Assembly: GCA_017992605.1 (NCBI GenBank)
Contig: JAGOOG010000005.1
Coordinates: 1 to 64,000, forward strand
Length of the DNA stretch: 64,000 nucleotides
Source of the DNA: Deltaproteobacteria bacterium
GTDB taxonomy: Bacteria; Desulfobacterota; Desulfomonilia; UBA1062
Direction: 5' to 3'
Below are positions 1-64,000 of the stretch, one piece after another. Made by a program: the position numbers and the translations under genes. Each line of letters starts with the position of its first letter. The stretch's first letter is position 1. Under the pieces are notes generated by a model. The model was not told the DNA's origin and did not search any database. It saw only the letters and a list, made by a program, of their open reading frames with translations.

Positions 1-31
1 GAAGGAAACAAAAACAACGGGCACGTGAAGC

Positions 32-60
32 TTGACATGGTGCGGCTATGCGGTTACATC
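32..60 (+). promoter_or_regulatory. Sigma-70-type promoter for tRNA-Leu
   Basis: A perfect -35 (TTGACA, 32-37) is followed after 17 bases by TACATC (55-60). The predicted start lies near 67, just before the mature tRNA at 72. Assigned by motif and spacing only. Confidence 0.55.
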
Positions 61-71
61 GAAAAGGTGCT

Positions 72-155
72 GCCCGAGTGGCGGAATTGGCAGACGCAAG
101 GGACTTAAAATCCCTCGGAGCTTGCTCTGTACCGGTTCGAGTCCGGTCTCGGGCA
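72..155 (+). tRNA. tRNA-Leu (UAA anticodon)
   Basis: The acceptor arms GCCCGAG (72-78) and CTCGGGC (148-154) pair perfectly. The anticodon stem AGGGA/TCCCT encloses the loop CTTAAAA, giving anticodon TAA at 106-108, which reads UUA leucine codons. The variable arm is long (class II, as for Leu) and the T arm carries GGTTCGAGTCC. The discriminator base is A155; the 3' CCA is not encoded. It has its own promoter just upstream. No integrase or repeated tRNA end is seen near it, so there is no sign that it serves as an attachment site. Confidence 0.96.
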
Positions 156-182
156 CTCGGTTGTGTTCACCCTGGAATCGGG

Positions 183-197
183 CCGTGGCTATCACGG
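183..197 (+). other. Small hairpin downstream of tRNA-Leu
   Basis: CCGTG (183-187) and CACGG (193-197) form a 5-bp stem with loop GCTAT. A second pairing, TTCACC (165-170) with GGTGAA (196-201), can compete with it. There is no T-tract, so it may aid 3' processing or termination of the tRNA transcript rather than act as an intrinsic terminator. Confidence 0.3.
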
Positions 198-222
198 TGA
201 ATCGTCCTCCCTCCCCCTGGTG

Positions 223-251
223 TTGACAGGATGGGCCCAAGGGATTATCAC
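223..251 (+). promoter_or_regulatory. Sigma-70-type promoter of the PA2779-like operon
   Basis: TTGACA at 223-228, 17-base spacer, TATCAC at 246-251. The first gene starts at 280 behind AGGAGG at 264-269, so the leader would be about 20 bases. Confidence 0.55.
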
Positions 252-279
252 AGATGAAAAACGAGGAGGTCCTTCTTCC

Positions 280-723
280 ATGATATCCCTGATGAGAAAC
301 CGCTTTCTCGCCGCATTCATCTGCTTCCATATGATCTTCCTGGCAACCTCTCCGGCCTTTGCCGCGCTCATCCCTTCGGTGGGGTCCTCGGGCCAGGCGG
401 GCAGTGAGATGGCCAGGGACATGGACACCATCCAGCGCGCCCTGGAAACAAAGATGGTGCAGGAGAAGCTCAAGGCCTACGGGTTGAGCTCCGAGGAGGT
501 CGCCGCCAAGCTCCCTTCCATGACGCCGGCCCAGGTCCACACCCTGGCCCAGGCCTCCGATGACGTGCTGGCAGCCGGCGACAGCGGGCTGGGCATCATC
601 ATCGCCCTGCTCGTCATCGTGATCCTCGTCATCATCATCCTCAAGCTCATGAACAAAGAGATCATCATCAGGATGAGCAGCCTTGAAGGTCCTGCTGTCT
701 CTGCTCCTGCTCTTCTCTGCTGA
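280..723 (+). CDS. PA2779-family exported membrane-anchored protein
   Basis: The 147-residue product has a signal peptide (residues 1-28, ending SPAFA), a helical middle with an 'AKLPSMTPAQV' segment, a GDSGLG turn, and a very hydrophobic C-terminal helix (about 101-122). This layout matches the family named after Pseudomonas PA2779, which is normally coded next to a C39-like cysteine peptidase; exactly such a gene follows. The start at 280 is chosen because it begins the signal peptide and sits 10 bases after AGGAGG. The last 14 or so codons overlap the next gene by about 40 bases in another frame, so the C-terminal tail may be dispensable. Cellular role unknown; export and inner-membrane anchoring are inferred. 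Confidence 0.75.
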   Translation: MISLMRNRFLAAFICFHMIFLATSPAFAALIPSVGSSGQAGSEMARDMDTIQRALETKMVQEKLKAYGLSSEEVAAKLPSMTPAQVHTLAQASDDVLAAGDSGLGIIIALLVIVILVIIILKLMNKEIIIRMSSLEGPAVSAPALLC

Positions 724-1171
724 GGCCGGATCGTTCGAGATCGAGGGCGTACCGTTCGTGAAGCAGGAGTCGCGCTTCTGCGGCCCTGCTTCGCTGGTTT
801 CGGTCTTCGGGTATTACGGTCTCACCGTGGACCAGGACACCATCGCCCGGGACGTGTACTCGGAAAAACTCAGGGGGGCCCTCATCACCGACCTCGAGGA
901 CTGTGCCCGGTCGCATGGATTCCAGACCCATCTCGGCCGGGGGTCCACGGACGACATCAAGGCGGCCCTGCGGGAAAAGAAACCGGTTATCGTGCTCGTG
1001 GACCTCGGATTCTGGGTCATCACCAGGCCCCATTACCTCGTGATCATCGGTTATTCGGACAAGGGGTTCATCGCCCACACAGGGTACGAATCCGGTGAAA
1101 CCTTTCCCTATGCGGAGTTCGGAAGGATATGGGCAAAGAAAGGCTCCGTCTATCTTTCGGTCTGGCGCTGA
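683..1171 (+). CDS. PA2778-family C39-like cysteine peptidase
   Basis: A 162-residue papain-fold C39-like protein with an N-terminal signal (MKVLLSLLLLFSAEA). The likely catalytic Cys33 sits in RFCGPAS, with Gln28 before it as oxyanion residue, and His117 in RPHYLVIIGY, followed by an acidic D126. A TTG start at 683 is used; no ATG in this frame gives the signal peptide. In Pseudomonas PA2778 the same peptidase domain continues into TPR repeats; here the peptidase stops at 1171 and the TPR part is a separate overlapping gene. Substrate unknown. C39-like domains often process leader peptides, but that is a family statement, not seen here. Confidence 0.75.
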   Translation: MKVLLSLLLLFSAEAGSFEIEGVPFVKQESRFCGPASLVSVFGYYGLTVDQDTIARDVYSEKLRGALITDLEDCARSHGFQTHLGRGSTDDIKAALREKKPVIVLVDLGFWVITRPHYLVIIGYSDKGFIAHTGYESGETFPYAEFGRIWAKKGSVYLSVWR

Positions 1172-1599
1172 TAGCGGTTCTGACCGCCTGCTCCACGCCG
1201 GGGATCGTGATCCTCGAAGACCCCCTGACCGCCCGGGAGCACGTAGACCTCGGCCTGAGCTATGAACTGCAGGGCAGGATGGACCTGGCGGAAAGGGAGT
1301 ACCTCAAGGCCGCCGGCAAGGAGCGGGACTGGTCGGTCCCCTACTTCAACCTGGGCAATGTCGCCTACTCGAACGGGGACCTGGCGGCGGCCGAGAAGCA
1401 TTATTCCCGGGCCCTCGAGCGGGACCCGAAGAACCCGGACATCATGAACAACCTGGCAACGGTCCTACACGAGCAGGGCATGGACGCCCGTGCCAGGGCG
1501 CTCATCGAGCAGGCCCTGGGCATCAGGCACAGACAGGAGTATCTCGACACCCTGCGCAGGATCGAGGCCGGCCTCGAGCACGAGGGGGCAGACCCGTGA
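1129..1599 (+). CDS. TPR lipoprotein, counterpart of the PA2778 C-terminal half
   Basis: The 156-residue product opens with a lipoprotein signal: charged MGKERLR, hydrophobic core and lipobox LTAC with Cys21. At least two TPR units follow (about residues 35-70 and 70-104, with the typical 'YFNLGNVAYSNGDLAAAEKHY' spacing). It overlaps the end of the peptidase gene by 43 bases in a different frame and ends in a GTGA overlap with the next gene. It probably works with the peptidase as a lipid-anchored scaffold. The overlap and shared family suggest that the PA2778 architecture has been split into two polypeptides here. Confidence 0.7.
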   Translation: MGKERLRLSFGLALIAVLTACSTPGIVILEDPLTAREHVDLGLSYELQGRMDLAEREYLKAAGKERDWSVPYFNLGNVAYSNGDLAAAEKHYSRALERDPKNPDIMNNLATVLHEQGMDARARALIEQALGIRHRQEYLDTLRRIEAGLEHEGADP

Positions 1600-2399
1600 T
1601 CGGCGCCATTGCAGGGGACATCATCGGGTCCGTCTACGAGCGGCACCGCGTCAAGACCAAGGACTTCGCCCTGTTCCCCCCGGGCAGCCGCTTCACGGAC
1701 GACACCGTGCTCACCGTCGCCCTGGCGGAGGCCATTCTCACCGGCAGGGACTACGGCGATCTCATGAAGGCGTACTACCGCCGATACCCCCATGCCGGGT
1801 ACGGCGGCATGTTCCGGCAGTGGGCGCGCGTGCAGGGCAGCCCGCCGTACAACAGCTTCGGCAACGGGTCAGCCATGCGGATCAGCCCCGTGGGTCATGC
1901 CTCCGAGAGCCTTCGGGACGTCCTGGAGAAGGCCGGTCATTTCAGTGCCTTCACCCATAACCACCCCGAGGGCATCAAGGGCGCCCAGGCCACGGCGGCT
2001 GCCATATTCCTCGCACGGACAGGGCATGCGAAGACCGCCATCAGGGAGTACCTGGAATCGACCTTCGGGTATGACCTCTCCCGCTCCCTCGCTCAGATCA
2101 GGCCCGGCTACCGGTTCGACGTGACCTGCCAGGGCAGCGTGCCCGAGGCCATCATCGCGTTCCTCGAATCGGAAGACTATGAAGACGCAATCCGCAACGC
2201 CGTTTCGCTGGGCGGCGACAGCGACACCCAGGCATGCATCACGGGCGGCATCGCCGAGGCCTTCTACGGCGGTGTGCCCCCCGAAATCGCCGGGACGGCC
2301 CTTTCGCTGATCACCGAAGACCTCCGCTCGGTCACCCTCGCGTTCGTGGACCGCTATGGGTTGCCCGGCCATGACCCCCGGAGCGGGCAGGATCGCTGA
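1596..2399 (+). CDS. ADP-ribosylglycohydrolase (DraG/ARH) family protein
   Basis: A complete 267-residue ARH-fold hydrolase. The metal-binding signatures are present: GDIIGS at residues 7-12, TDDT at 34-37 (D35, D36) and GGDSDT at 206-211 (D208, D210), the pattern of dinuclear Mg sites in DraG. Members remove ADP-ribose from proteins or hydrolyse related ADP-ribose compounds; the substrate cannot be told from sequence. The GTG start at 1596 overlaps the TPR gene stop (GTGA), so translation is probably coupled. No ADP-ribosyltransferase is visible nearby. Confidence 0.85.
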
Positions 2400-2455
2400 C
2401 ACGGTTTTTTGTCATCGGATTTCAGCATGTTATGGTCAATTTCCGCAGCGGGATA

Positions 2456-2484
2456 TTCACGTTCACCTCTGCCAGGGCTATAAT
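2456..2484 (+). promoter_or_regulatory. Promoter candidate, distal to mscL
   Basis: TTCACG (2456-2461), 17-base spacer, consensus TATAAT (2479-2484). A strong -10 with a weaker -35; the predicted start is near 2491, followed by AAAGGAGAG. Confidence 0.45.
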
Positions 2485-2633
2485 GATCTATAACCCCTTA
2501 AAAGGAGAGAACCGTACTGGTGGGCGTCATCAGGGAGGTCAACTCCCCCAGCATGAAGAAGCGGGTCGTGGACAGGGCAGTGAGCCCCACCGCGACGAAA
2601 CGGGAGCACCGCAGTCCCTGTGCAACGGGAACT

Positions 2634-2662
2634 TTGTCTTTGCGGCTGTTTGCGCTTATAAT
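2634..2662 (+). promoter_or_regulatory. Promoter of mscL
   Basis: TTGTCT (2634-2639), 17-base spacer, consensus TATAAT (2657-2662). It lies 55 bases before the mscL start codon, with an AGGAGG ribosome site at 2703-2708 in between. Confidence 0.6.
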
Positions 2663-2716
2663 GACCCCGGAGCACGCGGCACTGCACGTACATCATTTCG
2701 AGAGGAGGTTCTGGCA

Positions 2717-3112
2717 ATGGGCATGATGAAGGAATTCAAGGAATTCGCGTTACGGGGCAATGTGGTGGATATGGCTGTGGGCATCATCATCGGTGCGGCA
2801 TTCGGCAAGATCGTGTCATCGCTGGTGGCCGACGTGATCATGCCCCCCATCGGGCTGGCGCTGGGCGGTGTCAATTTCAGCGACCTCGCCATCGTGCTGA
2901 AGGCGGCAGTGGACCAGACCCCGGCGGTCACCCTGAACTACGGAACGTTCATCCAGACCGTCATCGACTTCATCATCATCGCGCTGGCCATCTTCTTCGT
3001 GATCAAGGGCATCAACACGTTCAAGCGCAAGGAGGAGGAGAAGCCTGAAGAGCCAGCCAAGGAAGAGGTCCTCCTGACAGAGATCAGGGACCTGCTCAAG
3101 CAGAAGAAATGA
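2717..3112 (+). CDS. mscL: Large-conductance mechanosensitive channel MscL
   Basis: The 131-residue protein shows the full MscL plan: an amphipathic N-terminus ([20 protein letters not shown]), first transmembrane pore helix with the glycine/alanine-rich [12 protein letters not shown], periplasmic loop, second helix (about 75-95) and a charged C-terminal bundle ending in [13 protein letters not shown]. It releases solutes during hypo-osmotic shock from the inner membrane as a pentamer. The start at 2717 follows AGGAGG by 8 bases; the same frame is open further upstream, but those codons do not match the family. Confidence 0.97.
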
Positions 3113-3172
3113 CCGGGGCGCTCCTGCCCGCGCGTATGGACATTTCCCCTGTGATAACGTAAAGATATTCAC

Positions 3173-3628
3173 ATGGCGGTCACGCTCGCATACTGGCACT
3201 GGCTCATCGGGGGAATGGTCCTGCTCATCGCCGAGCTCTTCCTCGGCAGCATGACCGTCCTGTGGTTCGGGCTCGGTGCCCTCATCATCGCTGCGCTGCT
3301 CTTCTTCGTCCCCGGCATCGACCTCTCCTGGCAGCTCTTCGTGTGGGCCATCCTCTCGGGGTGGCTCACCTTCATGTGGTTCAGGTTCTTCAAACCGTTC
3401 ATGGCGGACCGCACCAAGGCGGGGATCTCACGGGAGGCCATCGTGGGTGAGACCGGCCACGTCATCACCGCGCCGGGGGAAGGCAGGCGGGGCACCATAC
3501 GTTTTTCCAGACCCCTGCTGGGCTCGGACGAGTGGCCTTTCATCTGCGACCACGAGGTCACGGCAGGGGACCGGGTCGTGGTCAGAGAAGTATCGGGGAA
3601 CACCCTCATCGTCGAGAAAAAGGGCTAG
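3173..3628 (+). CDS. NfeD-family membrane protein
   Basis: A 151-residue protein with two or three closely packed transmembrane helices in residues 5-75 and a soluble C-terminal OB-fold-like domain (about 88-150, 'AIVGETGHVITAPGEGRRGTIRF ... GDRVVVREVSGNTLIVEK'). This is the short NfeD form without a ClpP-like protease domain. NfeD proteins are typically coded beside SPFH/stomatin proteins, and the next gene, 21 bases on, is one. The pair probably forms a membrane microdomain complex. Confidence 0.88.
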   Translation: MAVTLAYWHWLIGGMVLLIAELFLGSMTVLWFGLGALIIAALLFFVPGIDLSWQLFVWAILSGWLTFMWFRFFKPFMADRTKAGISREAIVGETGHVITAPGEGRRGTIRFSRPLLGSDEWPFICDHEVTAGDRVVVREVSGNTLIVEKKG

Positions 3629-3649
3629 GCGCTCTTTAGGGAGGTTTCA

Positions 3650-4504
3650 ATGCCCGGACTGTTCGTTGTCGCCGTATTCGTCATCCTGGTCCTCATCACC
3701 ATCTTCCTGGGCGTGAGGATCGTGCCCCAGGGCAGCAAGCACGTGGTGCAGAGGCTCGGCAAGTTCCACACGACCCTCGGGCCCGGCCTGAACTTCATCA
3801 TCCCCTACATCGACACCGTGGCCTACAAGGTCACCACCAAGGACATCGTGCTGGACATCCCCTCCCAGGAGGTCATCACCAAGGACAACGCCGTCATCGT
3901 GGTGAATGCGGTGGCGTACATCAACATCATCTCGCCGGAGAAGGCCGTCTACGGCGTGGAGGACTACCGCCTGGCCATCCAGAACCTGGTCCAGACGTCG
4001 CTGCGCTCCATCATCGGCGAGATGAACCTCGACGACGCCCTGTCGTCCCGGGAGAAGATCAAGGCCCGGCTCAAGGAGAGCATCTCCGACGACATCGCGG
4101 ACTGGGGCATCATGCTCAAGACCGTGGAGATCCAGGATATCAGTCCCTCCGAGACCATGCAGCGCGCCATGGAGGAGCAGGCCGCAGCCGAGCGCGCGCG
4201 CAGGGCCACGGTCACCAAGGCCGAGGGAGAGAAGGCGGCGGCTATCCTCCAGGCCGAAGGAAGGATGGAGGCAAGCAAGCTGGACGCCCAGGCCAAGGTC
4301 GTCCTCGCCGAAGGCGACCAGATCGCCATCACCAAGATCACGGACGCGGTGCGCGACAACGACCTGCCCGTCATGTTCATCCTGGGCGGCAGGTACATCG
4401 AGGCGCTCAAGAACTTCTCCGCCTCGGCCAACGCGAAGTTCGTGGTCCTGCCCGCCGACCTTCCCGCGGCAGTCAGGGGGATGCTCGGCGGCACGGGGAA
4501 ATAG
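3650..4504 (+). CDS. SPFH/Band 7 (stomatin-slipin, QmcA-like) membrane protein
   Basis: The 284-residue protein has an N-terminal transmembrane anchor (residues 3-22), an SPFH domain ('IVPQGSKHVVQRLGKFHTTL ... GLNFIIPYID', about 23-190) and an Ala/Glu-rich coiled coil (about 170-230: 'MEEQAAAERARRATVTKAEGEKAAAIL'). Such proteins oligomerise into membrane cages or microdomains and partner with NfeD, coded immediately upstream. AGGGAGG lies 7 bases before the ATG. Confidence 0.92.
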   Translation: MPGLFVVAVFVILVLITIFLGVRIVPQGSKHVVQRLGKFHTTLGPGLNFIIPYIDTVAYKVTTKDIVLDIPSQEVITKDNAVIVVNAVAYINIISPEKAVYGVEDYRLAIQNLVQTSLRSIIGEMNLDDALSSREKIKARLKESISDDIADWGIMLKTVEIQDISPSETMQRAMEEQAAAERARRATVTKAEGEKAAAILQAEGRMEASKLDAQAKVVLAEGDQIAITKITDAVRDNDLPVMFILGGRYIEALKNFSASANAKFVVLPADLPAAVRGMLGGTGK

Positions 4505-4537
4505 GCGTCCCATCCTCGAGCGCCCGTTTGTGAATCG

Positions 4538-4566
4538 TTGACAGGCGCCTGCCCACGTATTATCCT
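4538..4566 (+). promoter_or_regulatory. Promoter of the winged-helix ferredoxin gene
   Basis: Consensus TTGACA (4538-4543), 17-base spacer, TATCCT (4561-4566). It sits 29 bases before the start codon at 4596. Confidence 0.5.
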
Positions 4567-4595
4567 GACCCTATCCCAGACAAGGCAGGTGCCCC

Positions 4596-5678
4596 ATGTC
4601 GCAGGACATCCTCAGGCAGCTCCGTGAACGGATCGACCAGTATTCCGTGGGCATGACCGCGTCGGCCGCGGGCAGCGAGATGGTCGTGCTCGAACGCCTC
4701 TTCACCCCCGAAGAGGCGGCCGTGTATCTGGCCATGAGCCGCCGGCTCGAGCCGGTCGCATCCATTGCAGAGAAGATCGGCATGCCCGAAAAAGATGCCG
4801 GCCGCATCCTCGAGCGCATGAAGGACAAGGGCCTGGTGTTCCCGAGGACGTGGAAGGGGCGGAAATACTACGCGGCAGCACCCTTCATGCACGGATTCTT
4901 CGAGCACCAGCTCTACCGCAGGGACCCGGACCCCGAGCTCCCGCGCCTCATCGAGGACTACCTCACCGGGGGGTTCATTCCCAAGACCCGGTCGCTCAGG
5001 ACTATACCCATACAGGCCGACCTGCCCGGCGAGAAACAGGTCCTGCCCTATGACGACGTCCGGGCCATCATCCACGACAAGGAGCGGATCGGCCTCTTCG
5101 AATGCGCCTGCGGCCACCACCTGAAGACCCTGGGGATGCGAAGCTGCACCCATTCGGGCGAGGTCTGCATCGCCTTCGACTTCTATGCGGAATACCCCAT
5201 CGAGGAGATCGGGTACGGCAGGTGGATCACCCGCGCTGAGGCCCTCGGAGTCATCGACTACGCCGAGGAGCACGGACTCGTCCACCAGACCGGGGGCGAT
5301 GCCCGCAATGTCGAGTGCATCTGCAACTGCTGCCCCGACTGCTGCACCATCCTCCGTTTTCTCAAGCAGCTGCCCAACCCCGGCCGGGTGCTGTCGTCGA
5401 ACTACCTCCCCCGATACGACGAGGGGAAGTGCCTGTCATGCGGCGCCTGCGTGGCCCGCTGCCCCATGAAGGCACTGAGCCTGTCCGAGGACACGGTGGC
5501 GATCGACCACGAACGCTGCATCGGCTGCGGGCTCTGCGTGGCCGCATGCCCCTCGGGGGCGCGCACCCTGGACATGAAACCCGACGACCTTCTGAGGCGC
5601 CCTCCCTCCCCGGAGAAGTACTCCTTCATGCGGTCATCCGTTGACTTCCGGGCCGACCTCCCGGACACCGACGGATAG
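4596..5678 (+). CDS. Winged-helix plus 4Fe-4S dicluster ferredoxin-domain protein
   Basis: The 360-residue protein begins with a helix-turn-helix/winged-helix-like region (about 30-95, 'FTPEEAAVYLAMSRRLEPVASIAEKIGMPEKDAGRILERMKDKGLVFP'). A Cys-rich middle follows, with CACGHH, a Cys pair near CTHSGEVC, and CICNCCPDCC. The C-terminal bacterial ferredoxin domain has two clusters, CLSCGACVARCP (279-290) and CIGCGLCVAACP (308-319). Related proteins occur in anaerobic Desulfobacterota and Firmicutes as '4Fe-4S dicluster domain proteins' of unknown role. The N-terminal fold could make it a redox-responsive regulator, or may serve only protein contacts; DNA binding is not shown. It has its own promoter and is followed by a second cysteine-cluster gene. 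Confidence 0.75.
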   Translation: MSQDILRQLRERIDQYSVGMTASAAGSEMVVLERLFTPEEAAVYLAMSRRLEPVASIAEKIGMPEKDAGRILERMKDKGLVFPRTWKGRKYYAAAPFMHGFFEHQLYRRDPDPELPRLIEDYLTGGFIPKTRSLRTIPIQADLPGEKQVLPYDDVRAIIHDKERIGLFECACGHHLKTLGMRSCTHSGEVCIAFDFYAEYPIEEIGYGRWITRAEALGVIDYAEEHGLVHQTGGDARNVECICNCCPDCCTILRFLKQLPNPGRVLSSNYLPRYDEGKCLSCGACVARCPMKALSLSEDTVAIDHERCIGCGLCVAACPSGARTLDMKPDDLLRRPPSPEKYSFMRSSVDFRADLPDTDG

Positions 5679-5757
5679 GACACCATGCCGGACGATCCGC
5701 ACGAGAGGCTGCGGGTGCACCTCAACCGGGATCTGTCCTGATGCCCGGTACGTTCAC

Positions 5758-6294
5758 ATGACCAGTCCCTCGACTCCATGGGGTGACATCCTGAAGTCCC
5801 TCGAGGCTCTCTATCTCGAGGTGGACGAGGCAGCGCTCAGGCTCATGTCCATCCACGCCGGCAGGCTGCACTGCTCCCCGGGATGCTCCACGTGCTGCAT
5901 CGACGATATCACCGTCTTCGAGGTCGAGGCCCAGTACATAGCGCACCATGCCGCAGAGATCATTGAAACGGGCGATCCGCACCCTGAAGGGGCGTGCGCC
6001 TTCCTCGACGGGGAGGGGTCGTGCCGGATCTATAAGTACCGGCCCTATGTCTGCCGTACCCAGGGCCTGCCGCTGCGGTGGATCGAGGAGACCGCAGAGG
6101 GCACCCCTGTGGAGATGCGCGACATCTGCCCGGTCAACGAACCCGGCATTCCCGTTGAGGAGCTTCCCGGGGAGCGCTGCTGGACCATCGGTCCCTTCGA
6201 GACGAGGCTGGCCGCGCTGCAGGTCCTTGCATCGGGCGGCATTCCGGTGAGAATCGCGCTGAGATCCTTGTTTGCCATGAACACGGACCGATAG
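5758..6294 (+). CDS. YkgJ-family cysteine cluster protein
   Basis: A 178-residue protein with the zinc/iron-chelating YkgJ pattern: CSPGCSTCC (Cys 39, 43, 46, 47), then CAFL...GSCRIYKYRPYVCR, and a late Cys in ERCW. The family probably binds a metal or Fe-S cluster; its biochemical role is unknown. The start at 5758 is the first ATG compatible with the family; upstream codons in this frame are arginine- and threonine-rich and unlikely to be coding. An 18-codon open frame (5685-5741, MPDDPHERLRVHLNRDLS) fills most of the gap after the previous gene and may be a leader or nothing. Confidence 0.8.
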   Translation: MTSPSTPWGDILKSLEALYLEVDEAALRLMSIHAGRLHCSPGCSTCCIDDITVFEVEAQYIAHHAAEIIETGDPHPEGACAFLDGEGSCRIYKYRPYVCRTQGLPLRWIEETAEGTPVEMRDICPVNEPGIPVEELPGERCWTIGPFETRLAALQVLASGGIPVRIALRSLFAMNTDR

Positions 6295-6464
6295 CGGCAG
6301 TGACGGGGGTCTCCCGTGAACGCGTTCCGTCGAGGTGCAGGTCTTGATTTCTACGGTGCTCGTTTCTATCTAGGATTCAATGGAGACGTCCTGACCCGCG
6401 AACGATCGTCATGGTTGAAATCTATCGGGACGGAACCTACATCACATTCAGGAGGGACTGTTCA

Positions 6465-6644
6465 ATGGCAGAGAAGAAGAAGGCAATTACCCCGTCGAAC
6501 CTCGCACGGGACTGGGGCGTGGGACTCAAGGCGGTCAAGGACGCCATCGTCAAGGCAGGGATAGAGCCTGCGTCTACCCGCGGTGCCTGCAGGTACTACA
6601 CGGAGCAGGACGCCAAGAAGATCAAGGCCATGCTCAAGAAATAA
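6465..6644 (+). CDS. Small helix-turn-helix-like protein (59 aa)
   Basis: A lysine-rich 59-residue protein with a segment that reads like an excisionase/MerR-type helix-turn-helix ('PSNLARDWGVGLKAVKDAIVKAGIEPA', residues 9-35), then a Tyr-Tyr turn and a basic tail KKIKAMLKK. AGGAGGG ends 9 bases before the ATG at 6465. It probably binds nucleic acid, but no target or family function can be named. A large hairpin lies 18 bases downstream. Confidence 0.65.
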   Translation: MAEKKKAITPSNLARDWGVGLKAVKDAIVKAGIEPASTRGACRYYTEQDAKKIKAMLKK

Positions 6645-6662
6645 CCGGGAACCGACCGATCG

Positions 6663-6717
6663 GGATCCAGGCCCGGGCGCCAACAATCCAACCCCACCGC
6701 AGCCCGGTCCTGGATCC
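6663..6717 (+). repeat. Long imperfect hairpin after the small HTH gene
   Basis: GGATCCAGG (6663-6671) pairs perfectly with CCTGGATCC (6709-6717). After a single C/T mismatch, CCGGGC (6673-6678) pairs with GCCCGG (6702-6707), leaving a 23-base C/A-rich loop. The stem is 15 bp plus one mismatch. No T-tract follows, so it may be a factor-dependent terminator, an mRNA 3'-end stabiliser or a DNA cruciform. A second, weaker inverted repeat, GTGATGG/CCATCAC, lies at 6814-6840 just before the next gene. Confidence 0.6.
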
Positions 6718-6863
6718 TCCTCGCGCACGACGATTCTTCCCTTTCCGACAGATGTACCCCATGCCATGGCCGGGGACCGGAGGGTATGCAGGATGCCGTT
6801 TACAGACGCCCCGGTGATGGCATACCATGGTGACCATCACTACTCGACGACGGAGGTGAACTC

Positions 6864-7286
6864 ATGTTCAGGAACGTGCTGACCGGACTCATGGCTGCCT
6901 GCATCATGCTGGCAGGAACCACGCTGCCTGCGGCAGAGCCGATCGAGGGCAAGGCGGTCGAAGCGGCCCTGCAGTGGCTTGCCCTGGTCGATAAAGGCGA
7001 CTATGCGGGCAGCCTGAAGGAATCGGCCGACTACTTCAAGGGGGCGATCAGGGAAGAGCAGTGGAAGCAGGCCATGGAAGGGGTGCGGGGCCCCCTGGGA
7101 AAGGCGCTCGGCAGAACCCTCAAGACCGCCGAGCACAGGACCTCCCTGCCGGGTGCTCCTGACGGGGACTACGTGGTGATCCAGTTCGAGACCTCCTTCG
7201 AGAACAAGGGCAGCGCCGTCGAGACCGTGACGTCCATGCTCGAGAAGGACGGGACATGGCGGGTGGCCGGATACTACATCAACTGA
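6864..7286 (+). CDS. Exported DUF4019 protein
   Basis: A 140-residue protein with a signal peptide (residues 1-23, ending TTLPAAE) and a DUF4019 domain: 'AALQWLALVDKGDYAGSLKESADYFK', 'EQWKQAMEGVRGPLGK', and the C-terminal strand pair 'YVVIQFETSFENK ... VTSMLEKDGTWRVAGYYIN'. The fold resembles NTF2-like and SH3-like small exported proteins. Function unknown; it is expected to be periplasmic. GGAGG lies 9 bases before the ATG. Confidence 0.8.
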   Translation: MFRNVLTGLMAACIMLAGTTLPAAEPIEGKAVEAALQWLALVDKGDYAGSLKESADYFKGAIREEQWKQAMEGVRGPLGKALGRTLKTAEHRTSLPGAPDGDYVVIQFETSFENKGSAVETVTSMLEKDGTWRVAGYYIN

Positions 7287-7403
7287 ATCAGCAGGCCTCG
7301 ATCCCGGAGCGACCCCTTGCCCGGCGCCCGCGACGGTGCTCCTGTCCCAGGGCCGCGGCACCAGGGAGAACACCCTCACCGTCGAGACCCTCTCCGAAAT
7401 CGA

Positions 7404-7432
7404 CTGACACGAGAAGCACGTTCTGCTAGTAT
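7404..7432 (+). promoter_or_regulatory. Promoter candidate for the gene at 7488
   Basis: CTGACA (7404-7409), 17-base spacer, TAGTAT (7427-7432); a GGGGGG ribosome site stands before the start codon at 7488. The rest of the 7287-7487 gap shows no gene or clear structure. Confidence 0.4.
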
Positions 7433-7487
7433 GGTTTCCGCCACGAAACCTGTGCGCTGAAGCACTCGGTACCGGGGGGTACGGACA

Positions 7488-8099
7488 ATGTCCCGCCAGA
7501 AGCATGCGGACCTTCACCTCGTTCTCGCAGAAAGTCTCATGAACGACCTTCTGCTCCTCATCCAGAACGGATTCTCCCTGAGGTTCAAGGAGGCGTGCTC
7601 CGTGAACACCTTCCTTTGCGGGCGGCTCGGCGTGAGCCGGGAGTATATCGAGGAACGGATACAGACCATCTTCCTCGACGGCAAGCCCGTGGACGACCTC
7701 GATACGGCCATGGTCAGGAACGGGTCGTCCCTGGCGCTTTCGGCAGCCATGCCGGGCCTGGTCGGGGCGGCCATGAGGAGGGGCGGCTATTACGGTCAGC
7801 TGAGATCGACCATAACGTATCGGGCCCGACCATCGCCCGGCGACCGGGAGGAGGGCCTCGCCCACGTCAAGATCTTCAATCTCCTCATGCATGACCTGGG
7901 CCCCGGTCTGCTCAGGAAAGGCATCCTCGTGCCGTCAGGAGACCTTGCCGCCTTCCTGTCACGGCTACCGGCCGCATTCTGGGCGGGATGCAGCCTCGTC
8001 CGCCTAGCAGGCGAGACCATCTCGAGCGCTCACCTGCTCCGGGAAGGCCGTCTGTCCCGGTACGAATTGATCGGTCTCACCGTGGAAACCGAGCCCTGA
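7488..8099 (+). CDS. Conserved hypothetical protein, possible beta-grasp core
   Basis: The 203-residue soluble protein has no signal peptide and matches no family I can name. The central part ('GVSREYIEERIQTIFLDGKPVDDLDTAMVRNGSSLALSAAMPGLVGA', about residues 45-90) has the rhythm of ubiquitin-like/ThiS-MoaD proteins, where a strand leads into 'G..V.D.....v.dG..l.l...m.G..G'. It lacks the C-terminal Gly-Gly tail; about 110 residues follow. The 3' end overlaps the convergent acyl-CoA synthetase gene by 23 bases. Beta-grasp assignment is only a visual impression. Confidence 0.6.
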   Translation: MSRQKHADLHLVLAESLMNDLLLLIQNGFSLRFKEACSVNTFLCGRLGVSREYIEERIQTIFLDGKPVDDLDTAMVRNGSSLALSAAMPGLVGAAMRRGGYYGQLRSTITYRARPSPGDREEGLAHVKIFNLLMHDLGPGLLRKGILVPSGDLAAFLSRLPAAFWAGCSLVRLAGETISSAHLLREGRLSRYELIGLTVETEP

Positions 8100-9486
8100 G
8101 AAACCTTTCATACCGTATCAGATGGGCGATGGCCCGCAGACCGTCCCGGACATGCTCGACGTAATACAGTTCATGCTCCCGGTAGTAGCGCCGGGCATAG
8201 TCGCTCACCTCCCGGAAGGTGACGGGCACGATGGGCTTGCGTGCCTGGCGAAGCACCCCCATGTACGACTCGTTGAGCTTGAGCGCCCAGGTGTCGGACT
8301 CGGCTGCCGGCGGGAACGACAGGGTCAGGATGATGTCCGTGTTCTCGTCGTCCAGCATGATCCTCACGATGCGGTCCATGCCGCTGGAAAATCCCGATCC
8401 CGTCACATCCAGGGGATTCGCAGGCTGTGCGAACTCGGGAAGGACCTCACGCAAGGCCGCTATCGTTGAAGGAGAGAAATCGGGAAGCTCGATGGACAGC
8501 GACTGGCACAGATCCGCATACATGCCCGCGAGCCCCCCCGAAAGGTTGCAGACGGCAAGGCGGCCGCCCCTCGGCAGGGGGCACCGGGAAAAGATGCCGG
8601 CCGTCTCCACGAGTTCCTCGATGGTGTCGACACGGGTTATCCCGTACTGCGTGAGAAAGGCTTCCATTACCCGCTCGTTTCCCGCCAGGGCCCCGGTGTG
8701 GGACGCTGCGGCCTGAACGCCTTTCGCGGAGCGGCCCACCTTGATGAGGACGATGGGGATCTGCCTGTCGGCGGCGGTCAGGGCGAGACGCTTCAGGCGG
8801 GGTATGTCCCTGAACCCCTCCATGAATCCGGCGACCACCCGGGTCGTGCCATCGGCGATCAGGTACTCCAGGCAGTCTTCCGCGGTCATGACGGCCTCGT
8901 TCCCCGTGGTGACGTAGGTCGAAATCCCCAGCCCCTTCCTGAGTATCTTGGTGGCCATCTGCTCGCTGGCTGCACCGCTCTGCCCGATGATGCCTATGGT
9001 GCCGGAGACCAGCTCTCCCTCCACCGAACCACCGGCGAAAACGCTCGTCCCGCCCGCCACGTTCATGAAGCCGAGGCAGTTGGGGCCCATGAGCATGATG
9101 TCATGGTCACGACAGAAGGCGGCAAGGTCCTCCTGGAGCTTCTTTCCCTCCGGCCCGGTCTCGGAGAAACCGGACGAGACGAGCAGGACATTCCTGATCC
9201 CCTTTCCGGCAAGTTCCTCGATCGTCGAGAGAACCCGCGAACTCCTGACTATGACCGCAGCGAAATCGATGAGGTCATCGGGAAGGTCCGCGATGGCGGC
9301 CACCGCGGGAATGCCGCACACCTCCCCGGCACCTGGATTGATCGGGTGGAACCGCCCCGCGAACCCCAGCCGTTGCGCATGACCGACCATGTTGAAAAAC
9401 CAATGGTTCTTCGTGGATGCCCCCACCACGGCAATATGATAAGGGGTGAAGAACCGCCTCAATCGTTTGTCGTCCGCCTGCACCAT
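8077..9486 (-). CDS. Acyl-CoA synthetase (NDP-forming), alpha-type part
   Basis: The 469-residue protein has a CoA-binding Rossmann domain (about 15-140, 'YHIAVVGAST'), then two succinyl-CoA-synthetase-like flavodoxin domains with SHTGALAG carrying the phospho-histidine (His263 in this numbering), as in ADP-forming acetate:CoA ligase. The ATP-grasp (beta) domain is absent, so a partner coded elsewhere is needed for the reaction acyl-CoA + ADP + Pi = acid + CoA + ATP. The start at 9486 follows GAGG and is preferred over GTG at 9501. It is transcribed divergently from the CDF gene. Confidence 0.85.
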   Translation of the reverse strand: MVQADDKRLRRFFTPYHIAVVGASTKNHWFFNMVGHAQRLGFAGRFHPINPGAGEVCGIPAVAAIADLPDDLIDFAAVIVRSSRVLSTIEELAGKGIRNVLLVSSGFSETGPEGKKLQEDLAAFCRDHDIMLMGPNCLGFMNVAGGTSVFAGGSVEGELVSGTIGIIGQSGAASEQMATKILRKGLGISTYVTTGNEAVMTAEDCLEYLIADGTTRVVAGFMEGFRDIPRLKRLALTAADRQIPIVLIKVGRSAKGVQAAASHTGALAGNERVMEAFLTQYGITRVDTIEELVETAGIFSRCPLPRGGRLAVCNLSGGLAGMYADLCQSLSIELPDFSPSTIAALREVLPEFAQPANPLDVTGSGFSSGMDRIVRIMLDDENTDIILTLSFPPAAESDTWALKLNESYMGVLRQARKPIVPVTFREVSDYARRYYREHELYYVEHVRDGLRAIAHLIRYERFLRARFPR

Positions 9487-9530
9487 GGATGCCATCCTCA
9501 CGTCGATGATGATTCATACAAAGACCACCC

Positions 9531-9588
9531 GGACACGACCACTGTCAAGATCAAAGACCTGCCGCCGGCACGTTCGGAGGTCGTGTCC
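9531..9588. repeat. 10-bp perfect inverted repeat in a divergent promoter region
   Basis: GGACACGACC (9531-9540) and GGTCGTGTCC (9579-9588) are exact reverse complements separated by 38 bases, between the minus-strand synthetase gene and the plus-strand CDF gene. On the minus strand TTGACA (9542-9547) sits just inside the left arm. It could be a two-site operator with looping or an RNA stem; nothing identifies a binding protein. Confidence 0.5.
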
Positions 9589-9595
9589 ATGGCGC

Positions 9596-9624
9596 TTGGA
9601 CATCGTCCCGAAATGGTGTAGGAT
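9596..9624 (+). promoter_or_regulatory. Promoter of the CDF transporter gene
   Basis: TTGGAC (9596-9601), 17-base spacer, TAGGAT (9619-9624), eight bases after the inverted repeat. Confidence 0.45.
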
Positions 9625-9682
9625 TGTCCGCGTACGGTCATGGAGCGCCCTGGCGGAGCGCGTAGAGGTGACCACGGAGACG

Positions 9683-10627
9683 ATGGGACACGATCATCAT
9701 CACGTGCACGACGATTCGGGAAGCATCGGGTTCGCGTTCATCCTGAACCTCGTCTTTGCCATCATCGAGTTCATCGGCGGTATCTACACCAACAGCCTCG
9801 CCATCATGGCCGACGCCATCCACGACCTCGGCGACAGCGTCGCCCTGGGCTCGGCCTGGCTCCTGGAGCGGCTGTCACTCAAGCGCGGCGACAGGTTCTT
9901 CACTTACGGCTACCGTCGGTTCTCCCTCCTGGGAGCCGTGATCAGCGCCGGCGTCATCATCGCAGGCTCCGTGTTCATCCTCTTCAAGGCTGTCCCCAGG
10001 CTCTTCTCCCCCGAACTCCCTCATGCACCGGGCATGCTGGCCCTGGCGGTGGCGGGCATCGTGGTGAACGGGGCGGCCGTGCTCAGGCTCAGGGGGGCCT
10101 CGGGCATGAATGCCAGGATGGTCGCCTGGCACCTCATGGAAGACGTGCTCGGCTGGGCAGCCGTCCTGGCAGTGAGCGTTGTCCTCCTTTTCCGGGACAT
10201 ACCCGTGCTCGACCCTCTCCTCTCCATCATCATCACCGCCTATATCCTCGCCAACGTCCTGAGAAACCTCGGGAAGACCCTGGGGATTTTCCTGCAGGGA
10301 GTACCGGCAAACACCGATATCGAGGGAATCGAGAGGGACCTGCGTGCGTGCGCGCACGTACTGGGTACCCACCACACGCATGTATGGTCCATGGACGGGA
10401 CCCGCCACGTGCTCACCACCCATGTGGTGGTCGACTCCTGTGCCACGAGGGAGGATATCCTTCAGCTCAAGGAGCGGTTCCGTGCCATCCTCGCCAAGCA
10501 CGGCATGAGTCACTCCACCGTGGAGATCGAGTATTCGGACGAGGAATGCAGGATCGGTGATGACACGTGCGGCAGCGACGCCCGGTCGTGCAGGGCGGTC
10601 CCCGGGGATCGAGACAAACGATCATGA
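9683..10627 (+). CDS. Cation diffusion facilitator (zinc-type) transporter
   Basis: The 314-residue CDF protein starts with a His-rich tail (GHDHHHVHD). It has about six membrane helices and two transport-site motifs, DAIHD (D44, H47, D48) and HLMED (H150, D154). The C-terminal cytoplasmic domain (about 210-290) includes 'THHTHVWSMDG', typical of metal-binding dimerisation in ZitB/CzcD. It should export Zn2+ or a similar divalent ion across the inner membrane by H+ antiport. The C-terminal end is Cys-rich (CRIGDDTCGSDARSC). The ATG at 9683 is preferred; GTG at 9668 in frame is possible. Confidence 0.92.
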   Translation: MGHDHHHVHDDSGSIGFAFILNLVFAIIEFIGGIYTNSLAIMADAIHDLGDSVALGSAWLLERLSLKRGDRFFTYGYRRFSLLGAVISAGVIIAGSVFILFKAVPRLFSPELPHAPGMLALAVAGIVVNGAAVLRLRGASGMNARMVAWHLMEDVLGWAAVLAVSVVLLFRDIPVLDPLLSIIITAYILANVLRNLGKTLGIFLQGVPANTDIEGIERDLRACAHVLGTHHTHVWSMDGTRHVLTTHVVVDSCATREDILQLKERFRAILAKHGMSHSTVEIEYSDEECRIGDDTCGSDARSCRAVPGDRDKRS

Positions 10628-10682
10628 AAGGGCATCACCCTGCTCGCCTTCGAGTCGTCGGGGCACCGATAATTCGCTATAC

Positions 10683-11615
10683 ATGCCGGCCGAGGTGATG
10701 GTAACACCTACACCAGCCATGAAACCGAAGCAGCCCCTTTCCGACGAGTACGAACTCCTGGACAGCGGCGAGGGCAGGAAGCTGGAGAGGTTCGGCCGCT
10801 ACAGGATCGTCAGGCCCTGTGCCCAGGCCATCTGGCCCCCGCGGAAAGACCCGGCCCTCTGGGAAGACGCCGATGCATGCTTCGAGCGCAGACCGGGCAG
10901 AGGCTGGCAGACCAGGACGCGGATACCCGATTCGTGGCGCATCGTCATCGACGGCATGCGCTTCAGGATCGCCAGGACGGATTTCGGGCACCTGGGCATC
11001 TTTCCCGAGCAGCGAGGCCTCTGGCGATGGGTCGCCAGGGCCATCACCCATGCCAACGAGGCCGGCCGGCCGCAGGTATCCGTGCTCAACCTCTTCGCCT
11101 ACTCGGGGGGGGCCACCCTGGCGGCGGCCCGCTGCGGTGCGCGTGTCTGCCACCTGGACGCATCCAAGGGCATGGTGAGCTGGGCGCGGGAGAATGCGGA
11201 CCTGAACAACCTCACCGATGCCCCTGTCCGCTGGATCGTGGACGACGTGAACAAGTTCCTCGACCGGGAGATCCGCAGGGACAGGCGCTACGATGCGATC
11301 ATTCTCGACCCGCCCACCTACGGGCACGGCAGGAACGAGGAAGTGTACAAGCTCGAGGACGAGCTCGTGGCAACGGTGCGGAAGTGCTGGGCCCTGCTGT
11401 CGGACAGCCCGCTGTTCATCCTGCTGACCTCACACACCCCCGCCTGCACGCCCACGGCCCTGGCGAACATCCTGGGCGCCACCACGCCCGTGCAGTCGGC
11501 TTCATCGTGCGAGTCAGGGGAGATGCTGCTGGAGGGCAAGGCCGACGTCCTGCCCGTGCCCAGCGGCACCTACTGCAGGTGGACCCCCGGAACCCTCGAT
11601 CCTGCACGGACGTGA
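10683..11615 (+). CDS. Class I SAM-dependent methyltransferase, RlmI/RlmK-like
   Basis: The 310-residue protein has an N-terminal RNA-binding-like part and a Rossmann methyltransferase domain: motif I 'NLFAYSGGATLAAARCGA' (about residues 138-155), motif II 'HLDASKGMVSWARENADLN', and the catalytic-loop motif 'AIILDPPTYGHG'. The DPPxYG signature is shared with rRNA cytosine/guanine methyltransferases of the RlmI/RlmK type. The target base is not predictable. The start at 10683 is the first ATG; 10698 and 10720 are alternatives. A pseudouridine synthase gene follows 12 bases later, suggesting an RNA-modification pair. Confidence 0.85.
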   Translation: MPAEVMVTPTPAMKPKQPLSDEYELLDSGEGRKLERFGRYRIVRPCAQAIWPPRKDPALWEDADACFERRPGRGWQTRTRIPDSWRIVIDGMRFRIARTDFGHLGIFPEQRGLWRWVARAITHANEAGRPQVSVLNLFAYSGGATLAAARCGARVCHLDASKGMVSWARENADLNNLTDAPVRWIVDDVNKFLDREIRRDRRYDAIILDPPTYGHGRNEEVYKLEDELVATVRKCWALLSDSPLFILLTSHTPACTPTALANILGATTPVQSASSCESGEMLLEGKADVLPVPSGTYCRWTPGTLDPART

Positions 11616-11627
11616 CGGAGCGGCGCC

Positions 11628-12293
11628 ATGGATCAACCCGAGATCCTCTACGAAGACAACCACCTCCTCGCGCTGAACAAGCCGGCCGGGATGCTCACCC
11701 AGCCCTCGGGGCGCGATGAGGCGAGCCTGGAGTCCCTTGCCAAGGAGTGGATCAGGTGCGTGAAGGGCAAGCCCGGGGAGGTCTTTCTCCATGCCGTGCA
11801 CCGGCTCGACAGGCCGGTCAGCGGCATCGTCCTCTTTGCCAGGACCGGCAAGGCATTGAGCAGGATGAACGACCAGCAGCGGCGCAGGGAAATCCGGAAG
11901 GTCTATCATGCCGTGATCACGAACGACCTCCCGGCACGGGAGGGGACCTTGAGGCACCTCCTGAGGCATTCGCGGATGAGGTCGATCCAGGCCCCCGACC
12001 ATGAGGAAGGCGCCCGGGAGTGCACCCTTCACTATCGCATCCTTCGCGGACATTCCGGGATGTACCTGGCAGAGATCGTTCTCGAGACGGGCCGCTACCA
12101 TCAGATCAGGGCGCAGCTCGCCGCGACCGGCTGCCCGGTGATGGGAGACGCCCGGTATGGGGGGCAGTCAGCTGCTCCCCTCCATGGCATAGCCCTCCAC
12201 CACGTCCGCATGGAGTTCACCCACCCGACCCTGAGGAACCTGGTCACGATCGAGGCGCCGTACCCGGTACCCTGGCCGCTGAGATCCCCGTGA
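11628..12293 (+). CDS. RluA-family RNA pseudouridine synthase
   Basis: A 221-residue enzyme with the RluA signature HRLDRPVSG and catalytic Asp61, and the downstream motifs 'RKVYHAVI', 'ETGRYHQIRAQLAATGCPVMGDARYGG'. There is no N-terminal S4 domain, so it is the short RluA/TruC-like form. Converts U to pseudouridine in rRNA or tRNA; the exact site is unknown. Confidence 0.92.
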   Translation: MDQPEILYEDNHLLALNKPAGMLTQPSGRDEASLESLAKEWIRCVKGKPGEVFLHAVHRLDRPVSGIVLFARTGKALSRMNDQQRRREIRKVYHAVITNDLPAREGTLRHLLRHSRMRSIQAPDHEEGARECTLHYRILRGHSGMYLAEIVLETGRYHQIRAQLAATGCPVMGDARYGGQSAAPLHGIALHHVRMEFTHPTLRNLVTIEAPYPVPWPLRSP

Positions 12294-12328
12294 AAAGACG
12301 AGGTGACGGTACAGAACAAGGAGTCGCG

Positions 12329-12583
12329 ATGGACAACAAGAACAGGACACAGGTGAAGGAAACCCTGTTCCAAGCGGTCCAGCATCAGATAGACAGCGGC
12401 AGGCCGCTCGAGACGAGGAAGACCTATGACAGGCTGCTGCGCGGAGGATATGCGCCCGAACAGGCCCTGCGGCTCATAGCCTCGGTGCTGCTGGCGGAGA
12501 TGAACAGGGTCATGCAGACAAGAAACCCCTTTGACGAGTCCCGATACGTGAAGGCCCTCCGGGACCTGACAAGGCCGAGGTGA
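12329..12583 (+). CDS. Small conserved hypothetical protein (84 aa)
   Basis: An 84-residue, mainly helical acidic/basic protein ('VKETLFQAVQHQIDSGRPLETRKTYDRLLRGGYAPEQALRLIASVLLAEMN ... RNPFDESRYVKALRDL'). Similar short proteins are common in anaerobic bacteria and carry no assigned function. AAGGAG sits 6 bases before the ATG at 12329; open codons further upstream overlap the pseudouridine synthase and are rejected. Confidence 0.75.
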   Translation: MDNKNRTQVKETLFQAVQHQIDSGRPLETRKTYDRLLRGGYAPEQALRLIASVLLAEMNRVMQTRNPFDESRYVKALRDLTRPR

Positions 12584-12673
12584 CCTCTTCAGAGGCCAAG
12601 AACGACCGCCTCATGCGGCAGCTTGCACCGCTGTCCTGCCTGGGGTATCCTCCCTGGGTGAAAGGAGCGCGTC

Positions 12674-13792
12674 ATGACCGACAGGCACGAGATCATCGAG
12701 AAGGCACGTGAGCTCGGGTTCGTGGACATCGGGTTCACCACGGCGGAACCCTTTGGATCGCAGAAGGAGCTCCTCCTCGAGCGGCAGGAGGAATACGGCT
12801 GGGTCGGCAGGATGGGCCTCGACCTCCTGGCCGGGACCGACCCCAAGACCATACTGCCCGGGGCGAGATCCATCATCGTGCTCATCGAGGCCTACTTCCG
12901 CGAGGCCTTCCCGCTCCAGCTGGAACGGCACTTCGGCCGCTGCTACCTGGACGACGACCGTGTCACCAAGGACGGCCTCGCACCGAGGATCAAGGCGTTC
13001 CGCTCCTTCCTGCAGGAAAAGGGCATGGCCGTGAAGGTGCCCTTCAACCTCCCCCACCGCGTGGCCGCTGCCAGGGCAGGTCTCGGCACCTTCGGCAAGA
13101 ACACCCTGTTCTATGCCAGGCGGGCGGTCATGCAGAGTTCGTGGGTTCTGCCCATCGCCCTGGTGGTCGACCGCGCCTTCGATCCGGACGAGCCGGATTA
13201 CACCGTCGCCTGTCCTGACTGGTGCCGGAACGCCTGCATCGCAGCCTGCCCCACCGGCGCCCTGAAGGCCCCCCGGAAGATCGACCCGCGCAGGTGCATC
13301 TCGTACCTCACTTATTTCGGGGAGGGACCGACGCCCCGGGACCTGCGTGAGCCCATGGGCATGTGGATCTACGGGTGTGACCGCTGCCAGAACGTCTGCC
13401 CCCGCAATGCACCGTGGCTCGCCAGGGAACGGCCCTTCAACGAGCGTGCCGTCGCCAAGCAAGACGCCTTCGACCTCAGGTGCCTGCTCCACATGGACGG
13501 CAACCACTACGTCTCGAGGGTGTGGCCCCACATGTTCTACATGGGGCCCGATGACATCTGGCGCTGGAAGATGAACACGGCCCGCGCCATGGGCAACAGC
13601 CGAGACCCGGGCTACGTACCGGACCTGATCCGCGCCTGGGGAGAGAACACCGATGCCCGGGTCCTCGTCATGGTCGCTTGGGCCCTGGGCCGCATCGGCG
13701 GGAGAGAGGCGAGAAACGCCCTGAACGGCTTCCTTGCCGGGAGTGAGGGGCAGGTCAGGGAGGAGCTCGTGCTGGCACTCGGGGCTTCCTGA
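12674..13792 (+). CDS. Epoxyqueuosine reductase (QueG)-like Fe-S protein
   Basis: The 372-residue protein follows QueG order: an N-terminal cobalamin-binding-like domain, a first cluster region 'CPDWCRNACIAACPTGAL', 'DPRRCISYLTYFG', the second cluster 'YGCDRCQNVCPRN', and C-terminal HEAT-like repeats ('ARVLVMVAWALGRIGGREARNAL'). The QueG family reduces epoxyqueuosine to queuosine in tRNA using B12 and two 4Fe-4S clusters. The first cluster spacing is C-x3-C-x3-C-x3-CP instead of the usual C-x2-C-x2-C-x3-CP, so it may be a paralogue with another role. AAAGGAG lies 7 bases before the ATG. Confidence 0.75.
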   Translation: MTDRHEIIEKARELGFVDIGFTTAEPFGSQKELLLERQEEYGWVGRMGLDLLAGTDPKTILPGARSIIVLIEAYFREAFPLQLERHFGRCYLDDDRVTKDGLAPRIKAFRSFLQEKGMAVKVPFNLPHRVAAARAGLGTFGKNTLFYARRAVMQSSWVLPIALVVDRAFDPDEPDYTVACPDWCRNACIAACPTGALKAPRKIDPRRCISYLTYFGEGPTPRDLREPMGMWIYGCDRCQNVCPRNAPWLARERPFNERAVAKQDAFDLRCLLHMDGNHYVSRVWPHMFYMGPDDIWRWKMNTARAMGNSRDPGYVPDLIRAWGENTDARVLVMVAWALGRIGGREARNALNGFLAGSEGQVREELVLALGAS

Positions 13793-13850
13793 TCACACCG
13801 GGTACGACCCGGCGAAGGATATCGGCAGCATACGGACCGCAGAGGATCCC

Positions 13851-14357
13851 ATGACCAGACCCGACTACCCTGTCACCACGGCCGTCCGCGCGCTCCGGGA
13901 CGCGAAGGTCGAGTTCACCCCCCACCTCTATCCCTTCGTCGAGCACGGCGGCACGCACCACGTCTCCGAGCACTTCCACATCCCCGAACACCGGGTCATC
14001 AAGACCCTGGTCATGCAGGACGACGGCAGGAGGCCGTTCATCGTGCTCATGCACGGAGACCGCGAGGTCTCCACCAGGCAGCTCGCAAGGGAGCTCGGCG
14101 TGAAGCGGGTGGAGCCGTGCAGCGAGAAGGACGCGCAGCGCTGCACCGGGTACGTGGTGGGCGGCATCAGCCCGCTCGGCACCAGGGTGAGGCTGCCGGT
14201 CCACGCCGAAGCGAGCATCTTCGAGCTGGAACGCATATTCATCAACGGCGGCAAGCGGGGCTTCATGGTGGAGATCGACCCTGCCGACCTCGAGAAGGCG
14301 TTTCCGGTGAAGAGGGTCCACGTGGCCGTCAAGGAACGATCCACCCCATTGAAATAA
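13851..14357 (+). CDS. YbaK/EbsC-family aminoacyl-tRNA deacylase
   Basis: A 168-residue YbaK-domain protein. 'HVSEHFHIPEHRVIKTLVMQDD', 'VLMHGDREVSTRQLARELGVKRV' and 'GYVVGGISPLGTR' match the conserved lysine, the histidine/aspartate loop and the glycine-rich GGxSPxG motif of Cys-tRNA(Pro) deacylases. Removes mischarged amino acids from tRNA in trans. The start at 13851 begins the domain; the same frame is open back to 13734 but overlaps the QueG-like gene. Confidence 0.88.
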   Translation: MTRPDYPVTTAVRALRDAKVEFTPHLYPFVEHGGTHHVSEHFHIPEHRVIKTLVMQDDGRRPFIVLMHGDREVSTRQLARELGVKRVEPCSEKDAQRCTGYVVGGISPLGTRVRLPVHAEASIFELERIFINGGKRGFMVEIDPADLEKAFPVKRVHVAVKERSTPLK

Positions 14358-14408
14358 CCGGTCATCTCATTATTAAGGACATAAGACCCGTTCGTTGGAG
14401 GAGGTGCA

Positions 14409-16064
14409 ATGCCGGAGCTCATCGACGCCAAGACGAGAAAGGAACTCAAGGGAATCCTCAAGCGCCTCAAGGAGCCGGTGCGCATCGTGTTCTTCTCCCA
14501 GGAGCATGCCTGCGTGGCATGCCGGGAACAGGAGAACCTGCTCGGGGAGCTGGCGTCCCTTTCCGATCGCATCTCCCTGGAGAAAAGAGACCTGCTCGCT
14601 GACGCGGAGCTGGCCAGGACCCTGGGTATCGACAAGGTTCCGGCCACCGCGGTGATGGGGGAGCGGGACTTCGGCATCAGGTTCTTCGGCATGACCATGG
14701 GGTACGAGTTCGGCTCCCTCGTCGAGGCCCTCCTCCTGGCGTCGTCGGGCCGGTCAGGGCTCGCCCCCGAGGTCGAGCACCTGCTGGGACACGTCGATGT
14801 GCCAGTCCACCTGGAGGTCATGGTCACGCTCACCTGCCCCTACTGCCCCAAGATGGTCCACCTGGCACACCAGATGGCCGTGGCCAGCGAGAACATCCGC
14901 GCCGACATGGTGGAGTCGTCCCAGTTCGCCCCGCTCGTGCAGCGCTACAGTGTCGGAGGCGTCCCCAAGACCGTGATCAACCAAGGCGCTGCGTCCTTCG
15001 AAGGGGCCCTGCCGGCACCCCAGGCGGTCCTCGAACTCCTGAAGGCGGTGAAGCCTGCCGTGTACGAGGAGATGGACGCGCAGATGCGCGAGGCCGCGGG
15101 CGAACGATTCGCGCGCCCGGCATCGATCGACGAGACCTATGACACCATCATCGTGGGCGCCGGTCCTGCGGCCCTGTCCGCCGCCGTCTATGCGTGCCGC
15201 AAGAACATGAACGTCTGTCTCGTCGCAGAGGCCCCCGGCGGACAGATCACCAATACCGCCGACATCGAGAACTGGCTCGGCGTACCCGGCATGAGCGGCC
15301 GCGAGATGGCTGCGCTGTTCAGGGCCCATGCCGAGCGCTACCCCCTTGCCGAGCAGCTGGGGGCGAAGGTGACCTCCGTGACCGCCGAAGAAGACCTGTT
15401 CACGGTCCATGCGGCATCGGGGCGGGATTACCGGTCCAGGTCCGTGATCTACTGTGCGGGCACGGAGTACCGGACGCTGGGCGTGCCCGGCGAGGACCGC
15501 TTCCTCGGCCGTGGAATCGCCTTCTGCGCCACCTGCGACGCGCCCCTGTTCAGGGACAGGAACGTGGCGGTCATCGGGGGCGGCAACTCGGCCTTCACCG
15601 CTGCCCGGGACCTGCTCGGCCATGCCCGCCAGATCCATGTCGTCAACATCCTGAAGGACTTCCAGGCCGACGAGGTCCTCATGGAAGAAGTCACCAGGGC
15701 CAGGAACGTCACCCTGCACGGCGGCATGCGGGTGGTCGAATTCCTCGGCGTTGAAAAGCTCTCAGGGGTGCGTCTCGTCTCCGTGGAAGGAAGCGACCGC
15801 CTCGACCTGAACGTGGAGGGCGTGTTCCTGGAGATCGGCCTGGTCCCGAACTCGGCGCCGGTCAAGGACCTGGTGCGCCTCAACCGGGACGGCGAGGTCG
15901 TCACGGGCCGCGACCAGTCGACCTCGGTACCCGGCTTCTTCGCCGCAGGCGACGTGACCGACGAGCGGGAGAAGCAGATCGTGGTGGCGGCCGGCGCCGG
16001 CGCCAAGGCCGCCCTGGCTGCGTACCACTACCTGCTCGATCAAAAACTCCTCGTGGCAGGATGA
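14409..16064 (+). CDS. Glutaredoxin-like domain fused to thioredoxin reductase
   Basis: The 551-residue protein joins three redox modules. A thioredoxin-fold domain carries CVAC (Cys35, Cys38), a second one TCPYC (Cys143, Cys146), and a thioredoxin reductase follows from about residue 243 (FAD motif VGAGPAAL, active site CATC at 373-376, NADPH motif GGGNSA, C-terminal FAD motif 'FFAAGDVTD'). The order resembles AhpF or archaeal protein disulfide oxidoreductase plus reductase. It should pass electrons from NAD(P)H to protein disulfides or a peroxiredoxin without a separate thioredoxin. A GGAGGAGG ribosome site precedes the ATG. Confidence 0.93.
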   Translation: MPELIDAKTRKELKGILKRLKEPVRIVFFSQEHACVACREQENLLGELASLSDRISLEKRDLLADAELARTLGIDKVPATAVMGERDFGIRFFGMTMGYEFGSLVEALLLASSGRSGLAPEVEHLLGHVDVPVHLEVMVTLTCPYCPKMVHLAHQMAVASENIRADMVESSQFAPLVQRYSVGGVPKTVINQGAASFEGALPAPQAVLELLKAVKPAVYEEMDAQMREAAGERFARPASIDETYDTIIVGAGPAALSAAVYACRKNMNVCLVAEAPGGQITNTADIENWLGVPGMSGREMAALFRAHAERYPLAEQLGAKVTSVTAEEDLFTVHAASGRDYRSRSVIYCAGTEYRTLGVPGEDRFLGRGIAFCATCDAPLFRDRNVAVIGGGNSAFTAARDLLGHARQIHVVNILKDFQADEVLMEEVTRARNVTLHGGMRVVEFLGVEKLSGVRLVSVEGSDRLDLNVEGVFLEIGLVPNSAPVKDLVRLNRDGEVVTGRDQSTSVPGFFAAGDVTDEREKQIVVAAGAGAKAALAAYHYLLDQKLLVAG

Positions 16065-16083
16065 CTCAAGGGAGGGATGCGCT

Positions 16084-16275
16084 GTGGAAAAACATCCGAC
16101 CGGCAGCCTGACCAGGGCGCTCGCGGCCGTGTGCACGGCCTGCCCCGTGTGCAGGAATGCACGGAAGAATCAGAAAGGGCTGCTCCATTCCTTCGTGAAG
16201 ACCATCGAGGGGAGGTTCTGCCCCTTCTGCATGGCCTACGAGAAGGTGTACGGGAAGAAGGCGCACGAACGGTAG
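16084..16275 (+). CDS. Small five-cysteine protein (63 aa)
   Basis: A GTG-started 63-residue basic protein with CTACPVC (Cys17, 20, 23) and FCPFC (Cys46, 49), which looks like a small zinc or Fe-S site. It begins 20 bases after the thioredoxin reductase fusion and is probably cotranscribed, hinting at a redox role. It ends 12 bases from the convergent kinase gene. No family recognised. Confidence 0.6.
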   Translation: MEKHPTGSLTRALAAVCTACPVCRNARKNQKGLLHSFVKTIEGRFCPFCMAYEKVYGKKAHER

Positions 16276-16286
16276 GAGCGCTCGCT

Positions 16287-17861
16287 TCAGGTCCTGTTGA
16301 GCCTCCGGTACATGGCCCGGTTGTTCCGGTAGATGCCCGTGAACTCTCTGAAGAGCCGGTCATAGACGTCACGGTTGGCCGAGTCCGGATCGAAGCTGTT
16401 CTCGTACTCCATCAGGGCCGGGATGTCTTCGAACGAAATCTCGCCGAGCCCCACCGACGCGATGAACGCGGCACCCCGGGCGTTGGCCTGCATGGGGTCT
16501 TTCGCCTGCCTGATACGGCAGTTGAGCACATCGGCGAAGATCCTGCACCACAGCGAAGACCTCCCCCCGCCTCCCACGATGGTTATGGGATCGAGTTTCC
16601 TGCCCACGAAGCGCTCCACGTGGTGGAGGCTCCAGCGGGTGTTCAGGGCCACGCCTTCGAAAAACGCCCTGGCGATGTCGTCGAAGGTCGTGGTGGTGGA
16701 CAGGTTGTGGATACCGGCACGGACCGTGGTGTCGTCCACGGGCGTGCGCTCCCCGTTGAGCCATGGCGTGACGATGACCCCGTTGCTGCCGGGACGGACC
16801 CTCGAGGCGGCCTCGCCCAGGACCTCGTAGGAAATGCCGCCGTGGTCGCCGCAGGCCATCGTGCAGCAGCGGCCCACGAGTCCGGCGAGGAAATCCAGCG
16901 CCCCGCCGGCGATGTCCTGCTCGTTCACGCTCTGGTACCTGCCTGGTATGGCCGTGGGGAACGAGGCGATGGAGTGGATGACGTCGGTCTTCTTGAACGG
17001 TACGATGCACTGGACCCACGAGGAGGTCCCGATGTAGAGGTGGCCCTCGAAGTCCCGTACCGCTCCCGACCCGATGCAGGCGCACTGGTGGTCAGGGGAG
17101 CCGGCCACCACCCTGACGCCGTCCGGAAGCCCGATCCGCCGAGCCACTTCGGCCTTGAGCGTACCGATGATGTCCGTGGACGCCACCAGCGGCGGGAGCT
17201 TGTCCCTGTCCAGGCCGCTCATCCGGATGAGCCCGTCGTCGTAATGAACGTTCGAGACATCCCTGATGTCCGTGAGCCAGAAGAGGTGCACCGAGTCGTA
17301 CGTGGCGACGAACCTCCCCGTGAGCATGAGGTTCAGGTAATCCTTGCTGGGCAGGAACATGCAGGTCTTCTCGTATACCTCCGGGTATTCATGCTTGATG
17401 AGGAGCGCATGGGCGATGTCGTCCTTGCCGGACAGGGTCGGCACCCCGGCGGTCTTGGGAAGCCACTTAAGGACCCGGGGGATCCCGTACCCCATGAAGC
17501 TCGGGAATCCCTGCACGACCTTCTTCACATACGGGGCACCCCGGGAGTCCATCCAGGTCAGCGCGTTCATGAGGTGCCTGCCGTCCCTGTCCACGGCCAC
17601 GGTGCTCGAGAAGGTGCTGGACACGCAGATCGCGGCTATGTCCGCGGGGCTCACCACGCCCGAACTCACCAGGCGCCGCGAGACCCTCACCAGGGCATCC
17701 CACCACTGGGCGGGGTCCTGTTCCGCACCGCCACCCGGCAGGAAGAAGATGGGGGTCTTCTCGGCGTCGGAGGCGAGTATGCGTCCGTGGGTACTCACCA
17801 GGGAGGCCTTCACCCCGGAGGTCCCGTGGTCTATGGCCAGGATTGTCCGCTGCTTGCCCAT
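16287..17861 (-). CDS. FGGY-family carbohydrate kinase (xylulokinase-like)
   Basis: The 524-residue kinase has both FGGY halves: the N-terminal ATPase-fold signature 'LAIDHGTSGVKASLVS' (residues 8-23), a middle 'GDHGGISYEVLGEA' region, and the C-terminal 'TIVGGGGRSSLWCRIFADVLNCRI ... ANARGAAFIASVGLG' (ADP-binding/FGGY signature). It phosphorylates a sugar or polyol such as xylulose, ribulose or erythritol; the substrate cannot be fixed by eye. It starts 34 bases after the saccharopine-dehydrogenase-like gene and is most likely under the same TetR-type control. Confidence 0.88.
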   Translation of the reverse strand: MGKQRTILAIDHGTSGVKASLVSTHGRILASDAEKTPIFFLPGGGAEQDPAQWWDALVRVSRRLVSSGVVSPADIAAICVSSTFSSTVAVDRDGRHLMNALTWMDSRGAPYVKKVVQGFPSFMGYGIPRVLKWLPKTAGVPTLSGKDDIAHALLIKHEYPEVYEKTCMFLPSKDYLNLMLTGRFVATYDSVHLFWLTDIRDVSNVHYDDGLIRMSGLDRDKLPPLVASTDIIGTLKAEVARRIGLPDGVRVVAGSPDHQCACIGSGAVRDFEGHLYIGTSSWVQCIVPFKKTDVIHSIASFPTAIPGRYQSVNEQDIAGGALDFLAGLVGRCCTMACGDHGGISYEVLGEAASRVRPGSNGVIVTPWLNGERTPVDDTTVRAGIHNLSTTTTFDDIARAFFEGVALNTRWSLHHVERFVGRKLDPITIVGGGGRSSLWCRIFADVLNCRIRQAKDPMQANARGAAFIASVGLGEISFEDIPALMEYENSFDPDSANRDVYDRLFREFTGIYRNNRAMYRRLNRT

Positions 17862-17895
17862 CGCCCTTTGCCTGTCCCGGAACGCACCGGATCGT

Positions 17896-19122
17896 TCAGA
17901 TGTCCAGCTTGGTCACCACGCCCTGTTCATCCACCATCTGAAGGATGACGCCGCCGAAGGACTCACCGTCGTCTTTCCTGGCATCGAGTTTCATGACCCT
18001 GGAGATGAGGTTCACGAAGTCCATGGGTTCCACGCAGGCCTCGGGCGGCATCACGCCTGTGCCCCGGATCTTTCCCATGGCCATGAGCATGACCCCCACT
18101 GCCGCCGGTATGCCCGTGCCCTCGCCCAGGGCCTGTGACCTCGATGCCATGTGGAAACGGTACTCCCGGGGGAGACCGTTCTTCATCCCCCTGGCGATGA
18201 CCGAGCAGCAGCCGCAGGGCCTGGTGAATCCGGTTTTTCTGAGGATGCGCTCCCGTTCCCTGAGGACGTAGGCCACGGCGAAATCATGGGGCACGACCTG
18301 GAGGCCCTTCACGTCGATGGGCTCGGTCCGCGCCAGGCCCAGCCCGCACAGGTCCCTGATGAGGTCGTAGTACTCGTTCGGGAGCACCGAGCCCTTGTTG
18401 GTGACCTGCCTGAGCCTGAGATACCTCGGGAGCGTCACCTGCTCGGGATGGGGATAGGGGTAGATGGGGATATCCCTTCCTATCATGGGGAAGTCGAAGG
18501 TCTGCCGCAGGGCCACCCCGTCCGGTTCGAAATACTTCACGGCGGTGAGCTTCCCGTCCAGGTACATGGGGATGTCGATGCTCATGCAGTGGAACCGGTG
18601 GGCGATGACCCCCTCCCCCTCGATGGCCTCGCCGCCGTGGGTGTGGAAGATGTCGACGGCATCGGTCTCGTCCAGCAGGGTGTCGTAGGCGAGCCTGGCC
18701 AGCAGGTTCGTGGCGCCCGGCGAGCTGCCCATGCCGATGAGGGCGGTGACGCCCCTTGCACGCGCCTGGTCGTCCATGTCCAGGATCTCCAGGGTCACAT
18801 CCACGTCGTCACAGATATCCACGTAGTTTATCCCCGCATCGACGACGGCGGTGAGGATGGGCTTGACGGTGGAATAGAAGGGTCCGATGCAGTTGAGCAC
18901 CACCTCGGCTCCCCGTATGGCCCTGCGGATGGTCTCCGGTTCGAAGGCGTCGACGAATGCCGCGGAGACCTTCGGGGAGGCGATCCTGCCGGCGAGCTGC
19001 CGGGCCTTTTCTTCAGCGTGATCCGCTACGACGACCTCAGAGATGATATCCTGACCTGCCAGGGTTTCCACAGCAACGCTGCCTACAGCCCCGCATCCGC
19101 CCAGCACGACGACCTTGGCCAT
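17896..19122 (-). CDS. Saccharopine dehydrogenase-like NAD(P) oxidoreductase
   Basis: A 408-residue protein with an N-terminal Rossmann fold (VVVLGGCGAVGS) and a saccharopine-dehydrogenase-like core ('NCIGPFYSTVKPILTAVVDAGINYVDICDD', 'GMGSSPGATNLLA'). The family includes saccharopine, carboxynorspermidine and related opine-type dehydrogenases; the pairing with a sugar kinase fits none of these pathways clearly. ATG at 19122 follows GGGGGG by about seven bases; TTG at 19137 is a weaker alternative. The promoter and a palindromic operator lie directly upstream. Confidence 0.82.
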   Translation of the reverse strand: MAKVVVLGGCGAVGSVAVETLAGQDIISEVVVADHAEEKARQLAGRIASPKVSAAFVDAFEPETIRRAIRGAEVVLNCIGPFYSTVKPILTAVVDAGINYVDICDDVDVTLEILDMDDQARARGVTALIGMGSSPGATNLLARLAYDTLLDETDAVDIFHTHGGEAIEGEGVIAHRFHCMSIDIPMYLDGKLTAVKYFEPDGVALRQTFDFPMIGRDIPIYPYPHPEQVTLPRYLRLRQVTNKGSVLPNEYYDLIRDLCGLGLARTEPIDVKGLQVVPHDFAVAYVLRERERILRKTGFTRPCGCCSVIARGMKNGLPREYRFHMASRSQALGEGTGIPAAVGVMLMAMGKIRGTGVMPPEACVEPMDFVNLISRVMKLDARKDDGESFGGVILQMVDEQGVVTKLDI

Positions 19123-19142
19123 ATCGGCACCCCCCAATTTCT

Positions 19143-19168
19143 GAACAATGTTAATTTTAACATTGTTC
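19143..19168. promoter_or_regulatory. Perfect palindromic operator (TetR-type)
   Basis: Arms GAACAATGTTAA (19143-19154) and TTAACATTGTTC (19157-19168) are exact reverse complements around a TT spacer, 26 bases in all. The site overlaps the predicted -10 of the dehydrogenase gene. A TetR-family gene ends 66 bases away on the same strand, and length and symmetry fit a TetR dimer pair. The base composition (AT-rich in a GC-rich region) also marks it as functional. Confidence 0.8.
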
Positions 19169-19189
19169 CTATGCGCCCTTCTTTGTCAA
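19162..19189 (-). promoter_or_regulatory. Promoter of the dehydrogenase-kinase operon
   Basis: On the minus strand TTGACA (19189-19184), 16-base spacer, AACAAT (19167-19162). The -10 lies inside one arm of the palindrome, so bound repressor would block polymerase. Confidence 0.55.
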
Positions 19190-19233
19190 GTGCCCTGCTC
19201 CACCTGACCCGGCAGAAGGCACGCAAGATCGTG

Positions 19234-19866
19234 TCAGTTCAGGTACTGGTCGATGAGCTCGTCGATGATGCGGCTGTGGGTCTTTTCTATGTCCGAGGCC
19301 ACATAGCCGATGATGTTGCTGTTGGCGAGAGACACCATGCCGTGCAGCATGCTCCATATCTTGACGACATCGTGGAGGACGTCCTCTTCGCTGCCCCGGA
19401 AGCCCGCTCCCCTGAGGTCCCTGAGCGTGTCCGTGGCGATCCTGGCGATGTCCATGGAAATCTTGTATTCCACCTCGGAGAGCTTCTCGTGCGGGGTGCC
19501 CACATAGTCGTTGTACTTGGGCGTGGGCAGGGTGAACATGATGTCGTAGTAGGACTTGTTGGTCATACCGAACCGTACATAGGCGTCCAGCATGGCATGG
19601 GCCTTTCCCGCGGCGCCGGTGGATGAACCGGACGCCAGCGCCAGCTCGTCGTAGAGCATCTGGAAGCCCTTGATGACGATGGAGATGTAGATCTCCTCCT
19701 TGCTCCTGAAGAAGTTGTAGAGGTTCGGTGCACTCATGTGGAGCCTGGATGCGAGCCTGCGCATGGTGAGGCAGGAAAAGCCCTCCTCCACTATAATCGC
19801 CAAGGCGGCCTCTATGATGCGTTCGCGGATGCGTTCGAGCTCTTCAGGTGTCCTCGGCTGTTTCAT
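19234..19866 (-). CDS. TetR/AcrR-family transcriptional regulator
   Basis: The 210-residue protein has the N-terminal TetR helix-turn-helix ('RIIEAALAIIVEEGFSCLTMRRLASRLHMSAPNLYNFFRSKEEIYISIV', residues 14-62) and a helical ligand domain. It lies upstream of, and on the same strand as, the operator, dehydrogenase and kinase genes, so local repression of that operon is the obvious role. The ligand is unknown. Confidence 0.92.
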   Translation of the reverse strand: MKQPRTPEELERIRERIIEAALAIIVEEGFSCLTMRRLASRLHMSAPNLYNFFRSKEEIYISIVIKGFQMLYDELALASGSSTGAAGKAHAMLDAYVRFGMTNKSYYDIMFTLPTPKYNDYVGTPHEKLSEVEYKISMDIARIATDTLRDLRGAGFRGSEEDVLHDVVKIWSMLHGMVSLANSNIIGYVASDIEKTHSRIIDELIDQYLN

Positions 19867-19928
19867 GAACTCATTGCCTTAACGATATACGACGGGGAAG
19901 TCAAGGAAAATAAAGACAACTTTGCTGG

Positions 19929-21074
19929 CTATACACCTGAATGGCCCGTGACGAGCCTGGCACCGAGCCGGTTCTGCTTGAGCCTGCCGACGCGACCGGC
20001 GAACTGCACCACCTGGTCAAGGTCGAGGCCCAGGAGACGATGTGCCTCTGAGGGATGGTGCCCTGCCAGGGCCGCCATGTCGCCTATCTCGCGGTGCACC
20101 TGACCGCACAGGCTGCGGAATGCGAGCACCAGCGGTTCGAGGTGATCGCTCGCACCCGGGTTTTCGAGAAGGAAGGCTGCTTCCCTGGCAAGCACATCGA
20201 GGGCGGCTAAAGAACTGCTGACACCCCCGAGCCTGAAAGCGGTCTCATCCGGGACAGGCCCGCTCATGCGCCTCAGTGACGCGATGATCTCGTCCATGCG
20301 GGCCCCCTGGGCCCCGAGGATGGGCCCCATCATGGACGTATCCTCCACCTCACGGAACGGCAGGACCATGTCTTCGTAGGCCGTGTCGGGATTGCCGAGA
20401 AGGGACCCTGGAGGCACCTCGCACCCGTCGAGGATGATGCCGCCGTGCGGGCACGGCCTCAGGAACCCGACATCCAGCGGTCCTGTCACGCTGAGCCCCG
20501 GGCAGTCTCTCGGCACCAGGAAAGCGCTGTAGCGCTTGCGGCCACCGTCCTGCCCGCTCACGGCAAGGACGATGAAGAACCCGGCGATGGGACCGTTGGT
20601 CAGGAAAGACTTCTCTCCCCTGAGGACATATCCGCCCGCGCCCTTCTCGACACTCGTTCTGAGGTGCTTGGGGTGCCCCCCTGCACCGGGCTCGGATATG
20701 GCGATGCTGGCGGTCGCAGTCCCTTGCGCCATGGCCGGCAGGACGGCCTGCTTCTGCCCGGGAGAGGCAAACCGGCACATGAAGAACCGTGCGGTTATCT
20801 GGTGCATGAGCCACGAGAGGGTGATGCCCAGACAGAGGCCGTGACGCGCCAGGGCGCCGCCCGCCGCCGAGATCCCCGGATAGCCGACACCCCCTCCACC
20901 GTACTTTCGAGGCACTCCCGTGCCGAGGAGTCCGGCGGATCCCATCTCACGCCAGAGATCCGCGGGGAAGTCCCTCTCCGTCGAGAGTCCCGGCCGGGCG
21001 GCTATGCGTGCCGCCGCGAACTCCGCCGCATCCCGTACGATCCCTGTCATGATGCTGTCCCGTGTCTTTCCCAT
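19929..21074 (-). CDS. Acyl-CoA dehydrogenase-like protein, divergent C-terminus
   Basis: The 381-residue protein follows the acyl-CoA dehydrogenase plan: helical N-domain ('GSAGLLGTGVPRKYGGGGVGYPG'), beta-domain with 'ATASIAISEPGAGGHPKHLRTSVEK' and 'GEKSFLTNGPIAGFFIVLA', and a helical C-domain. The C-terminal region normally carrying the 'Y.GT.EI' FAD/substrate motif reads 'QFAGRVGRLKQNRLGARLV', and the catalytic Glu is not evident. It may oxidise an unusual acyl-CoA or be non-catalytic. ATG at 21074 begins six bases after the VWA gene stop. Confidence 0.72.
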   Translation of the reverse strand: MGKTRDSIMTGIVRDAAEFAAARIAARPGLSTERDFPADLWREMGSAGLLGTGVPRKYGGGGVGYPGISAAGGALARHGLCLGITLSWLMHQITARFFMCRFASPGQKQAVLPAMAQGTATASIAISEPGAGGHPKHLRTSVEKGAGGYVLRGEKSFLTNGPIAGFFIVLAVSGQDGGRKRYSAFLVPRDCPGLSVTGPLDVGFLRPCPHGGIILDGCEVPPGSLLGNPDTAYEDMVLPFREVEDTSMMGPILGAQGARMDEIIASLRRMSGPVPDETAFRLGGVSSSLAALDVLAREAAFLLENPGASDHLEPLVLAFRSLCGQVHREIGDMAALAGHHPSEAHRLLGLDLDQVVQFAGRVGRLKQNRLGARLVTGHSGV

Positions 21075-21079
21075 GGCGG

Positions 21080-22453
21080 TCAGAGCATGAGCTCCTCGAT
21101 GAAATCGATGAGCTGGTTGAGATTCCTGCATTGCCTGAGCTCGTGGCAGTGCTGCCGGTAGGAATACATTTCACTGTCGCCCGTGTTCCAGCTGCTCTCG
21201 GGTTCGGGATTGAGCCAGATGACCCTCCTGCACCGCTCCCGCATCTCCTCGAGGATCCTGTCCTCGGGGTGGAGGTAGTTGGTCCGCGCATCCCCCATGA
21301 TGATCAGGGTGGTGCGCTTGGTGAGCACATCCATGTGGTTCATCCTGAACTGACGGAAGGTCTCCCCGTAATCCGTTGGAACGAGATAGTTGAAATCGAG
21401 GTCTCCGAGGATCTTGTCGATGGCGACACTGGGCTCGTTCGTGTCGAATATCCCCGTGACCTCCTTCACCCCGGAAACGAACACGAAGCTGTTGACCTTC
21501 TCGAAACACTCGTGCAGTGAGTACAGGACGTTGAGCATGAACCTGGCGGCCGACCACACCGAAGAGGATATGTCGCACAGGGTCACGATCTTCGCTTTCT
21601 TGGGGGGGCGTTTCTTGAACATGATCTCCACGGGCACCCCGTGGTACCGGTCCGCTCTCCGGATGGTCTTCTTCACATCGAGGACGCCCCGGCTGTTCGT
21701 TGCATACCGCCGGGATATGATGTCCTTGAGTTTCCGCACGAGCCTGTCGAGCGCTTCCCGGACCTCCTCTATCTCGCGGGCAGTCAGCGCGCTGAAAGCC
21801 CGTTCTCCCAAGGTCTGGAGACGTTTCTCATGGGTCCTGTAGCTCCGTTCGTCGTTATGCTGTCGCGGCTCCCTGAGCAGGAGAGAAAATGCGCTGTCCA
21901 GGTAGTCGCCGAAATATCGGTTCAGGCTTGCACGCATGGCGTCGTTGAACTGCAGTTGATTCCGGTCGAGAACCTGCCCGATCTCGTCGCGCACCCTGTT
22001 GAGACTGAGCAGAACCTTGAGCCTGCTGGAAAGCGGGCCCAGGTTGAACTTCGCGCCTATTCCCGCAGAATCGCTCTCTGACTGGACCTGGCGCATCATG
22101 TCGAGGAACATGAAGGGATCGCCCGAGAGGAACTCGATGATGGCGCGGTATTCCCGGTCACCGTTGAGCCTCCCCCTGAGGGTGTCTATGACCTGGCCGG
22201 CCTTCCGGGGCATGCCCTCGTCATCGGAAAGGTCACCCCGGAGTTCATGGAAGAAGAGGTGGTAGAGACGGTCGAAGTGGGCCTGGTCGCGCCTGCTCTT
22301 GGCAAAGTTGGCCCGCAGGACCGCCCTGAACTCGTCCTCGTCGATCATGTCGATGAGCTCGAGCTGGCTCGTGCAGTCGAGCACCTCGGCGGTGGAGATC
22401 CGGTATCCGGCCGCCCTGCAGCAGGCAACGAACTTGAGTATCGGGTTGATCAT
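21080..22453 (-). CDS. VWA-domain (CoxE-like) protein
   Basis: The 457-residue cytoplasmic protein has an N-terminal CoxE-like helical region and a C-terminal von Willebrand A domain with a MIDAS-like start ('KIVTLCDISSSVWSAARFMLNVLYSL'; DxSxS present). It follows a MoxR-type AAA+ ATPase by ten bases. MoxR-VWA pairs act as chaperone-like complexes that insert cofactors or remodel target enzymes. The target here could be the acyl-CoA dehydrogenase coded next. Confidence 0.85.
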   Translation of the reverse strand: MINPILKFVACCRAAGYRISTAEVLDCTSQLELIDMIDEDEFRAVLRANFAKSRRDQAHFDRLYHLFFHELRGDLSDDEGMPRKAGQVIDTLRGRLNGDREYRAIIEFLSGDPFMFLDMMRQVQSESDSAGIGAKFNLGPLSSRLKVLLSLNRVRDEIGQVLDRNQLQFNDAMRASLNRYFGDYLDSAFSLLLREPRQHNDERSYRTHEKRLQTLGERAFSALTAREIEEVREALDRLVRKLKDIISRRYATNSRGVLDVKKTIRRADRYHGVPVEIMFKKRPPKKAKIVTLCDISSSVWSAARFMLNVLYSLHECFEKVNSFVFVSGVKEVTGIFDTNEPSVAIDKILGDLDFNYLVPTDYGETFRQFRMNHMDVLTKRTTLIIMGDARTNYLHPEDRILEEMRERCRRVIWLNPEPESSWNTGDSEMYSYRQHCHELRQCRNLNQLIDFIEELML

Positions 22454-22462
22454 GGTACGGCC

Positions 22463-23371
22463 CTAGCCCAGCAGCTCCTGCGCGCGCAGCTTAACGGCCT
22501 CTGCGTCCGAACGGTATTTACAGAGCATGTTCAGCGTCTCGACGAGCACCTCCGGCGTGATGTCTTCGACGTTCAGGGCAATGAGCGCTCTCGCCCAGTC
22601 AATGGTCTCCGAGATGCACGGCTTCTTCTTGAGATCCACGCCGCGGACGCGGCGCACCGCATCGACGACCTGCCCTGCAAGCCTTTCCGTGATCCCCGGG
22701 ATCTTGATGGTCACGATGCGCAGCTCCAGGTCCCGCTCCGGGTATTCGATGTAGATGTGGATGCACCTCCGTTTCAGGGCATCGCTCATGTCACGGTAGT
22801 TGTTCGAGGTGAGGACCACGAAGGGTATGTTCGTGGCCTTCCTCGTACCGATCTCGGGGATGGTGACCTGGAAGTCGCTGAGCAGCTCCAGGAGGAATGC
22901 CTCGAACTCGGGGTCCGACTTGTCAACCTCGTCGATGAGCAGGACCACCGGGCTCTCCATCGTGATGGCCCGAAGCAGCGGCCGCGGCTGGATGAACCGC
23001 TCGGAGAAGAAAGCATCCTCCTGCTCGGCGATCCGGTCCACTGCCTCGGACAGGCTCGCCGCACCGGTTATGACATCGCTGATCTTCTCCTTGACCATCT
23101 GGGTATAGAGGAGCTGTTTGGCATACTCCCATTCATACAGGGCCTTGGCCTCGTCCAGGCCCTCGTAGCACTGCAGGCGGATGAGCTCGCAGTCAAAGGC
23201 CCTCGATACCGCCTTGGCGAGCTCCGTCTTGCCGACCCCGGCAGGCCCTTCGACGAGAACGGGCTTGCCGGTGACCGAGGCGAGGAAGACGACGGTGGCG
23301 ATTTCCTTGGATGTTATGTATCCCACATCCTGCAATCGTTCCTGAACATCGACGACACTTTTGAACATCAT
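22463..23371 (-). CDS. MoxR-family AAA+ ATPase
   Basis: A 302-residue AAA+ protein with Walker A GPAGVGKT (residues 42-49), Walker B 'VVLLIDEVDKSDPEF', sensor 1 'FVVLTSNN' and an arginine finger region 'DALKRRC'. The family works with VWA proteins in enzyme maturation. The start at 23371 follows AAAGGA; open codons upstream are unlikely. It is the first gene of the MoxR-VWA-dehydrogenase run and is divergent from the solute-binding gene. Confidence 0.9.
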   Translation of the reverse strand: MMFKSVVDVQERLQDVGYITSKEIATVVFLASVTGKPVLVEGPAGVGKTELAKAVSRAFDCELIRLQCYEGLDEAKALYEWEYAKQLLYTQMVKEKISDVITGAASLSEAVDRIAEQEDAFFSERFIQPRPLLRAITMESPVVLLIDEVDKSDPEFEAFLLELLSDFQVTIPEIGTRKATNIPFVVLTSNNYRDMSDALKRRCIHIYIEYPERDLELRIVTIKIPGITERLAGQVVDAVRRVRGVDLKKKPCISETIDWARALIALNVEDITPEVLVETLNMLCKYRSDAEAVKLRAQELLG

Positions 23372-23563
23372 GGGGTTGATCCTTTCAAAGTGGAGCATTA
23401 TTCTATACACCAAGCGAAGCGGGAATGAAATATCATCGTAGGAGAGGTGCGCGAAGCCCCGCAACCGCTCTTTCTATGCTGAAGGTAGCACCGCCTTGTT
23501 CCTCGCGACAGGAAAGACAGGTGCATTCATCCACCACAAGCATCCGGAGAAGGAGGACACGCT

Positions 23564-24304
23564 GTGAGACGGTTCATTTCCCTGGTCATCCTGGTTCTTC
23601 TCGTCGCACCCGTCGTGGCGAAGACAGAGACATTGAGGCTCGCGACCCTGGACTGGGAACCCTATGCGGGCCGCTCGCTCAGCGACGGGGGATTCACTGC
23701 GCAGATCGTGACGGAGGCGTTCAAGCGGGCCGGTTACGACGTGCAGGTAGAGTTCGTGCAGGGGGACACGGCTGTAGAAGGGGCGAAGAAAGGCACGTAT
23801 GACGGGGTCTTCCCGGAATACCACTCCCCGGAACGTTCCCGGGACTTCCTTTACACTTCCTTCTTCTCAGGCAGCCGGCTCGTCTTCTACAGGCGATCCT
23901 CGTCGGCCGTGTCCTACAAGACGCTCCACGACCTGACCCCGTACAAGATCGGAACGGTCAGGGGGCACATCTACACCGAGGAATTCGACAACGCCACGTA
24001 CCTGAACAAGGTGGAAGCGGACAGCGACGAGGCGAACATCAGGAATCTGGCACAAGGGGGGCTCGATCTCGTCGTGATCGACACGCTCGTTGCCCGGCAC
24101 CTCATCAGGACCAGGGTGCCGGAGGCGGAAGGCACGCTCGAGGCCATGGAGCCACCGCTCATCATCCATGAGCTGTCCGTGATCCTGCCCAGGAGGAACC
24201 CCGCCTCGGAGAAGCGGGCCAGGGAGTTCAACAAGGCCTTCGAGTCCATGGACAGGGACGGGACCGTGAACGCCATCATGACCCGGTCAGGGCTTGCGAG
24301 ATGA
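23564..24304 (+). CDS. Periplasmic solute-binding protein, family 3 type
   Basis: A 246-residue exported protein: signal peptide (residues 1-19, ending PVVAK), then the SBP_bac_3 fold ('LRLATLDWEPYAG', 'DTAVEGAKKGTYDGVFPEYHSPERSRDFLYTS', 'GTVRGHIYTEEFDN'). Such proteins bind polar amino acids or act as extracellular sensors. No ABC permease or ATPase is adjacent, so it is an orphan here. GTG start at 23564 preceded by GGAGAAGGAGG. Confidence 0.85.
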   Translation: MRRFISLVILVLLVAPVVAKTETLRLATLDWEPYAGRSLSDGGFTAQIVTEAFKRAGYDVQVEFVQGDTAVEGAKKGTYDGVFPEYHSPERSRDFLYTSFFSGSRLVFYRRSSSAVSYKTLHDLTPYKIGTVRGHIYTEEFDNATYLNKVEADSDEANIRNLAQGGLDLVVIDTLVARHLIRTRVPEAEGTLEAMEPPLIIHELSVILPRRNPASEKRAREFNKAFESMDRDGTVNAIMTRSGLAR

Positions 24305-24344
24305 TGCGGAATCCCGCCACCGATGGCCGATACGGCATCAGATG

Positions 24345-25337
24345 TCAATCCCAGGCCAGGTCATCCGGGCTTGCGGGGTATTCGCCCAGGAACCCGAGGC
24401 AGAGGCTTGCATTGTCCTCATCGATGTACCCGAAGACTCCTGCATAGTCGGGGGGGTCAGCGGCCAGCGACCTGACGGATGCCGCGGGCTCGTCGCCGTC
24501 CAGCAGCTCCTGATACGTGGTGGACAGGTAATACCTGTCCTCGGAGTCATTGCACACGTTGTTCCTCGCCACGAAGGCCATCTCGCCTGCCGGCGATGCG
24601 ATGCTCCCGCCACCCGTGACCTCCCAGTTGAGGTCCGCCGCGTCCGTGCATGCCGAGATCTTGAAGGTCTTGAGTTCCGTGTTCCCCTCCCACATGACCT
24701 GCACCCTGCGGTCCCTGGCGCTGGCATGCCAGATGCCCGCCGTGCTGCCCTCGACCCATGCATAATACACCCCTGACTTCTCACCCTGCACATACTGGGA
24801 AACGACGGTCTGGTCCCTTCCCCTCTGGGAGAAGGCCATGTGGAGCGACAGTCCCTGGGCCGGGTCGTTCAGGGTGATGAGCCTTTCCACGGGCTTAGAG
24901 TCGATGTTCAGGAACGGGATGACGACCGTGGTCACGCTCGTGTCCACCACGGCGGTAATGCCGCCCTTCGTGTAAGACCCGGTGGACTTCCAGACATCGA
25001 AGAAGGCATTGACGAGTGCGATATGGGTGTCCAGGACCTCTGTCTGCGCATGGATACATTCGTCCGCCCCGATGCCCGGGTCGAAGAGCTTGCCCATGAC
25101 CGTGCCCGTCGCCCCGGGGTCCCAGCCGTCCCAATCTTCCAGGCCGTCGTCTCCAGTCGATGGGCTCGGTTCCTCGAGGTCTGGCGTACAGGCCCTCACC
25201 GTGTCCGCAAAGAGTTCGAGCTCGGTTCCCGGCGTGACACCGCCGCCGTCACCCGAGCCCCCTCCTCCCCCGCAGCCGGCGATCACCCCGAGAAACAGGA
25301 GCAGGACGGCAACCATGGCGACCTTTGTCTTTTTCAT
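24345..25337 (-). CDS. Hypothetical lipoprotein
   Basis: A 330-residue protein with a lipoprotein signal: MKKTK, hydrophobic stretch and lipobox IAGC (Cys22) followed by a Gly/Ser-rich linker. The mature part has no family I recognise; it contains 'GSYTKGGITAVVDTSVTTVVIPFLNIDSKPV' and four cysteines that could pair. No transmembrane helix beyond the signal. The start at 25337 is preferred because AAGGGA precedes it. Expected to sit in the outer or inner membrane facing the periplasm. Confidence 0.7.
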   Translation of the reverse strand: MKKTKVAMVAVLLLFLGVIAGCGGGGGSGDGGGVTPGTELELFADTVRACTPDLEEPSPSTGDDGLEDWDGWDPGATGTVMGKLFDPGIGADECIHAQTEVLDTHIALVNAFFDVWKSTGSYTKGGITAVVDTSVTTVVIPFLNIDSKPVERLITLNDPAQGLSLHMAFSQRGRDQTVVSQYVQGEKSGVYYAWVEGSTAGIWHASARDRRVQVMWEGNTELKTFKISACTDAADLNWEVTGGGSIASPAGEMAFVARNNVCNDSEDRYYLSTTYQELLDGDEPAASVRSLAADPPDYAGVFGYIDEDNASLCLGFLGEYPASPDDLAWD

Positions 25338-25531
25338 AGAGGGTCCCTTCATGAACAGATGGATACTCTTTGTTTACGGCACGTCCTCACGAAAAGATAA
25401 ATCGGGGATACCCCCCGGAACGAAAGTGACCTCGCATTAACCTGTCATTCTTCTGTCATCTTCATGGCTTGACTTCCATCCCGCACGGTATGATCATGAT
25501 CAGACTATCTTGTTATTGAAGGAGGTTTTTC

Positions 25532-25867
25532 ATGGTCAAGGTCAGAATCATGGTGTGGTGCGTCGTTTTTCTGGTGTGTTCCGTCGGTCTGTCCCTCTTC
25601 GCAGCCCAGGGCGTCATCAACGTGAATACCGCAACGGCGGAACAGTTCACGATGCTGCCGGGCATCGGCGAGAAGACCGCCCAGGCGATCGTGTCGTATC
25701 GCCAGGCCAACGGTCCGTTCAAAACCATCGATGAGGTCTCCAAGGTGAAGGGCGTGAGCAAGAAGAAGCTCGACAAGATCAGGCCGAATCTCTCCCTGCA
25801 GGGTCAGAACACTTACCTCCCCGACCAGAAGCAGGCACGCAAGAAGCCCTCGAAACAGAAATCGTGA
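25532..25867 (+). CDS. ComEA-like helix-hairpin-helix protein
   Basis: A 111-residue protein with an N-terminal hydrophobic signal/anchor (residues 5-24) and a duplicated HhH DNA-binding domain ('INVNTATAEQFTMLPGIGEKTAQAIVSYRQANGPFKTIDEVSKVKGVSKKKLDKI', about 29-83), then a basic tail. This is the short ComEA form found in many Gram-negatives, used in DNA uptake or of unknown use. AGGAGG sits before the ATG. Confidence 0.88.
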   Translation: MVKVRIMVWCVVFLVCSVGLSLFAAQGVINVNTATAEQFTMLPGIGEKTAQAIVSYRQANGPFKTIDEVSKVKGVSKKKLDKIRPNLSLQGQNTYLPDQKQARKKPSKQKS

Positions 25868-25904
25868 CGATCGACCCTTTCAGAGACAGGAGAGCGTGTC
25901 CTAT

Positions 25905-25932
25905 GCCGGTGCCGCTGGGAAGGGGCACCGGC
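25905..25932. terminator. Hairpin between convergent comEA-like and dnaJ-like genes
   Basis: GCCGGTGCC (25905-25913) pairs perfectly with GGCACCGGC (25924-25932) around a 10-base loop. No T-tract on either side, but its place between two converging genes suggests shared transcript ends. Confidence 0.5.
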
Positions 25933-25936
25933 ATCA

Positions 25937-26881
25937 TCACTGCGCCTTGAAGGCGGAGACCTTCTTGAGTTCGGTGAAGAGCCTCTTCTCTTCGTTGCTG
26001 AGCTTTTTCGGTACGACTATCCGGATCTGGGCGAACAGGTCACCCTTTCCCGCGAGACCCTTGCCCTTCAGTCGCAGTCGCTGGCCGGAAGAGACCCCTG
26101 GCGGGATCTTGAGGCTGAGCTTCCCGTCCAGGGTTTCGATCTCGCTGGTCATCCCCAGGGCGGCATCCCACGGCGTCAGGGGGATGTCCACGACGATATC
26201 ATTGCCTTCAAGCTTGTATCGCTCGTCCTGGGAGAGTTTCATCTTCAGGTAGAGGTCTCCCGCACCGCCCGGCCCCTGGTTTCCCTGGCCGGCCAGCCGG
26301 ACCTTCATGCCGTCGTGGGCACCCTGCGGTATCTTCACGTTGAGGCGCTTGTCTCCCCCGGGCCCCTGGACGATGATTTCCTTCGTCCCGCCCCGGTGAG
26401 CGTCCTGCAGGGTGATGGTGATCTCCGACTCGAGGTCGCCGCCCCTCGGTGACGATGCCCGTTGGTCGGAACGCCGCCCCATGCCCAGGTCACCGAACAG
26501 GGACTCGAAGAAATCCGAGAAGCCTCCAGCCCCTCCCCTCGCCGTCGGGCCGAACTCGAAGCTGAACGTCCTCCCACCCGGGTGCGCACCCCGACCCCTG
26601 AGGAACTCGTCGCCGAAGATGTTCTCAAAGCCCGGGGGCGGCCTGAAGGACTGCCCCTCCTGCCAGTTGCTGCCAAGGGCATCGTAGCGTTTGCGTTTCT
26701 CGGGGTCCCGGAGCACCTCGTAGGCCTCGTTGAGCTCCTTGAACCGCTTCTCGGCGCTCGGGTCGTCCTTGCATGTGTCGGGATGGCAGTCGCGGGCGAG
26801 CTTCCGGTACCTCTTCTTTATCTCATCCTGGCCCGCACCCCGCTCGACACCGAGTATCTTGTAGTAGTCCTTGTATTCCAC
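25937..26881 (-). CDS. DnaJ/CbpA-type co-chaperone
   Basis: The 314-residue protein has an N-terminal J domain with the HPD motif (H33-D35), a Gly/Phe-rich linker (about 70-130) and the C-terminal substrate-binding domains ('[32 protein letters not shown]', '[20 protein letters not shown]'). It lacks the zinc finger, so it is the CbpA rather than DnaJ class. Stimulates DnaK. GTG start at 26881 with GAGGTGG before it. Upstream on the minus strand are TTGATT-17-TACGTT and a weak sigma-32-like CTTGAG-13-CCCCTG (26973-26949). Confidence 0.92.
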
Positions 26882-26983
26882 AGATCCACCTCGTGAACTG
26901 TCTCGTCCCTAACGTAGGGATACTTCATGGATAAATCAATAGAAACGGCAGGGGAGGGAAAAGATTTCTCAAGACGGACCCGG

Positions 26984-27904
26984 TCAGAACCGGTTCGACA
27001 CCTGGCCGATGATCTGGACGGGAACGTTCGCCAGTGCGTCCGTGTGCAGACGGGCCCTGTGGAGCGCCTGGATTGAGCCGTCGAGATATTCCCTGGCCTT
27101 GTCTCTGCTCAGGCGCAGGATCTCAGGGCTGAGCTCGGCCATGAGATACAGCCTCTGTTCTTCAGGGTCTGGAAGGGTTGTTACCTTCCGGAGCACTTCC
27201 GGCCGCTGCTGAAAGAGGATCACCAGAGGGAGGGTGGACTTTCCTTCCAGGATGTCGTTGAACGCGTCCTTGTTGTCACCCTCGTCCGGGCAGAGATTGA
27301 TGATGTCGTCCACGATCTGGAATGCCATGCCTACAAAACGGCCGTAGGCCGCCAGCGGCTCGAGGGTTTCCTCGGGGAGACCCGCGAGGATACCCGTGCC
27401 CAGGCTGCAGAGCTCGAAGAGGGAGGCGGTCTTGAGGTAGATGATGTCCAGGTACGTCTCCATGCTGTCATGGAATGACGTGGTGTGCTCGAGCTCGCGC
27501 AGTTCCCCTTCGGCCATCTTCTTGATGGTCTGCACCATGCTCAGGGCAAGGCGCATGTTGCCGAGAGAACACATGGTCTCGATGGCCGAAGCGGAAATGA
27601 AGTCTCCGGCGAGCAGGGCCGGCTTGTCCCCGAACACCTGGTTCGCCGTCGGCCTGGAGCGGCGTATCTCCGTGCCGTCGACGACATCGTCGTGGAGCAG
27701 GCTGGCCGTGTGCATGAGTTCCACGGTGTAGGCGAAGGGCATGTAGACGTCCGGCGAAAGGCCTGCAGCCTGACCGACATACACCACTATCTTCGGGCGC
27801 AGACGCTTCCCGCCGGAATCGAGAATGTACTGCCCGATCCTGTCTGTATACGACGACGTGCTTGTCAGGATCTCCTTGAGATGCCTCTCGAAATCACGAT
27901 CCAT
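26984..27904 (-). CDS. Polyprenyl diphosphate synthase
   Basis: A 306-residue trans-prenyltransferase with the first Asp-rich motif DDVVD (D72-D76, in 'LLHDDVVDGTEIRR'), 'GGKRLRPKI' near residue 31, and the second motif 'FQIVDDIINL'. The length fits octaprenyl/heptaprenyl synthases that make the quinone side chain. The second motif reads DDIIN instead of DDxxD, with Asn at the last position. The start at 27904 begins the domain (MDRDFERHLKEI). Confidence 0.9.
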   Translation of the reverse strand: MDRDFERHLKEILTSTSSYTDRIGQYILDSGGKRLRPKIVVYVGQAAGLSPDVYMPFAYTVELMHTASLLHDDVVDGTEIRRSRPTANQVFGDKPALLAGDFISASAIETMCSLGNMRLALSMVQTIKKMAEGELRELEHTTSFHDSMETYLDIIYLKTASLFELCSLGTGILAGLPEETLEPLAAYGRFVGMAFQIVDDIINLCPDEGDNKDAFNDILEGKSTLPLVILFQQRPEVLRKVTTLPDPEEQRLYLMAELSPEILRLSRDKAREYLDGSIQALHRARLHTDALANVPVQIIGQVSNRF

Positions 27905-28064
27905 CCCAAGAGCTATAGCAGACCGGCTGGGGCAAGGCAATCACAAGATATGCCCTCCCCGGGCCCACCTCGGACCGTCATGGACCCTTATCGAGGAGGC
28001 CAGGATAGCCCTGGACGACGGCAATCACGACAGGGCCGTGCGCTTCGTGGCGGGGTTCTCGCGA

Positions 28065-29339
28065 TCACTCCCGCCTGATCCGCTCTATGATGCCGGTCGT
28101 TGAGTAGCCGTCCTCGAAGGGAATGGAGATCACCGTACCGCCCGCGGACTTCACCACATCCGCACCCACGATGTTGCCCACCTCCCAGTCCCCTCCCTTG
28201 ACCAGGACGTCCGGCCTGATGCGCTCGATGACGGCCAGCGGCGTGTCCTCTTCGAAGAGCACGACATGGTCGACGCAGGCCAGTGCGCCGAGCACTGCGG
28301 CACGGGCATCCTGCCCATTGACCGGGCGTTCGGGCCCCTTGATCCGTTTCACCGATGCGTCCGAGTTGAGCCCCACCACGAGACAGTCGCCAAGGGCCCG
28401 TGCCCTGGCGAGGTAGGCGACATGCCCGGCGTGGAGGATGTCGAAACAGCCGTTGGTGAAGACCACCTTCATGCCGCGGGACCTCGCTGAGGCAAGGACC
28501 CCCAGCAGGGCATCGAGGTCCACGGGAGAGGGGGGGGCGAGGAGGTCTTCGGGCAGCCGTCTCCCGGCCATGCGGGCCGTGTAACGGCCGAGTTCGAGGT
28601 ATGAGGCCGCGATGTCGGGGAACCCCTTCCCGATTGCCTGCACATGGGCCTGGATCGTGGCCCAGTCACCCCGTGCGATGGGTCCTGTCAGGGCTTTCCT
28701 GCCGTGCCGCTCGATGTTCGCCAGGGTGCCCCTGACGAGCGGCATGAGGTGCGCGAGGTCCATGCCCACCCCGTGGATGATGGAGGATGCCTGGTCCATG
28801 AGGGTGACGAGGTAGTTCGATGCCACGACGGCCGCGGCATGGTAAAGGACCTTGTCCTGGCGGGTTATGGTCATGAGGGGGACCCTGAGCGAGTCAGCGA
28901 TATGTCCGGCGGCTCGTTGCGCCTCGGCGGACCCCTCGAAGGTGAAGACGCTTTCCCGGAGAATCTGCCGGGCCTGGTCTGCGTCGAGGATGGACTGAAG
29001 GGGGTGCAGGCTCCCTGTCTGTGCGCCTTCATCCGCAAGGGGCTCGAGCTCCCCTGATGTCAGCAGGCCGCTGAAGTGGAAGAAGACGACGTCCCTGCAC
29101 CGCTGTCCCCATGCCTGCCGCAATCGCTCTGCCGTTTCACGGATATGACCGTCGGGCACGGCGAGGAAAACGATCCCGGCATCCCCCGGGTGTTCAGGGA
29201 CGTCGCGGTACAGGGGGACTTCCCCTCCTGTCCGCCTGGAGGACACCGCCCACACGGGGGTATGCCCGGCCTCCCGGAGAAGGGTGAGCATGGCGCCCCC
29301 CACCCTGCCGAGGCCGATGACGGCGTACCTATATCTCAT
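28065..29339 (-). CDS. DUF2520 oxidoreductase-like protein fused to heptose-1-phosphate adenylyltransferase domain
   Basis: The 424-residue protein joins two modules. Residues 1-265 are the Rossmann-like plus DUF2520 unit (NAD(P)-binding '[17 protein letters not shown]'; '[11 protein letters not shown]'; '[15 protein letters not shown]'), similar to ketopantoate-reductase-type dehydrogenases. Residues about 275-424 are a complete RfaE2/HldE-C nucleotidyltransferase ('[19 protein letters not shown]' with HAGH at 303-306, '[19 protein letters not shown]', 'VLVKGGDW'). The second part should make ADP-heptose from D-beta-D-heptose 1-phosphate and ATP. I know the two parts as separate proteins. 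It overlaps the upstream gene by 11 bases. Confidence 0.85.
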
Positions 29340-30237
29340 CGATCAGCCCCTGGGTCTTGACCTGGTCGAACCGGTCCCAGTCCATGGTGAAGGAACACTC
29401 GTCCATGGTCTTCAGGACGATCTGCTTGTACTGCTCGTCCTCGATATAGCGGTGGAGCTTCCTCGCAATGGGATAGATCTGTTCGGAGGGCCTCCACTTG
29501 AACCTGGTGCGGGTTCGCGCATCGAGCAGGCAGTCGAAGGCGACGGCAAAGGAGATCTCGGCCAGGGTGTGCCCGGTCCCGGTGATGTCCCTGAGGATCG
29601 CCTGCATGATCCCGGCATCCACTGGGGAGAAGAATGCGTACATCCGGTCGTAGATCTCCGTGTACAGGCGTGCGTAGATCGCGGCCGAATGGAAGTACTC
29701 GGGAACGTCGACGATGGCGTCCTTGCCGCTTGACTTGCCCAGCTCATACAGGAGAGCCTGCATGTTCTTCAGCCCGCCGAGCCCGGGGTACTGCTGTCCC
29801 GGGAGCCTGGGTTTGTTGGGGTCGAACCGGGCGGACGGGTCCTGCAGGGCAACCCACTCGATGAGGAGCATGGAAAGGCCTGCAGAGAAATCATACGAGG
29901 GGATGAAGACCTCCCGCGGCCTGAAGATGCCCTCTCGGACAACGAGCTCGATGAGACGGGTCTCGGGCCCCTGTGCATCGAAGTTCACGTAGAACCGCGA
30001 GGTATAGTCGTCCTGCCTGACGATGTTCACCACCAGGTTCCGGTAGCCCCTCTTGCGAAGTATGCCTATCATGCCGACCCTGTCGAGCATCTCCATGAGG
30101 GCGCGCTCGTCGTACCTTCCCATGAAGAGGCTCGAAGAGAAGGGATCGTTCCGGTTCACGGGCTGGGTTGCCACCGAATAGGTGATGTCTTCCAGGTATC
30201 GGGGATCCTTTTTCCCCGGCTGCCTCAGGGGGCTCAT
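29329..30237 (-). CDS. Conserved hypothetical protein (302 aa)
   Basis: A soluble 302-residue protein, no signal or membrane segment, that I cannot assign. Notable segments are '[27 protein letters not shown]', '[55 protein letters not shown]' and a Trp/Arg-rich C-terminus. The middle part recalls acyl-transferase-like Gly loops, but no catalytic motif is clear. It overlaps comF-like upstream by four bases (ATGA) and the DUF2520 fusion downstream by 11, so the three are translated as a coupled unit. Confidence 0.65.
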
Positions 30238-30932
30238 GCGACAATCCTCCCTGCACTGGCAAAAAGGACTCGACGTGCACCTGCCTTCTTCAGCGCCCTG
30301 GAAACCTCAAGGGCCGTGTGGCCCGTCGTGACCACGTCATCGACAACCAGGACCGCCCTGCCGGCGACACCCCGGGCCTGGAACGTATCGGAGAGGTTCC
30401 TCTTCCTCTGCGACCTGGAGAGGCCCACCTGGGTCGGGGTCGCCCTGGTTTTCCTGAGCACACCGTAGCGCAGCGGTATCCTGCTCATGCGCGAGAGGCC
30501 CTGGGCCATGAGTGCCGCCTGGTTGTAGCCCCTGGCCACCATCCTGCTCCAGTGGAGGGGGACGAAGGTGATCATGTCGCACTGCGCCAGTTCGTCACGT
30601 ACGAGGTCGTACAGGAGCCGGGCCAGGAATCTCTTGTAATACGTGGCGTCCGCATACTTGAAGGCATGGATCATGTCCTTCAGCGGGCCATCGAAGAGTG
30701 CCGCGCTCATGAGCCGGTCATAGGGGGGGGGATCCGTCAGGCACCCCATGCAGACGTCTTCCGTTCCCGATGGGTTTCCGCAGACCGGGCAGGCAGGGTG
30801 TGGAACGGGCCTGATGCGGGAGGCGCAGCCGGAGCACACACCAAGCGTTGAGGGCAGCACATGGTCTCCGCACAGGAGGCACCGGGCCGGGAAGATGTAC
30901 GAGAAGATACCCTGGATCATGCCTCGGAGCAT
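30234..30932 (-). CDS. ComF-family amidophosphoribosyltransferase-like protein
   Basis: The 232-residue protein has an N-terminal double zinc knuckle (CLLCGDH, CSGCASR, CPVCGNP, CMGCL) and a C-terminal phosphoribosyltransferase domain with the PRPP loop 'VLVVDDVVTTGHT'. ComF/GntX proteins are linked with DNA uptake. A ComEA-like gene lies about 5 kb away. The start at 30932 follows GGGG; 30920 is an alternative. Confidence 0.88.
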   Translation of the reverse strand: MLRGMIQGIFSYIFPARCLLCGDHVLPSTLGVCSGCASRIRPVPHPACPVCGNPSGTEDVCMGCLTDPPPYDRLMSAALFDGPLKDMIHAFKYADATYYKRFLARLLYDLVRDELAQCDMITFVPLHWSRMVARGYNQAALMAQGLSRMSRIPLRYGVLRKTRATPTQVGLSRSQRKRNLSDTFQARGVAGRAVLVVDDVVTTGHTALEVSRALKKAGARRVLFASAGRIVA

Positions 30933-30977
30933 ATCATATCCCCGCGAGGGGTCACAACACACAAAGGCCCGAGGTGA

Positions 30978-31745
30978 TCAGCGGTTGTAGTAGTTCTTGT
31001 AGTACCTGTACTTGTTGTACGTGTATTTCTTCACCGGCAGCTCGTCGACGGCATTGAGCACGGTACCGATTATCTTCTCCCGCGGCAGTGTCTCGAAAGC
31101 CATCTTGAACTCGGTCTCACGGGTGTACCGGTACCTGACCACCATGACGATCCCGTCGACCACGTTGGAGAGTATCTTCGGATCCACGGTCGCGTGGATG
31201 GGGGGCGTATCGATGACGATGAACCAGTCTCCCTCGCGGCGCGCGAGTTCCTGGATCAGCGCCCCTGTTTTCCTCGATTCCAGCAGCTCGGACGGATTTG
31301 CGGGGGGCTCCTTGGCTGCGGGCAGTATGGTGAGCTTGTCGATGGGCGTGCTGATGAGACATTCGTCGATGTCAGCCCGGCCCTGGAGGATCTCGCTCAC
31401 CCCCTTTGAGTGGGGGTACTTGAAGAGCTCATGCAAAGACGGCTTCCTCAGGTCACAGTCCACGAGCAGGACCTGCTGGTCTTCTCCCTTGGCGATGGCA
31501 ATGGCCAGGTTCGACGCCAGAGTGCTCTTGCCTTCCCCCGGCAGGGCGCTGGTCACCATGATCACCCTCGGCACGGGCCTGTTCTCGGGCATGTGAAAGA
31601 TGTAGGTCCTCAGTTTCCTGATCTGTTCGGCCGTATAGGAGTAGGGCATGTGGTGCATGTAGAGATGGTCGTCCAGAGGCCCTTTGACCCCGCCTTCCTT
31701 GAGAAATTCATGGTCCTGCTTTTCCAGAGCCTTCAAGATATGCAT
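30978..31745 (-). CDS. Exopolysaccharide tyrosine autokinase (CpsD/BY-kinase, XrtA-type)
   Basis: A 255-residue bacterial tyrosine kinase: Walker A SALPGEGKST (66-75), Walker A' 'VLLVDCDLRKPSLHE', Walker B 'WFIVIDTPP', and a C-terminal tyrosine cluster with seven Tyr in the last 15 residues (KKYTYNKYRYYKNYYNR). It lacks the Wzz-like transmembrane part, which is coded separately by the gene at 33317-34852. Cycles of Tyr phosphorylation control polysaccharide polymerisation. It starts three bases after the ATPase gene. Confidence 0.93.
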   Translation of the reverse strand: MHILKALEKQDHEFLKEGGVKGPLDDHLYMHHMPYSYTAEQIRKLRTYIFHMPENRPVPRVIMVTSALPGEGKSTLASNLAIAIAKGEDQQVLLVDCDLRKPSLHELFKYPHSKGVSEILQGRADIDECLISTPIDKLTILPAAKEPPANPSELLESRKTGALIQELARREGDWFIVIDTPPIHATVDPKILSNVVDGIVMVVRYRYTRETEFKMAFETLPREKIIGTVLNAVDELPVKKYTYNKYRYYKNYYNR

Positions 31746-31748
31746 CCG

Positions 31749-33305
31749 TTATCCCTCCACGCTCACCTTGAGCGACCGCGCATACAGGAATCCCTGCCCC
31801 TTGAGCTGCCGTGCGTACTCATCGGCTTCGTCCCGGTTCGCAAACGTCCCCATAGTGACACGGTACCAGGTGTTTCCCTGACTGTCCAGGTACGGGTAAA
31901 TCGTCGCCTGGAATCCTTTCTTCACGAGATCCAGGAACACGGCCGTCGCCTCGTTGATGGAGTGATACGACGCGACGCTCACCGTGAACATCACCCGGGC
32001 GGCGGTCCCGAGAGGCGGCAGGTAGATCTTCTGGCCTTCATAGATGAGGTTGATGTCGCCCAGGTTCCGATTGGCCCCGGCGACGAGGTCCAGGATGCCC
32101 GCATCGACCCTTCCGTAGTGACGTGCCGCGAGCCTGGCGACGCTGTCACCCTGTCCGACGACGACCGTCGTCCCGCCTTGCCTCTTTCTTCCCTCTCCCC
32201 CGAGGGAATGCTCCGGTACCTGACCGGCCTGATCCTGAATGGGCACCTCCGGCATGTCCTGCCGGGCCACGATGGCCTCCGCCGCGTCGCGCTTCCCGAC
32301 CGCCGGGCCGGCGGATTCGTGCGGACCAGCCTGGCCGACCACTATCCCCCTCGACCTTTCCATGATCCCGTGCCCGGCCGGCGTGAACAGAAGAAAGGCG
32401 GCCAGCGACACGATGGCGAGGATCACGGCTGCAGCGGCAGCGATCCAGACCGTCCGGGGGCTACCCCTGCGGATTTGCTGGGCCGGGACCTGCGGGGTGT
32501 GCTTCACATAGGTCTTTTCCATGGCCCCCACTACCTTCTTCACCAGGCCGGCACTGATCTGCCTGAGGTCGTCGCTGTAGGCTGCCAGGAGGACATTGTC
32601 GCACACGATGTTGACGAGCCTCGGGAACCCCCGGGTGTAGCGATAGATCTCCCCGAGGGCGGATGTCGTGAACAGGGGGTCTTCCCTGGGTTCGAACCCG
32701 GCGACCCTGAGCCGGTGATCGATGTAGTCCCTGGTCTCGTTGGAATCCAGGGGCGGTATGTGATACTTCACCCCGATCCTCTGCTTGAGCTGTCTGAGCT
32801 GGGGGCTGTTCAGCTTCTCGTTGAGCTCCTGCTGGCCCAGCAGCATGATCTGGACGAGTTTCTCGTGGACGGTCTCCATGTTGGAGAGCAGCCTGATCTC
32901 CTCGAGCATCTCGAAGGAGAGGCCCTGGGCCTCATCACAGATGAGCACCGCGCCGCCCGTGGTCTTGAGCCTGTCCTCGAGCTCGTTGATGTGGTCCCTG
33001 GACCGCTTCTCCTCGGGCAGGCCGATGGCCTCTCCCAGGAGGTAGTAGAGGTTCTCCGGCTTGATGTGAGGGTTCTTGATGACCACCTTGGGGATCCTCG
33101 GCGGGAGCTTCAGGAGAAAGGCGTTCAGGATGGTGGTCTTGCCGGTCCCCACCTCACCGGTGATGACCACGAATCCGCTCCCCTCCTTGAGCCCGTACAG
33201 CAGGTGGGCCAGCGCCTCCTTGTGCCCCGGGCTCATGTAGAGGTACTTCGGGTCGGGGGTGATGGAAAAGGGTTTGAGCTTGAGTCCGAAATGCTCCCGG
33301 TACAT
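31749..33305 (-). CDS. Secretion ATPase (ExeA/XrtA-associated) with LysM and SPOR domains
   Basis: The 518-residue protein has an ExeA-type AAA ATPase (Walker A GEVGTGKTT 50-58, Walker B 'AVLICDEAQGL' near 119-129), a single transmembrane helix (286-307), a variable periplasmic linker, a LysM-like domain (about 379-430, ending 'NLIYEGQKIYLP') and a C-terminal SPOR domain (about 438-515). Both end domains bind peptidoglycan. ExeA helps secretin assembly across the wall, and this protein likely does the same for polysaccharide export. The ATPase part fits the PEP-CTERM-associated ATPase family; the double wall-binding tail is unusual. Confidence 0.85.
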   Translation of the reverse strand: MYREHFGLKLKPFSITPDPKYLYMSPGHKEALAHLLYGLKEGSGFVVITGEVGTGKTTILNAFLLKLPPRIPKVVIKNPHIKPENLYYLLGEAIGLPEEKRSRDHINELEDRLKTTGGAVLICDEAQGLSFEMLEEIRLLSNMETVHEKLVQIMLLGQQELNEKLNSPQLRQLKQRIGVKYHIPPLDSNETRDYIDHRLRVAGFEPREDPLFTTSALGEIYRYTRGFPRLVNIVCDNVLLAAYSDDLRQISAGLVKKVVGAMEKTYVKHTPQVPAQQIRRGSPRTVWIAAAAAVILAIVSLAAFLLFTPAGHGIMERSRGIVVGQAGPHESAGPAVGKRDAAEAIVARQDMPEVPIQDQAGQVPEHSLGGEGRKRQGGTTVVVGQGDSVARLAARHYGRVDAGILDLVAGANRNLGDINLIYEGQKIYLPPLGTAARVMFTVSVASYHSINEATAVFLDLVKKGFQATIYPYLDSQGNTWYRVTMGTFANRDEADEYARQLKGQGFLYARSLKVSVEG

Positions 33306-33316
33306 GGATCATCCCC

Positions 33317-34852
33317 CTAGAACGGAAGCGGTACCGGCAGTTCCAGGACGAGACCCGTCAGCTTCGAGACAACGATGACAAGCGCCCCCACCACGAAGAT
33401 CGCGCCGTTGATGCCCAGGAACATGATGTTCACGAGGTGCTGTTTTCGCTTGTCACCCTCTGTCTGGGCCAGGGGTATCACGGAGACGCAGGGGATGTCA
33501 CCCGACCACCCCTCGAGCTGCTTGACACCCTTGACCGTGGAGTCGAGCAGTTCGAGCATGATGATGATACCCGCACCGGTACCCAGGCCCAGGGCCAGGA
33601 AGACCAGCGCGATCCGCATGGGGCTCGGGCTTATCGGCACTTCGGGCGGCTGGGCGTAGTCCACGACCCTGAACTGCTCCCCCTGCTGCCTCTTTTCCAT
33701 GTCCTCGGCCCGCTTCGCCTCGTAATATCTGTCGAGAAGCCTCTGGTAGTTCTGCTGGGTGATGTTGTAGTCCCTGGTGAGAGCGGCAAGCTCCTGCTCC
33801 CTCTTGGGGGTGCCCTCTACACGGCCCTGGTATTGATCTATCTGCATCCTGACCCTGTCGACGTCCCTGCGCAGGGATTCTACCTCGATGTTCGCGTTGC
33901 TGAGCTGGGTTCTCAGGTCGGCGACGCGTGGGTCGAGCCGGGCTGTCGAGGACCCTTCGGGCTGCCTCTCGAGCTGTGCGATCTGGTCCTGGACCCTCCT
34001 TATCTCGGGGTGTTCGGGGGTGTACCGCGACCTCATCTCCTCGAGCTGTCCCCTGAGCTCCGCGATGCGCTGACCCCGCTGCGAAGTGGTCCCGGGGGTT
34101 CCGGAATCGGCCAGGGACAGCTGTCCCTGGATGGTGAGCCGCCGGTTCATGGCCGCGGTCAGCGAGGTCTGGAGGGATTCGAGGCGCATCTGGAGGCTCG
34201 AGATGGTGGAGATGTTGCTCTGGAGCTGGTCGGGCAGCTCGCCCAGGTACATGTTCCGGTATTCCTGGACCTTGGCCTCCTGCTGATTGAGAAGGGCCTT
34301 GAGCTCTTCGAGCTGCTTCTGCAGGAACGATGTGGTTTCTGAAGCCTGGCGTGCCCTGAGCTTGAGGTTGCTGTCGATGAAGTAGGAGGCGAGCCTGTTC
34401 GTGACGTCAGCCACCTCCTTGGGGCTTCTCCCCCTGGAGGTGATCGTGAACGAGCTCGTCTCGTCGCGGGGGCCCACGTTGGTGTTCACGGTGATCCGTC
34501 TGCGGAGGGCCGCTACCAGGATATCCATGGAGGTCCCTTTTGACCTGGCCTCGCCGTAGAGGTTCATCTCCCGGATGATGGCCTCCAGGTTCGATCGGGA
34601 CAGGACCTCCTGGGACAGGGTCCTGACCCGTTCTGCCACCCCCTGGCTCACCGTGGGGGACACATAGGTCTGGGGGATCTCCTGGGACTGCACGAGGATC
34701 AGGGTCGTGGCTTCATAGGTCCTCGGGAGAACGACATATAGCCAGATGCCTGCCAGCAGGAAAAAGACCAGGGGCATGCTCACCCAGTACCACTTCCTGA
34801 TGAGCGCATCCAAGAGATCCTGAATGTTGAGACTCTTTGCCTGTTCCGTCAA
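33317..34852 (-). CDS. Wzz/GumC-type polysaccharide chain-length determinant (XrtA-associated)
   Basis: A 511-residue protein with an N-terminal transmembrane helix (about 20-40), long periplasmic coiled coil (residues 170-390, Gln/Glu/Leu-rich) and C-terminal helices ('IALVFLALGLGTGAGIIIMLELLDSTVKG', then one near residue 485). There is no fused kinase domain. It overlaps the barrel gene start by four bases. It should set chain length and pair with the separate autokinase. Confidence 0.9.
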   Translation of the reverse strand: MTEQAKSLNIQDLLDALIRKWYWVSMPLVFFLLAGIWLYVVLPRTYEATTLILVQSQEIPQTYVSPTVSQGVAERVRTLSQEVLSRSNLEAIIREMNLYGEARSKGTSMDILVAALRRRITVNTNVGPRDETSSFTITSRGRSPKEVADVTNRLASYFIDSNLKLRARQASETTSFLQKQLEELKALLNQQEAKVQEYRNMYLGELPDQLQSNISTISSLQMRLESLQTSLTAAMNRRLTIQGQLSLADSGTPGTTSQRGQRIAELRGQLEEMRSRYTPEHPEIRRVQDQIAQLERQPEGSSTARLDPRVADLRTQLSNANIEVESLRRDVDRVRMQIDQYQGRVEGTPKREQELAALTRDYNITQQNYQRLLDRYYEAKRAEDMEKRQQGEQFRVVDYAQPPEVPISPSPMRIALVFLALGLGTGAGIIIMLELLDSTVKGVKQLEGWSGDIPCVSVIPLAQTEGDKRKQHLVNIMFLGINGAIFVVGALVIVVSKLTGLVLELPVPLPF

Positions 34853-36171
34853 AACCGCACCTCTGTCATAACCCTGTATCGGTTTTCCCGGGCCGTGCCT
34901 AAAATCTCATACTCGGTCCTGAGGTACTCGTAGTTCAGGGCTACCAAGATATACTCGAGGGGGCTCCAGTTCAGGGAAAACTGCTCCAGGGGGTTCCACT
35001 CGATGGAAAGGCTCCCCACCGTATCCGTCTCTTCTTCTTCAACGGTCTGCCCGGTCGGTTTTCTCTTGTCCAGAGAACAGCCGAGGGTATAGCTCCACCC
35101 CCTCAGGAAATCCTTTTCCCACGCGAGAGACCCCGACGTGGTCTCGTACGTGCCGTATCGGTCGGTGGTGAACTCCGAGGTGTATTCCCTGGCGACGCGG
35201 AGGCTGAAGCGGTCGTGCTCCAGCTCTTTCTCGAGGAGGGCGCTCCCGACAAAGGCTGAAGCCCTGTCCCGTTCCTTCACCATCACCCAGCGGTAACCCG
35301 TGGGTCTCAGAGAAGATACGGGTGCGCGCAGGGCACGGGTCTCATACTCCGTGACAAGCCAGCCGTATCCTGCATCGAGGGAGAGCGTGATCGCCCGGGG
35401 GAACGCATAGCGGCAGGTGAGCCTCTCGTCATAGCGGTCTTCATCGCGCAGGTCTCCCATCTCCTCGTAGTTGTAGGACGATGAGAAACCGAGGCTCAAT
35501 GCAGGGGTGAAGGCACGTTCCAAGAGAAGGGACACGTTCGTCTCGTCGACGTCCTGCGTGTCCTCGTAGTCGTGGCGTGACTGCCGCGCTGTCAGGGTGG
35601 CCGTGCTGAAGGTGCCCACCTGGCGGGTGAGGCCGATATGTCCGCTGTGGGTCGTCACATCCTCCTCGCTCGTGGCATCGCCGATCCAGTCTTCGAGCGA
35701 GAGCTCGTACCCGGCCCTCAGCGATGTCCTCTGGGTCGCCTGCCAGGTGGAGGCGACGCTCCCGGTGTGCGTCCTGTTCTCGCCGAAGGGTTCGCTGAGG
35801 CTGTCACGGGTCAGGGATCGGCTGAAGGCATACGATGCCGTCGTCGCGAGCCGCGACATCGTGTGGGATATGCTCGATGAAAGGTCGATGTCAGGGCTGT
35901 CGTCTTCCGGGAACCGCTTGTGGAAGCTCCTGGCATATCTCCCGGTGAATTCCAGGCTCACCGACGGCGAGACGCCGGTGATCGCAAGGCTCGGGCCCAC
36001 ATAATAGATGCTCTCGCTCCGGGCGTTTCGGACATCGCCCCGATAGTTGTCGGTATATTCATACGAGTTGTAGATACCCGGATGAACCTCGAAGGTGAGT
36101 GCGGCGATCGACCTGCCCGGCGTCACGGCAACCGCCAGGACAAGGATGCCAAGAATCGCGATTTTCCTCAC
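34849..36171 (-). CDS. Outer-membrane beta-barrel protein (PEP-CTERM-locus type)
   Basis: A 440-residue exported protein: signal peptide (1-23, ending SIAA) and many alternating aromatic/polar strands ('ATLTARQSRHDYEDTQDVDETNVSLLLERAF'), ending in a typical last strand 'ENRYRVMTEVRF' with terminal Phe. It fits the uncharacterised outer-membrane protein that accompanies XrtA exopolysaccharide genes. Probably an export pore or secretion partner. It overlaps both neighbours by four bases, so the operon is tight. Confidence 0.8.
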   Translation of the reverse strand: MRKIAILGILVLAVAVTPGRSIAALTFEVHPGIYNSYEYTDNYRGDVRNARSESIYYVGPSLAITGVSPSVSLEFTGRYARSFHKRFPEDDSPDIDLSSSISHTMSRLATTASYAFSRSLTRDSLSEPFGENRTHTGSVASTWQATQRTSLRAGYELSLEDWIGDATSEEDVTTHSGHIGLTRQVGTFSTATLTARQSRHDYEDTQDVDETNVSLLLERAFTPALSLGFSSSYNYEEMGDLRDEDRYDERLTCRYAFPRAITLSLDAGYGWLVTEYETRALRAPVSSLRPTGYRWVMVKERDRASAFVGSALLEKELEHDRFSLRVAREYTSEFTTDRYGTYETTSGSLAWEKDFLRGWSYTLGCSLDKRKPTGQTVEEEETDTVGSLSIEWNPLEQFSLNWSPLEYILVALNYEYLRTEYEILGTARENRYRVMTEVRF

Positions 36172-36710
36172 GGGACTATGATGGTGTCTCCTGGTTTAAT
36201 GGGGACGTCTTCGGCCTTGCCCTTGATGATCCTGGAGAAATCGACCTCCATCCTTATTTTCTTGTCACCTTCCTCCCGAAGAATCACGATGCTGTCATCG
36301 TCAGCCCACTCGGTGAACCCTCCGGCTATGGGGATGACCTGGGTCAGCGTCAGCACCTTGTCGAGGGTGAACTGGCCGGGCTGGGCAACCTGGCCCTGCA
36401 CGTAGTAACGCTTGCTTCTCGGTTCCAGGACGATGACCGCACACCTCGGGTCCTTGATATATTGCGAGAGCCTTGATTCGAGGTCTTCCTTGAGCTGAGA
36501 CGGCGTCCTTCCCGCTGTCCGGACATCGCCGACCAGCGGCAGCGAGATGAAACCGTCGCTCCTCACCGTCACCTGTCTCGAGAGGTTCTCCTCCCCCCAG
36601 ACAGAAATCTCCAGCAGGTCAGAGGCCCCGATGAGGTACGGGGGCTCCTGGGCCATACTGCAAAGAGGCAAAAATACAAACAGGAACAGACACGCCAGGT
36701 GCCTTTTCAT
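36168..36710 (-). CDS. Polysaccharide export protein (Wza-like, SLBB domain)
   Basis: A 180-residue exported protein with a signal peptide (about 1-21), a polysaccharide-export domain ('YLIGASDLLEISVWGEENLSRQVTVRSDGFISLPLVGDV') and one SLBB repeat ('YYVQGQVAQPGQFTLDKVLTLTQVI'). The short length matches XrtA-locus export proteins. It should form the periplasmic/outer-membrane export channel together with the barrel protein. ATG at 36710 with GGGGG before it. Confidence 0.92.
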   Translation of the reverse strand: MKRHLACLFLFVFLPLCSMAQEPPYLIGASDLLEISVWGEENLSRQVTVRSDGFISLPLVGDVRTAGRTPSQLKEDLESRLSQYIKDPRCAVIVLEPRSKRYYVQGQVAQPGQFTLDKVLTLTQVIPIAGGFTEWADDDSIVILREEGDKKIRMEVDFSRIIKGKAEDVPIKPGDTIIVP

Positions 36711-36723
36711 CACCGTCCCCCTT

Positions 36724-38148
36724 TCATTTCTCGATGCCGCATTCCTTGATCTTGTACAGCAGGGCCTTGTAGCTCACCTGCAGGAGGTTCGCCGCCTTCT
36801 TCTTGTTCCAGTTCGTTCCCCTCAGGGCCCTCAGGATCATGTCCCGTTCCGCCTTGAGCGTGGCCTCTTTGGCAGCGAGCTTGAGGGGGACGATCTCGGC
36901 TGGGTCGCTGGCGCCCGTCATGTCGAGGTCCCGGTCCCGCGTCTCCTGAGGTCGCTTCTCCGCCGCCGGGGTACCCCCCCCTTTGAGATACTGGGACAGC
37001 TCATCGACATTCCCCAGGATGACGAGGCGCTTGACCTGGTTCTTGAGCTCCCTGACGTTGCCCGGCCAGGCATAGGACATGAGCAGCGGATAGACCCCCT
37101 CCTTGTTGACCTGGATGTTCTTGCCGTACTTCTCGTTGTACGTATCCAGAAAGTATTCGAACAGATAGGTGATGTCTTCCGTGCGATCCGTCAGCGGCGG
37201 TATAGTGATGCTCACGACATTGAGCCGGTAGTAGATGTCTTCACGGAACGTCCCCTGCTCGATGGCCTTCTTGAGGTCCCTGTTGGTGGCCGCGATGACC
37301 CGGACACTGACCTGCACGTCCTGCTTGCCGCCCAGACGTGAAAAGGTTCCCTCCTGGAGCACCTGCAGGAGCTTGGACTGGATGGCCAGGTCCATCTCGC
37401 CGATCTCGTCGAGAAAGATCGTGCCGTTGTTGGCGAGCTCGAACTTGCCAGGCTTCGACCGGTATGCGCCGGTGAAGGCACCGCGCTCATACCCGAAGAG
37501 CTCCGACTCCAGGAGATCATGGGGCAGCGCAGCGCAGTTGACCTTCACGAAGGGCTTGTCCCTGAGCCGCGACTTGTGGTGCAGGGCCCGGGCCACGAGC
37601 TCCTTGCCGGTCCCGCTGTCACCCTCGATGAGGACGCTCACGTCCGTTTCGGCAACCTGGTCCACCAGGTCCTTGACCTTCTGCATCTTGGCGCTGTTGT
37701 AGATGAACTCGCCTTTGAGCTCATCCACCCTCAACTGCTTCCTCAGGTTCGAGATCTCGGAGAGCAGCTTGCGTTTTTCCAGGGACTTGGTGATGGCGAG
37801 GTCGAGTTCCTCCTCCTCGAAGGGCTTCACCAGATAGTCCGTGGCGCCGGCCTTCATGGCCTTCACGATGATGTTCGTCTGGCCCAGGGCCGAGAGCATG
37901 AGGATGGGCATGTCCTTGGATATCTTCCTGACCTCGTTGAGGGTCTCCAGACCGTCCATGTCGGGCATGAGGATGTCGAGGATGATCAGGGAGTACTCCT
38001 GACCCGCCCTCAGCTCGCGCAACGCATCCTTGCCGCTGGATACCGCATAAACATCGTACCCGCCCTGGGTGAGCAGTTTGACGATATACCTGCGGATGCT
38101 CTCATCGTCATCGACAACCAGTATCCTGATATTCTCTCTCATCACCAT
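36724..38148 (-). CDS. Sigma-54-dependent response regulator of the exopolysaccharide locus (PrsR-like)
   Basis: The 474-residue protein has a REC domain (acidic pocket D13-D15, phospho-acceptor D58 in 'LIILDILMPDMDG'), an AAA+ domain with Walker A GDSGTGKE and the sigma-54 contact loop GAFTGA, and a C-terminal Fis-type HTH ('NWNKKKAANLLQVSYKALLYKIKECG'). Coded between the kinase and the export genes, it is the likely activator of the exopolysaccharide operon. I did not find a clear -24/-12 site directly before 36710; the controlled promoter may lie elsewhere. Confidence 0.92.
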   Translation of the reverse strand: MVMRENIRILVVDDDESIRRYIVKLLTQGGYDVYAVSSGKDALRELRAGQEYSLIILDILMPDMDGLETLNEVRKISKDMPILMLSALGQTNIIVKAMKAGATDYLVKPFEEEELDLAITKSLEKRKLLSEISNLRKQLRVDELKGEFIYNSAKMQKVKDLVDQVAETDVSVLIEGDSGTGKELVARALHHKSRLRDKPFVKVNCAALPHDLLESELFGYERGAFTGAYRSKPGKFELANNGTIFLDEIGEMDLAIQSKLLQVLQEGTFSRLGGKQDVQVSVRVIAATNRDLKKAIEQGTFREDIYYRLNVVSITIPPLTDRTEDITYLFEYFLDTYNEKYGKNIQVNKEGVYPLLMSYAWPGNVRELKNQVKRLVILGNVDELSQYLKGGGTPAAEKRPQETRDRDLDMTGASDPAEIVPLKLAAKEATLKAERDMILRALRGTNWNKKKAANLLQVSYKALLYKIKECGIEK

Positions 38149-38180
38149 TTAACCCTATAATATCCCGAATCCAAACTACA

Positions 38181-40169
38181 TTAATACTCCTGCAACTTCA
38201 AGGGTATTGTGATGATGAAATGCCCCCCTCGATCAGAGGCCCTGGCTTCCACCTGGCCTCCATGGGCATGGATGATGTCCCTCGTGATGGCCAGCCCCAG
38301 TCCGATGCCGCCCTTGGCCCTTCCGCTCGCACCGACAAAGAAGTCGTTGAAGAGCTCGCGCGCCTCGTCGATCCTGATACCCGGTCCCTGGTCTTCAACA
38401 GAGATCACCGCACATTCCTGGTTGAAGAACATCCGCAGCCCCTCGCCATCGGTCTTCACCCGGGAAAGGCTCACCGTGACCTGAGCCCCGTCGGGAGAAT
38501 GCTTGACCGCATTGTCTATGAGGTTGGTCAGGGCCTGTTCGAAACGGATGGGGTCGATGAGCAGGGTGTCCACCCCCCCCCTGTCCTGGAAGTGCACCTC
38601 GACACGTTTGTCCCGCGCACTTATCTGCATGTTCCGGACCACGCCCATGACGAAGTCCCTCATCACGACCTGCTCCCGGTTGAGCGTGAACTTCTCGGAG
38701 TGGATCTTGGCGAAGTCCAGCAGGGAATTGGAAAACCGAAGCAGTTTCTCGCACTGCTTCTCGATCTCGTCGATGCATTCTCTCTGGCCTTCGGACAGCA
38801 CGCATTCCCTGTCGCGGGAGAGCATCCTCCCGTAGCCTCTTATCACGGTCAGCGGCACCCGGATCTCATGGGATGCCACGTTCAGGAACCTCGTCTTCAT
38901 GGTGAGGAGTTCCTTCTTGCTGGTAATGTCACGGACCACTCCCACGTAACACTCGTCATCCTCGATCATGATCCTGCCTATGCTGATCTCCAGGTAGATC
39001 TTCTGGCCGTCCTTTTTCAGGGCCTGAATCTCGAGGTTGGGTACGAAGATATTCCCTTTGGTGGTCCTGAGGGCGTCTGCCAGGACGCGCACGGAATCGC
39101 GGGTCAGGACATGCCTGAAATGGCGGGTCAGGATGTCCTCCTGCTCATAGCCGAGCATTTCCTGGAACTTCCGGTTTACGAGCAGGAATCGGCCGTTCTT
39201 TATGATGTAGACCGCATCGATGGCCTTTTCCACCATGTCCTTGTACTGGTCCTTGATGCGGACGAGTTCCTTCTCCTTGAACCGCTCCATCGTCACATCC
39301 CGGATGCATGCCACCACCTGCCACGACGGCTTCAGGGGCAGCGGCGAGAGGTCGAGGCTGAAGACCTTGCCTCTCCTTTCCACATCCAGAGACAACCCCT
39401 GTTTCTCGGAAGCGATCCTCTCGAAGACGTCGTGCCCCACGATATCGGAAAGGTCCTCGCCTGTCTTCTTCCCGAGCATCTCGGTGGCCCGCTTGTTGAT
39501 GGTGGAGATGATCCCCCTGGGATCCGTGGTCAGGACACCGACGGCCATCCAGTTGAACACCTTGAGGATACTCCTGCCGAACTCCGTCATGGCATTGTCC
39601 GTCATGGAGAGCTCTGCCTTGAGCATCGTGTTGATCTCGTCCACTTCACGCATGAGCCTGGCGTTCCTGAGAGCCAGTGCCGCGGGAGGGAGCAGCACGG
39701 AAAGGATGTCCAGGTCTTCGTCCTCAAAGGAATTCGCCGCGGGATGGCTCAGGTTGAGCACGGCCACGAGCTCGTCTTTGCCGTAGACCATCGGCAGGCT
39801 CAGAATGGAACCGATGCTGACCTTGTTGTCCCTGGCCTCGAACCGCTCGTCGGCGGATGTGTCATGGATGATGACCGGCGTGCGCGAGACGGCAGCCGTC
39901 CCGGCAATCCCCTTGCCGATGGTGAAGACCTGCCCCAGCGACTTTTCGGAATACCGGCCCTTCTTGTCCTTTCTGCCCTTGGCCGCCTTGATCTCGAGCC
40001 GCGTGCCGCCCGAGGCCGGCGTCATGATGGAGGCGTTCTCCGCCGGTGTCTCATCTATCACGATGTCCAGGATGGCACGGGCTACCGCCTCCACGTCCGG
40101 TGAAAGCGAGATGGCCTCGTTTATCCTGCGGAATATGATCAGTTCCCTGTTGCGGCCGGTATCCTTCAT
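38181..40169 (-). CDS. GAF-PAS-PAS sensor histidine kinase (PrsK-like)
   Basis: A 662-residue kinase with GAF domain (about 20-175), two PAS domains (about 200-295 and 310-415), HisKA with His434 in 'ASHEIRVPL', and an HATPase domain ('DNAVKHSPDG', 'DQGPGIR', 'GIGLGLAITRDIIHAHGG'). No transmembrane helix, so it senses a cytoplasmic cue. It lies directly upstream of the sigma-54 response regulator (32 bases) and is its obvious partner. Confidence 0.9.
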   Translation of the reverse strand: MKDTGRNRELIIFRRINEAISLSPDVEAVARAILDIVIDETPAENASIMTPASGGTRLEIKAAKGRKDKKGRYSEKSLGQVFTIGKGIAGTAAVSRTPVIIHDTSADERFEARDNKVSIGSILSLPMVYGKDELVAVLNLSHPAANSFEDEDLDILSVLLPPAALALRNARLMREVDEINTMLKAELSMTDNAMTEFGRSILKVFNWMAVGVLTTDPRGIISTINKRATEMLGKKTGEDLSDIVGHDVFERIASEKQGLSLDVERRGKVFSLDLSPLPLKPSWQVVACIRDVTMERFKEKELVRIKDQYKDMVEKAIDAVYIIKNGRFLLVNRKFQEMLGYEQEDILTRHFRHVLTRDSVRVLADALRTTKGNIFVPNLEIQALKKDGQKIYLEISIGRIMIEDDECYVGVVRDITSKKELLTMKTRFLNVASHEIRVPLTVIRGYGRMLSRDRECVLSEGQRECIDEIEKQCEKLLRFSNSLLDFAKIHSEKFTLNREQVVMRDFVMGVVRNMQISARDKRVEVHFQDRGGVDTLLIDPIRFEQALTNLIDNAVKHSPDGAQVTVSLSRVKTDGEGLRMFFNQECAVISVEDQGPGIRIDEARELFNDFFVGASGRAKGGIGLGLAITRDIIHAHGGQVEARASDRGGHFIITIPLKLQEY

Positions 40170-40220
40170 CCCATCACACCGTGCACGGTCACTGCCGTGT
40201 CCGTATCGTTGTGCCTCTCT

Positions 40221-41690
40221 CTATCGGTTTCTCTTCTTGGCTTTCTTAGCCGCCTTTTTCTTGTCCTTGCGCCTCTTGAGGTCCACGAGGTTCTTCTTCG
40301 GGGGTCTTGGCGCCCCCTTCTCCAGGGCGTTCGCGATGCTCGGGTTCACGCCGAGCTTTCCCAGCACCTTTTTCTTGCCCATGCCGAGACCCTGCATGAT
40401 CTGCCTCATGGTCTTGAACCTGCCGATGAGCTCCACGACCTTCTGCCTCGGCTGGCCGCAGCCCCGCGAAATGCGGTTGATGCGGCTGTCGTTCAGGCAG
40501 TCCGGGTGGTCCCTCTCATGGGTGGTCATGGAGTTGATGATGGCCTCCACCCACACGATCTCCCGGTCGTCGACCTTCACCCCCTGCGGCAGGCCGAACT
40601 GACCGAGGGGCAGCTTGCCGATGATGTCCGTCAATGAGCCCATCTTCTTCATGACCTTGAGCTGCTTGAGGAAGTCGTCGAAGGTGAAGTCACCTCTCAG
40701 GAGCTTCTCTGCATCCTCTTCGGCCTTCTTCTCGTCCATGACCTCCTCGAAGTCCTTGACCAGGCCCACGATGTCCCCGTGCCCGAGGATACGTGACGCG
40801 AGCCCTTCAGGCCGGAACTCTTCGATGCGGTCCAGTGACTCGCCCATGCCGAGGAACTTCACCGGCTTCTTGGTCACTTCCTTGATGGACAGCGCCGCAC
40901 CGCCCCTGGCATCGCCGTCGAGCTTGGTGAGGATGAACCCCGAGAGGTCGAGCCTCCGGTCGAACTCCCTGGCCACGTTGACGGATTCCTGGCCGATCAT
41001 GGCATCCACCACGAGCAGTATGTTTTCCGGGTTCGTCGCAGCCTTGATATCCTCCAGTTCCTGCATGAGGGTGTCGTCGACGATGGTGCGGCCCGCGGTG
41101 TCGAAGAGCACCACGTTGCAGCCCTTGAACTGGGCCGCCTCCATGGCGTCCCTGCAGATCTGCGGCGGGGTCTTGCCCGGGGCATGGAACACCGGGATGT
41201 CCAGTCGATTGCCGAGAACCTTGAGCTGCTCGATGGCGGCGGGCCGGTAGATGTCGGCGGCCACCATCATGGGCTTCCTGCCCTGCTTCTGGATGAACCG
41301 GGCGATCTTGGCCGTGGTGGTGGTCTTGCCGCTGCCCTGGAGTCCCACCATCATGACGGCATTGACCGCCCTCCCGCCGAACTTCAGGGAGGTGTCCACC
41401 GGCCCCATGAGTCCCACGAGTTCGTCGTAGCAGATCTTGACGAAGTGGTTCTCAGGGGAGACCTTCATCTTTTTCCCGCCGTGGGCGACCTTGGTGTGGA
41501 CGATCTCCCCCAGTGCCTTCTCCTTCACGTGGTCGATGAACTCCTTGACCACATGGAACTCCACGTCCGCTTCCAGGAGCGAAAGGCGGATCTCCTTGAC
41601 CGCGTCTTCGATATGCTTCTCCTGGATGACGACCTTGCCCTGGAGAATGTCCTGGGCCTTTCGAAATCCATCAGAAATCAGTTCCAGCAT
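40221..41690 (-). CDS. ffh: Signal recognition particle protein Ffh
   Basis: The 489-residue GTPase has the N domain, G domain (G1 'GLQGSGKTTTTAKIA', 'DTAGR', 'TKLDGDARGG') and the Met-rich M domain ('GRFKTMRQIMQGLGMGKKK'), plus a basic C-terminal tail. It binds 4.5S RNA and signal sequences for co-translational targeting. AGGAG lies before the ATG. The next gene downstream is the sensor kinase, separated by 51 bases. Confidence 0.98.
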   Translation of the reverse strand: MLELISDGFRKAQDILQGKVVIQEKHIEDAVKEIRLSLLEADVEFHVVKEFIDHVKEKALGEIVHTKVAHGGKKMKVSPENHFVKICYDELVGLMGPVDTSLKFGGRAVNAVMMVGLQGSGKTTTTAKIARFIQKQGRKPMMVAADIYRPAAIEQLKVLGNRLDIPVFHAPGKTPPQICRDAMEAAQFKGCNVVLFDTAGRTIVDDTLMQELEDIKAATNPENILLVVDAMIGQESVNVAREFDRRLDLSGFILTKLDGDARGGAALSIKEVTKKPVKFLGMGESLDRIEEFRPEGLASRILGHGDIVGLVKDFEEVMDEKKAEEDAEKLLRGDFTFDDFLKQLKVMKKMGSLTDIIGKLPLGQFGLPQGVKVDDREIVWVEAIINSMTTHERDHPDCLNDSRINRISRGCGQPRQKVVELIGRFKTMRQIMQGLGMGKKKVLGKLGVNPSIANALEKGAPRPPKKNLVDLKRRKDKKKAAKKAKKRNR

Positions 41691-41768
41691 GCTCTTTCTC
41701 CTGAAGATGATGAAGGAGCCCTATGCTAGCCAATAAATTCAGCCCCTGTCAATGTATGCATCCAGCCC

Positions 41769-41800
41769 AAAAAAAGGCCCGCCTGGTCCAGCGGGCCTTT
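41769..41800 (-). terminator. Intrinsic terminator of the por operon
   Basis: On the minus strand GGCCCGC (41797-41791) pairs with GCGGGCC (41782-41776) around an 8-base loop, followed by a run of seven T (41775-41769). It ends the por operon 49 bases after porB and isolates ffh. Confidence 0.93.
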
Positions 41801-41848
41801 CTGAGCGTATGGATCAGGCCGGTCGGTATCCGGCCCCTACCTGTCATG

Positions 41849-42781
41849 TCATTCCTGCTCGCTCAGTCTGAGGAGACGTTCATAGGTGCGGGTGGTCGCG
41901 GCCTGGATCTGTTCGATGTCCTTGTCGGTGAGGTGCCTGAACCTGCCCTGGCCGCCGAGGTATTCCGAGACCGGGATGAGTTTCTTCTCGGAGGGCTTGT
42001 AGGTGAGCCGGTGCTTCCCGTCCACCACTTCATAGAGCGGGAACACGCAGGAGTTCACGGCCAGCCGACCGTACTTGATGGCGTCGGCGGGCTGGATCCT
42101 CCACCCCGTGGGGCACACCGACAGGATGTGGATGTATGCCGGCCCGGGCGTCTCGGAGGCCTTCTTCACCTTCTCCAGGAGGTCAAACGGGAAGCTCGGG
42201 CAGGCCGTGGCCACGTAGGGTATGCCGTGCGCGGCGCAGATCTCCACCATGTTCTTCTTCTGGGTATGCTGCCCGATGCTCTTCTTCCCCGCCGGGCTCG
42301 TGGTCGTGCTCGCGCCGTACGGCGTGGAGGACGACCGCTGGATGCCCGTGTTCATGTAGGCCTCGTTGTCGTAGCAGATGTAGATCATGTCGTGCCCGCG
42401 CTCGAGCGCCCCGGAGAGCGGCCCGAACCCGATGTCCGCCGTGGCCCCGTCACCCCCCATGCCCACGAAGTTGATCTTCTTGGCGGGAAGCTTCCCCTTG
42501 CGCATCATGGCCTTCATGCCCGCCTCGCACCCCGAGATCACCGCGGCAGGGTTCTCGAAGGCGTTGTGGATCCACGGCACCCGCCACGAGGTCAGCGGCA
42601 GGGGGGACGAGATGATCTCCATGCACCCCGTGGCCATGGCAACGATGGTGTCCTTGCCCAGGGCCTTGAGCACGAGGCGCACCGCCAGCGCCTCGGCGCA
42701 CCCCTGGCATGCCCGGTGGCCCGGGGCAAAGTATTCGGCACGCTCGACGTTCTTCGGTGAGGAAACGGATGTCTTCGCCAT
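41849..42781 (-). CDS. porB: 2-oxoacid (pyruvate):ferredoxin oxidoreductase, beta subunit
   Basis: A 310-residue TPP-binding subunit: 'CQGCAEALAVRLVLKAL' N-terminal Fe-S/TPP region, and the TPP/Mg motif 'GGDGATADIGFGPLSGALERGHDMIYICYDNEAYMNTG'. Together with the alpha subunit it forms the active site that converts pyruvate and CoA to acetyl-CoA, CO2 and reduced ferredoxin. It is last in the order gamma-delta-alpha-beta. Pyruvate is the likeliest substrate but other 2-oxoacids are not excluded. Confidence 0.95.
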   Translation of the reverse strand: MAKTSVSSPKNVERAEYFAPGHRACQGCAEALAVRLVLKALGKDTIVAMATGCMEIISSPLPLTSWRVPWIHNAFENPAAVISGCEAGMKAMMRKGKLPAKKINFVGMGGDGATADIGFGPLSGALERGHDMIYICYDNEAYMNTGIQRSSSTPYGASTTTSPAGKKSIGQHTQKKNMVEICAAHGIPYVATACPSFPFDLLEKVKKASETPGPAYIHILSVCPTGWRIQPADAIKYGRLAVNSCVFPLYEVVDGKHRLTYKPSEKKLIPVSEYLGGQGRFRHLTDKDIEQIQAATTRTYERLLRLSEQE

Positions 42782-42792
42782 GGGTTCTCCCC

Positions 42793-43971
42793 CTATCCCC
42801 TCAGCCCGTACAGGGTGAAGCCTTCGGTGTCACCTGCCTCTGCCTTCTTCTTCCCTTCCAGGATGATGTTCCGGAAGTCCTTCCGGGACACGTCCCTGCC
42901 GGCGAGTCCGGCCACGTAGTTCACGATGGTGGGTGCGCCGTCCTTCTTGTAGAGCGCCGACCTGAGATCGGTGGCAACGGGCCCGCCCTGGCCGCCGAAG
43001 GTGATGGCCCGGTCCACCACGACGAGGTGCCTCTTGCCGAGCACGGCGGAGCGGAACTCGTCCAGGGGGAAGGGCCTCCAGAGCCTGATCTTCACCACGC
43101 CCACCTTTTCTCCCTCGTCCCGCAGGGCGTCCACCACCTCCATGGCGGTCTCGCCGTAGGAGCCCATGGTCACGATACAGTACTCGGCATCGTCGGCCCG
43201 GTAGGTCTCAATGGGACGGTACTGCCTCCCTGTGAGCCTCGCCCATTCCTCCCACGCCTTGAGGATGTGCGGATAGGAGTTCCTCACCCCCACCTCGCGG
43301 TTCATCTGGGTCTCAGTGTAGATCTCGGGCATGCCGAAGCACCCCATGGAGACCGGGTTGTCCGGGTGCAGGGCGTTCTTCATCTTGAATGCCGGGAGGT
43401 ACTTCCTGATGAGCTCGTCGTCCTCGTACTCCACCGGCTCGATCATGTGGGTGAGGATGAATCCGTCCAGGTTCACCGCCACGGGCAGCATGACCTCGGG
43501 ATTCTCGGACATCCTGAAGGCGCAGAAGATGTTGTCGTAAGTCTCCTGCCCGTTCTCCACGAAGATGCAGATCCACCCCGCATCCCTGACCATCATGACG
43601 TCGGAGTGGTCGTTCCAGATGGACAGCGGGCTCGACAGCGACCGGTTGGCCAGCGCCATGACCATGGGCAGCCGCATGGCCGCCGCGATGAAGAAGATCT
43701 CGCTCATGAGCGCGAGCCCCTGGGAGCTCGTGGAGGTGAACGTCCTCGCCCCGACCGCCGAGGAACCGCAGCACACGCTCATGGCCGAATGCTCGCTGTC
43801 CACCGGCACGAACTCCGCGTCCAGCTCGCCGTTCGCCACGATCTCCGAGAGGTGCTCCACGATGTGCGTCTGGGGCGTGATGGGGTATGCCGCTATCACG
43901 TCAACGTCGGCCTGCGCCACGGCATCGGCGATGGCTATCGAGACCTCAACACCCTTTCGTACCTTTCCCAT
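42793..43971 (-). CDS. porA: 2-oxoacid (pyruvate):ferredoxin oxidoreductase, alpha subunit
   Basis: The 392-residue subunit has the pyrimidine-binding domain I ('ADVDVIAAYPITPQTHIVEHLSEIVANGELDAEFVPVDSEHSAMSVCCGSSAVGARTFTSTSSQGLALMSE') and domain II with 'VTMGSYGETAMEVVDALRDEGEKVGVVKIRLWRPFP'. The YPITPQT and SSQGL elements are typical of POR alpha. It sits 11 bases before porB and three bases after porD. Confidence 0.95.
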   Translation of the reverse strand: MGKVRKGVEVSIAIADAVAQADVDVIAAYPITPQTHIVEHLSEIVANGELDAEFVPVDSEHSAMSVCCGSSAVGARTFTSTSSQGLALMSEIFFIAAAMRLPMVMALANRSLSSPLSIWNDHSDVMMVRDAGWICIFVENGQETYDNIFCAFRMSENPEVMLPVAVNLDGFILTHMIEPVEYEDDELIRKYLPAFKMKNALHPDNPVSMGCFGMPEIYTETQMNREVGVRNSYPHILKAWEEWARLTGRQYRPIETYRADDAEYCIVTMGSYGETAMEVVDALRDEGEKVGVVKIRLWRPFPLDEFRSAVLGKRHLVVVDRAITFGGQGGPVATDLRSALYKKDGAPTIVNYVAGLAGRDVSRKDFRNIILEGKKKAEAGDTEGFTLYGLRG

Positions 43972-43974
43972 GGC

Positions 43975-44268
43975 TCACTTCTCCTCGCCGATCATGGTGA
44001 TGCACTTCACCGGGCACTCGGCCGCGCAGATGCCACACCCCTTGCAGTAGGTGAGATCCGCCTCGAAGTGTCCCTCCTCGGCCTCGTGGATGCACCCCTC
44101 CGGGCAGTACAGCCAGCAGAACATGCACTTGATGCACTTCTCCTTCTCCACGACAGGCCGCTCCGAACGCCAGGACCCCGTCTCGTACTGCGTGGAGTTG
44201 CCCACCTCCACGACGACCGCACCGATCTCGAGCTCCTGCCACGTGATCTGATCCATCGGTTTCGCCAT
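43975..44268 (-). CDS. porD: 2-oxoacid (pyruvate):ferredoxin oxidoreductase, delta (ferredoxin) subunit
   Basis: A 97-residue ferredoxin-type subunit with two 4Fe-4S motifs, CIKCMFCWLYCP and CKGCGICAAECP, passing electrons from the active site to external ferredoxin. Neighbour spacing to porG (four bases) shows one operon. Confidence 0.95.
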   Translation of the reverse strand: MAKPMDQITWQELEIGAVVVEVGNSTQYETGSWRSERPVVEKEKCIKCMFCWLYCPEGCIHEAEEGHFEADLTYCKGCGICAAECPVKCITMIGEEK

Positions 44269-44272
44269 TGCC

Positions 44273-44824
44273 CTACCCCTTGATCACGACTTCGTTGTAT
44301 GCCCGTTCCATCGCCTTGAGATTCCGCTCGCCCAGCTTGGATCCGAACCGTTCCAGCAGCGGCCCCTTGATGTCATCGATCGATATGAGACCCGTCGCCT
44401 TGATGAATGCGCCGATCATGGTGGTGTTCACGATGGGCCTGCCCAGTTCCTCGATGGCTATCCGGTCGGCATCCACCGCGGCGATCCTGATGGCGGAACC
44501 CTTCGAGGTCTCGACCTCTCCCGGGGCCTTCCTCGTGTTCATGACGAGGACGCCGCCGTCCTTCATGCCCTCCGTGGGGTCGAGGAGGTCCACAAGTCCC
44601 GGGTCCAGGACCACCACCGCATCGGGATTGTAGACCTTGGCCCTGATGTTGATCTTGCGGTCGTCCACCCGGCAGAACGCCACCACCGGCGCGCCGCGGC
44701 GCTCCGGACCGAAGCTCGGAAAGGCCTGGGCGAACCTGCCCGTGTCGATGGCCGCGATCGCTATGAGCTCCGCCGATGTGACAGCACCCTGCCCCCCTCG
44801 CCCGTGGACCCTGATCTCAAGCAT
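44273..44824 (-). CDS. porG: 2-oxoacid (pyruvate):ferredoxin oxidoreductase, gamma subunit
   Basis: A 183-residue subunit with the family opening 'LEIRVHGRGGQGAVTSAELIA', 'FPSFGPERRGAPV' and 'NTTMIGAFIKATG'. It is the first gene of the por operon. The start at 44824 (MLEIRVHG) follows AGGAG by six bases; open codons back to 44908 run through the promoter and are not used. Confidence 0.95.
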   Translation of the reverse strand: MLEIRVHGRGGQGAVTSAELIAIAAIDTGRFAQAFPSFGPERRGAPVVAFCRVDDRKINIRAKVYNPDAVVVLDPGLVDLLDPTEGMKDGGVLVMNTRKAPGEVETSKGSAIRIAAVDADRIAIEELGRPIVNTTMIGAFIKATGLISIDDIKGPLLERFGSKLGERNLKAMERAYNEVVIKG

Positions 44825-44854
44825 ATGAACTCCTGTACGGGAATTGAATGGTGA

Positions 44855-44884
44855 TTCATAACATCCCTGAACGTATGCTGTCAA
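44855..44884 (-). promoter_or_regulatory. Promoter of the por operon
   Basis: On the minus strand TTGACA (44884-44879), 18-base spacer, TATGAA (44860-44855). One arm of an 8-bp inverted repeat (44872-44879) overlaps the upstream edge of the spacer. Confidence 0.55.
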
Positions 44885-44965
44885 GGCACTCGAGAGTCGA
44901 TGGACCATTCTTCGACCATGAAATCATCACGAGAAGAGAGAGAAAATTCTTAGAGATAGCATACG
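44872..44965. promoter_or_regulatory. Distant inverted repeat at the por promoter, possible LysR site
   Basis: CGTATGCT (44872-44879) and AGCATACG (44958-44965) are exact reverse complements, centres 86 bp apart (about eight helical turns). AGAGAT at 44952-44957, beside the distal arm, also occurs before the divergent promoter at 45933-45938. A LysR-type gene ends at 44981. Confidence 0.4.
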
Positions 44966-44980
44966 GCTCAATTCCGGATT

Positions 44981-45889
44981 CTACGAGGCCATTTCTATCT
45001 GCTTCCTGCGCTCCAGGATGAAGTCGAAGAATTTCATCATGAGCGGGGTGGACTTGCGCTTCCTGTTCCGCACCACGTAGAAGTCCCGGACCGTGTTCAG
45101 GTCCCGTATGGGCAGCGCCAGGAGCGTCTTGTTCTTCAGCTCGTTGAGGATGACGTTCCGGGAAAGCACCGCAACGCCGAGATTGGCCTCCACGGCCCGC
45201 TTGATGCCCTCGGACGAGCTCAGCTCCATGGTGACCTTCTTTTCGATCCCGTATCGCTTGAGGACATATTCGATGAGCCCCCTCGTGCCCGAGCCCTCCT
45301 CTCTGAGGATAATGGGCTCAGGTTCCGAGGAAAGGGTCTTCATGGTGAGATGATCCCGGTGTGCCCACCGGTGTCTGGGCGAGCAGACGATGACGAGCTC
45401 GTCCTTCATGAAGAACTCGGCCTGGAGGTCGGGGTGCTTGGGCGGTTCCTGCATGAAGGCGAAGTCGAGCTCCCCCTCTATGCACTGCTCCACCGCCTCC
45501 TGGCGGTTCTGAATGTGCAGCGATATCTCTGCCTTGGGGAAGAGCTCCTTGAACTCACCCAGAAACTTCGGCAGTACATACACGCCCACGGTACTGGACG
45601 CGCCCAGGACGATCCTGCCGACATCACCCGAGCCGAACTCGGTCATGACGGCATTGATCTCGTCGATGAGCCCGAGGAGCCTTTCAGAATACTCGAAGAA
45701 CACCTTCCCTGCATCGGTCAGCGTGATCTTGCGGTTGATGCGGTCAAAGAGGCGCACGTTGAGGGCATCCTCCAGGTCCTTGATCTGGATGCTCACCGAG
45801 GGCTGGGAGAGATGCATCTTCTTGGCGGTCTTGGTGATACTCAAGGTTTTCGCAGCGATATTGAAGATATGGACCTGGTGGATGTTCAT
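44981..45889 (-). CDS. LysR-family transcriptional regulator
   Basis: A 302-residue LTTR: N-terminal HTH ('NIHQVHIFNIAAKTLSITKTAKKMHLSQPSVSIQIKDLEDAL', residues 2-43) and a periplasmic-binding-type effector domain ('IVLGASSTVGVYVLPKFLGEFKELFPKAEISL'). It lies upstream of, and on the same strand as, the por operon across a 157-base gap, and divergent from the small RNA unit. CysL/CbbR-like. Candidate controller of por, itself and the small RNA. Confidence 0.92.
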   Translation of the reverse strand: MNIHQVHIFNIAAKTLSITKTAKKMHLSQPSVSIQIKDLEDALNVRLFDRINRKITLTDAGKVFFEYSERLLGLIDEINAVMTEFGSGDVGRIVLGASSTVGVYVLPKFLGEFKELFPKAEISLHIQNRQEAVEQCIEGELDFAFMQEPPKHPDLQAEFFMKDELVIVCSPRHRWAHRDHLTMKTLSSEPEPIILREEGSGTRGLIEYVLKRYGIEKKVTMELSSSEGIKRAVEANLGVAVLSRNVILNELKNKTLLALPIRDLNTVRDFYVVRNRKRKSTPLMMKFFDFILERRKQIEMAS

Positions 45890-45944
45890 CACGTACCTAC
45901 ACCATAATTTACTTTCGTCTAACATTATCATAAGAGATTTGTAT

Positions 45945-45974
45945 TTGACACGGCCAAAATCGCTCCAGTATAAA
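45945..45974 (+). promoter_or_regulatory. Strong promoter of the small RNA/leader unit
   Basis: Consensus TTGACA (45945-45950), 18-base spacer, TATAAA (45969-45974); predicted start near 45981. It points away from the lysR gene start at 45889. AGAGAT at 45933-45938 lies just upstream. Confidence 0.65.
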
Positions 45975-45980
45975 CGCCGG

Positions 45981-46061
45981 AGCCTATAGCATTTTTTTCA
46001 AGGGCTATAGACCTCCTTTTAGGCCCACTACCACCTCTTATTGAGTGGGCCCTTTTTTTTT
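45981..46061 (+). ncRNA. Candidate small RNA or smr-leader attenuator
   Basis: Between a near-consensus promoter and a perfect terminator lies about 80 nt with no start codon. A first stem pairs CTATAGC (45984-45990) with GCTATAG (46004-46010) over a U-rich loop. The single-stranded link carries GACCTCCTTTT (46010-46020), which contains an anti-Shine-Dalgarno CCTCC, and the terminator loop carries ACCACCTC. C/U-rich loops of this kind are common in sRNAs that mask ribosome sites. The Smr gene begins 16 bases past the terminator, without an evident Shine-Dalgarno, so attenuation of that gene is the alternative. Confidence 0.55.
46022..46061 (+). terminator. Intrinsic terminator of the small RNA unit
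   Basis: GGCCCACT (46022-46029) pairs perfectly with AGTGGGCC (46044-46051) around a 14-base loop, followed by C and nine T (46053-46061). A strong rho-independent terminator on the plus strand that no upstream plus-strand coding gene explains. Confidence 0.92.
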
Positions 46062-46076
46062 GCTAATGATCTATCC

Positions 46077-46784
46077 ATGAAGGATGACCATACCTTCAAC
46101 GCGCCCTTCACGAAGCTCAAGGACCTGAAGGTTGCTGCACGGAAGAAACCTCGGCAGGAGACTCCACGACAGACCCGGCCGGACCCTCGGCCGGGACCTG
46201 GGGCCCCAACGGACGAGACCTCCCTTTTCACGCAGGCAATGGATGGGGTCATGCCCCTGCCCAACGACCTGGTGGTGCCGGAGCCCCTGGACCAGGCCGC
46301 CGTCGTCCGGCAGGTACGAGACACCATGAAGCAGCAGGATCAGGAGGTCATGGATACGTTGCGGGCCCTTGTCACCGGGAAGAGCCGGTTCGACATCACC
46401 TGCACCGGGGAATACCTCGAGGGCCACGTGGTATCCCTCGACCCGAGGGTTCTCAGGCAGCTGAAATCAGGCGAATTCACCATACAGGCCCACCTTGACC
46501 TGCACGGTCTCGTCAAGGAGGTGGCGAGGACAACCCTGAACAGCTTCGTTCAGAATTCCCACGCCATGGGCTTCCGGTCTCTGCTCATCATCCACGGAAG
46601 GGGACTGAAGTCGGACACGGGACCGGTCCTGAAAGAGGGCGTCGTCAGGTGGCTCACCACCGGGACCCTCTCTCATCTGGTGCTGGCCTTCTGCTCGGCC
46701 AGGCCCTGCGACGGGGGCACCGGGGCCATGTATGTCCTGCTCAAGAAACGTCCCGTCAAATCCAGTTGGAAGAGACCTCGGTGA
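46077..46784 (+). CDS. Smr-domain (YdaL/MutS2-C type) protein
   Basis: A 235-residue protein: basic, proline-rich N-terminal part (about 20-50), helical linker, and a C-terminal Smr domain ('IQAHLDLHGLVKEVARTTLNSFVQN', 'LLIIHGRGLKSDTGPVLKEGVVRWL', 'GGTGAMYVLLK') with the DLHG and HGRG motifs of this endonuclease-type fold. Smr proteins cleave or bind nucleic acid, including stalled mRNAs. ATG at 46077 is used because upstream in-frame codons run through the terminator. No Shine-Dalgarno is visible. Confidence 0.9.
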   Translation: MKDDHTFNAPFTKLKDLKVAARKKPRQETPRQTRPDPRPGPGAPTDETSLFTQAMDGVMPLPNDLVVPEPLDQAAVVRQVRDTMKQQDQEVMDTLRALVTGKSRFDITCTGEYLEGHVVSLDPRVLRQLKSGEFTIQAHLDLHGLVKEVARTTLNSFVQNSHAMGFRSLLIIHGRGLKSDTGPVLKEGVVRWLTTGTLSHLVLAFCSARPCDGGTGAMYVLLKKRPVKSSWKRPR

Positions 46785-46798
46785 GAGGCCCGGGCATT

Positions 46799-47707
46799 TC
46801 AGGCCTGCGCCAGGTGCCCCAGCCTGATGAACAGCTCGGTGGCCGCGATGCGGAGATTGATGTTCTCGTGAGCACCGCGGCGCATGGAGCGTATGAGGTC
46901 CAGGACCTCCTCCAGCTCCGACAGGCCCGCATGCCTGAGATTTGCCAGTCTGAGCTCCTCGTTGACCACCCGGTCCGAACCGAGGCGGAGCACCATGATG
47001 TCCCTCACCACGGATTCCGCCTTCCCGAGCACCTCGGGGAGAAGATCCCATCCCTCCTGGTCGAAATATTTCCTGGCGAGCAGGGCCGGGTCGCCACCAG
47101 TGAGGAGACCGACGATCTCGCTGCGCATGAGGTCCGGTTCCGATGCCTCGCCCTGTCTCTGTCCCGCATACCGAGACCCATTCACGTCCGGCGAGGGGTC
47201 TCCATCTCCATGCCCTTCGCTGAAACGGACGAACTGGCACCGCGAAACCACGGTCGGCAGCAGAAGCTTGGGCCTGTGGCTGACCAGGATGATCACGGTA
47301 TGTCCCGGTGGTTCCTCGAGAGTTTTCAGCAGGGCGTTGGCGCTCTCCGTGTTGAGGCTCTCCGCCGGATCGATGATGATGCACTTGGTGCGGGCCTCGT
47401 AGGGCTTCAGCCCGATATCGGCGAGGATCTCTCGGATTTCGCCCACCTTTATCCACCTGGCCTCGGGATTCACCACGACGAGGTCAGGGTGGGTGCCCGA
47501 GATCGCCTTGATGCAGCTCGGACACGTTCCACAGGCGTCTCCTGTGTTCTCCGCACAATTCATGGCCCTGAAGAACTCCCTGGCCACGGTCATCTTTCCC
47601 TGGCCCGCCACGCCGGCGAACAGGAGGGCATGGGGGATTTTCCCGGATATGCAGTAACCGCGCAGAAGGTCCTTGGTACGGGAATGCCCCGGCACATCTT
47701 TCCACAT
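46799..47707 (-). CDS. holB: DNA polymerase III delta' subunit
   Basis: A 302-residue clamp-loader subunit with RuvB-like P-loop 'FAGVAGQGKMTVAREF', a zinc module ('NCAEN...CGTCPSC'), 'KCIIIDPAESLNTESANALLKTLEEPPGHTVIILVS' and 'LPTVVSRCQFVRF' (sensor/SRC motif). The first glycine-rich loop is intact, so nucleotide binding is possible. Works with DnaX and HolA in replisome clamp loading. Confidence 0.93.
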   Translation of the reverse strand: MWKDVPGHSRTKDLLRGYCISGKIPHALLFAGVAGQGKMTVAREFFRAMNCAENTGDACGTCPSCIKAISGTHPDLVVVNPEARWIKVGEIREILADIGLKPYEARTKCIIIDPAESLNTESANALLKTLEEPPGHTVIILVSHRPKLLLPTVVSRCQFVRFSEGHGDGDPSPDVNGSRYAGQRQGEASEPDLMRSEIVGLLTGGDPALLARKYFDQEGWDLLPEVLGKAESVVRDIMVLRLGSDRVVNEELRLANLRHAGLSELEEVLDLIRSMRRGAHENINLRIAATELFIRLGHLAQA

Positions 47708-47833
47708 GGGGGGGATTGTAGCCCATGGACGTCCTTGTTGGCAAACGGTCAGTGGAGGAGGGATCTTGTCGAAGGGCTGTGAAGAAGCCAGGGAACACTG
47801 GCACCAGCGCTCCCGGTGCCCTTAAGCCGCTCC

Positions 47834-47863
47834 TTGACTTCATGTGCTTTTTTCAGCTAAAAG
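47834..47863 (+). promoter_or_regulatory. Promoter candidate of the EF-G paralogue operon
   Basis: TTGACT (47834-47839), 18-base spacer, TAAAAG (47858-47863). GGGGAGG precedes the ATG at 47897. A 6-bp hairpin GGCACC/GGTGCC (47800-47820) lies upstream. Confidence 0.4.
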
Positions 47864-47896
47864 CCTTATTTCTAGATTTGGCTAAGGGGAGGATCG

Positions 47897-49981
47897 ATGA
47901 GAAAATATCGAACTGAGAATCTCAGGGATGTCATCATCATGTCGCAGTCCGGCGCAGGGAAAACATCCCTCGGCGAGGCATTCCTGTTCAACGCCAAGGC
48001 GACGTCACGCCTGGGCAAGGTGCTCGACGGCAATTCCGTTCTGGACTTCGAGCCCGAAGAGGTCAAGCGTCAGTCATCCATTTTCAGCGCACTGCATACC
48101 TTCAAGTGGAAGAATTCCGGGGTCGTCATGCTGGACACGCCCGGAGACAACAACTTCACCTCGGAGGCCATCCTGGGCCTGAAGTCGGCCGACAATGCAC
48201 TGTTCGTCATCGACGCCATCGATTCCATCAAGCCCTATTCAGAAAATCTCTGGAAACTCGCCGGCGAGGAAGGGGTCACCAGGACATGCTTCATCAACAA
48301 GATGGACAGGGAACGCGCAAACTTCGACCAGGTTCTCCAGGACATCACCGAGGTCTTCGAGATGAAGCCGCTGCCCCTGGTGCTGCCCATAGGCGCCGAG
48401 GAAAGCTTTGCCGGCGTGGTCGACGTGCTCAAGAAGAAGGCCTTCCTCTTTGAGAAGGACGGGTCGGGGGCCTTCAAGGAAGCCCCGGTGCCCGCCGACA
48501 TGGAGGACCAGCTCGAAGAGGTCTACGGCAAGGTCATCGAGGACCTGGCCGAGGTCGACGACGCACTCATGGAGAAGTACCTGGAAGGCGGAGAACTCTC
48601 CCAGGCCGAGCTCGACAGCGCCCTGTCCGCAGGCCTGGCCAGGGGCCTCTTCCTCCCGGTCTTCTGTGGTTCCGCACTGCTGAACATGGGCGTGCAGCCC
48701 CTCCTGGACTTCATGGTGTCCTCCTTCATCTCCCCCGACAGGAGGGCCATCCCCGCGCTGAAGAACAGCAAGGGCGAGACCAAGGAGTACAAGCCGTCGG
48801 AAGACCAGCCGTTCTGCGGATACGTGTTCAAGACCATGAGCGATCCCTACACCGGGACCATGAGCATCGTCCGGTGCCTTTCCGGAACGCTGAGCCCCGA
48901 CTCCAGCGCCTACAACGCGAGGAGCGAGATCAAGGAGCGCATAGGCTCGCTCATCATGCTGGAGGGGAAGGCGCAGAAGCCCCTCGAACTGGTGGGGCCC
49001 GGGGATATCTTCGCCGTCGCCAAGCTCAAGGAGACCAAGACCGGCGACACGCTCCTGTCCGAATCCATCCCCTTCACCCTGCCGAGCCCGGTCTTCCCGG
49101 AGCCCATCATGAACATGGCAGTGAGCCCCAAGACCAAGGCCGACGTCGAGAAGATCATGCCCGCCTTCCAGAAGATCATGGACGAGGATCCGGTCCTGAA
49201 GGTTTTCCGCGACGAGCAGACCGGCGAGTTCATCCTTTCGGGCCTCGGCCAGCTCCACATAGAGATAGCCGTGGACCGACTCAAGAGGAGGTACGGCGTC
49301 GAGGTGGACCTGAAGACCCCCAAGGTGCCCTACAAGGAGACCATCACCGCCAGCGCCGAGGTACAGGGCAAACACAAGAAGCAGACCGGCGGCCACGGCC
49401 AGTTCGGCGACTGCTGGCTCAGGATAGAGCCCCTGGAACGGGGGGCAGGCTTCGAGTTCGTCAATGCCATCGTGGGCGGCGTCATCCCCAGGCAGTACAT
49501 CCCGGCCATCGAAAAGGGCGTGATCGAGTCCATGCAGACAGGGCCCCTCACGGGCAACCCGGTCGTGGATATCAAGGTCACCGTGTATTTCGGCTCCTAT
49601 CACGAGGTTGACTCCTCCGAAATGGCCTTCAAGATCGCGGGCTCGCTGGCCTTCAAGAAGGCCATGGAACAGTGCAGACCCATCCTGCTGGAGCCCATCA
49701 TGAACATCGCCGTGACGGTGCCCGAAGAGTGCATGGGCGATGTCATGGGCGACCTCAACAGCCGCAGGGCGAAGATCGAGGGCATGAACGCCCGGGGCAA
49801 GTACCAGGAACTCAAGGCCCAGATTCCCCTGGCCGAGGTGCTTACCTACGCGGCCAGCCTCACGTCCATCACGTCGGGCAGAGGTACGTTCACCCTGAGC
49901 TTCTCGCATCTCGACCCGGTGCCGTACAACCTCCAGGACAAGATCATCGAGGAGGCAAGGGCGGCTCGGGATGGAAAATAA
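47897..49981 (+). CDS. Elongation factor G paralogue (EF-G-like subfamily)
   Basis: A 694-residue protein with EF-G domain order: GTPase domain, domain II, and domains III-V ('GHGQFGDCWLRIEPLERG', 'EPIMNIAVTVPEECMGDVMGDLNSRRAKIEGM'). G1 reads SQSGAGKTS (16-24), G4 is NKMD (134-137), but G3 is DTPGD (80-84): the GTPase-activating histidine of DTPGH is replaced by Asp84. The switch I RGITI motif is also lost ('VKRQSSIFS'). This is the EF-G-like group beside true FusA, role uncertain (translation-associated or ribosome recycling). First of a coupled run with the next two genes. Confidence 0.88.
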   Translation: MRKYRTENLRDVIIMSQSGAGKTSLGEAFLFNAKATSRLGKVLDGNSVLDFEPEEVKRQSSIFSALHTFKWKNSGVVMLDTPGDNNFTSEAILGLKSADNALFVIDAIDSIKPYSENLWKLAGEEGVTRTCFINKMDRERANFDQVLQDITEVFEMKPLPLVLPIGAEESFAGVVDVLKKKAFLFEKDGSGAFKEAPVPADMEDQLEEVYGKVIEDLAEVDDALMEKYLEGGELSQAELDSALSAGLARGLFLPVFCGSALLNMGVQPLLDFMVSSFISPDRRAIPALKNSKGETKEYKPSEDQPFCGYVFKTMSDPYTGTMSIVRCLSGTLSPDSSAYNARSEIKERIGSLIMLEGKAQKPLELVGPGDIFAVAKLKETKTGDTLLSESIPFTLPSPVFPEPIMNMAVSPKTKADVEKIMPAFQKIMDEDPVLKVFRDEQTGEFILSGLGQLHIEIAVDRLKRRYGVEVDLKTPKVPYKETITASAEVQGKHKKQTGGHGQFGDCWLRIEPLERGAGFEFVNAIVGGVIPRQYIPAIEKGVIESMQTGPLTGNPVVDIKVTVYFGSYHEVDSSEMAFKIAGSLAFKKAMEQCRPILLEPIMNIAVTVPEECMGDVMGDLNSRRAKIEGMNARGKYQELKAQIPLAEVLTYAASLTSITSGRGTFTLSFSHLDPVPYNLQDKIIEEARAARDGK

Positions 49982-50408
49982 CGGGTCAGACGCCTCCATC
50001 AGGAGCCTGTACCAGAAGATACAGACCATGTCGGTCTCGGAAAAGCTCGACCTTGCCCGCAAGGCCCCCAAGGAGGCCAGGTCCATCCTCATTCGGGACT
50101 CCAACAAGCTCGTCCAGCTGGCCGTGGTCAGCTCGCCGAAGATCACCGAGAGCGAGATCCTGGCCATCGCCTCCAGCCGCCAGGTGAACGACGATGTCCT
50201 CAAGGAGATCGGGATGAACAAGGATTGGCTGAGGAACTACCAGGTCAGGCTCGCCCTCGTGAACAACCCCAAGACCCCGCTCTCCATAGCCATGGCGCAG
50301 ATCACCTATCTCAATCAGCGTGACCTCGCCCTGCTGGCCAAGAGCAAGGGCGTCCCGCGCCCCATTGTGACGGCGGCCGAAGGCAGGCTCAGGGTGGTGA
50401 AGCGATGA
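49971..50408 (+). CDS. HEAT-like small conserved protein
   Basis: A 145-residue helical protein that overlaps the EF-G paralogue by 11 bases. Repeated helix-pair pattern: 'KLDLARKAPKEARSILIRDSNKLVQLAVVSSPKITESEILAIASSRQVNDDVLKEI ... NYQVRLALVNNPKTPLSIAMAQITYL'. This resembles leucine-rich variant/HEAT repeats seen in many Desulfobacterota proteins of unknown function. Translation is coupled to the neighbours on both sides (ATGA overlap with the next gene). Confidence 0.7.
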   Translation: MENNGSDASIRSLYQKIQTMSVSEKLDLARKAPKEARSILIRDSNKLVQLAVVSSPKITESEILAIASSRQVNDDVLKEIGMNKDWLRNYQVRLALVNNPKTPLSIAMAQITYLNQRDLALLAKSKGVPRPIVTAAEGRLRVVKR

Positions 50409-50896
50409 GACGGGCGGGGGTCCTGACCCTGAGCGACAAGGGTGCATCAGGCCAGCGCGAGGACAAGAGCGGCCCGGTCATCGAAGGGATCCTCACGGGC
50501 ATCGGCATATCCGTGGAGATCACGGAGGTCATCCCCGACGAGATCGACCTCATCAGGCATCGTCTCGAACACTGGTGCGACGAGAAGGCCCTCGACCTCA
50601 TCGTCACCACCGGCGGCACAGGGCTCTCCCCCCGGGATGTCACCCCCGACGCCACGCTGTTGGTCGTCGACAGGCGTATCCCCGGCATGGAAGAAGTGAT
50701 GCGCGCCGAGAGCCTCAAGAAGACCCCCCATGCCATGATATCGCGGGCAGTGGTGGGAGCCAGGAAGCACACCCTCATCGTCAATCTCCCTGGGAGCCCC
50801 AAGGCTGCCAGGGAATGCCTCGAAGCCATCATCCCTGCCCTGCCTCACGCCCTCGAGAAGCTCGGCGGGGACATGAGCGAATGCGCCCAGGAGTAG
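50405..50896 (+). CDS. MogA/MoaB-family molybdenum cofactor protein
   Basis: The 163-residue protein has the MoCF-binding fold motifs 'GVLTLSDKGASGQREDKSGPVI', 'IVTTGGTGLSPRDVTPDAT' and 'LPGSPKAARECL'. It adenylylates molybdopterin before metal insertion. Overlaps the preceding gene by four bases. Length fits the single-domain MogA/MoaB class. Confidence 0.92.
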   Translation: MRRAGVLTLSDKGASGQREDKSGPVIEGILTGIGISVEITEVIPDEIDLIRHRLEHWCDEKALDLIVTTGGTGLSPRDVTPDATLLVVDRRIPGMEEVMRAESLKKTPHAMISRAVVGARKHTLIVNLPGSPKAARECLEAIIPALPHALEKLGGDMSECAQE

Positions 50897-50969
50897 CACG
50901 CCGGAGTTCCTCCCTGCGTCTGAACGCAAAAATAAAGTTTTTTTCCGCACATGCCGTAATAAAGGTATC

Positions 50970-50991
50970 GGAACACAGCGACTGCTGTTCC
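50970..50991 (+). other. Hairpin in the leader of the PilZ-methyltransferase gene
   Basis: GGAACA-CAG and CTG-C-TGTTCC form a 9-bp stem with one bulged C (50970-50991), 24 bases before the GTG start at 51015 and directly before AAAGGAGAGG. TAATAA at 50957-50962 may be the -10. A weak hairpin-plus-T-tract (TGCGT/ACGCA, then TTTTTTT at 50937-50943) follows the mogA-like gene. Confidence 0.35.
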
Positions 50992-51014
50992 AACGTCGTC
51001 AAAAGGAGAGGTGA

Positions 51015-52472
51015 GTGCGGCTCAAGCGTGACCTGAGATATTCGGTTGGGGCATGTGATTCCGAGAAGGTCGTCCGCTTCAACGACTTCCAGAAGAACGA
51101 GCATACCTGCCGGGTCAAGGACTATTCACGGACAGGCCTGTCGTTCTATCTCGAAGACGGCAGTCTGCTCCTGCACATCGGCGACATCATCAGCGATCTG
51201 CGTTTCTACTCGTTCTCGCAGGAGGTCCATGCCGCAAGCGCCACGGTCATCCATATCGAAGACGAGGAAAAGGAAGGTTTGATCGTCTCCTGTATCGGCT
51301 GCTCGTACAATGACCAGCCCATGGACGTCTACTCCGTGGTACGGGCGGACAAGATCAACAAGCTGCAGAACGACTTCCTCGACTTTGTCCAGACCATGGC
51401 CATCGAGGAGAACCTCGATCCCGAGTTCGTCAATCTGACCTCGCACCTCCAGTTCATCATGGACGGTTTCATGAGGCGGCTGGACGATGACCTCAAGAAC
51501 ATCAGGAGGGAGGATGAAGGCATCCAGGACGCCATGCTGGAGACCCTGCGGGAGCTCGCCTTCGACGCGCTCTTCGACGAGCTCAACCGCTACTATGACC
51601 ACTTCACCACCATCATCAGCCGTTTCACCGATTCCAAGCAGCATTTCATCCACCGGGAGTTCTTCCAGAAGCGACTGAATGAATACCTGTCCAGGTCCGC
51701 CCTGTTCCACAGGAGCATCGCCAAGCCCCTGGGGTATGCGGGCGATTTCGAGATGATGAACATCATCTACCGCAACTCCTTCGAGGGCGGGACGCTGTTC
51801 GCCCAGGTGCTGAACAAGGTCGACTGCGAGGGAACGGCGGCCCGGGCCGTCAGGAACCGCAGGTCGTACCTGTACAGGAAACTCCGCGATCTCCTCACGA
51901 ACAACGCCGGGGGGAATGAGCTCAAGCTCATGAGCGTCGCATGCGGGCCGGCCCATGAGTTCGCTGACCTGATCAAGGGGTTCGATGGGAAAGAGCTGCC
52001 GTTCTCCATTGATTTCATTGCCATGGACCAGGACAGCCTGGCCCTCGACGACGCCCGCTCCCGGATAGAACCGCTCGTAGAGGGCAACCCGAGGATCAAG
52101 GTGTACTTCGAGCAGGACAACATCAAGCGGCTCATCGTGGAAAAGAACACCGGCAGGAATCTCTATCTCGGGGCCGATATCGTCTACACGGCGGGGCTCT
52201 TCGATTACCTCTCGGACCGGGCTTCCAACCGCCTCGTCCACAAGCTCTACAGCTTCCTGAAGCCGGGGGGCCTGCTGACCATCGGCAACTTCGGTACCTA
52301 CAACCCTCAGCGGTTCATCATGGAGTACGGGGCCGAGTGGTTCCTGATCCATCGGAGCGAGGACGAGTTGAAACGCCTTGCCTCGGGCCTGCCGGGAAAC
52401 CCCGGCCTGGTGGTGGAGAAAGAACCCGAGGGAGTCAACCTCTTCCTGAATATACGGAAACCGGCGGAATAG
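51015..52472 (+). CDS. PilZ-like domain plus SAM methyltransferase (EF/3-OH-PAME synthesis type)
   Basis: A 485-residue protein. The N-terminal 110 residues resemble a PilZ/YcgR c-di-GMP receptor, with DxSxxG in 'VKDYSRTGLSF' and an Arg-rich start. A helical linker follows ('FVQTMAIEENLDPEFVNLTSHLQFIMDGF'). The C-terminal part is a class I methyltransferase ('LKLMSVACGPAHEFADLIKGF', 'IDFIAMDQDSLALDDARSRI', 'DIVYTAGLFDYLSDRA', 'LLTIGNFG'), of the kind annotated as extracellular factor 3-hydroxypalmitic acid methyl ester biosynthesis (PhcB-like). That suggests a fatty-acid methyl ester signal, with output perhaps gated by c-di-GMP. The substrate is not proven. Confidence 0.75.
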   Translation: MRLKRDLRYSVGACDSEKVVRFNDFQKNEHTCRVKDYSRTGLSFYLEDGSLLLHIGDIISDLRFYSFSQEVHAASATVIHIEDEEKEGLIVSCIGCSYNDQPMDVYSVVRADKINKLQNDFLDFVQTMAIEENLDPEFVNLTSHLQFIMDGFMRRLDDDLKNIRREDEGIQDAMLETLRELAFDALFDELNRYYDHFTTIISRFTDSKQHFIHREFFQKRLNEYLSRSALFHRSIAKPLGYAGDFEMMNIIYRNSFEGGTLFAQVLNKVDCEGTAARAVRNRRSYLYRKLRDLLTNNAGGNELKLMSVACGPAHEFADLIKGFDGKELPFSIDFIAMDQDSLALDDARSRIEPLVEGNPRIKVYFEQDNIKRLIVEKNTGRNLYLGADIVYTAGLFDYLSDRASNRLVHKLYSFLKPGGLLTIGNFGTYNPQRFIMEYGAEWFLIHRSEDELKRLASGLPGNPGLVVEKEPEGVNLFLNIRKPAE

Positions 52473-52493
52473 TCCTGCCCACCGAACATCCCT

Positions 52494-53024
52494 TCATGTC
52501 CGGGGCTCCTCGGCGGAGATCTCGGGCATGCCGAAGGCCTCCTCGAACTGGGCAATGTCCGGGAGCTCGGACAGGGAGGTCAGTCCGAACACCTCGAGGA
52601 ACCTCTCGGAGGTGGTGTAGAGCATCGGTTTTCCGGGTTTGACGTCGATGAGTTGATGCCGGATGAGCTGCTTGATGCTCGAGGTCGAATCCACGCCCCG
52701 GATACCGTCGATGGTCTGTTTTGAACAGGGCCCCTTGTAGGCGACCACCGCGAGGACCTCCAGGGCGGCACCGGTGAGCTTCACCGGGCTCACCAGCTGG
52801 CGGATGGAGGGTGCGTACTCCGGCCGGGTCGCGAACAGGTACCCGCTGCCCGCCCGGTGAATCCTGAAGCTCCGGTTGGATGCCTCGTAGATGCCGTTGA
52901 GTTCCTCGACGCATCGAGCGATCTCTTCGGGCGACATGCCGGGAAGGATCCTCATGATGTCCTTGAGGGCCGCGGCCCCGCTGGAAGAGAAGATGAGCGC
53001 CTCGATGATCTCCCTGTTCGTCAT
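52494..53024 (-). CDS. scpB: Segregation and condensation protein B
   Basis: A 176-residue kleisin-associated protein with two winged-helix domains ('EIIEALIFSSSGAAALKDIMRILP', 'EVLAVVAYKGPCSKQTIDGIRGVDS', 'GKPMLYTTSERFLEVFGL'). Works with ScpA and SMC in chromosome condensation; follows scpA by 35 bases. Confidence 0.95.
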   Translation of the reverse strand: MTNREIIEALIFSSSGAAALKDIMRILPGMSPEEIARCVEELNGIYEASNRSFRIHRAGSGYLFATRPEYAPSIRQLVSPVKLTGAALEVLAVVAYKGPCSKQTIDGIRGVDSTSSIKQLIRHQLIDVKPGKPMLYTTSERFLEVFGLTSLSELPDIAQFEEAFGMPEISAEEPRT

Positions 53025-53058
53025 GGTCGAAGAACCTCTGTCCGTAGCCCGAAGATCC

Positions 53059-53754
53059 TCATGTTCGCTCGGCCCTCTTGAGCAGATAGATGGCGGAGAA
53101 CAGACCCCTCTGGACGAGCTTCACGATGCTGAGCCGCGACATCTCCAGGGCCGCCATGAAGGCCCCGATGAGCTCGGTCTTCTCTCCGCTCGGGGCCGCC
53201 TCTCTCAGGGCGATCCTCTTCCGGCCGGCGAACAGCGCGTGGATGCGGGACATGATCTCCTGGATGCTGAACCGCATGGGGGCGATGTTCATGACCAGCT
53301 GTCTGGTCCTGACCCGGATGGCGGCGATGGCCTCCAGCAGAGGCCCCAGGGTGCTGTGCGAGACCTCCCGCTCCTCCTGGACATCCCCCCTCGGGAAGGT
53401 GTCCCAGTAGAGCAGCGGCCTCATGCCGAGATCGCGGGAGGCGGCCTTGATGGAGTGGTACGCAAGGAGCATGTCCCTGAGCTCTTCGACGGGATTCTTC
53501 CCCTCATCTCCCGCGGGGGCGAACGCCTCAGGCAGCAGGATGCGCGACTTGAGCCAGATGAGGTAGGAGGCCATGTCGAGGAACTCTCCGGCCAGGGAGA
53601 TGTCGAGCAGGCGCACCCGTTCGATGTAGGAAAGGTACTGGTCGATGATGGGGCACACCTCCAGGTCGTACAGGGTGAACCGGTTCTTCTCGATGAGGTA
53701 CAGCAGCAGGTCCAGCGGCCCCTCGAACATGGGCAGGTGGAGCACGAAATCCAT
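53059..53754 (-). CDS. scpA: Segregation and condensation protein A
   Basis: A 231-residue kleisin beginning 'MDFVLHLPMFEGPLDLLLYLIEKNRFTLYDLEV', then 'LDMASYLIWLKSRILLP', ending in a winged helix ('SRLSIVKLVQRGLFSAIYL'). The start at 53754 matches the family; ATGs at 53790 and 53787 are alternatives. It closely follows trpS. Confidence 0.95.
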   Translation of the reverse strand: MDFVLHLPMFEGPLDLLLYLIEKNRFTLYDLEVCPIIDQYLSYIERVRLLDISLAGEFLDMASYLIWLKSRILLPEAFAPAGDEGKNPVEELRDMLLAYHSIKAASRDLGMRPLLYWDTFPRGDVQEEREVSHSTLGPLLEAIAAIRVRTRQLVMNIAPMRFSIQEIMSRIHALFAGRKRIALREAAPSGEKTELIGAFMAALEMSRLSIVKLVQRGLFSAIYLLKRAERT

Positions 53755-53794
53755 GTCCGTGGCCCTTAGGGGTGCGCAATGCTCCATCATCGCC

Positions 53795-54793
53795 TCAGTC
53801 GTGATACGCGAGCTTCATGGCCTCCCTGACCCGGGCCATGGTGAGCTCTGATTCGAGGGTCGCCCTCTGACGGCCCGCCTTGAGAATGTCATCCACCAGG
53901 GTCATGTGGCCCTTGTAATACGCGATCTTTTCCCATACCGGAGAAAATTCGGCAACCAGGTTCTTGAGGAGGACCTTCTTGCAGTCCACGCACCCCCACT
54001 GCGCGCTCCTGCAGCCGGCCTGTATCTCTTCGCGGGTCGCCTCGTCCGTGAAGAAATCGTGGAAGGGGAAGAGGTTGCAGTCGTTGGGTTCTCCCGGATC
54101 GCTCCTGCGCATGCGCTTCACATCGGTGAGCATCTGCATCACCTTGGGCTTCAGGCTCGCCTCGGTTTCTTCTATGAAGATGGCATTGCCGTACGACTTG
54201 GACATCTTCCTGCCGTCGAGTCCCGGCACCCGTGGGGCTTCGGTGAGGATCTCCTTGGGCTCTCTGAGGGTCTGTGCCCCGTAGAGGTAGTTGAAACGGC
54301 GCACGATCTCACGGGTCAGCTCGAGGTGGGGGAGCTGATCCTCGCCGATGGGGACCCGGTCCGCGTGATAGATGACGATGTCCGCAGCCTGAAGGACGGG
54401 GTATCCGAGGAAACCGAAGGTGCTCAGGTCCTTCTCCTTGAGTTCCTCCTTCATCTCCTTGTAGGTCGGGTTCCTTTCGAGCCACGGGATCGGGGTGATC
54501 ATGGACAGGAGCGTGAACAGCTCCGCGTGTTCCTTCACGTCAGACTGCCTGAACAGGACCGACCTGTCAGGATCGATGCCCACGCTCAGCCAGACGGTCA
54601 CCATGTCGCGGGAACTCTGCGCGATGACGGACGGGTCCTTGTACTCGCTGGTCAGGGCGTGCCAGTCGGCCGCGAAATAGAAGCACTGGTATTCGTCCTG
54701 GAGGCTCACCCAGTTCTTCAGCACACCGAGGTAATGCCCGATGTGGAGGTCGCCTGTTGGTCTGATGCCGGAAACGATGCGTTTCTTGTCCAT
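53795..54793 (-). CDS. trpS: Tryptophanyl-tRNA synthetase
   Basis: The 332-residue class I synthetase has the HIGH motif ('TGDLHIGHYLG', residues 12-22) and KMSKS ('GRKMSKSYGN', near 195), plus 'YPVLQAADIVIYHADRVPIGEDQLPHLELTREI'. Charges tRNA-Trp. GAGGAGAG precedes the ATG. Confidence 0.98.
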   Translation of the reverse strand: MDKKRIVSGIRPTGDLHIGHYLGVLKNWVSLQDEYQCFYFAADWHALTSEYKDPSVIAQSSRDMVTVWLSVGIDPDRSVLFRQSDVKEHAELFTLLSMITPIPWLERNPTYKEMKEELKEKDLSTFGFLGYPVLQAADIVIYHADRVPIGEDQLPHLELTREIVRRFNYLYGAQTLREPKEILTEAPRVPGLDGRKMSKSYGNAIFIEETEASLKPKVMQMLTDVKRMRRSDPGEPNDCNLFPFHDFFTDEATREEIQAGCRSAQWGCVDCKKVLLKNLVAEFSPVWEKIAYYKGHMTLVDDILKAGRQRATLESELTMARVREAMKLAYHD

Positions 54794-54805
54794 GTCTCTC
54801 CTCTT

Positions 54806-55426
54806 CTAGCGCAGAAGAACGTATGCGATCCCGTGGATGATCGGGAATATGACGAAATCGACGACCCGGGTGAAGATAAGCAGCAGCAGGATGATGAACC
54901 CATAGGGCTGGAGCTTCGAATAGGAATGTGCGAGCCTGGCGGGGAGCACTCCCTCCATGATGTGGCTGCCGTCCAGCGGGTGTATGGGGATAAGGTTGAA
55001 GATTGCCAGGCCTATGTTGATCATCACCATCATCTGCAGCATGATGACCAGGGGATAGAGAACCGTCGATGCCAGGGCAGGACCGACGATCTTCAGGACC
55101 AGGGCGGTGACGGCTGCCAGCACGAGGTTCGACGCGGGGCCTGCCAGCGAAACCCACACCATGTCCTGGCGGGGCCGCTTGAAGTACCTCGGGTCCACGG
55201 GCACGGGTTTGGCCCAGCCGATCATCCGGGTGACGAAGAGCACGAGCATGCCGACAGGGTCGATGTGCTTGACGGGATTGAAGGTGAGCCTGCCCGCCAT
55301 CTTGGCCGTCGGGTCGCCGAAGAGGTAGGCGGCGTAGCCGTGGCACACCTCGTGGACCGTGATCGAGAACAGCACAGGTACGACGAGGAGTGCGATCTGA
55401 CTGACGATCTGGTTCATCTGGTCCAT
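54806..55426 (-). CDS. Site-2 protease-like M50 metallopeptidase
   Basis: A 206-residue membrane protein with four or five helices, the zinc motif HEVCH (25-29) and the third ligand region 'NLIPIHPLDGSHIMEG'. It lacks the PDZ domain of RseP and is the minimal form common next to trpS and scpAB. Substrate unknown; acts in the inner membrane. Twelve bases separate it from trpS. Confidence 0.92.
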   Translation of the reverse strand: MDQMNQIVSQIALLVVPVLFSITVHEVCHGYAAYLFGDPTAKMAGRLTFNPVKHIDPVGMLVLFVTRMIGWAKPVPVDPRYFKRPRQDMVWVSLAGPASNLVLAAVTALVLKIVGPALASTVLYPLVIMLQMMVMINIGLAIFNLIPIHPLDGSHIMEGVLPARLAHSYSKLQPYGFIILLLLIFTRVVDFVIFPIIHGIAYVLLR

Positions 55427-55554
55427 TGCACAGGCCTTATACCTTACGGGGGTCGAGGTGTCAAAACGTTCGCCGTGCCACCGGTTCCATGAGCAATGCG
55501 CCCCACGTCCTGAATGGCTTGCACACCGGTGACCATCGCTGGTACCAATGAGCC

Positions 55555-56265
55555 ATGAACGAACTCCTCGTATCCTGGCCCCCGCTGACCAGGGGCACCC
55601 TGCTCAGACGATACAAGCGATTCATGGCAGATGTCATGCTCGATGACGGCGCCGCTGTCACGGCCCACTGCCCCAACTCGGGACGGATGCTGTCCTGTTC
55701 CGAACCCGGACGGCCCGTGCACCTGTCGACTTCGGACAGACCCGGCAGGAAATTCCCGTATACCTGGGAAATGATAGAGATGCCCGGGTCGCCGGTGGTG
55801 GTCAACACGATGAGGGCCAACCAGATAGCCAGGTCAGCCATCGAAAGAGGCCTCCTGCCGGAACTGTCGGGCTACACCTCTATCAGGCAGGAGGTGCGCA
55901 CCAGCGACCGCTCCCGCATCGATCTCCTCCTGACCGGAGAGCACCGCCCCCCCTGTCTCGTGGAGGTCAAGAGCTCGACCCTGGTGGAGGACGGCACGGC
56001 CATGTTCCCCGATGCGGTGACCGAGAGGGGGTTGAAGCATGTCTGGGAACTGGAGCTCATGTGTCGAAAAGGATACAGGGGTGTCATGCTCTTCATCATC
56101 CAGCGGATGGATGCACGGTCCCTCACCCCTTCGGCCCATATCGACCCGGCCTACGCGAACGGGCTCCGGAAGGCATGGAGGAAGGGTCTCGAGGTCATGG
56201 CCTATGACACCGTCATCGACCTGGCCGGCATAGCCCTGGGCAGGAACGTTCCTTGCATAGTGTGA
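55555..56265 (+). CDS. sfsA: SfsA DNA/RNA nuclease-like protein
   Basis: A 236-residue SfsA protein: 'LLRRYKRFMADVMLDDGAAVTAHCPNSGRM', 'RSRIDLLLTGEHRPPCLVEVKSSTLVEDGTAMFPDAVTERGLKHVWEL' (PD-(D/E)xK-like with EVK), and 'VMLFIIQRMDARSLTPSAHIDPAYANGL'. The family was first linked with maltose gene control and has nuclease-type fold. Divergent from the M50 gene. Confidence 0.94.
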   Translation: MNELLVSWPPLTRGTLLRRYKRFMADVMLDDGAAVTAHCPNSGRMLSCSEPGRPVHLSTSDRPGRKFPYTWEMIEMPGSPVVVNTMRANQIARSAIERGLLPELSGYTSIRQEVRTSDRSRIDLLLTGEHRPPCLVEVKSSTLVEDGTAMFPDAVTERGLKHVWELELMCRKGYRGVMLFIIQRMDARSLTPSAHIDPAYANGLRKAWRKGLEVMAYDTVIDLAGIALGRNVPCIV

Positions 56266-56307
56266 GGAAGGACAGGGAACGTGTTCGGGTGTGATCGATC
56301 CCTTGTG

Positions 56308-56336
56308 TTGAAATAGAGCCTCCCCGTCACTACACA
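56308..56336 (+). promoter_or_regulatory. Promoter of the zinc-ribbon gene
   Basis: TTGAAA (56308-56313), 17-base spacer, TACACA (56331-56336); the gene starts at 56391 after AGGGAG. Confidence 0.45.
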
Positions 56337-56390
56337 ATGCTCAGAACGGTTCATCGCTTGCACGCGGTGCCGGTACAGAAGGGAGCGGAC

Positions 56391-56858
56391 ATGAAAAAGC
56401 ACTCTCGAGCCGATAACGAGGCGGGGCTCCTCACCGCCGACAAGACGAGGGACGACCGGCTGCACGGCAGAGGACCGAGTCAGAACTCTGCAGGGAACAT
56501 ATACACCGAGATCATCCATTCCCTCATGGACAAGAACAGAAGGAGGGTCTCCAGGTACTACTGTGCGAACAGCCGGTGCGGCACGAGATTCTTCGATGCG
56601 GCATCAGGGTATCAGTGTCCCTCGTGCGGGTCCCTCGGGATCATCAGCGAATACAAGCACGACACCGCCCTCGAAGGAGACACGAGCAAGCCCGTCATCG
56701 GTTATCTCGACACCATCGGCCGTCTGTTCTGCACGAGCTGCACGCATCGCCACGGCCTGACCGACGAGGTGAGCATGGTCATCTACCATGACAGCGATCC
56801 CTACAGCAGCGAACAATGCGATGTCTGCAGGACTCGCCTGAACAAGACCCCTGACTGA
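56391..56858 (+). CDS. Hypothetical protein with zinc ribbons
   Basis: A 155-residue soluble protein. After a polar N-terminus it has C-x4-C (Cys58, Cys63) and CPSC (Cys76, Cys79), a rubredoxin/zinc-ribbon-like first site, and a second set 'LFCTSCTHRHGL ... QCDVCRTR'. Two zinc sites are likely. No family or function recognised. ATG at 56391 has AGGGAG six bases before it; upstream in-frame codons contain no domain. Confidence 0.65.
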   Translation: MKKHSRADNEAGLLTADKTRDDRLHGRGPSQNSAGNIYTEIIHSLMDKNRRRVSRYYCANSRCGTRFFDAASGYQCPSCGSLGIISEYKHDTALEGDTSKPVIGYLDTIGRLFCTSCTHRHGLTDEVSMVIYHDSDPYSSEQCDVCRTRLNKTPD

Positions 56859-56893
56859 ATGGGCGTCCCTTTTGCGCCGTGAGATCACCGCAT

Positions 56894-57625
56894 ATGGCTA
56901 CGGTGCGTATCAACAGGTTCATCGCGTCGAGCGGGGCCGTGTCGAGGAGAAGGGCGGACGAACTCATTACGGCCGGCCGCGTGAAGATCAATGGTCATAA
57001 AGCCCGCGTCGGCGATTCCATCGACCCTGACATCGACGAGGTAACCCTCGACGGCAGGCCCCTGTCGAAGCAGGAGATTCATGTCCTGGCGCTCTACAAG
57101 CCCAGGAACGTACTGACCACCCTGAACGACCCCGAGGACAGGCCTTGTGTCAGGGACTTGATCCCGAAGCGGTTCCTGGGCGTATTCCCCGTGGGCAGAC
57201 TGGATTTTGACGCGGAGGGACTCCTCATCCTCACCAATGACGGGGATTTGGCGCATGCGCTCCACCACCCTTCGTTCAAGGTCCCCAAGACCTATCTCGT
57301 GAGGGTGACGCCGGCTCCGACAAAGGAGGCCATATCACGCATGGCCGGGGGTGTCGTGCTCGACGGGAAGAAGACGCTCCCCGCACGGATCGTGACCGTG
57401 CGCAGCGGTCCCGGGGGTTCCACCCTCCGCATCACCCTGGTGCAGGGGCTCAAGAATCAGATCAAACGCATGGCCGCTTCCGTCGACCTGAGGGTCCTGT
57501 CCATCAAGCGCATCAGCGTCGGCCCCCTGGTGCTGAAAGGCCTGTCACCGGGCGAGATCCGCGAGCTGAGCCCCTCGGAGCTCGGATCGCTCCACAAGGT
57601 GTTAAAAAACAATAATAAAACTTGA
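56894..57625 (+). CDS. RsuA/RluB-family 16S/23S rRNA pseudouridine synthase
   Basis: A 243-residue enzyme with an N-terminal S4 RNA-binding domain ('VRINRFIASSGAVSRRRADELITAGRVKINGHKA', 4-37) and the catalytic motif GRLDFDAEG with Asp104, then 'KTYLVRV' and 'LRITLVQGLKNQIKRMAASV'. Closest to RluB by layout. ATG at 56894 is preferred over GTG at 56879. Confidence 0.92.
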   Translation: MATVRINRFIASSGAVSRRRADELITAGRVKINGHKARVGDSIDPDIDEVTLDGRPLSKQEIHVLALYKPRNVLTTLNDPEDRPCVRDLIPKRFLGVFPVGRLDFDAEGLLILTNDGDLAHALHHPSFKVPKTYLVRVTPAPTKEAISRMAGGVVLDGKKTLPARIVTVRSGPGGSTLRITLVQGLKNQIKRMAASVDLRVLSIKRISVGPLVLKGLSPGEIRELSPSELGSLHKVLKNNNKT

Positions 57626-57651
57626 CATTTGCCTGTTTCACTTTATATTCT
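57624..57651 (+). promoter_or_regulatory. Promoter of the IHF-like gene
   Basis: Perfect TTGACA (57624-57629), 16-base spacer, TATATT (57646-57651), in an AT-rich stretch between the synthase stop and the gene start at 57685, where AGGAGG precedes the ATG. Confidence 0.7.
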
Positions 57652-57684
57652 TATCTGTAACCAGTTCATATCAGGAGGATATGC

Positions 57685-57969
57685 ATGAACAAATCAGAAT
57701 TGATCGAAGAACTCTCCATGCGCATGGCCCTCCACCCCAAGAAGGCCGAAGCCCTGGTGAATTCCATCCTCAATTCCATGATCATTGCCATGAAGAACAA
57801 ACGCCGCGTCGAGATCAGGGGATTCGGCAGCTTCGTCATGAGGGACTACAAGCCCTACATCGGACGGAACCCCAAGAGCGGCGAGAAGATCCAGGTCAAG
57901 TCGAAAACCCTGCCCTTCTTCAAGTCCGGCAAAGACATGAGAGACCAGGTGAACGGCAAAGAGCAGTAA
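57685..57969 (+). CDS. ihfB: Integration host factor beta-like (HU/IHF family) protein
   Basis: A 94-residue DNA-bending protein. 'NKSELIEELSMRM' N-terminus, 'VEIRGFGSFVMRDY', arm motif 'GRNPKSGEKIQV' and the end 'PFFKSGKDMRDQVN' match IhfB more than HU. IHF bends DNA so that enhancer-bound activators reach sigma-54 polymerase, and the next genes are sigma-54 activators with sigma-54 promoters. HU-type assignment remains possible. Confidence 0.85.
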   Translation: MNKSELIEELSMRMALHPKKAEALVNSILNSMIIAMKNKRRVEIRGFGSFVMRDYKPYIGRNPKSGEKIQVKSKTLPFFKSGKDMRDQVNGKEQ

Positions 57970-58021
57970 TACATGCCCGACGCCGTGCAGGAATCTTTCT
58001 CCCCACGAGAGCGTCTATATA

Positions 58022-58050
58022 TTGACGCATCTGCAATGATGCGCTATAAC
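58022..58050 (+). promoter_or_regulatory. Promoter of the first NtrC-type regulator
   Basis: TTGACG (58022-58027), 17-base spacer, TATAAC (58045-58050). A dyad GCATC/GATGC (58027-58042) fills the spacer. The predicted start is about 7 bases before the ATG at 58064, so the mRNA would be almost leaderless. Confidence 0.55.
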
Positions 58051-58063
58051 ACCTTCAACCGTT

Positions 58064-59467
58064 ATGGGAAACCATTCCATACTCATAGTAGACGACGAAG
58101 CCCCCAACAGGGAATACCTCTCTGAAATCCTCTCCGATGAGGGCTACAGCGTCGCCGGTGCAGCCAACGGAAAGGATGCCGTTGCACGGCTTTCGCAGGA
58201 ACCGTTTCACGTCGTCCTCACAGACCTTCAGATGCCCGAGATAGACGGGCTCGGCGTCATACACTACATCATAGAGAACAAGCTGAACACCATCGGCATC
58301 CTCTATACCGGTTACGGATCGGTCAAGACAGCGGTCGACGCCATGAAACTCGGGGCCTTCGACTACATCACCAAGCCGTTCAAGGCCGACGAGATCAAGG
58401 TCGTGGTGAAGAAGGCGCTGGACCACCTCGCCCTGCAGGAGGAGAACACCTACCTCAAGCAGCAGCTCAAGGCCAGGTACAAGTTCGAGAACATCGTCGG
58501 CACCTCGGAGAAGATGCAGAAGGTGTTCGGCCTCATCGACAAGGTGGCCTCGACGGACTCCACGGTGCTCATCCTCGGCGAATCAGGGACCGGCAAGGAG
58601 CTCGTCGCGCGTGCGCTGCATTTCAACTCCTCCAGGGCCGCGAACCCCTTTGTCCCGGTCAATTGCGGGGCCATCCCGGAGGAGCTGCTTGAAAGCGAGC
58701 TCTTCGGGCACGAGAAGGGAGCCTTCACCGGGGCATTCAGGACGAGGATCGGCAGATTCGAGCTCGCGGGCGGCGGCAGCATCTTCCTCGACGAGATCTC
58801 CGAGATGAGCCCCAACCTCCAGGTCAAGCTGCTCCGGGTCATTCAGGAGCGTGAGTTCGAACGAGTCGGCGGGGTCAAATCCATCAGGGCCGATGTCAGG
58901 ATCATTGCGGCGACCAACAGGATCCTCGAGGAGGAAGTCGCGGAGGGAAGGTTCCGTGAAGACCTCTACTACCGGCTCAATGTCATCCCCGTACACCTCC
59001 CTCCGCTGCGTGAGAGGATCGAGGACATCCCGCTCCTCGTCAAGCATTTCCTCTCGAAGTACGGAAACGGGAAATCTCCGAAAAAGACGGACTTCAGCAA
59101 GAAGGCCCTCTCGACCCTCATGCGCTACCGCTGGCCGGGCAATGTCCGGGAGCTGGAGAACCTGGTGGAGCGCATGGTCGTGCTGTGCGACTCTCCCGTC
59201 ATCGAGATGGAGGAGCTCCCCGAGAAGATCCTTTCGGGCTCGATGTCCCCGCTTTCGGCCGTGCCGTCCATCGATCTGCCCGAGACGGGCATAGACCTGT
59301 CCACCGCGGTGTACGAGTTCGAACGGAGCATCATCATCCAGGCCCTGAACAAGAGCAACTGGGTCAAGAACAGGGCGGCCAAGCTCCTCCACGTGAACCG
59401 GACGACCCTGGTGGAAAAGATCAAGAAGCAGAGGCTCGAAAAACCCGGCGAACCGAACCCGGTCTAG
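58064..59467 (+). CDS. Sigma-54-dependent response regulator, flagellar cluster
   Basis: The 467-residue protein has REC (acidic pair D10-D11, phospho-site D54 in 'VVLTDLQMPEID', Lys in 'YITKPFK'), AAA+ with GESGTGKE and GAFTGA, and Fis-type HTH ('NWVKNRAAKLLHVNRTTLVEKIKK'). Close in type to FlrC/FleR/FlgR flagellar activators and to HydG-like NtrC proteins. No cognate kinase is adjacent. The genes following carry sigma-54 promoter matches. Confidence 0.92.
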   Translation: MGNHSILIVDDEAPNREYLSEILSDEGYSVAGAANGKDAVARLSQEPFHVVLTDLQMPEIDGLGVIHYIIENKLNTIGILYTGYGSVKTAVDAMKLGAFDYITKPFKADEIKVVVKKALDHLALQEENTYLKQQLKARYKFENIVGTSEKMQKVFGLIDKVASTDSTVLILGESGTGKELVARALHFNSSRAANPFVPVNCGAIPEELLESELFGHEKGAFTGAFRTRIGRFELAGGGSIFLDEISEMSPNLQVKLLRVIQEREFERVGGVKSIRADVRIIAATNRILEEEVAEGRFREDLYYRLNVIPVHLPPLRERIEDIPLLVKHFLSKYGNGKSPKKTDFSKKALSTLMRYRWPGNVRELENLVERMVVLCDSPVIEMEELPEKILSGSMSPLSAVPSIDLPETGIDLSTAVYEFERSIIIQALNKSNWVKNRAAKLLHVNRTTLVEKIKKQRLEKPGEPNPV

Positions 59468-59503
59468 GGTACACGGGGCACCGCCCACCCCTCCATCTCA
59501 ATG

Positions 59504-59519
59504 TGGCATGGAAGTTGTA
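59504..59519 (+). promoter_or_regulatory. Sigma-54 (-24/-12) promoter before the TPR gene
   Basis: TGGCAT (59504-59509), five bases, TTGTA (59515-59519). The consensus is TGGCAC-N5-TTGCA; the GG and the G of GC keep the exact 12-base spacing, with C-to-T changes in both boxes. The predicted start is near 59530. Confidence 0.5.
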
Positions 59520-59532
59520 TTTCCATGCTGCG

Positions 59533-62190
59533 GTGAAATACAACAGCGCCATACCGATCACCCTGAAGCATGCCCTGCGTTGTGCCCTGCAGGTCATGTG
59601 CATAGTCCTTGTCGCTGCGGGCGCGGCGCCTGCGGGAGACATCGTGGTGGGGAGCTCCGGGAACACGACCAGGATCGTGTTCCATCTGAAGTCAGGTGAG
59701 GCGATGAGCCCGGATCTGGTGGAACAAAACCAGACGCTGATCGTCAATTTTCCCCACACTGTGGCCGAACCGCAGACAATGGAGGACCTCTTCCTGATCG
59801 ATCACCTCGCCTTCGACGGCACCAGGGCCACCATCACCATGAAACACCCCTTCACCTACACATCGTCGTTCAAGCAGCTCCCTGCCCGGCTGGTCGTCGA
59901 TATCTCCATGAAGAGGCAGGAGGGGCAGGAACACACCTGTCCCGTAAGACGCTTCGACATGATTCCCGGCACATCGCGCAGCAGCGTCGTCATGGTCCTC
60001 GATGAAGGGACCCCTGTCGACGTCCGCACGGCCGGGAAAGGCAGGGTGTTCGTCCACTTCCCTGCGGAGATCTCCTGCACGGATCTGGGCCGCCTCCTCG
60101 AAGGAATCCCGCAGCTGACCTCCGTCAATCTCATGAAGATGGCCAGCGGCACCACCCTGATCATGTCCGTAAACAAACACTATACGATGAACAGGGCGAA
60201 GGTCGAGCGTGACGGAACCAGGGTCATCTTCGAGATGAGCGCCTCCGGAGACGTTTCCCCGCAGACGAGAGGATCCTCCGCACAGAGTCTCTTCGACGCA
60301 GGGAACAGCGCTGCGGTCATACGGATGCTCGAGCCGCACATATCGTCGCTGTCTGACGAGGAGGCGATCATCCTTGCGCGATCCTACTGGTCGCTTGCCT
60401 TCCCGTACAGGATGGGCGAAAGGTCGAACGCCTCGCTCTCCCTCATGAGCAGGGCCATCCAGGAACTCCCCGAAGGGCCCCGGCGGGACCGGGTCATGCT
60501 GGAACACTGTTCCATGCTCATCCGTGCAGGTCTCCCCAGTGAGGCCGGTGCGTCGCTCTCCCGCCTCAGGAATTCCGAGAACGACGACGTCAGGGCAGAG
60601 GCGTCGATCCGGGAGATGGATGTCCTGAATCGCGGCGGGTCCTACCAGGACGCCTACGCCGCAGGCAGGCGACTCGTCATCGCCCTCGGTGCACAAGGAC
60701 TCCCGGAAAGGCTCAAGCCGCTGTACTCGGCGGTCCTGGCCGATACCTACCTGGGCCTGAACGATCACGCCAAGGCCCTGGACCTGTACCGGCAGGCCCT
60801 CTCCTCGGACCCTGACTATCCCCGGACAGACCCCGGCATCTACGCACGCATGGGCGATGCGGCGTTCAGGATGAACGATTTCTCCCGGGCCAAAGATTAC
60901 CTGACCCTGGCACTGAATCTCGCCGGAGGCCGTGACAGGCAGAAATACCTCCTCATGCTGGGCGACAGCCTCTACCAGACAGGGGAAAAGGACAGGGCCA
61001 TCGTGGTGTTCTCCCAGGCCGAGAACCTGGTCCCCGAGGGCGACGGCCTGGCCATAGCGAAGCTCAAGACAGCCCGCATCATCATCGAGAAGAACACAGA
61101 CGAACGGGGGAGGCTCTCCGATCGTGCCTTCAACGAGGTCATGGACATCTACCAGACACTGAAGACGTCCGCGGAACTCAAGGACAAGGCCCTCGCCTCC
61201 CTGGTGAAGGTGAGGATCGCCCAGGCCTATGCCAAGCACGGTGACTGGGAGAAGGCGCTCGCAACGTACCACGAGGTCTGGAGGAATACGAAGAAGGGGG
61301 ACACGATCCACCACTACACCCAGGTGGAGGCGATCCGGGGCATCGTCGAGAGAACCCGTGTCCTGTACCGCGATTCACGCTACGACCAGATCTACGAGAT
61401 CTACACGCGCTACAGGGGCAGCTTCATAAAGGAGCTGCAGGACAGCGCCACCCTGTTCATCATCGGGGATGCACTGAACCGCCTCGGCCAGACCGAAGAG
61501 GCACGCACCATGCTGGAACTCTCCACCAGGGGTGATTCCATCTACAAGGAACAGGCCTTCTCCCTGCTCTTCACCATCGACATCAAGCGGAATAAGTTTC
61601 AGGAGGCCCTCATCTGGAACACCATATACCTGAGTACCTACCCCGACGGAAAGGATGCCCGGATCATGCGTGAACGGCGAGGCGAGGTGCTCTACCGGCT
61701 CGGCAGTCTCTCAGCCGCACTGCCGCACCTCGAGGCCTCGGCCGCCGAGGGAGGCCCTCTGGCTCTGCACTCCCTGTCCTATCTGGCAGACGCGTACCGG
61801 AGGCTGGGAACGCCCCTGAAGGAAGAGGAGGCGCTCGACCGCATCATAGCGTTCCACCCGGAACGGGTTTCCCCGATCATCGAAGAGGCTCTGTACAAGA
61901 GGGCCGGCCAGCTGAGGAAGGCCGCTTCCCTTGCCAGGGCTTCCTCGCTCTACCAGGCCCTGCTGGATGCATACCCCCGGTCATCGCATGTGCACTGGGC
62001 CATGTACTATCTCGCGGGAATCGCCCATGTCCAGGGGGATGCCTCAAGGGCCAGGGAACTTCTCACCAATATCATGCGCCTAAGCAAGGATCCTGTCCTG
62101 GTCTCCGCAGCCCGGGTAACCTCCGACGAGATGGCGCTCATCGGGGATCTCGACGGCTACGAGGCCACGAAGCAGCACGGCGGGAGGTAG
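59533..62190 (+). CDS. Large exported TPR protein of the flagellar regulatory module
   Basis: From a GTG at 59533 the product has 885 residues and a signal peptide (about 1-34, 'LRCALQVMCIVLVAAGAAPA'). A beta-rich AMIN-like N-domain follows (about 35-235, 'TRIVFHLKSGEAMSPDLVEQNQTLIVNF', 'DGTRVIFEMSA'), then about fifteen TPR-like helix pairs to the end. Expected periplasmic. Similar long TPR proteins precede flagellar operons in Desulfobacterota, but the role is unknown. The start is uncertain: ATG at 59596 is possible with a longer leader, while GTG at 59533 keeps a proper signal peptide. The sigma-54 site upstream leaves almost no leader for 59533. Confidence 0.8.
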   Translation: MKYNSAIPITLKHALRCALQVMCIVLVAAGAAPAGDIVVGSSGNTTRIVFHLKSGEAMSPDLVEQNQTLIVNFPHTVAEPQTMEDLFLIDHLAFDGTRATITMKHPFTYTSSFKQLPARLVVDISMKRQEGQEHTCPVRRFDMIPGTSRSSVVMVLDEGTPVDVRTAGKGRVFVHFPAEISCTDLGRLLEGIPQLTSVNLMKMASGTTLIMSVNKHYTMNRAKVERDGTRVIFEMSASGDVSPQTRGSSAQSLFDAGNSAAVIRMLEPHISSLSDEEAIILARSYWSLAFPYRMGERSNASLSLMSRAIQELPEGPRRDRVMLEHCSMLIRAGLPSEAGASLSRLRNSENDDVRAEASIREMDVLNRGGSYQDAYAAGRRLVIALGAQGLPERLKPLYSAVLADTYLGLNDHAKALDLYRQALSSDPDYPRTDPGIYARMGDAAFRMNDFSRAKDYLTLALNLAGGRDRQKYLLMLGDSLYQTGEKDRAIVVFSQAENLVPEGDGLAIAKLKTARIIIEKNTDERGRLSDRAFNEVMDIYQTLKTSAELKDKALASLVKVRIAQAYAKHGDWEKALATYHEVWRNTKKGDTIHHYTQVEAIRGIVERTRVLYRDSRYDQIYEIYTRYRGSFIKELQDSATLFIIGDALNRLGQTEEARTMLELSTRGDSIYKEQAFSLLFTIDIKRNKFQEALIWNTIYLSTYPDGKDARIMRERRGEVLYRLGSLSAALPHLEASAAEGGPLALHSLSYLADAYRRLGTPLKEEEALDRIIAFHPERVSPIIEEALYKRAGQLRKAASLARASSLYQALLDAYPRSSHVHWAMYYLAGIAHVQGDASRARELLTNIMRLSKDPVLVSAARVTSDEMALIGDLDGYEATKQHGGR

Positions 62191-62198
62191 CGGGGCAC

Positions 62199-63533
62199 AT
62201 GGGCATCGCCATACTGGACACGGACAAGGAAACCGTAACCCTGCTCGCCGAGCTCATAGCGGAAACGGGGGCGTCGCCCAGTCCCTTCACCAGCAAGGAC
62301 AAGTTCCTCGAGGCCATCGACCCGAAGACGCACTGCATCGCCATCATATCAGATGAATTCGTCGACGTGATGGAAGGCACCAAACAGGTCTACGACTCCA
62401 TCGAGATCATCGGCATCGGGACGTCGGACGGCACGGCGTGTCTCAGGGCCGGGGCCTCGCACTACCTGAAGAAACCGTTCAGAGCCGAGGAAATCATCCG
62501 GGTCATCGAGGTGCTCAATGCGCCCGGGGAAGTCAGGGCCACTGACGACGGGGCGCCCTTTGTGGTGGCGGACCCGTCGATGGCCCGCATCATGGACATC
62601 GTGCGCAAGGTGGCGCCCACCCAGGCACCCGTTCTCATCATGGGGGAATCGGGCACAGGCAAGGAAGTCATTGCCCGGACCATCCATGCACTGAGCAAGA
62701 GAAAAGGCGGGCCCTACGTGGGCATCAATCTCGCCGCCATACCGGAGACGCTGCTGGAAAGCGAACTCTTCGGCTACGAGAAGGGTGCGTTCACCGGGGC
62801 GTATGCCACGAGGGTCGGCAGGTTCGAGCAGGCCGACGGCGGTACCATCCTGCTCGACGAGGTGACCGAGATCGGGTTCGGGCTCCAGGCGAAGCTGCTG
62901 CGGGTCCTCCAGGAGAGGCAGATCGACCGTGTCGGGGGCAAGGCCCCCATCAGGGTGGACTTCCGGGTCATCTCCACCACGAACAGAACCATCGAAGAGG
63001 AGATACGGGCCGGACGGTTCAGGAACGACCTCTTCTTCCGCCTGAACGTCATCCCCATCATGGTACCGCCCCTGCGGGATCGAGGGGAGGACATCCTCCC
63101 CCTGGCGGCCCACTTCATCAGAAAGATCGCAGCCCGCGAGGGGATGCAGGAAAAAGTTCTCAGCCCGGGGGCAAAAGATGCCCTTCTCAGGTACCCGTGG
63201 CCGGGCAATGTCAGGGAGATGGAAAACGTCATCGAACGCGCCATGATCCTCACCGAGGGCGACACCATCTCTTCGGCCCATGTCATGACGGAGAGCTCCG
63301 CACCGGAACATGCCGGCGCCCTGCCCGGCCCGGGGACAACCATCCACGAAATGGAAAAACGCCTCATTTTCTCCACCTTGCAGAAGGTCGACGGCAACAG
63401 GACCAAGGCGGCGACCCTGCTCGGCATCAGCATCCGCACCCTGAGGAACAAGCTCAACGAGTATACCCGGGCCGGTCAATTTTCTGACGATCCGCCCGCC
63501 GGTGCGGACTGCGCCGATCCTGAATTTTCCTAG
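62199..63533 (+). CDS. Second sigma-54-dependent activator, receiver-like domain
   Basis: A 444-residue activator directly after the TPR gene (8 bases). The N-terminal receiver-like domain keeps D52 ('IISDEFVDVMEG') and the conserved Lys ('YLKKPFR'), but the acidic pair is D7-T8 and the MPxMDG loop is changed. AAA+ with GESGTGKE and GAFTGA, and C-terminal Fis HTH ('NRTKAATLLGISIRTLRNKLNEY') are intact. FleQ/FlrA-like activators often have degenerate receivers. It lies immediately before flgB and its sigma-54 promoter. Confidence 0.9.
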   Translation: MGIAILDTDKETVTLLAELIAETGASPSPFTSKDKFLEAIDPKTHCIAIISDEFVDVMEGTKQVYDSIEIIGIGTSDGTACLRAGASHYLKKPFRAEEIIRVIEVLNAPGEVRATDDGAPFVVADPSMARIMDIVRKVAPTQAPVLIMGESGTGKEVIARTIHALSKRKGGPYVGINLAAIPETLLESELFGYEKGAFTGAYATRVGRFEQADGGTILLDEVTEIGFGLQAKLLRVLQERQIDRVGGKAPIRVDFRVISTTNRTIEEEIRAGRFRNDLFFRLNVIPIMVPPLRDRGEDILPLAAHFIRKIAAREGMQEKVLSPGAKDALLRYPWPGNVREMENVIERAMILTEGDTISSAHVMTESSAPEHAGALPGPGTTIHEMEKRLIFSTLQKVDGNRTKAATLLGISIRTLRNKLNEYTRAGQFSDDPPAGADCADPEFS

Positions 63534-63555
63534 CTCCTGGACGGTCCTGGGCCCC

Positions 63556-63571
63556 TGGTACGACAATTGCT
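63556..63571 (+). promoter_or_regulatory. Sigma-54 (-24/-12) promoter of the flgB operon
   Basis: TGGTAC (63556-63561), five bases, TTGCT (63567-63571), matching TGGCAC-N5-TTGCW at all but one base with exact spacing; 25 bases before flgB, with GAGGAGGG before the ATG. Confidence 0.8.
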
Positions 63572-63595
63572 TCACTGAGAGCGAGGAGGGAACAC

Positions 63596-63979
63596 ATGGG
63601 CGACATCTTCGGCACGATAATCCCGGAAGCCGCGGAGCATATGACCTATCGGACCTATCGCCAGCAGGTCATCTCGGGCAACATCGCCAACGTTGACACC
63701 CCCGGGTACAGGTCCAGGGAGGCCCTGTTCGAGAAAGAGCTGGAGTCGAGGCTGAAGCTGACGGCCACCGACCCCGGCCACCTGGGGAAGTCACCGGGTC
63801 AGCCCCTGTACAGGACCGTCGACGATCCCTTCTCCCGCATCGGCAACGACGCCAATACCGTGGACATCGACCGGGAGATGATGAAGCTCAGCCAGAACCA
63901 GCTCCTGTACAGCGCGTCTGCCGAGATCATCACGAGGAAGCTCGACGAACTGAGGAACGTCATAGGAGGGATCAGGTAA
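63596..63979 (+). CDS. flgB: Flagellar basal-body rod protein FlgB
   Basis: A 127-residue rod protein: 'AAEHMTYRTYRQQVISGNIANVDTPGYRSREALFEKEL' with the NIANVDTPGY motif, and a C-terminal helix 'DREMMKLSQNQLLYSASAEIITRKLDELRNVI'. First gene of a flagellar rod operon running off the window. Confidence 0.97.
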   Translation: MGDIFGTIIPEAAEHMTYRTYRQQVISGNIANVDTPGYRSREALFEKELESRLKLTATDPGHLGKSPGQPLYRTVDDPFSRIGNDANTVDIDREMMKLSQNQLLYSASAEIITRKLDELRNVIGGIR

Positions 63980-64000
63980 TGGACCTTTTCACCGCCATGG
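63979..64000 (+). CDS. flgC: Flagellar basal-body rod protein FlgC, 5' end only
   Basis: The ATG at 63979 shares its A with the flgB stop (TAATG) and follows GGAGGG. Seven codons read MDLFTAM, the usual FlgC start. The rest lies beyond the window. Confidence 0.85.

Follow-up and report, generated by a model that had tools for sequence, protein, structure and literature searches.

The genes described here lie on the minus strand of the window, by which we mean the whole 64,000-nucleotide stretch of DNA that was analysed, in the order MoxR-like ATPase, VWA protein, acyl-CoA-dehydrogenase-like protein, TetR-family regulator, operator, saccharopine-dehydrogenase-like protein (SDH) and FGGY-family kinase (Table 1). 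Pfam searches confirmed TetR_N and TetR_C_33 in the regulator, Sacchrp_dh_NADP in the dehydrogenase and FGGY_N and FGGY_C in the kinase. The dehydrogenase gene ends at 17896 and the kinase gene starts at 17861, which leaves a gap of 34 nt. The most likely start of the dehydrogenase is the ATG at 19122, which follows a G-rich stretch; it was preferred to a TTG at 19137, since the latter lies just 6 nt from the inverted repeat described below and orthologue alignment fits the ATG. The first-pass annotation had assigned the operon to positions 17896-19866; its order of dehydrogenase followed by FGGY kinase stands, but the kinase gene itself falls outside that span (16287-17861, minus strand). The MoxR (MadB-like), VWA (MadC-like) and acyl-CoA-dehydrogenase-like genes at 19929-23464 are collinear upstream of the TetR gene in several relatives.

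Table 1 Features of the TetR, dehydrogenase and kinase locus, with the evidence for each assignment.
Feature	Position	Strand	Evidence and remarks
MoxR/MadB-like AAA ATPase	22463..23464	-	Pfam, NCBIfam, synteny; collinear in the family, upstream
VWA (CoxE/MadC-like) gene	21080..22453	-	Pfam, NCBIfam, synteny; collinear in the family, upstream
Acyl-CoA-dehydrogenase-like gene	19929..21131	-	Pfam, synteny; collinear in the family, upstream; outside the conserved pair
TetR-family regulator, 210 aa	19234..19866	-	TetR_N + TetR_C_33 (Pfam), NCBIfam; orthologues 48-81%
-35 TTGACA of operon promoter	19184..19189	-	Promoter scan; TTGACA retained in relatives
-10-like AACAAT	19162-19167	-	Promoter scan; within site A
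26-bp inverted repeat (sites A + B)	19143..19168	.	Exact match, genome uniqueness, shuffles
Putative operator site A GGAACAATGTTAA	19157..19169	-	Phylogenetic footprint; conserved copy, on the -10
Putative operator site B TTAACATTGTTCA	19142..19154	-	Footprint; 15 bp beyond A; degenerate or lost in several relatives
SDH-like NAD(P) C-N oxidoreductase (predicted), 408 aa, ATG start	17896..19122	-	Pfam, AlphaFold2
FGGY-family kinase, 524 aa	16287..17861	-	Pfam FGGY_N/FGGY_C, AlphaFold2, tree, signature

We compared the locus with 80 loci of relatives, whose records are labelled Desulfobacterota, Spirochaetes, Chloroflexi, Myxococcota, SAR324, Actinomycetota and archaea. An FGGY gene lies at most 1 kb downstream of the dehydrogenase gene and on the same strand in 67 of them, with a median gap of 47 nt. 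In the other 13 loci, it is found 1.1-2.0 kb away (three loci), upstream beyond a gene for a RuBisCO-like protein (RLP; two loci), or was not found at all (eight loci, two of which end at a contig edge). The identity matrices of the SDH and FGGY proteins are correlated, with r = 0.81 over 41 loci and 0.69 for the 37 loci with window-type kinases, values that were reached in 0 of 1000 shuffles in either case. The joint conservation presupposed by the first-pass annotation is thus found in many phyla, and the pair very probably constitutes one functional unit. No paper on an SDH-FGGY pair was found in the open-access literature.

The genes around the pair vary between loci. We scanned 58 flanking ORFs, i.e. 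57 of the 90 listed on the same strand plus one from L126, the 33 left out being already identified, near-copies or short; among the 25 commonest of the 84 families, none occurred in more than three of the 58, and no transporter recurs near the pair among the flanking ORFs. The earlier suggestion of a small catabolic module is thus supported in part only, since no recurrent transporter or further enzyme lies beside the pair. A FAD-linked oxidase, by eye alkyl-DHAP-synthase-like, adjoins the pair or the dehydrogenase in L058 (11849-13573) and L105 (6637-8318), and L105 also carries an MttB-like methyltransferase. Both were dropped as functional clues, as they were unrepeated at other loci.

The dehydrogenase scored 64.3 against a Pfam threshold of 25.1 for Sacchrp_dh_NADP and 30.8, just below the threshold of 31, for Sacchrp_dh_C, and did not reach the NCBIfam equivalog cut-off of carboxynorspermidine synthase (NF043000; 37.6 bits vs 800). 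The best structural match of its AlphaFold2 model (pLDDT 92) was carboxyspermidine dehydrogenase 8deb (Z 41), over the whole length of the fold; other matches were L-lysine dehydrogenase 3abi (Z 35.6) and saccharopine reductase (Z about 29). With the carboxyspermidine/carboxynorspermidine dehydrogenases as a group (8deb, 8h50, 4ina, 4rl6), it shares the fold at Z 39-41 over 350-367 residues and 19-25% identity. In the study on 8DEB, His228 is proposed to act as the base, Glu230 and Ser144 to form the relay, and Glu188 and Glu229 to contact the substrate (PMC10413350). In a sequence alignment numbered by eye, His228, Glu230 and Ser144 correspond to His225, Glu227 and Thr138 of the window enzyme, so that the catalytic His, the relay Glu and a Ser/Thr are common to both. 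Glu188, by contrast, falls on a non-conserved position and Glu229 on Pro226, and the His228-Glu229-Glu230 triad of the carboxyspermidine enzyme (CASDH) is replaced by His225-Pro226-Glu227, with P226 invariant in 58/58 dehydrogenases. A further difference is an invariant HxHGGExxEG...HRxH loop: H160, H162, E165, E168, H175, R176 and H178 are found in all 58 sequences and align with the loop which, according to the same study, caps the channel of 8DEB (PMC10413350). L-lysine 6-dehydrogenase (3abi), an amine-oxidising member of the same fold, is only 17% identical to the window enzyme and is described as having no His-Glu-Glu motif (PMC10413350). We infer that the dehydrogenase acts on C-N bonds and that its substrate is an anion.

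The kinase exceeded the Pfam thresholds of FGGY_N (132.5 vs 28.8) and FGGY_C (84.4 vs 27) but remained below every NCBIfam equivalog cut-off, including those of gluconokinase and xylulokinase (TIGR01312; 264.7 vs 380.25). Together with the score of the dehydrogenase, this bears out the earlier remark that the pair does not fit the known enzymes of lysine, polyamine or pentose metabolism. The AlphaFold2 model (pLDDT 92) resembles glycerol, gluconate and xylulose kinases alike, with a best Z of about 43, and the enzyme has the fold, the catalytic Asp and both FGGY domains in common with xylulokinase, gluconokinase, glycerol kinase and LsrK. At five specificity positions of FGGY kinases, which are R83, E84, Y135, D245 and F270 in glycerol kinase (PMC3245297), the window kinase carries F84, S85, K146, D257 and W282. 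This FSKDW combination is unlike the known signatures MHGDV (XylB), REYDF (GlpK), RELDQ (LsrK) and GSEDC (AraB). K146, W282 and the catalytic Asp, D257, are invariant in 45/45 kinases, and K-D-W is present in all 31 SDH- or RLP-linked kinases of our tree vs none of the eight E. coli FGGY kinases. In this tree, the two groups are split with a support of 97/87, the E. coli branches being long. By sequence, the SDH/RLP-linked kinases are a separate FGGY clade with an unusual putative specificity signature, xxKDW.

In some lineages, the pair or its kinase is accompanied by RLP or a class III aminotransferase. We found the order FGGY-RLP-SDH in the Chloroflexota loci L129 (4988-9218) and L132 (4425-10218; preceded by an amino-acid permease), SDH-FGGY-RLP in the Actinomycetota locus L124/L172 (L172 2805-7307), FGGY-RLP-aminotransferase in L169, and RLP, class III aminotransferase and SDH together in L128. 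In sister genera of the window's own family (L176-L178 and L207-L209), the order is FGGY-HemL-like class III aminotransferase-RLP, with paralogous kinases 46-50% identical to that of the window; in L176, both aminotransferase and RLP fall short of the NCBIfam equivalog cut-offs. Kinase and RLP in these related clusters recall MtnW of methionine salvage and OiaX of isoapionate catabolism, but the RLP stays below their cut-offs (345 vs 513.6 and 188.7 vs 700). The presence of SDH and aminotransferase beside the same core suggests that the two may have similar roles; we do not infer strict replacement, as L128 has both. Among the Chloroflexota, RLP was present in 6/7 examined genomes with the dehydrogenase (the miss being G067/L103; L065 and L099 lie outside the examined set) vs 3/300 others sampled (p=5e-10). 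The genome of the window contains no RLP match at E<=1e-10, and no aminotransferase of the cluster type was found in it; with 8/60 relatives positive, RLP was ruled out as a general partner in this lineage. Five of these eight, G007, G014, G017, G020 and G021 of the window's family, have RLP without the dehydrogenase, where the empty search had no internal positive control.

On this basis, we tentatively propose, with more doubt than confidence, that the dehydrogenase would convert an anionic amino compound to a carbonyl by oxidation at a C-N bond, using the His225-Glu227-Thr138 relay, which is conserved, and a pocket rich in His and Arg, and that the FGGY kinase, with an invariant Lys and Trp in its predicted pocket, would phosphorylate the hydroxylated carbonyl product. 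The assignment of residues to the pockets comes from sequence alignment. In other lineages, the phosphorylated carbonyl may be the substrate of the RLP encoded beside the kinase.

The pair could also work in the reductive, biosynthetic direction, with the kinase making a phosphorylated carbonyl to which the dehydrogenase joins an amine, yielding an opine-like product. We consider this unlikely. In its favour, the nearest solved relatives catalyse reductive condensations (PMC10413350), and the lack of an importer alongside the pair suits an intracellular substrate; the companions at other loci (RLP, aminotransferase, amino-acid permease) nevertheless look catabolic, and the residues proposed to contact the substrate in CASDH, Glu188 and Glu229, are, by eye, not retained. 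Somewhat less probable still is ordinary sugar or sugar-acid catabolism, in which a pentulose- or gluconate-type kinase would be combined with a dehydrogenase acting on a C-OH of the same sugar. The equal closeness of the kinase fold to xylulose, gluconate and glycerol kinases is in line with this, and the invariant pocket Lys would fit a sugar acid. However, the xylulokinase and gluconokinase cut-offs are missed, FSKDW matches none of the eight E. coli kinases, the fold family of the dehydrogenase is C-N active and its C-N relay is retained, and no isomerase, epimerase or aldolase was found among the 25 commonest of the 84 neighbour families.

Upstream of the dehydrogenase, the first-pass annotation had reported an exact 26-bp palindrome overlapping the -10. 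The sequence GAACAATGTTAA-TT-TTAACATTGTTC is indeed present at 19143-19168 with exact arms, but the two central T are unpaired with each other, giving an arrangement of 12+2+12. It is the sole match within three mismatches in the 2.71-Mb genome, 100 dinucleotide shuffles yielded no match at the same tolerance, and it is the only inverted repeat of the window with arms of at least 12 and a spacer of at most 4 (mean of 30 Markov copies, 0.03). With arms of at least 10 (spacer at most 4), the window has one other inverted repeat, a perfect 20-bp palindrome, CCAGGGACAGCTGTCCCTGG, at 34111-34130. The overlap with the -10 was confirmed, as a TTGACA-16-AACAAT promoter match (10/12) covers the repeat.

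The idea of a single 26-bp operator did not survive the phylogenetic footprint of 15 upstream regions (window plus 14 relatives), in which relatives retain one 13-bp site and often lose the second. The 13-mer TKAACNNNGTTMA, either exact or with one mismatch, was present in 11/15 loci, including all nine with a TetR orthologue, and perfect 12-bp arms only in the window. The first copy, beside the -35, is conserved; TTGACA precedes it by 12-14 nt in 10 of the 11 loci with a site and by 7 nt in L040 (counted by eye), a spacing that places this copy on the -10, in agreement with the promoter scan. At 15 bp beyond it (14 in L037), the window, L032, L033, L034, L037 and L045 have a recognisable second copy; L040 has part of one, and none was seen in the upstream regions read of L036, L038, L039 and L041. 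We conclude that the putative operator is a pair of tandem 13-bp quasi-palindromic sites. Paired operators are also known from other TetR repressors, such as QacR, with two quasi-palindromic sites lying side by side over a single promoter, although in relatives of the window one of the two is dispensable. The paired pattern does not occur elsewhere in the genome of the window, and the 13-bp pattern has a single further exact match there (contig C12, 93479-93491; L133), about 0.2 kb before a gene that by eye is aldehyde:ferredoxin-oxidoreductase-like; this match is possibly due to chance.

The regulator scored 44.3 bits for TetR_N (threshold 24) and 50 for TetR_C_33 (26.8), and did not reach the NCBIfam equivalogs FasR, FadR and KstR (39.4 vs 330, 25.3 vs 200 and 27.8 vs 280). 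Its recognition helix, from orthologue comparison, reads S/T-A-P-N-I/L-Y-N. A weight matrix built from 11 footprint sites was scanned over the 80 loci, of which four rows were dropped (L069 and L088 short; L111 and L120 mis-sliced, with the dehydrogenase cut at the contig start). A site was found in 14/17 loci with a TetR gene at most 1.5 kb upstream vs 11/59 remaining loci; for independent loci, without genomes that had built the matrix or had been read with matrix sites, the numbers were 10/13 vs 8/52 (p=4.5e-5; with related genomes such p-values are too favourable). The palindrome-derived site thus does stand before the pair in orthologous loci, and the proposed TetR control of the two-gene unit is supported. 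Among the eight site-bearing loci without such a TetR gene, an orthologue is unlinked in L073 and L075, downstream in L089 and 2.6 kb upstream in L090. Three loci, L072, L115 and L122, have the TetR gene but lack the motif; their TetRs are the most distant, with helices altered to SATN or AAKT, not S/TAPN. In the family of the window, the site is present in 9/9 genomes with a close TetR orthologue (at least 48%), both are lost in G001 of the same genus (best match 39%, no site), and G009, G042 and G052 have neither; G018 and G022, at a completeness of about 80% each, have a site, but a close orthologue was not found in them. Autoregulation is suggested in four relatives by a further site that lies 24-25 nt upstream of the TetR gene; the window has no site there. 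The TetR is no part of the conserved unit, as most of the 80 loci carry the pair without an adjacent TetR.

The palindrome might serve another factor or an RNA hairpin, with the TetR gene nearby by coincidence. The persistence of sites at a few loci where no TetR was found (L039/L113 in G022, 80% complete) fits this, but the co-occurrence of TetR and site, their co-loss in G001, the covariation with the recognition helix and the position of the site on the promoter make it very improbable. It is likely, on this comparative evidence, that the operon is repressed by the TetR encoded at 19234-19866, bound to the two neighbouring 13-bp sites over the -10, and that a small molecule connected with the pathway would lift the repression.

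We regard as the least credible alternative, and a very improbable one, that the dehydrogenase genuinely belongs to lysine or polyamine metabolism, as a saccharopine, lysine or carboxy(nor)spermidine dehydrogenase, and stands next to the kinase for some unrelated reason, since beyond fold and NADP domain it falls far short of carboxynorspermidine synthase, no lysine or polyamine family is among the 25 commonest of the 84 neighbour families, and its conserved partner across phyla is a kinase. The reading we favour as a whole, that of a TetR-repressed operon with paired sites whose products form one unit for C-N oxidation and subsequent phosphorylation of the product, appears plausible, with doubt and confidence nearly in balance. 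It is possible, though rather unlikely in its entirety, that the window represents a short form, with a dedicated TetR, of an undescribed pathway of bacteria and Asgard archaea, in which an SDH-like enzyme or HemL-like aminotransferase would make a carbonyl from an amino compound, the xxKDW kinase would phosphorylate it and, in some lineages, RLP would act next.

The enzyme pair encoded here is real, under local control and widely conserved, and it matches no named enzyme family. The two genes have stayed adjacent in phyla whose loci otherwise have little in common, so their role is probably a general one in anoxic sediments. The kinase signature, the His/Arg-rich loop of the dehydrogenase, the local regulator and the variants with RLP and aminotransferase offer handles on this role. 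As the ligand releasing the TetR and the substrate of the kinase are expected to resemble each other closely, the pathway could be identified by a screen of modest size. The pair occurs in many uncultured anaerobic bacteria and in some archaea and points to uncharted metabolism.

Follow-up and report, generated by a model that had tools for sequence, protein, structure and literature searches.

A conserved candidate small RNA gene with an anti-Shine-Dalgarno linker upstream of smr in uncultured Deltaproteobacteria

Between a divergent lysR gene and an smr gene, the 64,000-nucleotide stretch of deltaproteobacterial DNA analyzed here (the window) carries a promoter, a hairpin, and a terminator in close succession, with no coding sequence among them. 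The question raised by this locus is whether such a unit specifies a small RNA (sRNA) in its own right or the leader of the gene that follows. An earlier interpretation of the window, made from its letters alone (the sequence-only reading), had described the unit at 45945–46061 and proposed either a new small RNA, possibly LysR-controlled and linked to por, or an attenuator of smr. Here, the best explanation is considered to be an independent gene encoding a trans-acting sRNA of ∼80 nt, most likely of the Hfq type and blocking Shine-Dalgarno sites, with a probability of ∼0.7.

Architecture and conservation of the element

The features of the locus are collected in Table 1. The boxes of the sRNA promoter match 10–11 of 12 consensus positions in every smr-linked copy of the element, and the window transcript is predicted to fold with an energy of −23.4 kcal/mol (z = −3.1 versus shuffled sequences). 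At the level of sequence, the possession of its own promoter and intrinsic terminator, with no coding sequence, is what is expected of an sRNA gene. A long U tail is present in all copies, and the nine T residues of the window copy compare with the at least seven expected of an Hfq-dependent sRNA. Generic scans passed over both signals: the promoter rule demands T as the final base of the −10 box, and the terminator rule allows loops of 3–8 nt.

Table 1. Positions of the features discussed, in the window and at two further loci
Feature	Position	Strand	Comment
porC, porD, porA (pyruvate/2-oxoacid:ferredoxin oxidoreductase)	42793..44824	−	Conserved neighbors
lysR, divergent	44981..45889	−	Start MNIHQV; Pfam HTH_1 and LysR_substrate
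sRNA promoter, −35 box TTGACA	45945..45950	+	Invariant in 21/21 smr-linked copies
sRNA promoter, −10 box TATAAA	45969..45974	+	18-bp spacer
Predicted sRNA, ∼80 nt	45980..46060	+	Start placed near 45981 by the −10 box
Hairpin 1	45984..46010	+	Arms CTATAGC (45984–45990) and GCTATAG (46004–46010)
Seed	46004..46021	+	GCTATAG arm plus single-stranded anti-Shine-Dalgarno linker ACCTCCTTTTA
Linker ACCTCCTTTTA	46011–46021	+	Read from the sequence
Intrinsic terminator	46022..46061	+	8-bp stem, loop with ACCACCTC, U9 tail
Terminator stem arms	46022–46029 and 46044–46051	+	GGCCCACT and AGTGGGCC; loop ACCACCTCTTATTG
Predicted smr promoter, −35 box TTGAGT	46041..46046	+	3′ side of terminator hairpin; 21/21 smr-linked copies
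T run, nine T	46053–46061	+	3′ tail of the sRNA
Predicted smr promoter, extended −10 (TG-C-TAATGA)	46061..46069	+	17 bp from TTGAGT
smr (Smr domain; SmrA/SmrB-like)	46077..46784	+	Pfam PF01713, E = 4e-21
L069, divergent sRNA copy	G010:C4:73419-73501
L068, divergent sRNA copy	G019:C3:7114-7199

A covariance model (R1) built from 23 copies located the element in 21 of the 24 genomes of the window's family, spanning 10 of 10 genera. The window copy was aligned to this model at 45978–46059 with 98.9 bits (E = 1.6e-18), a score to which that copy itself contributed as one of those used for training. The model detected no element in any of 18 genomes from a sister family (another family of the same class), and none outside the family among 395 genomes sampled across the phylum under stricter filters, with which weak matches can drop out. 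A DNA search of 60 genomes returned the element in 21, every one from the window's own family; a match from the first search (L024) was dropped because it sits within an open reading frame. When 84,980 species were scanned for the pattern, 20 contigs were obtained, all of them from metagenome-assembled genomes (MAGs) of uncultured Deltaproteobacteria, Thermodesulfobacteriota, or Syntrophaceae, including UBA6087, UBA1062, and Phox-21. No Rfam family matched at gathering level, and the relaxed thresholds yielded only weak matches of the kind expected by chance; membership in any Rfam family was therefore rejected.

Conservation was distributed unevenly along the smr-linked copies. Mean pairwise identity was 100% for TTGACA, 96% for the seed GCTATAGACCTCCTTTTNG with its core GCTATAGACCTCCTTTT, and 89% for the terminator hairpin; values of 39, 50, and 49% were obtained for the promoter spacer, the loop of hairpin 1, and the first smr codons, respectively. 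Given the presence of a related copy in most family genomes (21 of 24) and the invariance of TTGACA in the smr-linked copies, the unit stands far above chance. The promoter-hairpin-terminator unit first described from its letters is thus borne out by those letters and by family-wide conservation, and, in the comparison of relatives that had been suggested as a check, promoter, seed, stems, and terminator were all conserved in the family.

In predicted folds, the linker had a mean pairing probability of ≤0.05 in 21 of 24 copies (0.30 in the window copy), the segment ACCACCTC of the terminator loop was mostly open, and the terminator stem was paired with a probability of ≥0.98 in all copies. The exposed anti-Shine-Dalgarno-like stretch anticipated by the sequence-only reading is consistent with these predictions, the linker being unpaired in nearly all copies. 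Within the main set, the stems are nearly invariant, and covariation there is slight and uninformative. In two copies (L014 and L020), hairpin 1 is without its 5′ arm, but the sequence GCTATAG of the 3′ arm is retained. Given this retention, the GCTATAG arm seems, from the alignment, to be conserved as sequence, beyond a role in the stem alone.

Second copies distant from both smr and lysR were found in G013 (L022) and G010 (L023 and L069), together with a weaker one in G019 (L068, E = 0.0017). L069 and L068 have other stem sequences around the same ACCTCC-T-rich linker, and in both the terminator is kept with a changed stem. The alignment that includes these two copies shows compensatory changes, a result equaled by 3 of 500 shuffles. 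Because additional copies occur apart from both lysR and smr, the element is to be regarded as an sRNA gene and not simply as an smr leader. The proposal of a new small RNA accordingly draws support both from the conserved promoter, seed, stems, and terminator and from additional copies at other genomic positions in three species (weak in one case). As a separate observation, L069 and L068 hint at a broader family of sibling sRNAs in these genomes.

Gene neighborhood and a predicted smr promoter within the terminator

The gene order in the family is por-(lysR)-sRNA-smr-holB, the Por, LysR, Smr, HolB, and EF-G-type neighbors having been assigned with Pfam and NCBIfam. The suggested linkage to por holds as synteny only. 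For lysR, the start at MNIHQV was taken, the longer open reading frame to 45931 being mechanical. The gene was detected at E = 1e-60 in 17 of 24 family genomes, and G021 has a further, truncated copy where a contig ends. In G003, G009, and G012, the sRNA and its TTGACA box are kept, and lysR and an upstream CATAAGA block are missing. This block (TATCATAAGA, window 45890–45944) lies upstream of the −35 box of the sRNA, is retained with lysR and lost with lysR, and overlaps the likely −10 box of lysR in lysR-bearing genomes. Judged from its sequence context, it may be the lysR promoter, a LysR operator, or both. The idea that the sRNA is LysR-controlled does not hold as a general rule, given the three genomes that keep the sRNA and TTGACA without lysR and an sRNA promoter that is near-consensus by itself. 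Control by LysR is possible where lysR is present but is not a general property. A second lysR, 82% identical to that of the window and without an adjacent sRNA match, is found in G020 (L077, G020:C80:5922-6815) and could be a paralogue or contamination.

The conserved N terminus of the Smr protein starts at the ATG of 46077. The protein falls below both NCBIfam cut-offs (SmrA and SmrB), scoring 108.5 bits with the SmrA model against a cut-off of 180. smr adjoins the sRNA in every sRNA-bearing genome (21/21); in the three genomes of the family that lack the sRNA, neither smr nor lysR was detected at the thresholds applied, which may reflect loss or an assembly gap. In the sister family, smr was not found; it is present at 44% identity, without the sRNA, in G048 from a distant family.

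In all 21 smr-linked copies, TTGAGT is followed, 16–17 bp on through the T run, by TA, which is preceded by TG in 20 of the 21; the fit to an smr promoter is weak or without TG in L001 and L021. The predicted −10 hexamer (TAATGA) is weak in the window species, and those of other genomes include TATCAT, TATTAT, TATACT, and TAAGAT. The smr start codon lies 6–10 nt past the predicted −10 box (7 nt in the window), except in G008, where the distance is well over 100 nt. Measured from the terminator stem, the ATG follows after 23–28 nt in the smr-linked copies, L019 excepted. None of the unlinked copies keeps this promoter, TTGA and TA having been lost (GTGAGT, TCGAGT, and TACAGC). No consistent Shine-Dalgarno site precedes smr across the smr-linked copies. 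The spacing of the −35 and −10 boxes, within the 16–18 bp expected, and the start codon at the predicted +1 (G008 aside) correspond, in sequence terms, to a leaderless gene, and the sRNA terminator probably also serves as a promoter giving a leaderless smr mRNA. This embedded promoter is what the analysis newly adds to the sequence-only reading. That reading had remarked on the lack of a clear ribosome site before smr; a leaderless mRNA from the embedded promoter would better explain the missing site, and it weakens the case for attenuation.

Target searches, known systems, and alternative explanations

All 16 good genomes of the family, that of the window (G000) among them, encode hfq. In the target search, the 13-mer complement matched only the element itself in its own genome. 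Sites of the form AAAGGAGGTC-ATG gave no clearly orthologous target beyond one genus, and several of those common to that genus are likewise found in G017, a genome without the sRNA. In a search for Shine-Dalgarno-type complements, 89 downstream proteins were clustered; a cluster spanning five genera was rejected as a mixed acyl-CoA-ligase-like family and not one shared gene. Duplex energies over the genes of the window were no better than those of shuffled seeds, 8 of 50 of which did equally well, and the suggested check of local Shine-Dalgarno sites as targets thus gave no overall signal. For an EF-G-like gene (47897), good predicted pairing of the 5′ region (47850–47900) with the linker was obtained (−18.5 to −20 kcal/mol); this gene was rejected as a target, relatives mostly keeping just ordinary Shine-Dalgarno pairing. 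The organism's own 16S rRNA is missing from the assembly, and the match to the anti-Shine-Dalgarno tail uses the general bacterial sequence, ACCUCCUUU, the usual 16S rRNA tail.

Among the closest known systems are NmsRA and NmsRB of Neisseria, in which conserved segments repress several mRNAs by pairing over their Shine-Dalgarno sites (PMC5362039). As in NmsR, stem-loops 1 and 2 are separated by unpaired sequence that contains an anti-Shine-Dalgarno segment, and the next loop contains a second such segment. NmsR differs in having three stem-loops and two siblings side by side, whereas the second segment of the window element sits within its terminator hairpin, which also overlaps a promoter. 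The likeness would be one of working only, on the model of an accessible anti-Shine-Dalgarno linker and a second anti-Shine-Dalgarno loop. The α-r14 or "cuckoo" RNAs (NfeR1 and relatives) have an ultraconserved anti-Shine-Dalgarno motif in unpaired regions among variable stems (PMC10746234), and the window element similarly has a fixed motif of this type among variable stems. By contrast, α-r14 consists of three hairpins, each with CCUCCUCCC, and the window element has one linker, ACCUCCUUUU, and one loop, CCACCUC. Membership in this group was rejected given that neither sequence nor fold showed CCUCCUCCC in three hairpins and that Rfam gave no match.

Lying directly before smr, the unit of promoter, hairpin, and terminator also resembles a 5′ leader in which a conditional, riboswitch-like terminator would govern read-through into smr. 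The presence of smr directly downstream in all 21 element genomes, with its start codon at a near-constant distance from the stem (one exception), and the joint absence of element and smr from three family genomes are consistent with such an attenuator. It is, however, difficult to reconcile with independent copies at other loci without smr, with a terminator stem predicted to be fully paired, and with a separate smr promoter embedded in the terminator. No conserved antiterminator was found across copies, the sole candidate, a GGGC/GCCC pairing, being variable (GAGC, AAGC, ACGC, and GUGC), and conservation is focused on the linker, a segment that a plain attenuator could do without. The attenuator of smr proposed in the sequence-only reading is thereby weakened and appears unlikely.

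Quite improbable, too, is a decoy whose CU-rich single-stranded segments would titrate an RNA-binding protein or 30S subunits without pairing to mRNA. Both segments are conserved in sequence and predicted to be accessible, ACCUCCUUU equals the usual bacterial 16S tail, and no conserved mRNA partner was found, all of which would suit such a role. On inspection, however, no known protein motif was recognized and the GGA loops needed by CsrA are absent, and fast-evolving sRNA regulons commonly lack a conserved target. The embedded smr promoter, present in all linked copies, would further accommodate an inert transcript, the unit serving in cis for transcriptional interference on smr through the overlap of promoter and terminator; the 96% conserved seed and the copies elsewhere would then be left unexplained, making this highly improbable.

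Proposed mode of action and significance

An Hfq-type repressor is favored by analogy, given the NmsR-like arrangement, the presence of hfq in 16 good genomes, and the long U tail. From computed conservation, architecture, linker accessibility, extra copies, and the presence of hfq, we infer transcription, Hfq binding, mRNA pairing, and the nature of the targets as follows. A near-consensus σ70-type promoter would give rise to an sRNA in which hairpin 1 is followed by a CU-rich single-stranded linker that would copy the 16S anti-Shine-Dalgarno tail ACCUCCUUU and by a terminator hairpin that would carry a second CU-rich loop, ACCACCUC, and the long U tail. The linker, and perhaps the loop too, would pair together with Hfq to the Shine-Dalgarno regions of several mRNAs, and their translation would be blocked. 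The DNA of the terminator would also hold the −35 box of smr, and the bases just past the T run its −10 box, from which a leaderless smr mRNA would be produced; transcription of the sRNA may interfere with that of smr.

The element and smr co-occur strictly (smr is present in all 21 genomes with the element and in none of the 3 lacking it), which could instead reflect a tie to smr and not action in trans. One tentative and rather unlikely scheme is that polymerase ending the sRNA occludes the leaderless smr promoter, the locus then acting as one switch that delivers either the anti-Shine-Dalgarno RNA or Smr. If so, the sRNA would block translation led by Shine-Dalgarno sites, and the mRNA of Smr, in this scheme a ribosome-rescue-type nuclease, would escape by needing no such site.

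In the literature searched, no such regulatory RNA is described from these uncultured anaerobes, and nothing relevant was found on an sRNA terminator overlapping the promoter of a leaderless gene. Syntrophic oxidation of fatty acids and butyrate has been associated (PMC13248872) with family UBA1062 of the Desulfomonilia, the probable home of the group. The preferred reading, a trans-acting sRNA that blocks Shine-Dalgarno sites, would mean that these uncultured anaerobes (Deltaproteobacteria/Syntrophaceae MAGs, one of them Phox-21) have an undescribed sRNA family, in which an sRNA terminator compactly overlapping the predicted promoter of a leaderless gene would be an unusual arrangement.
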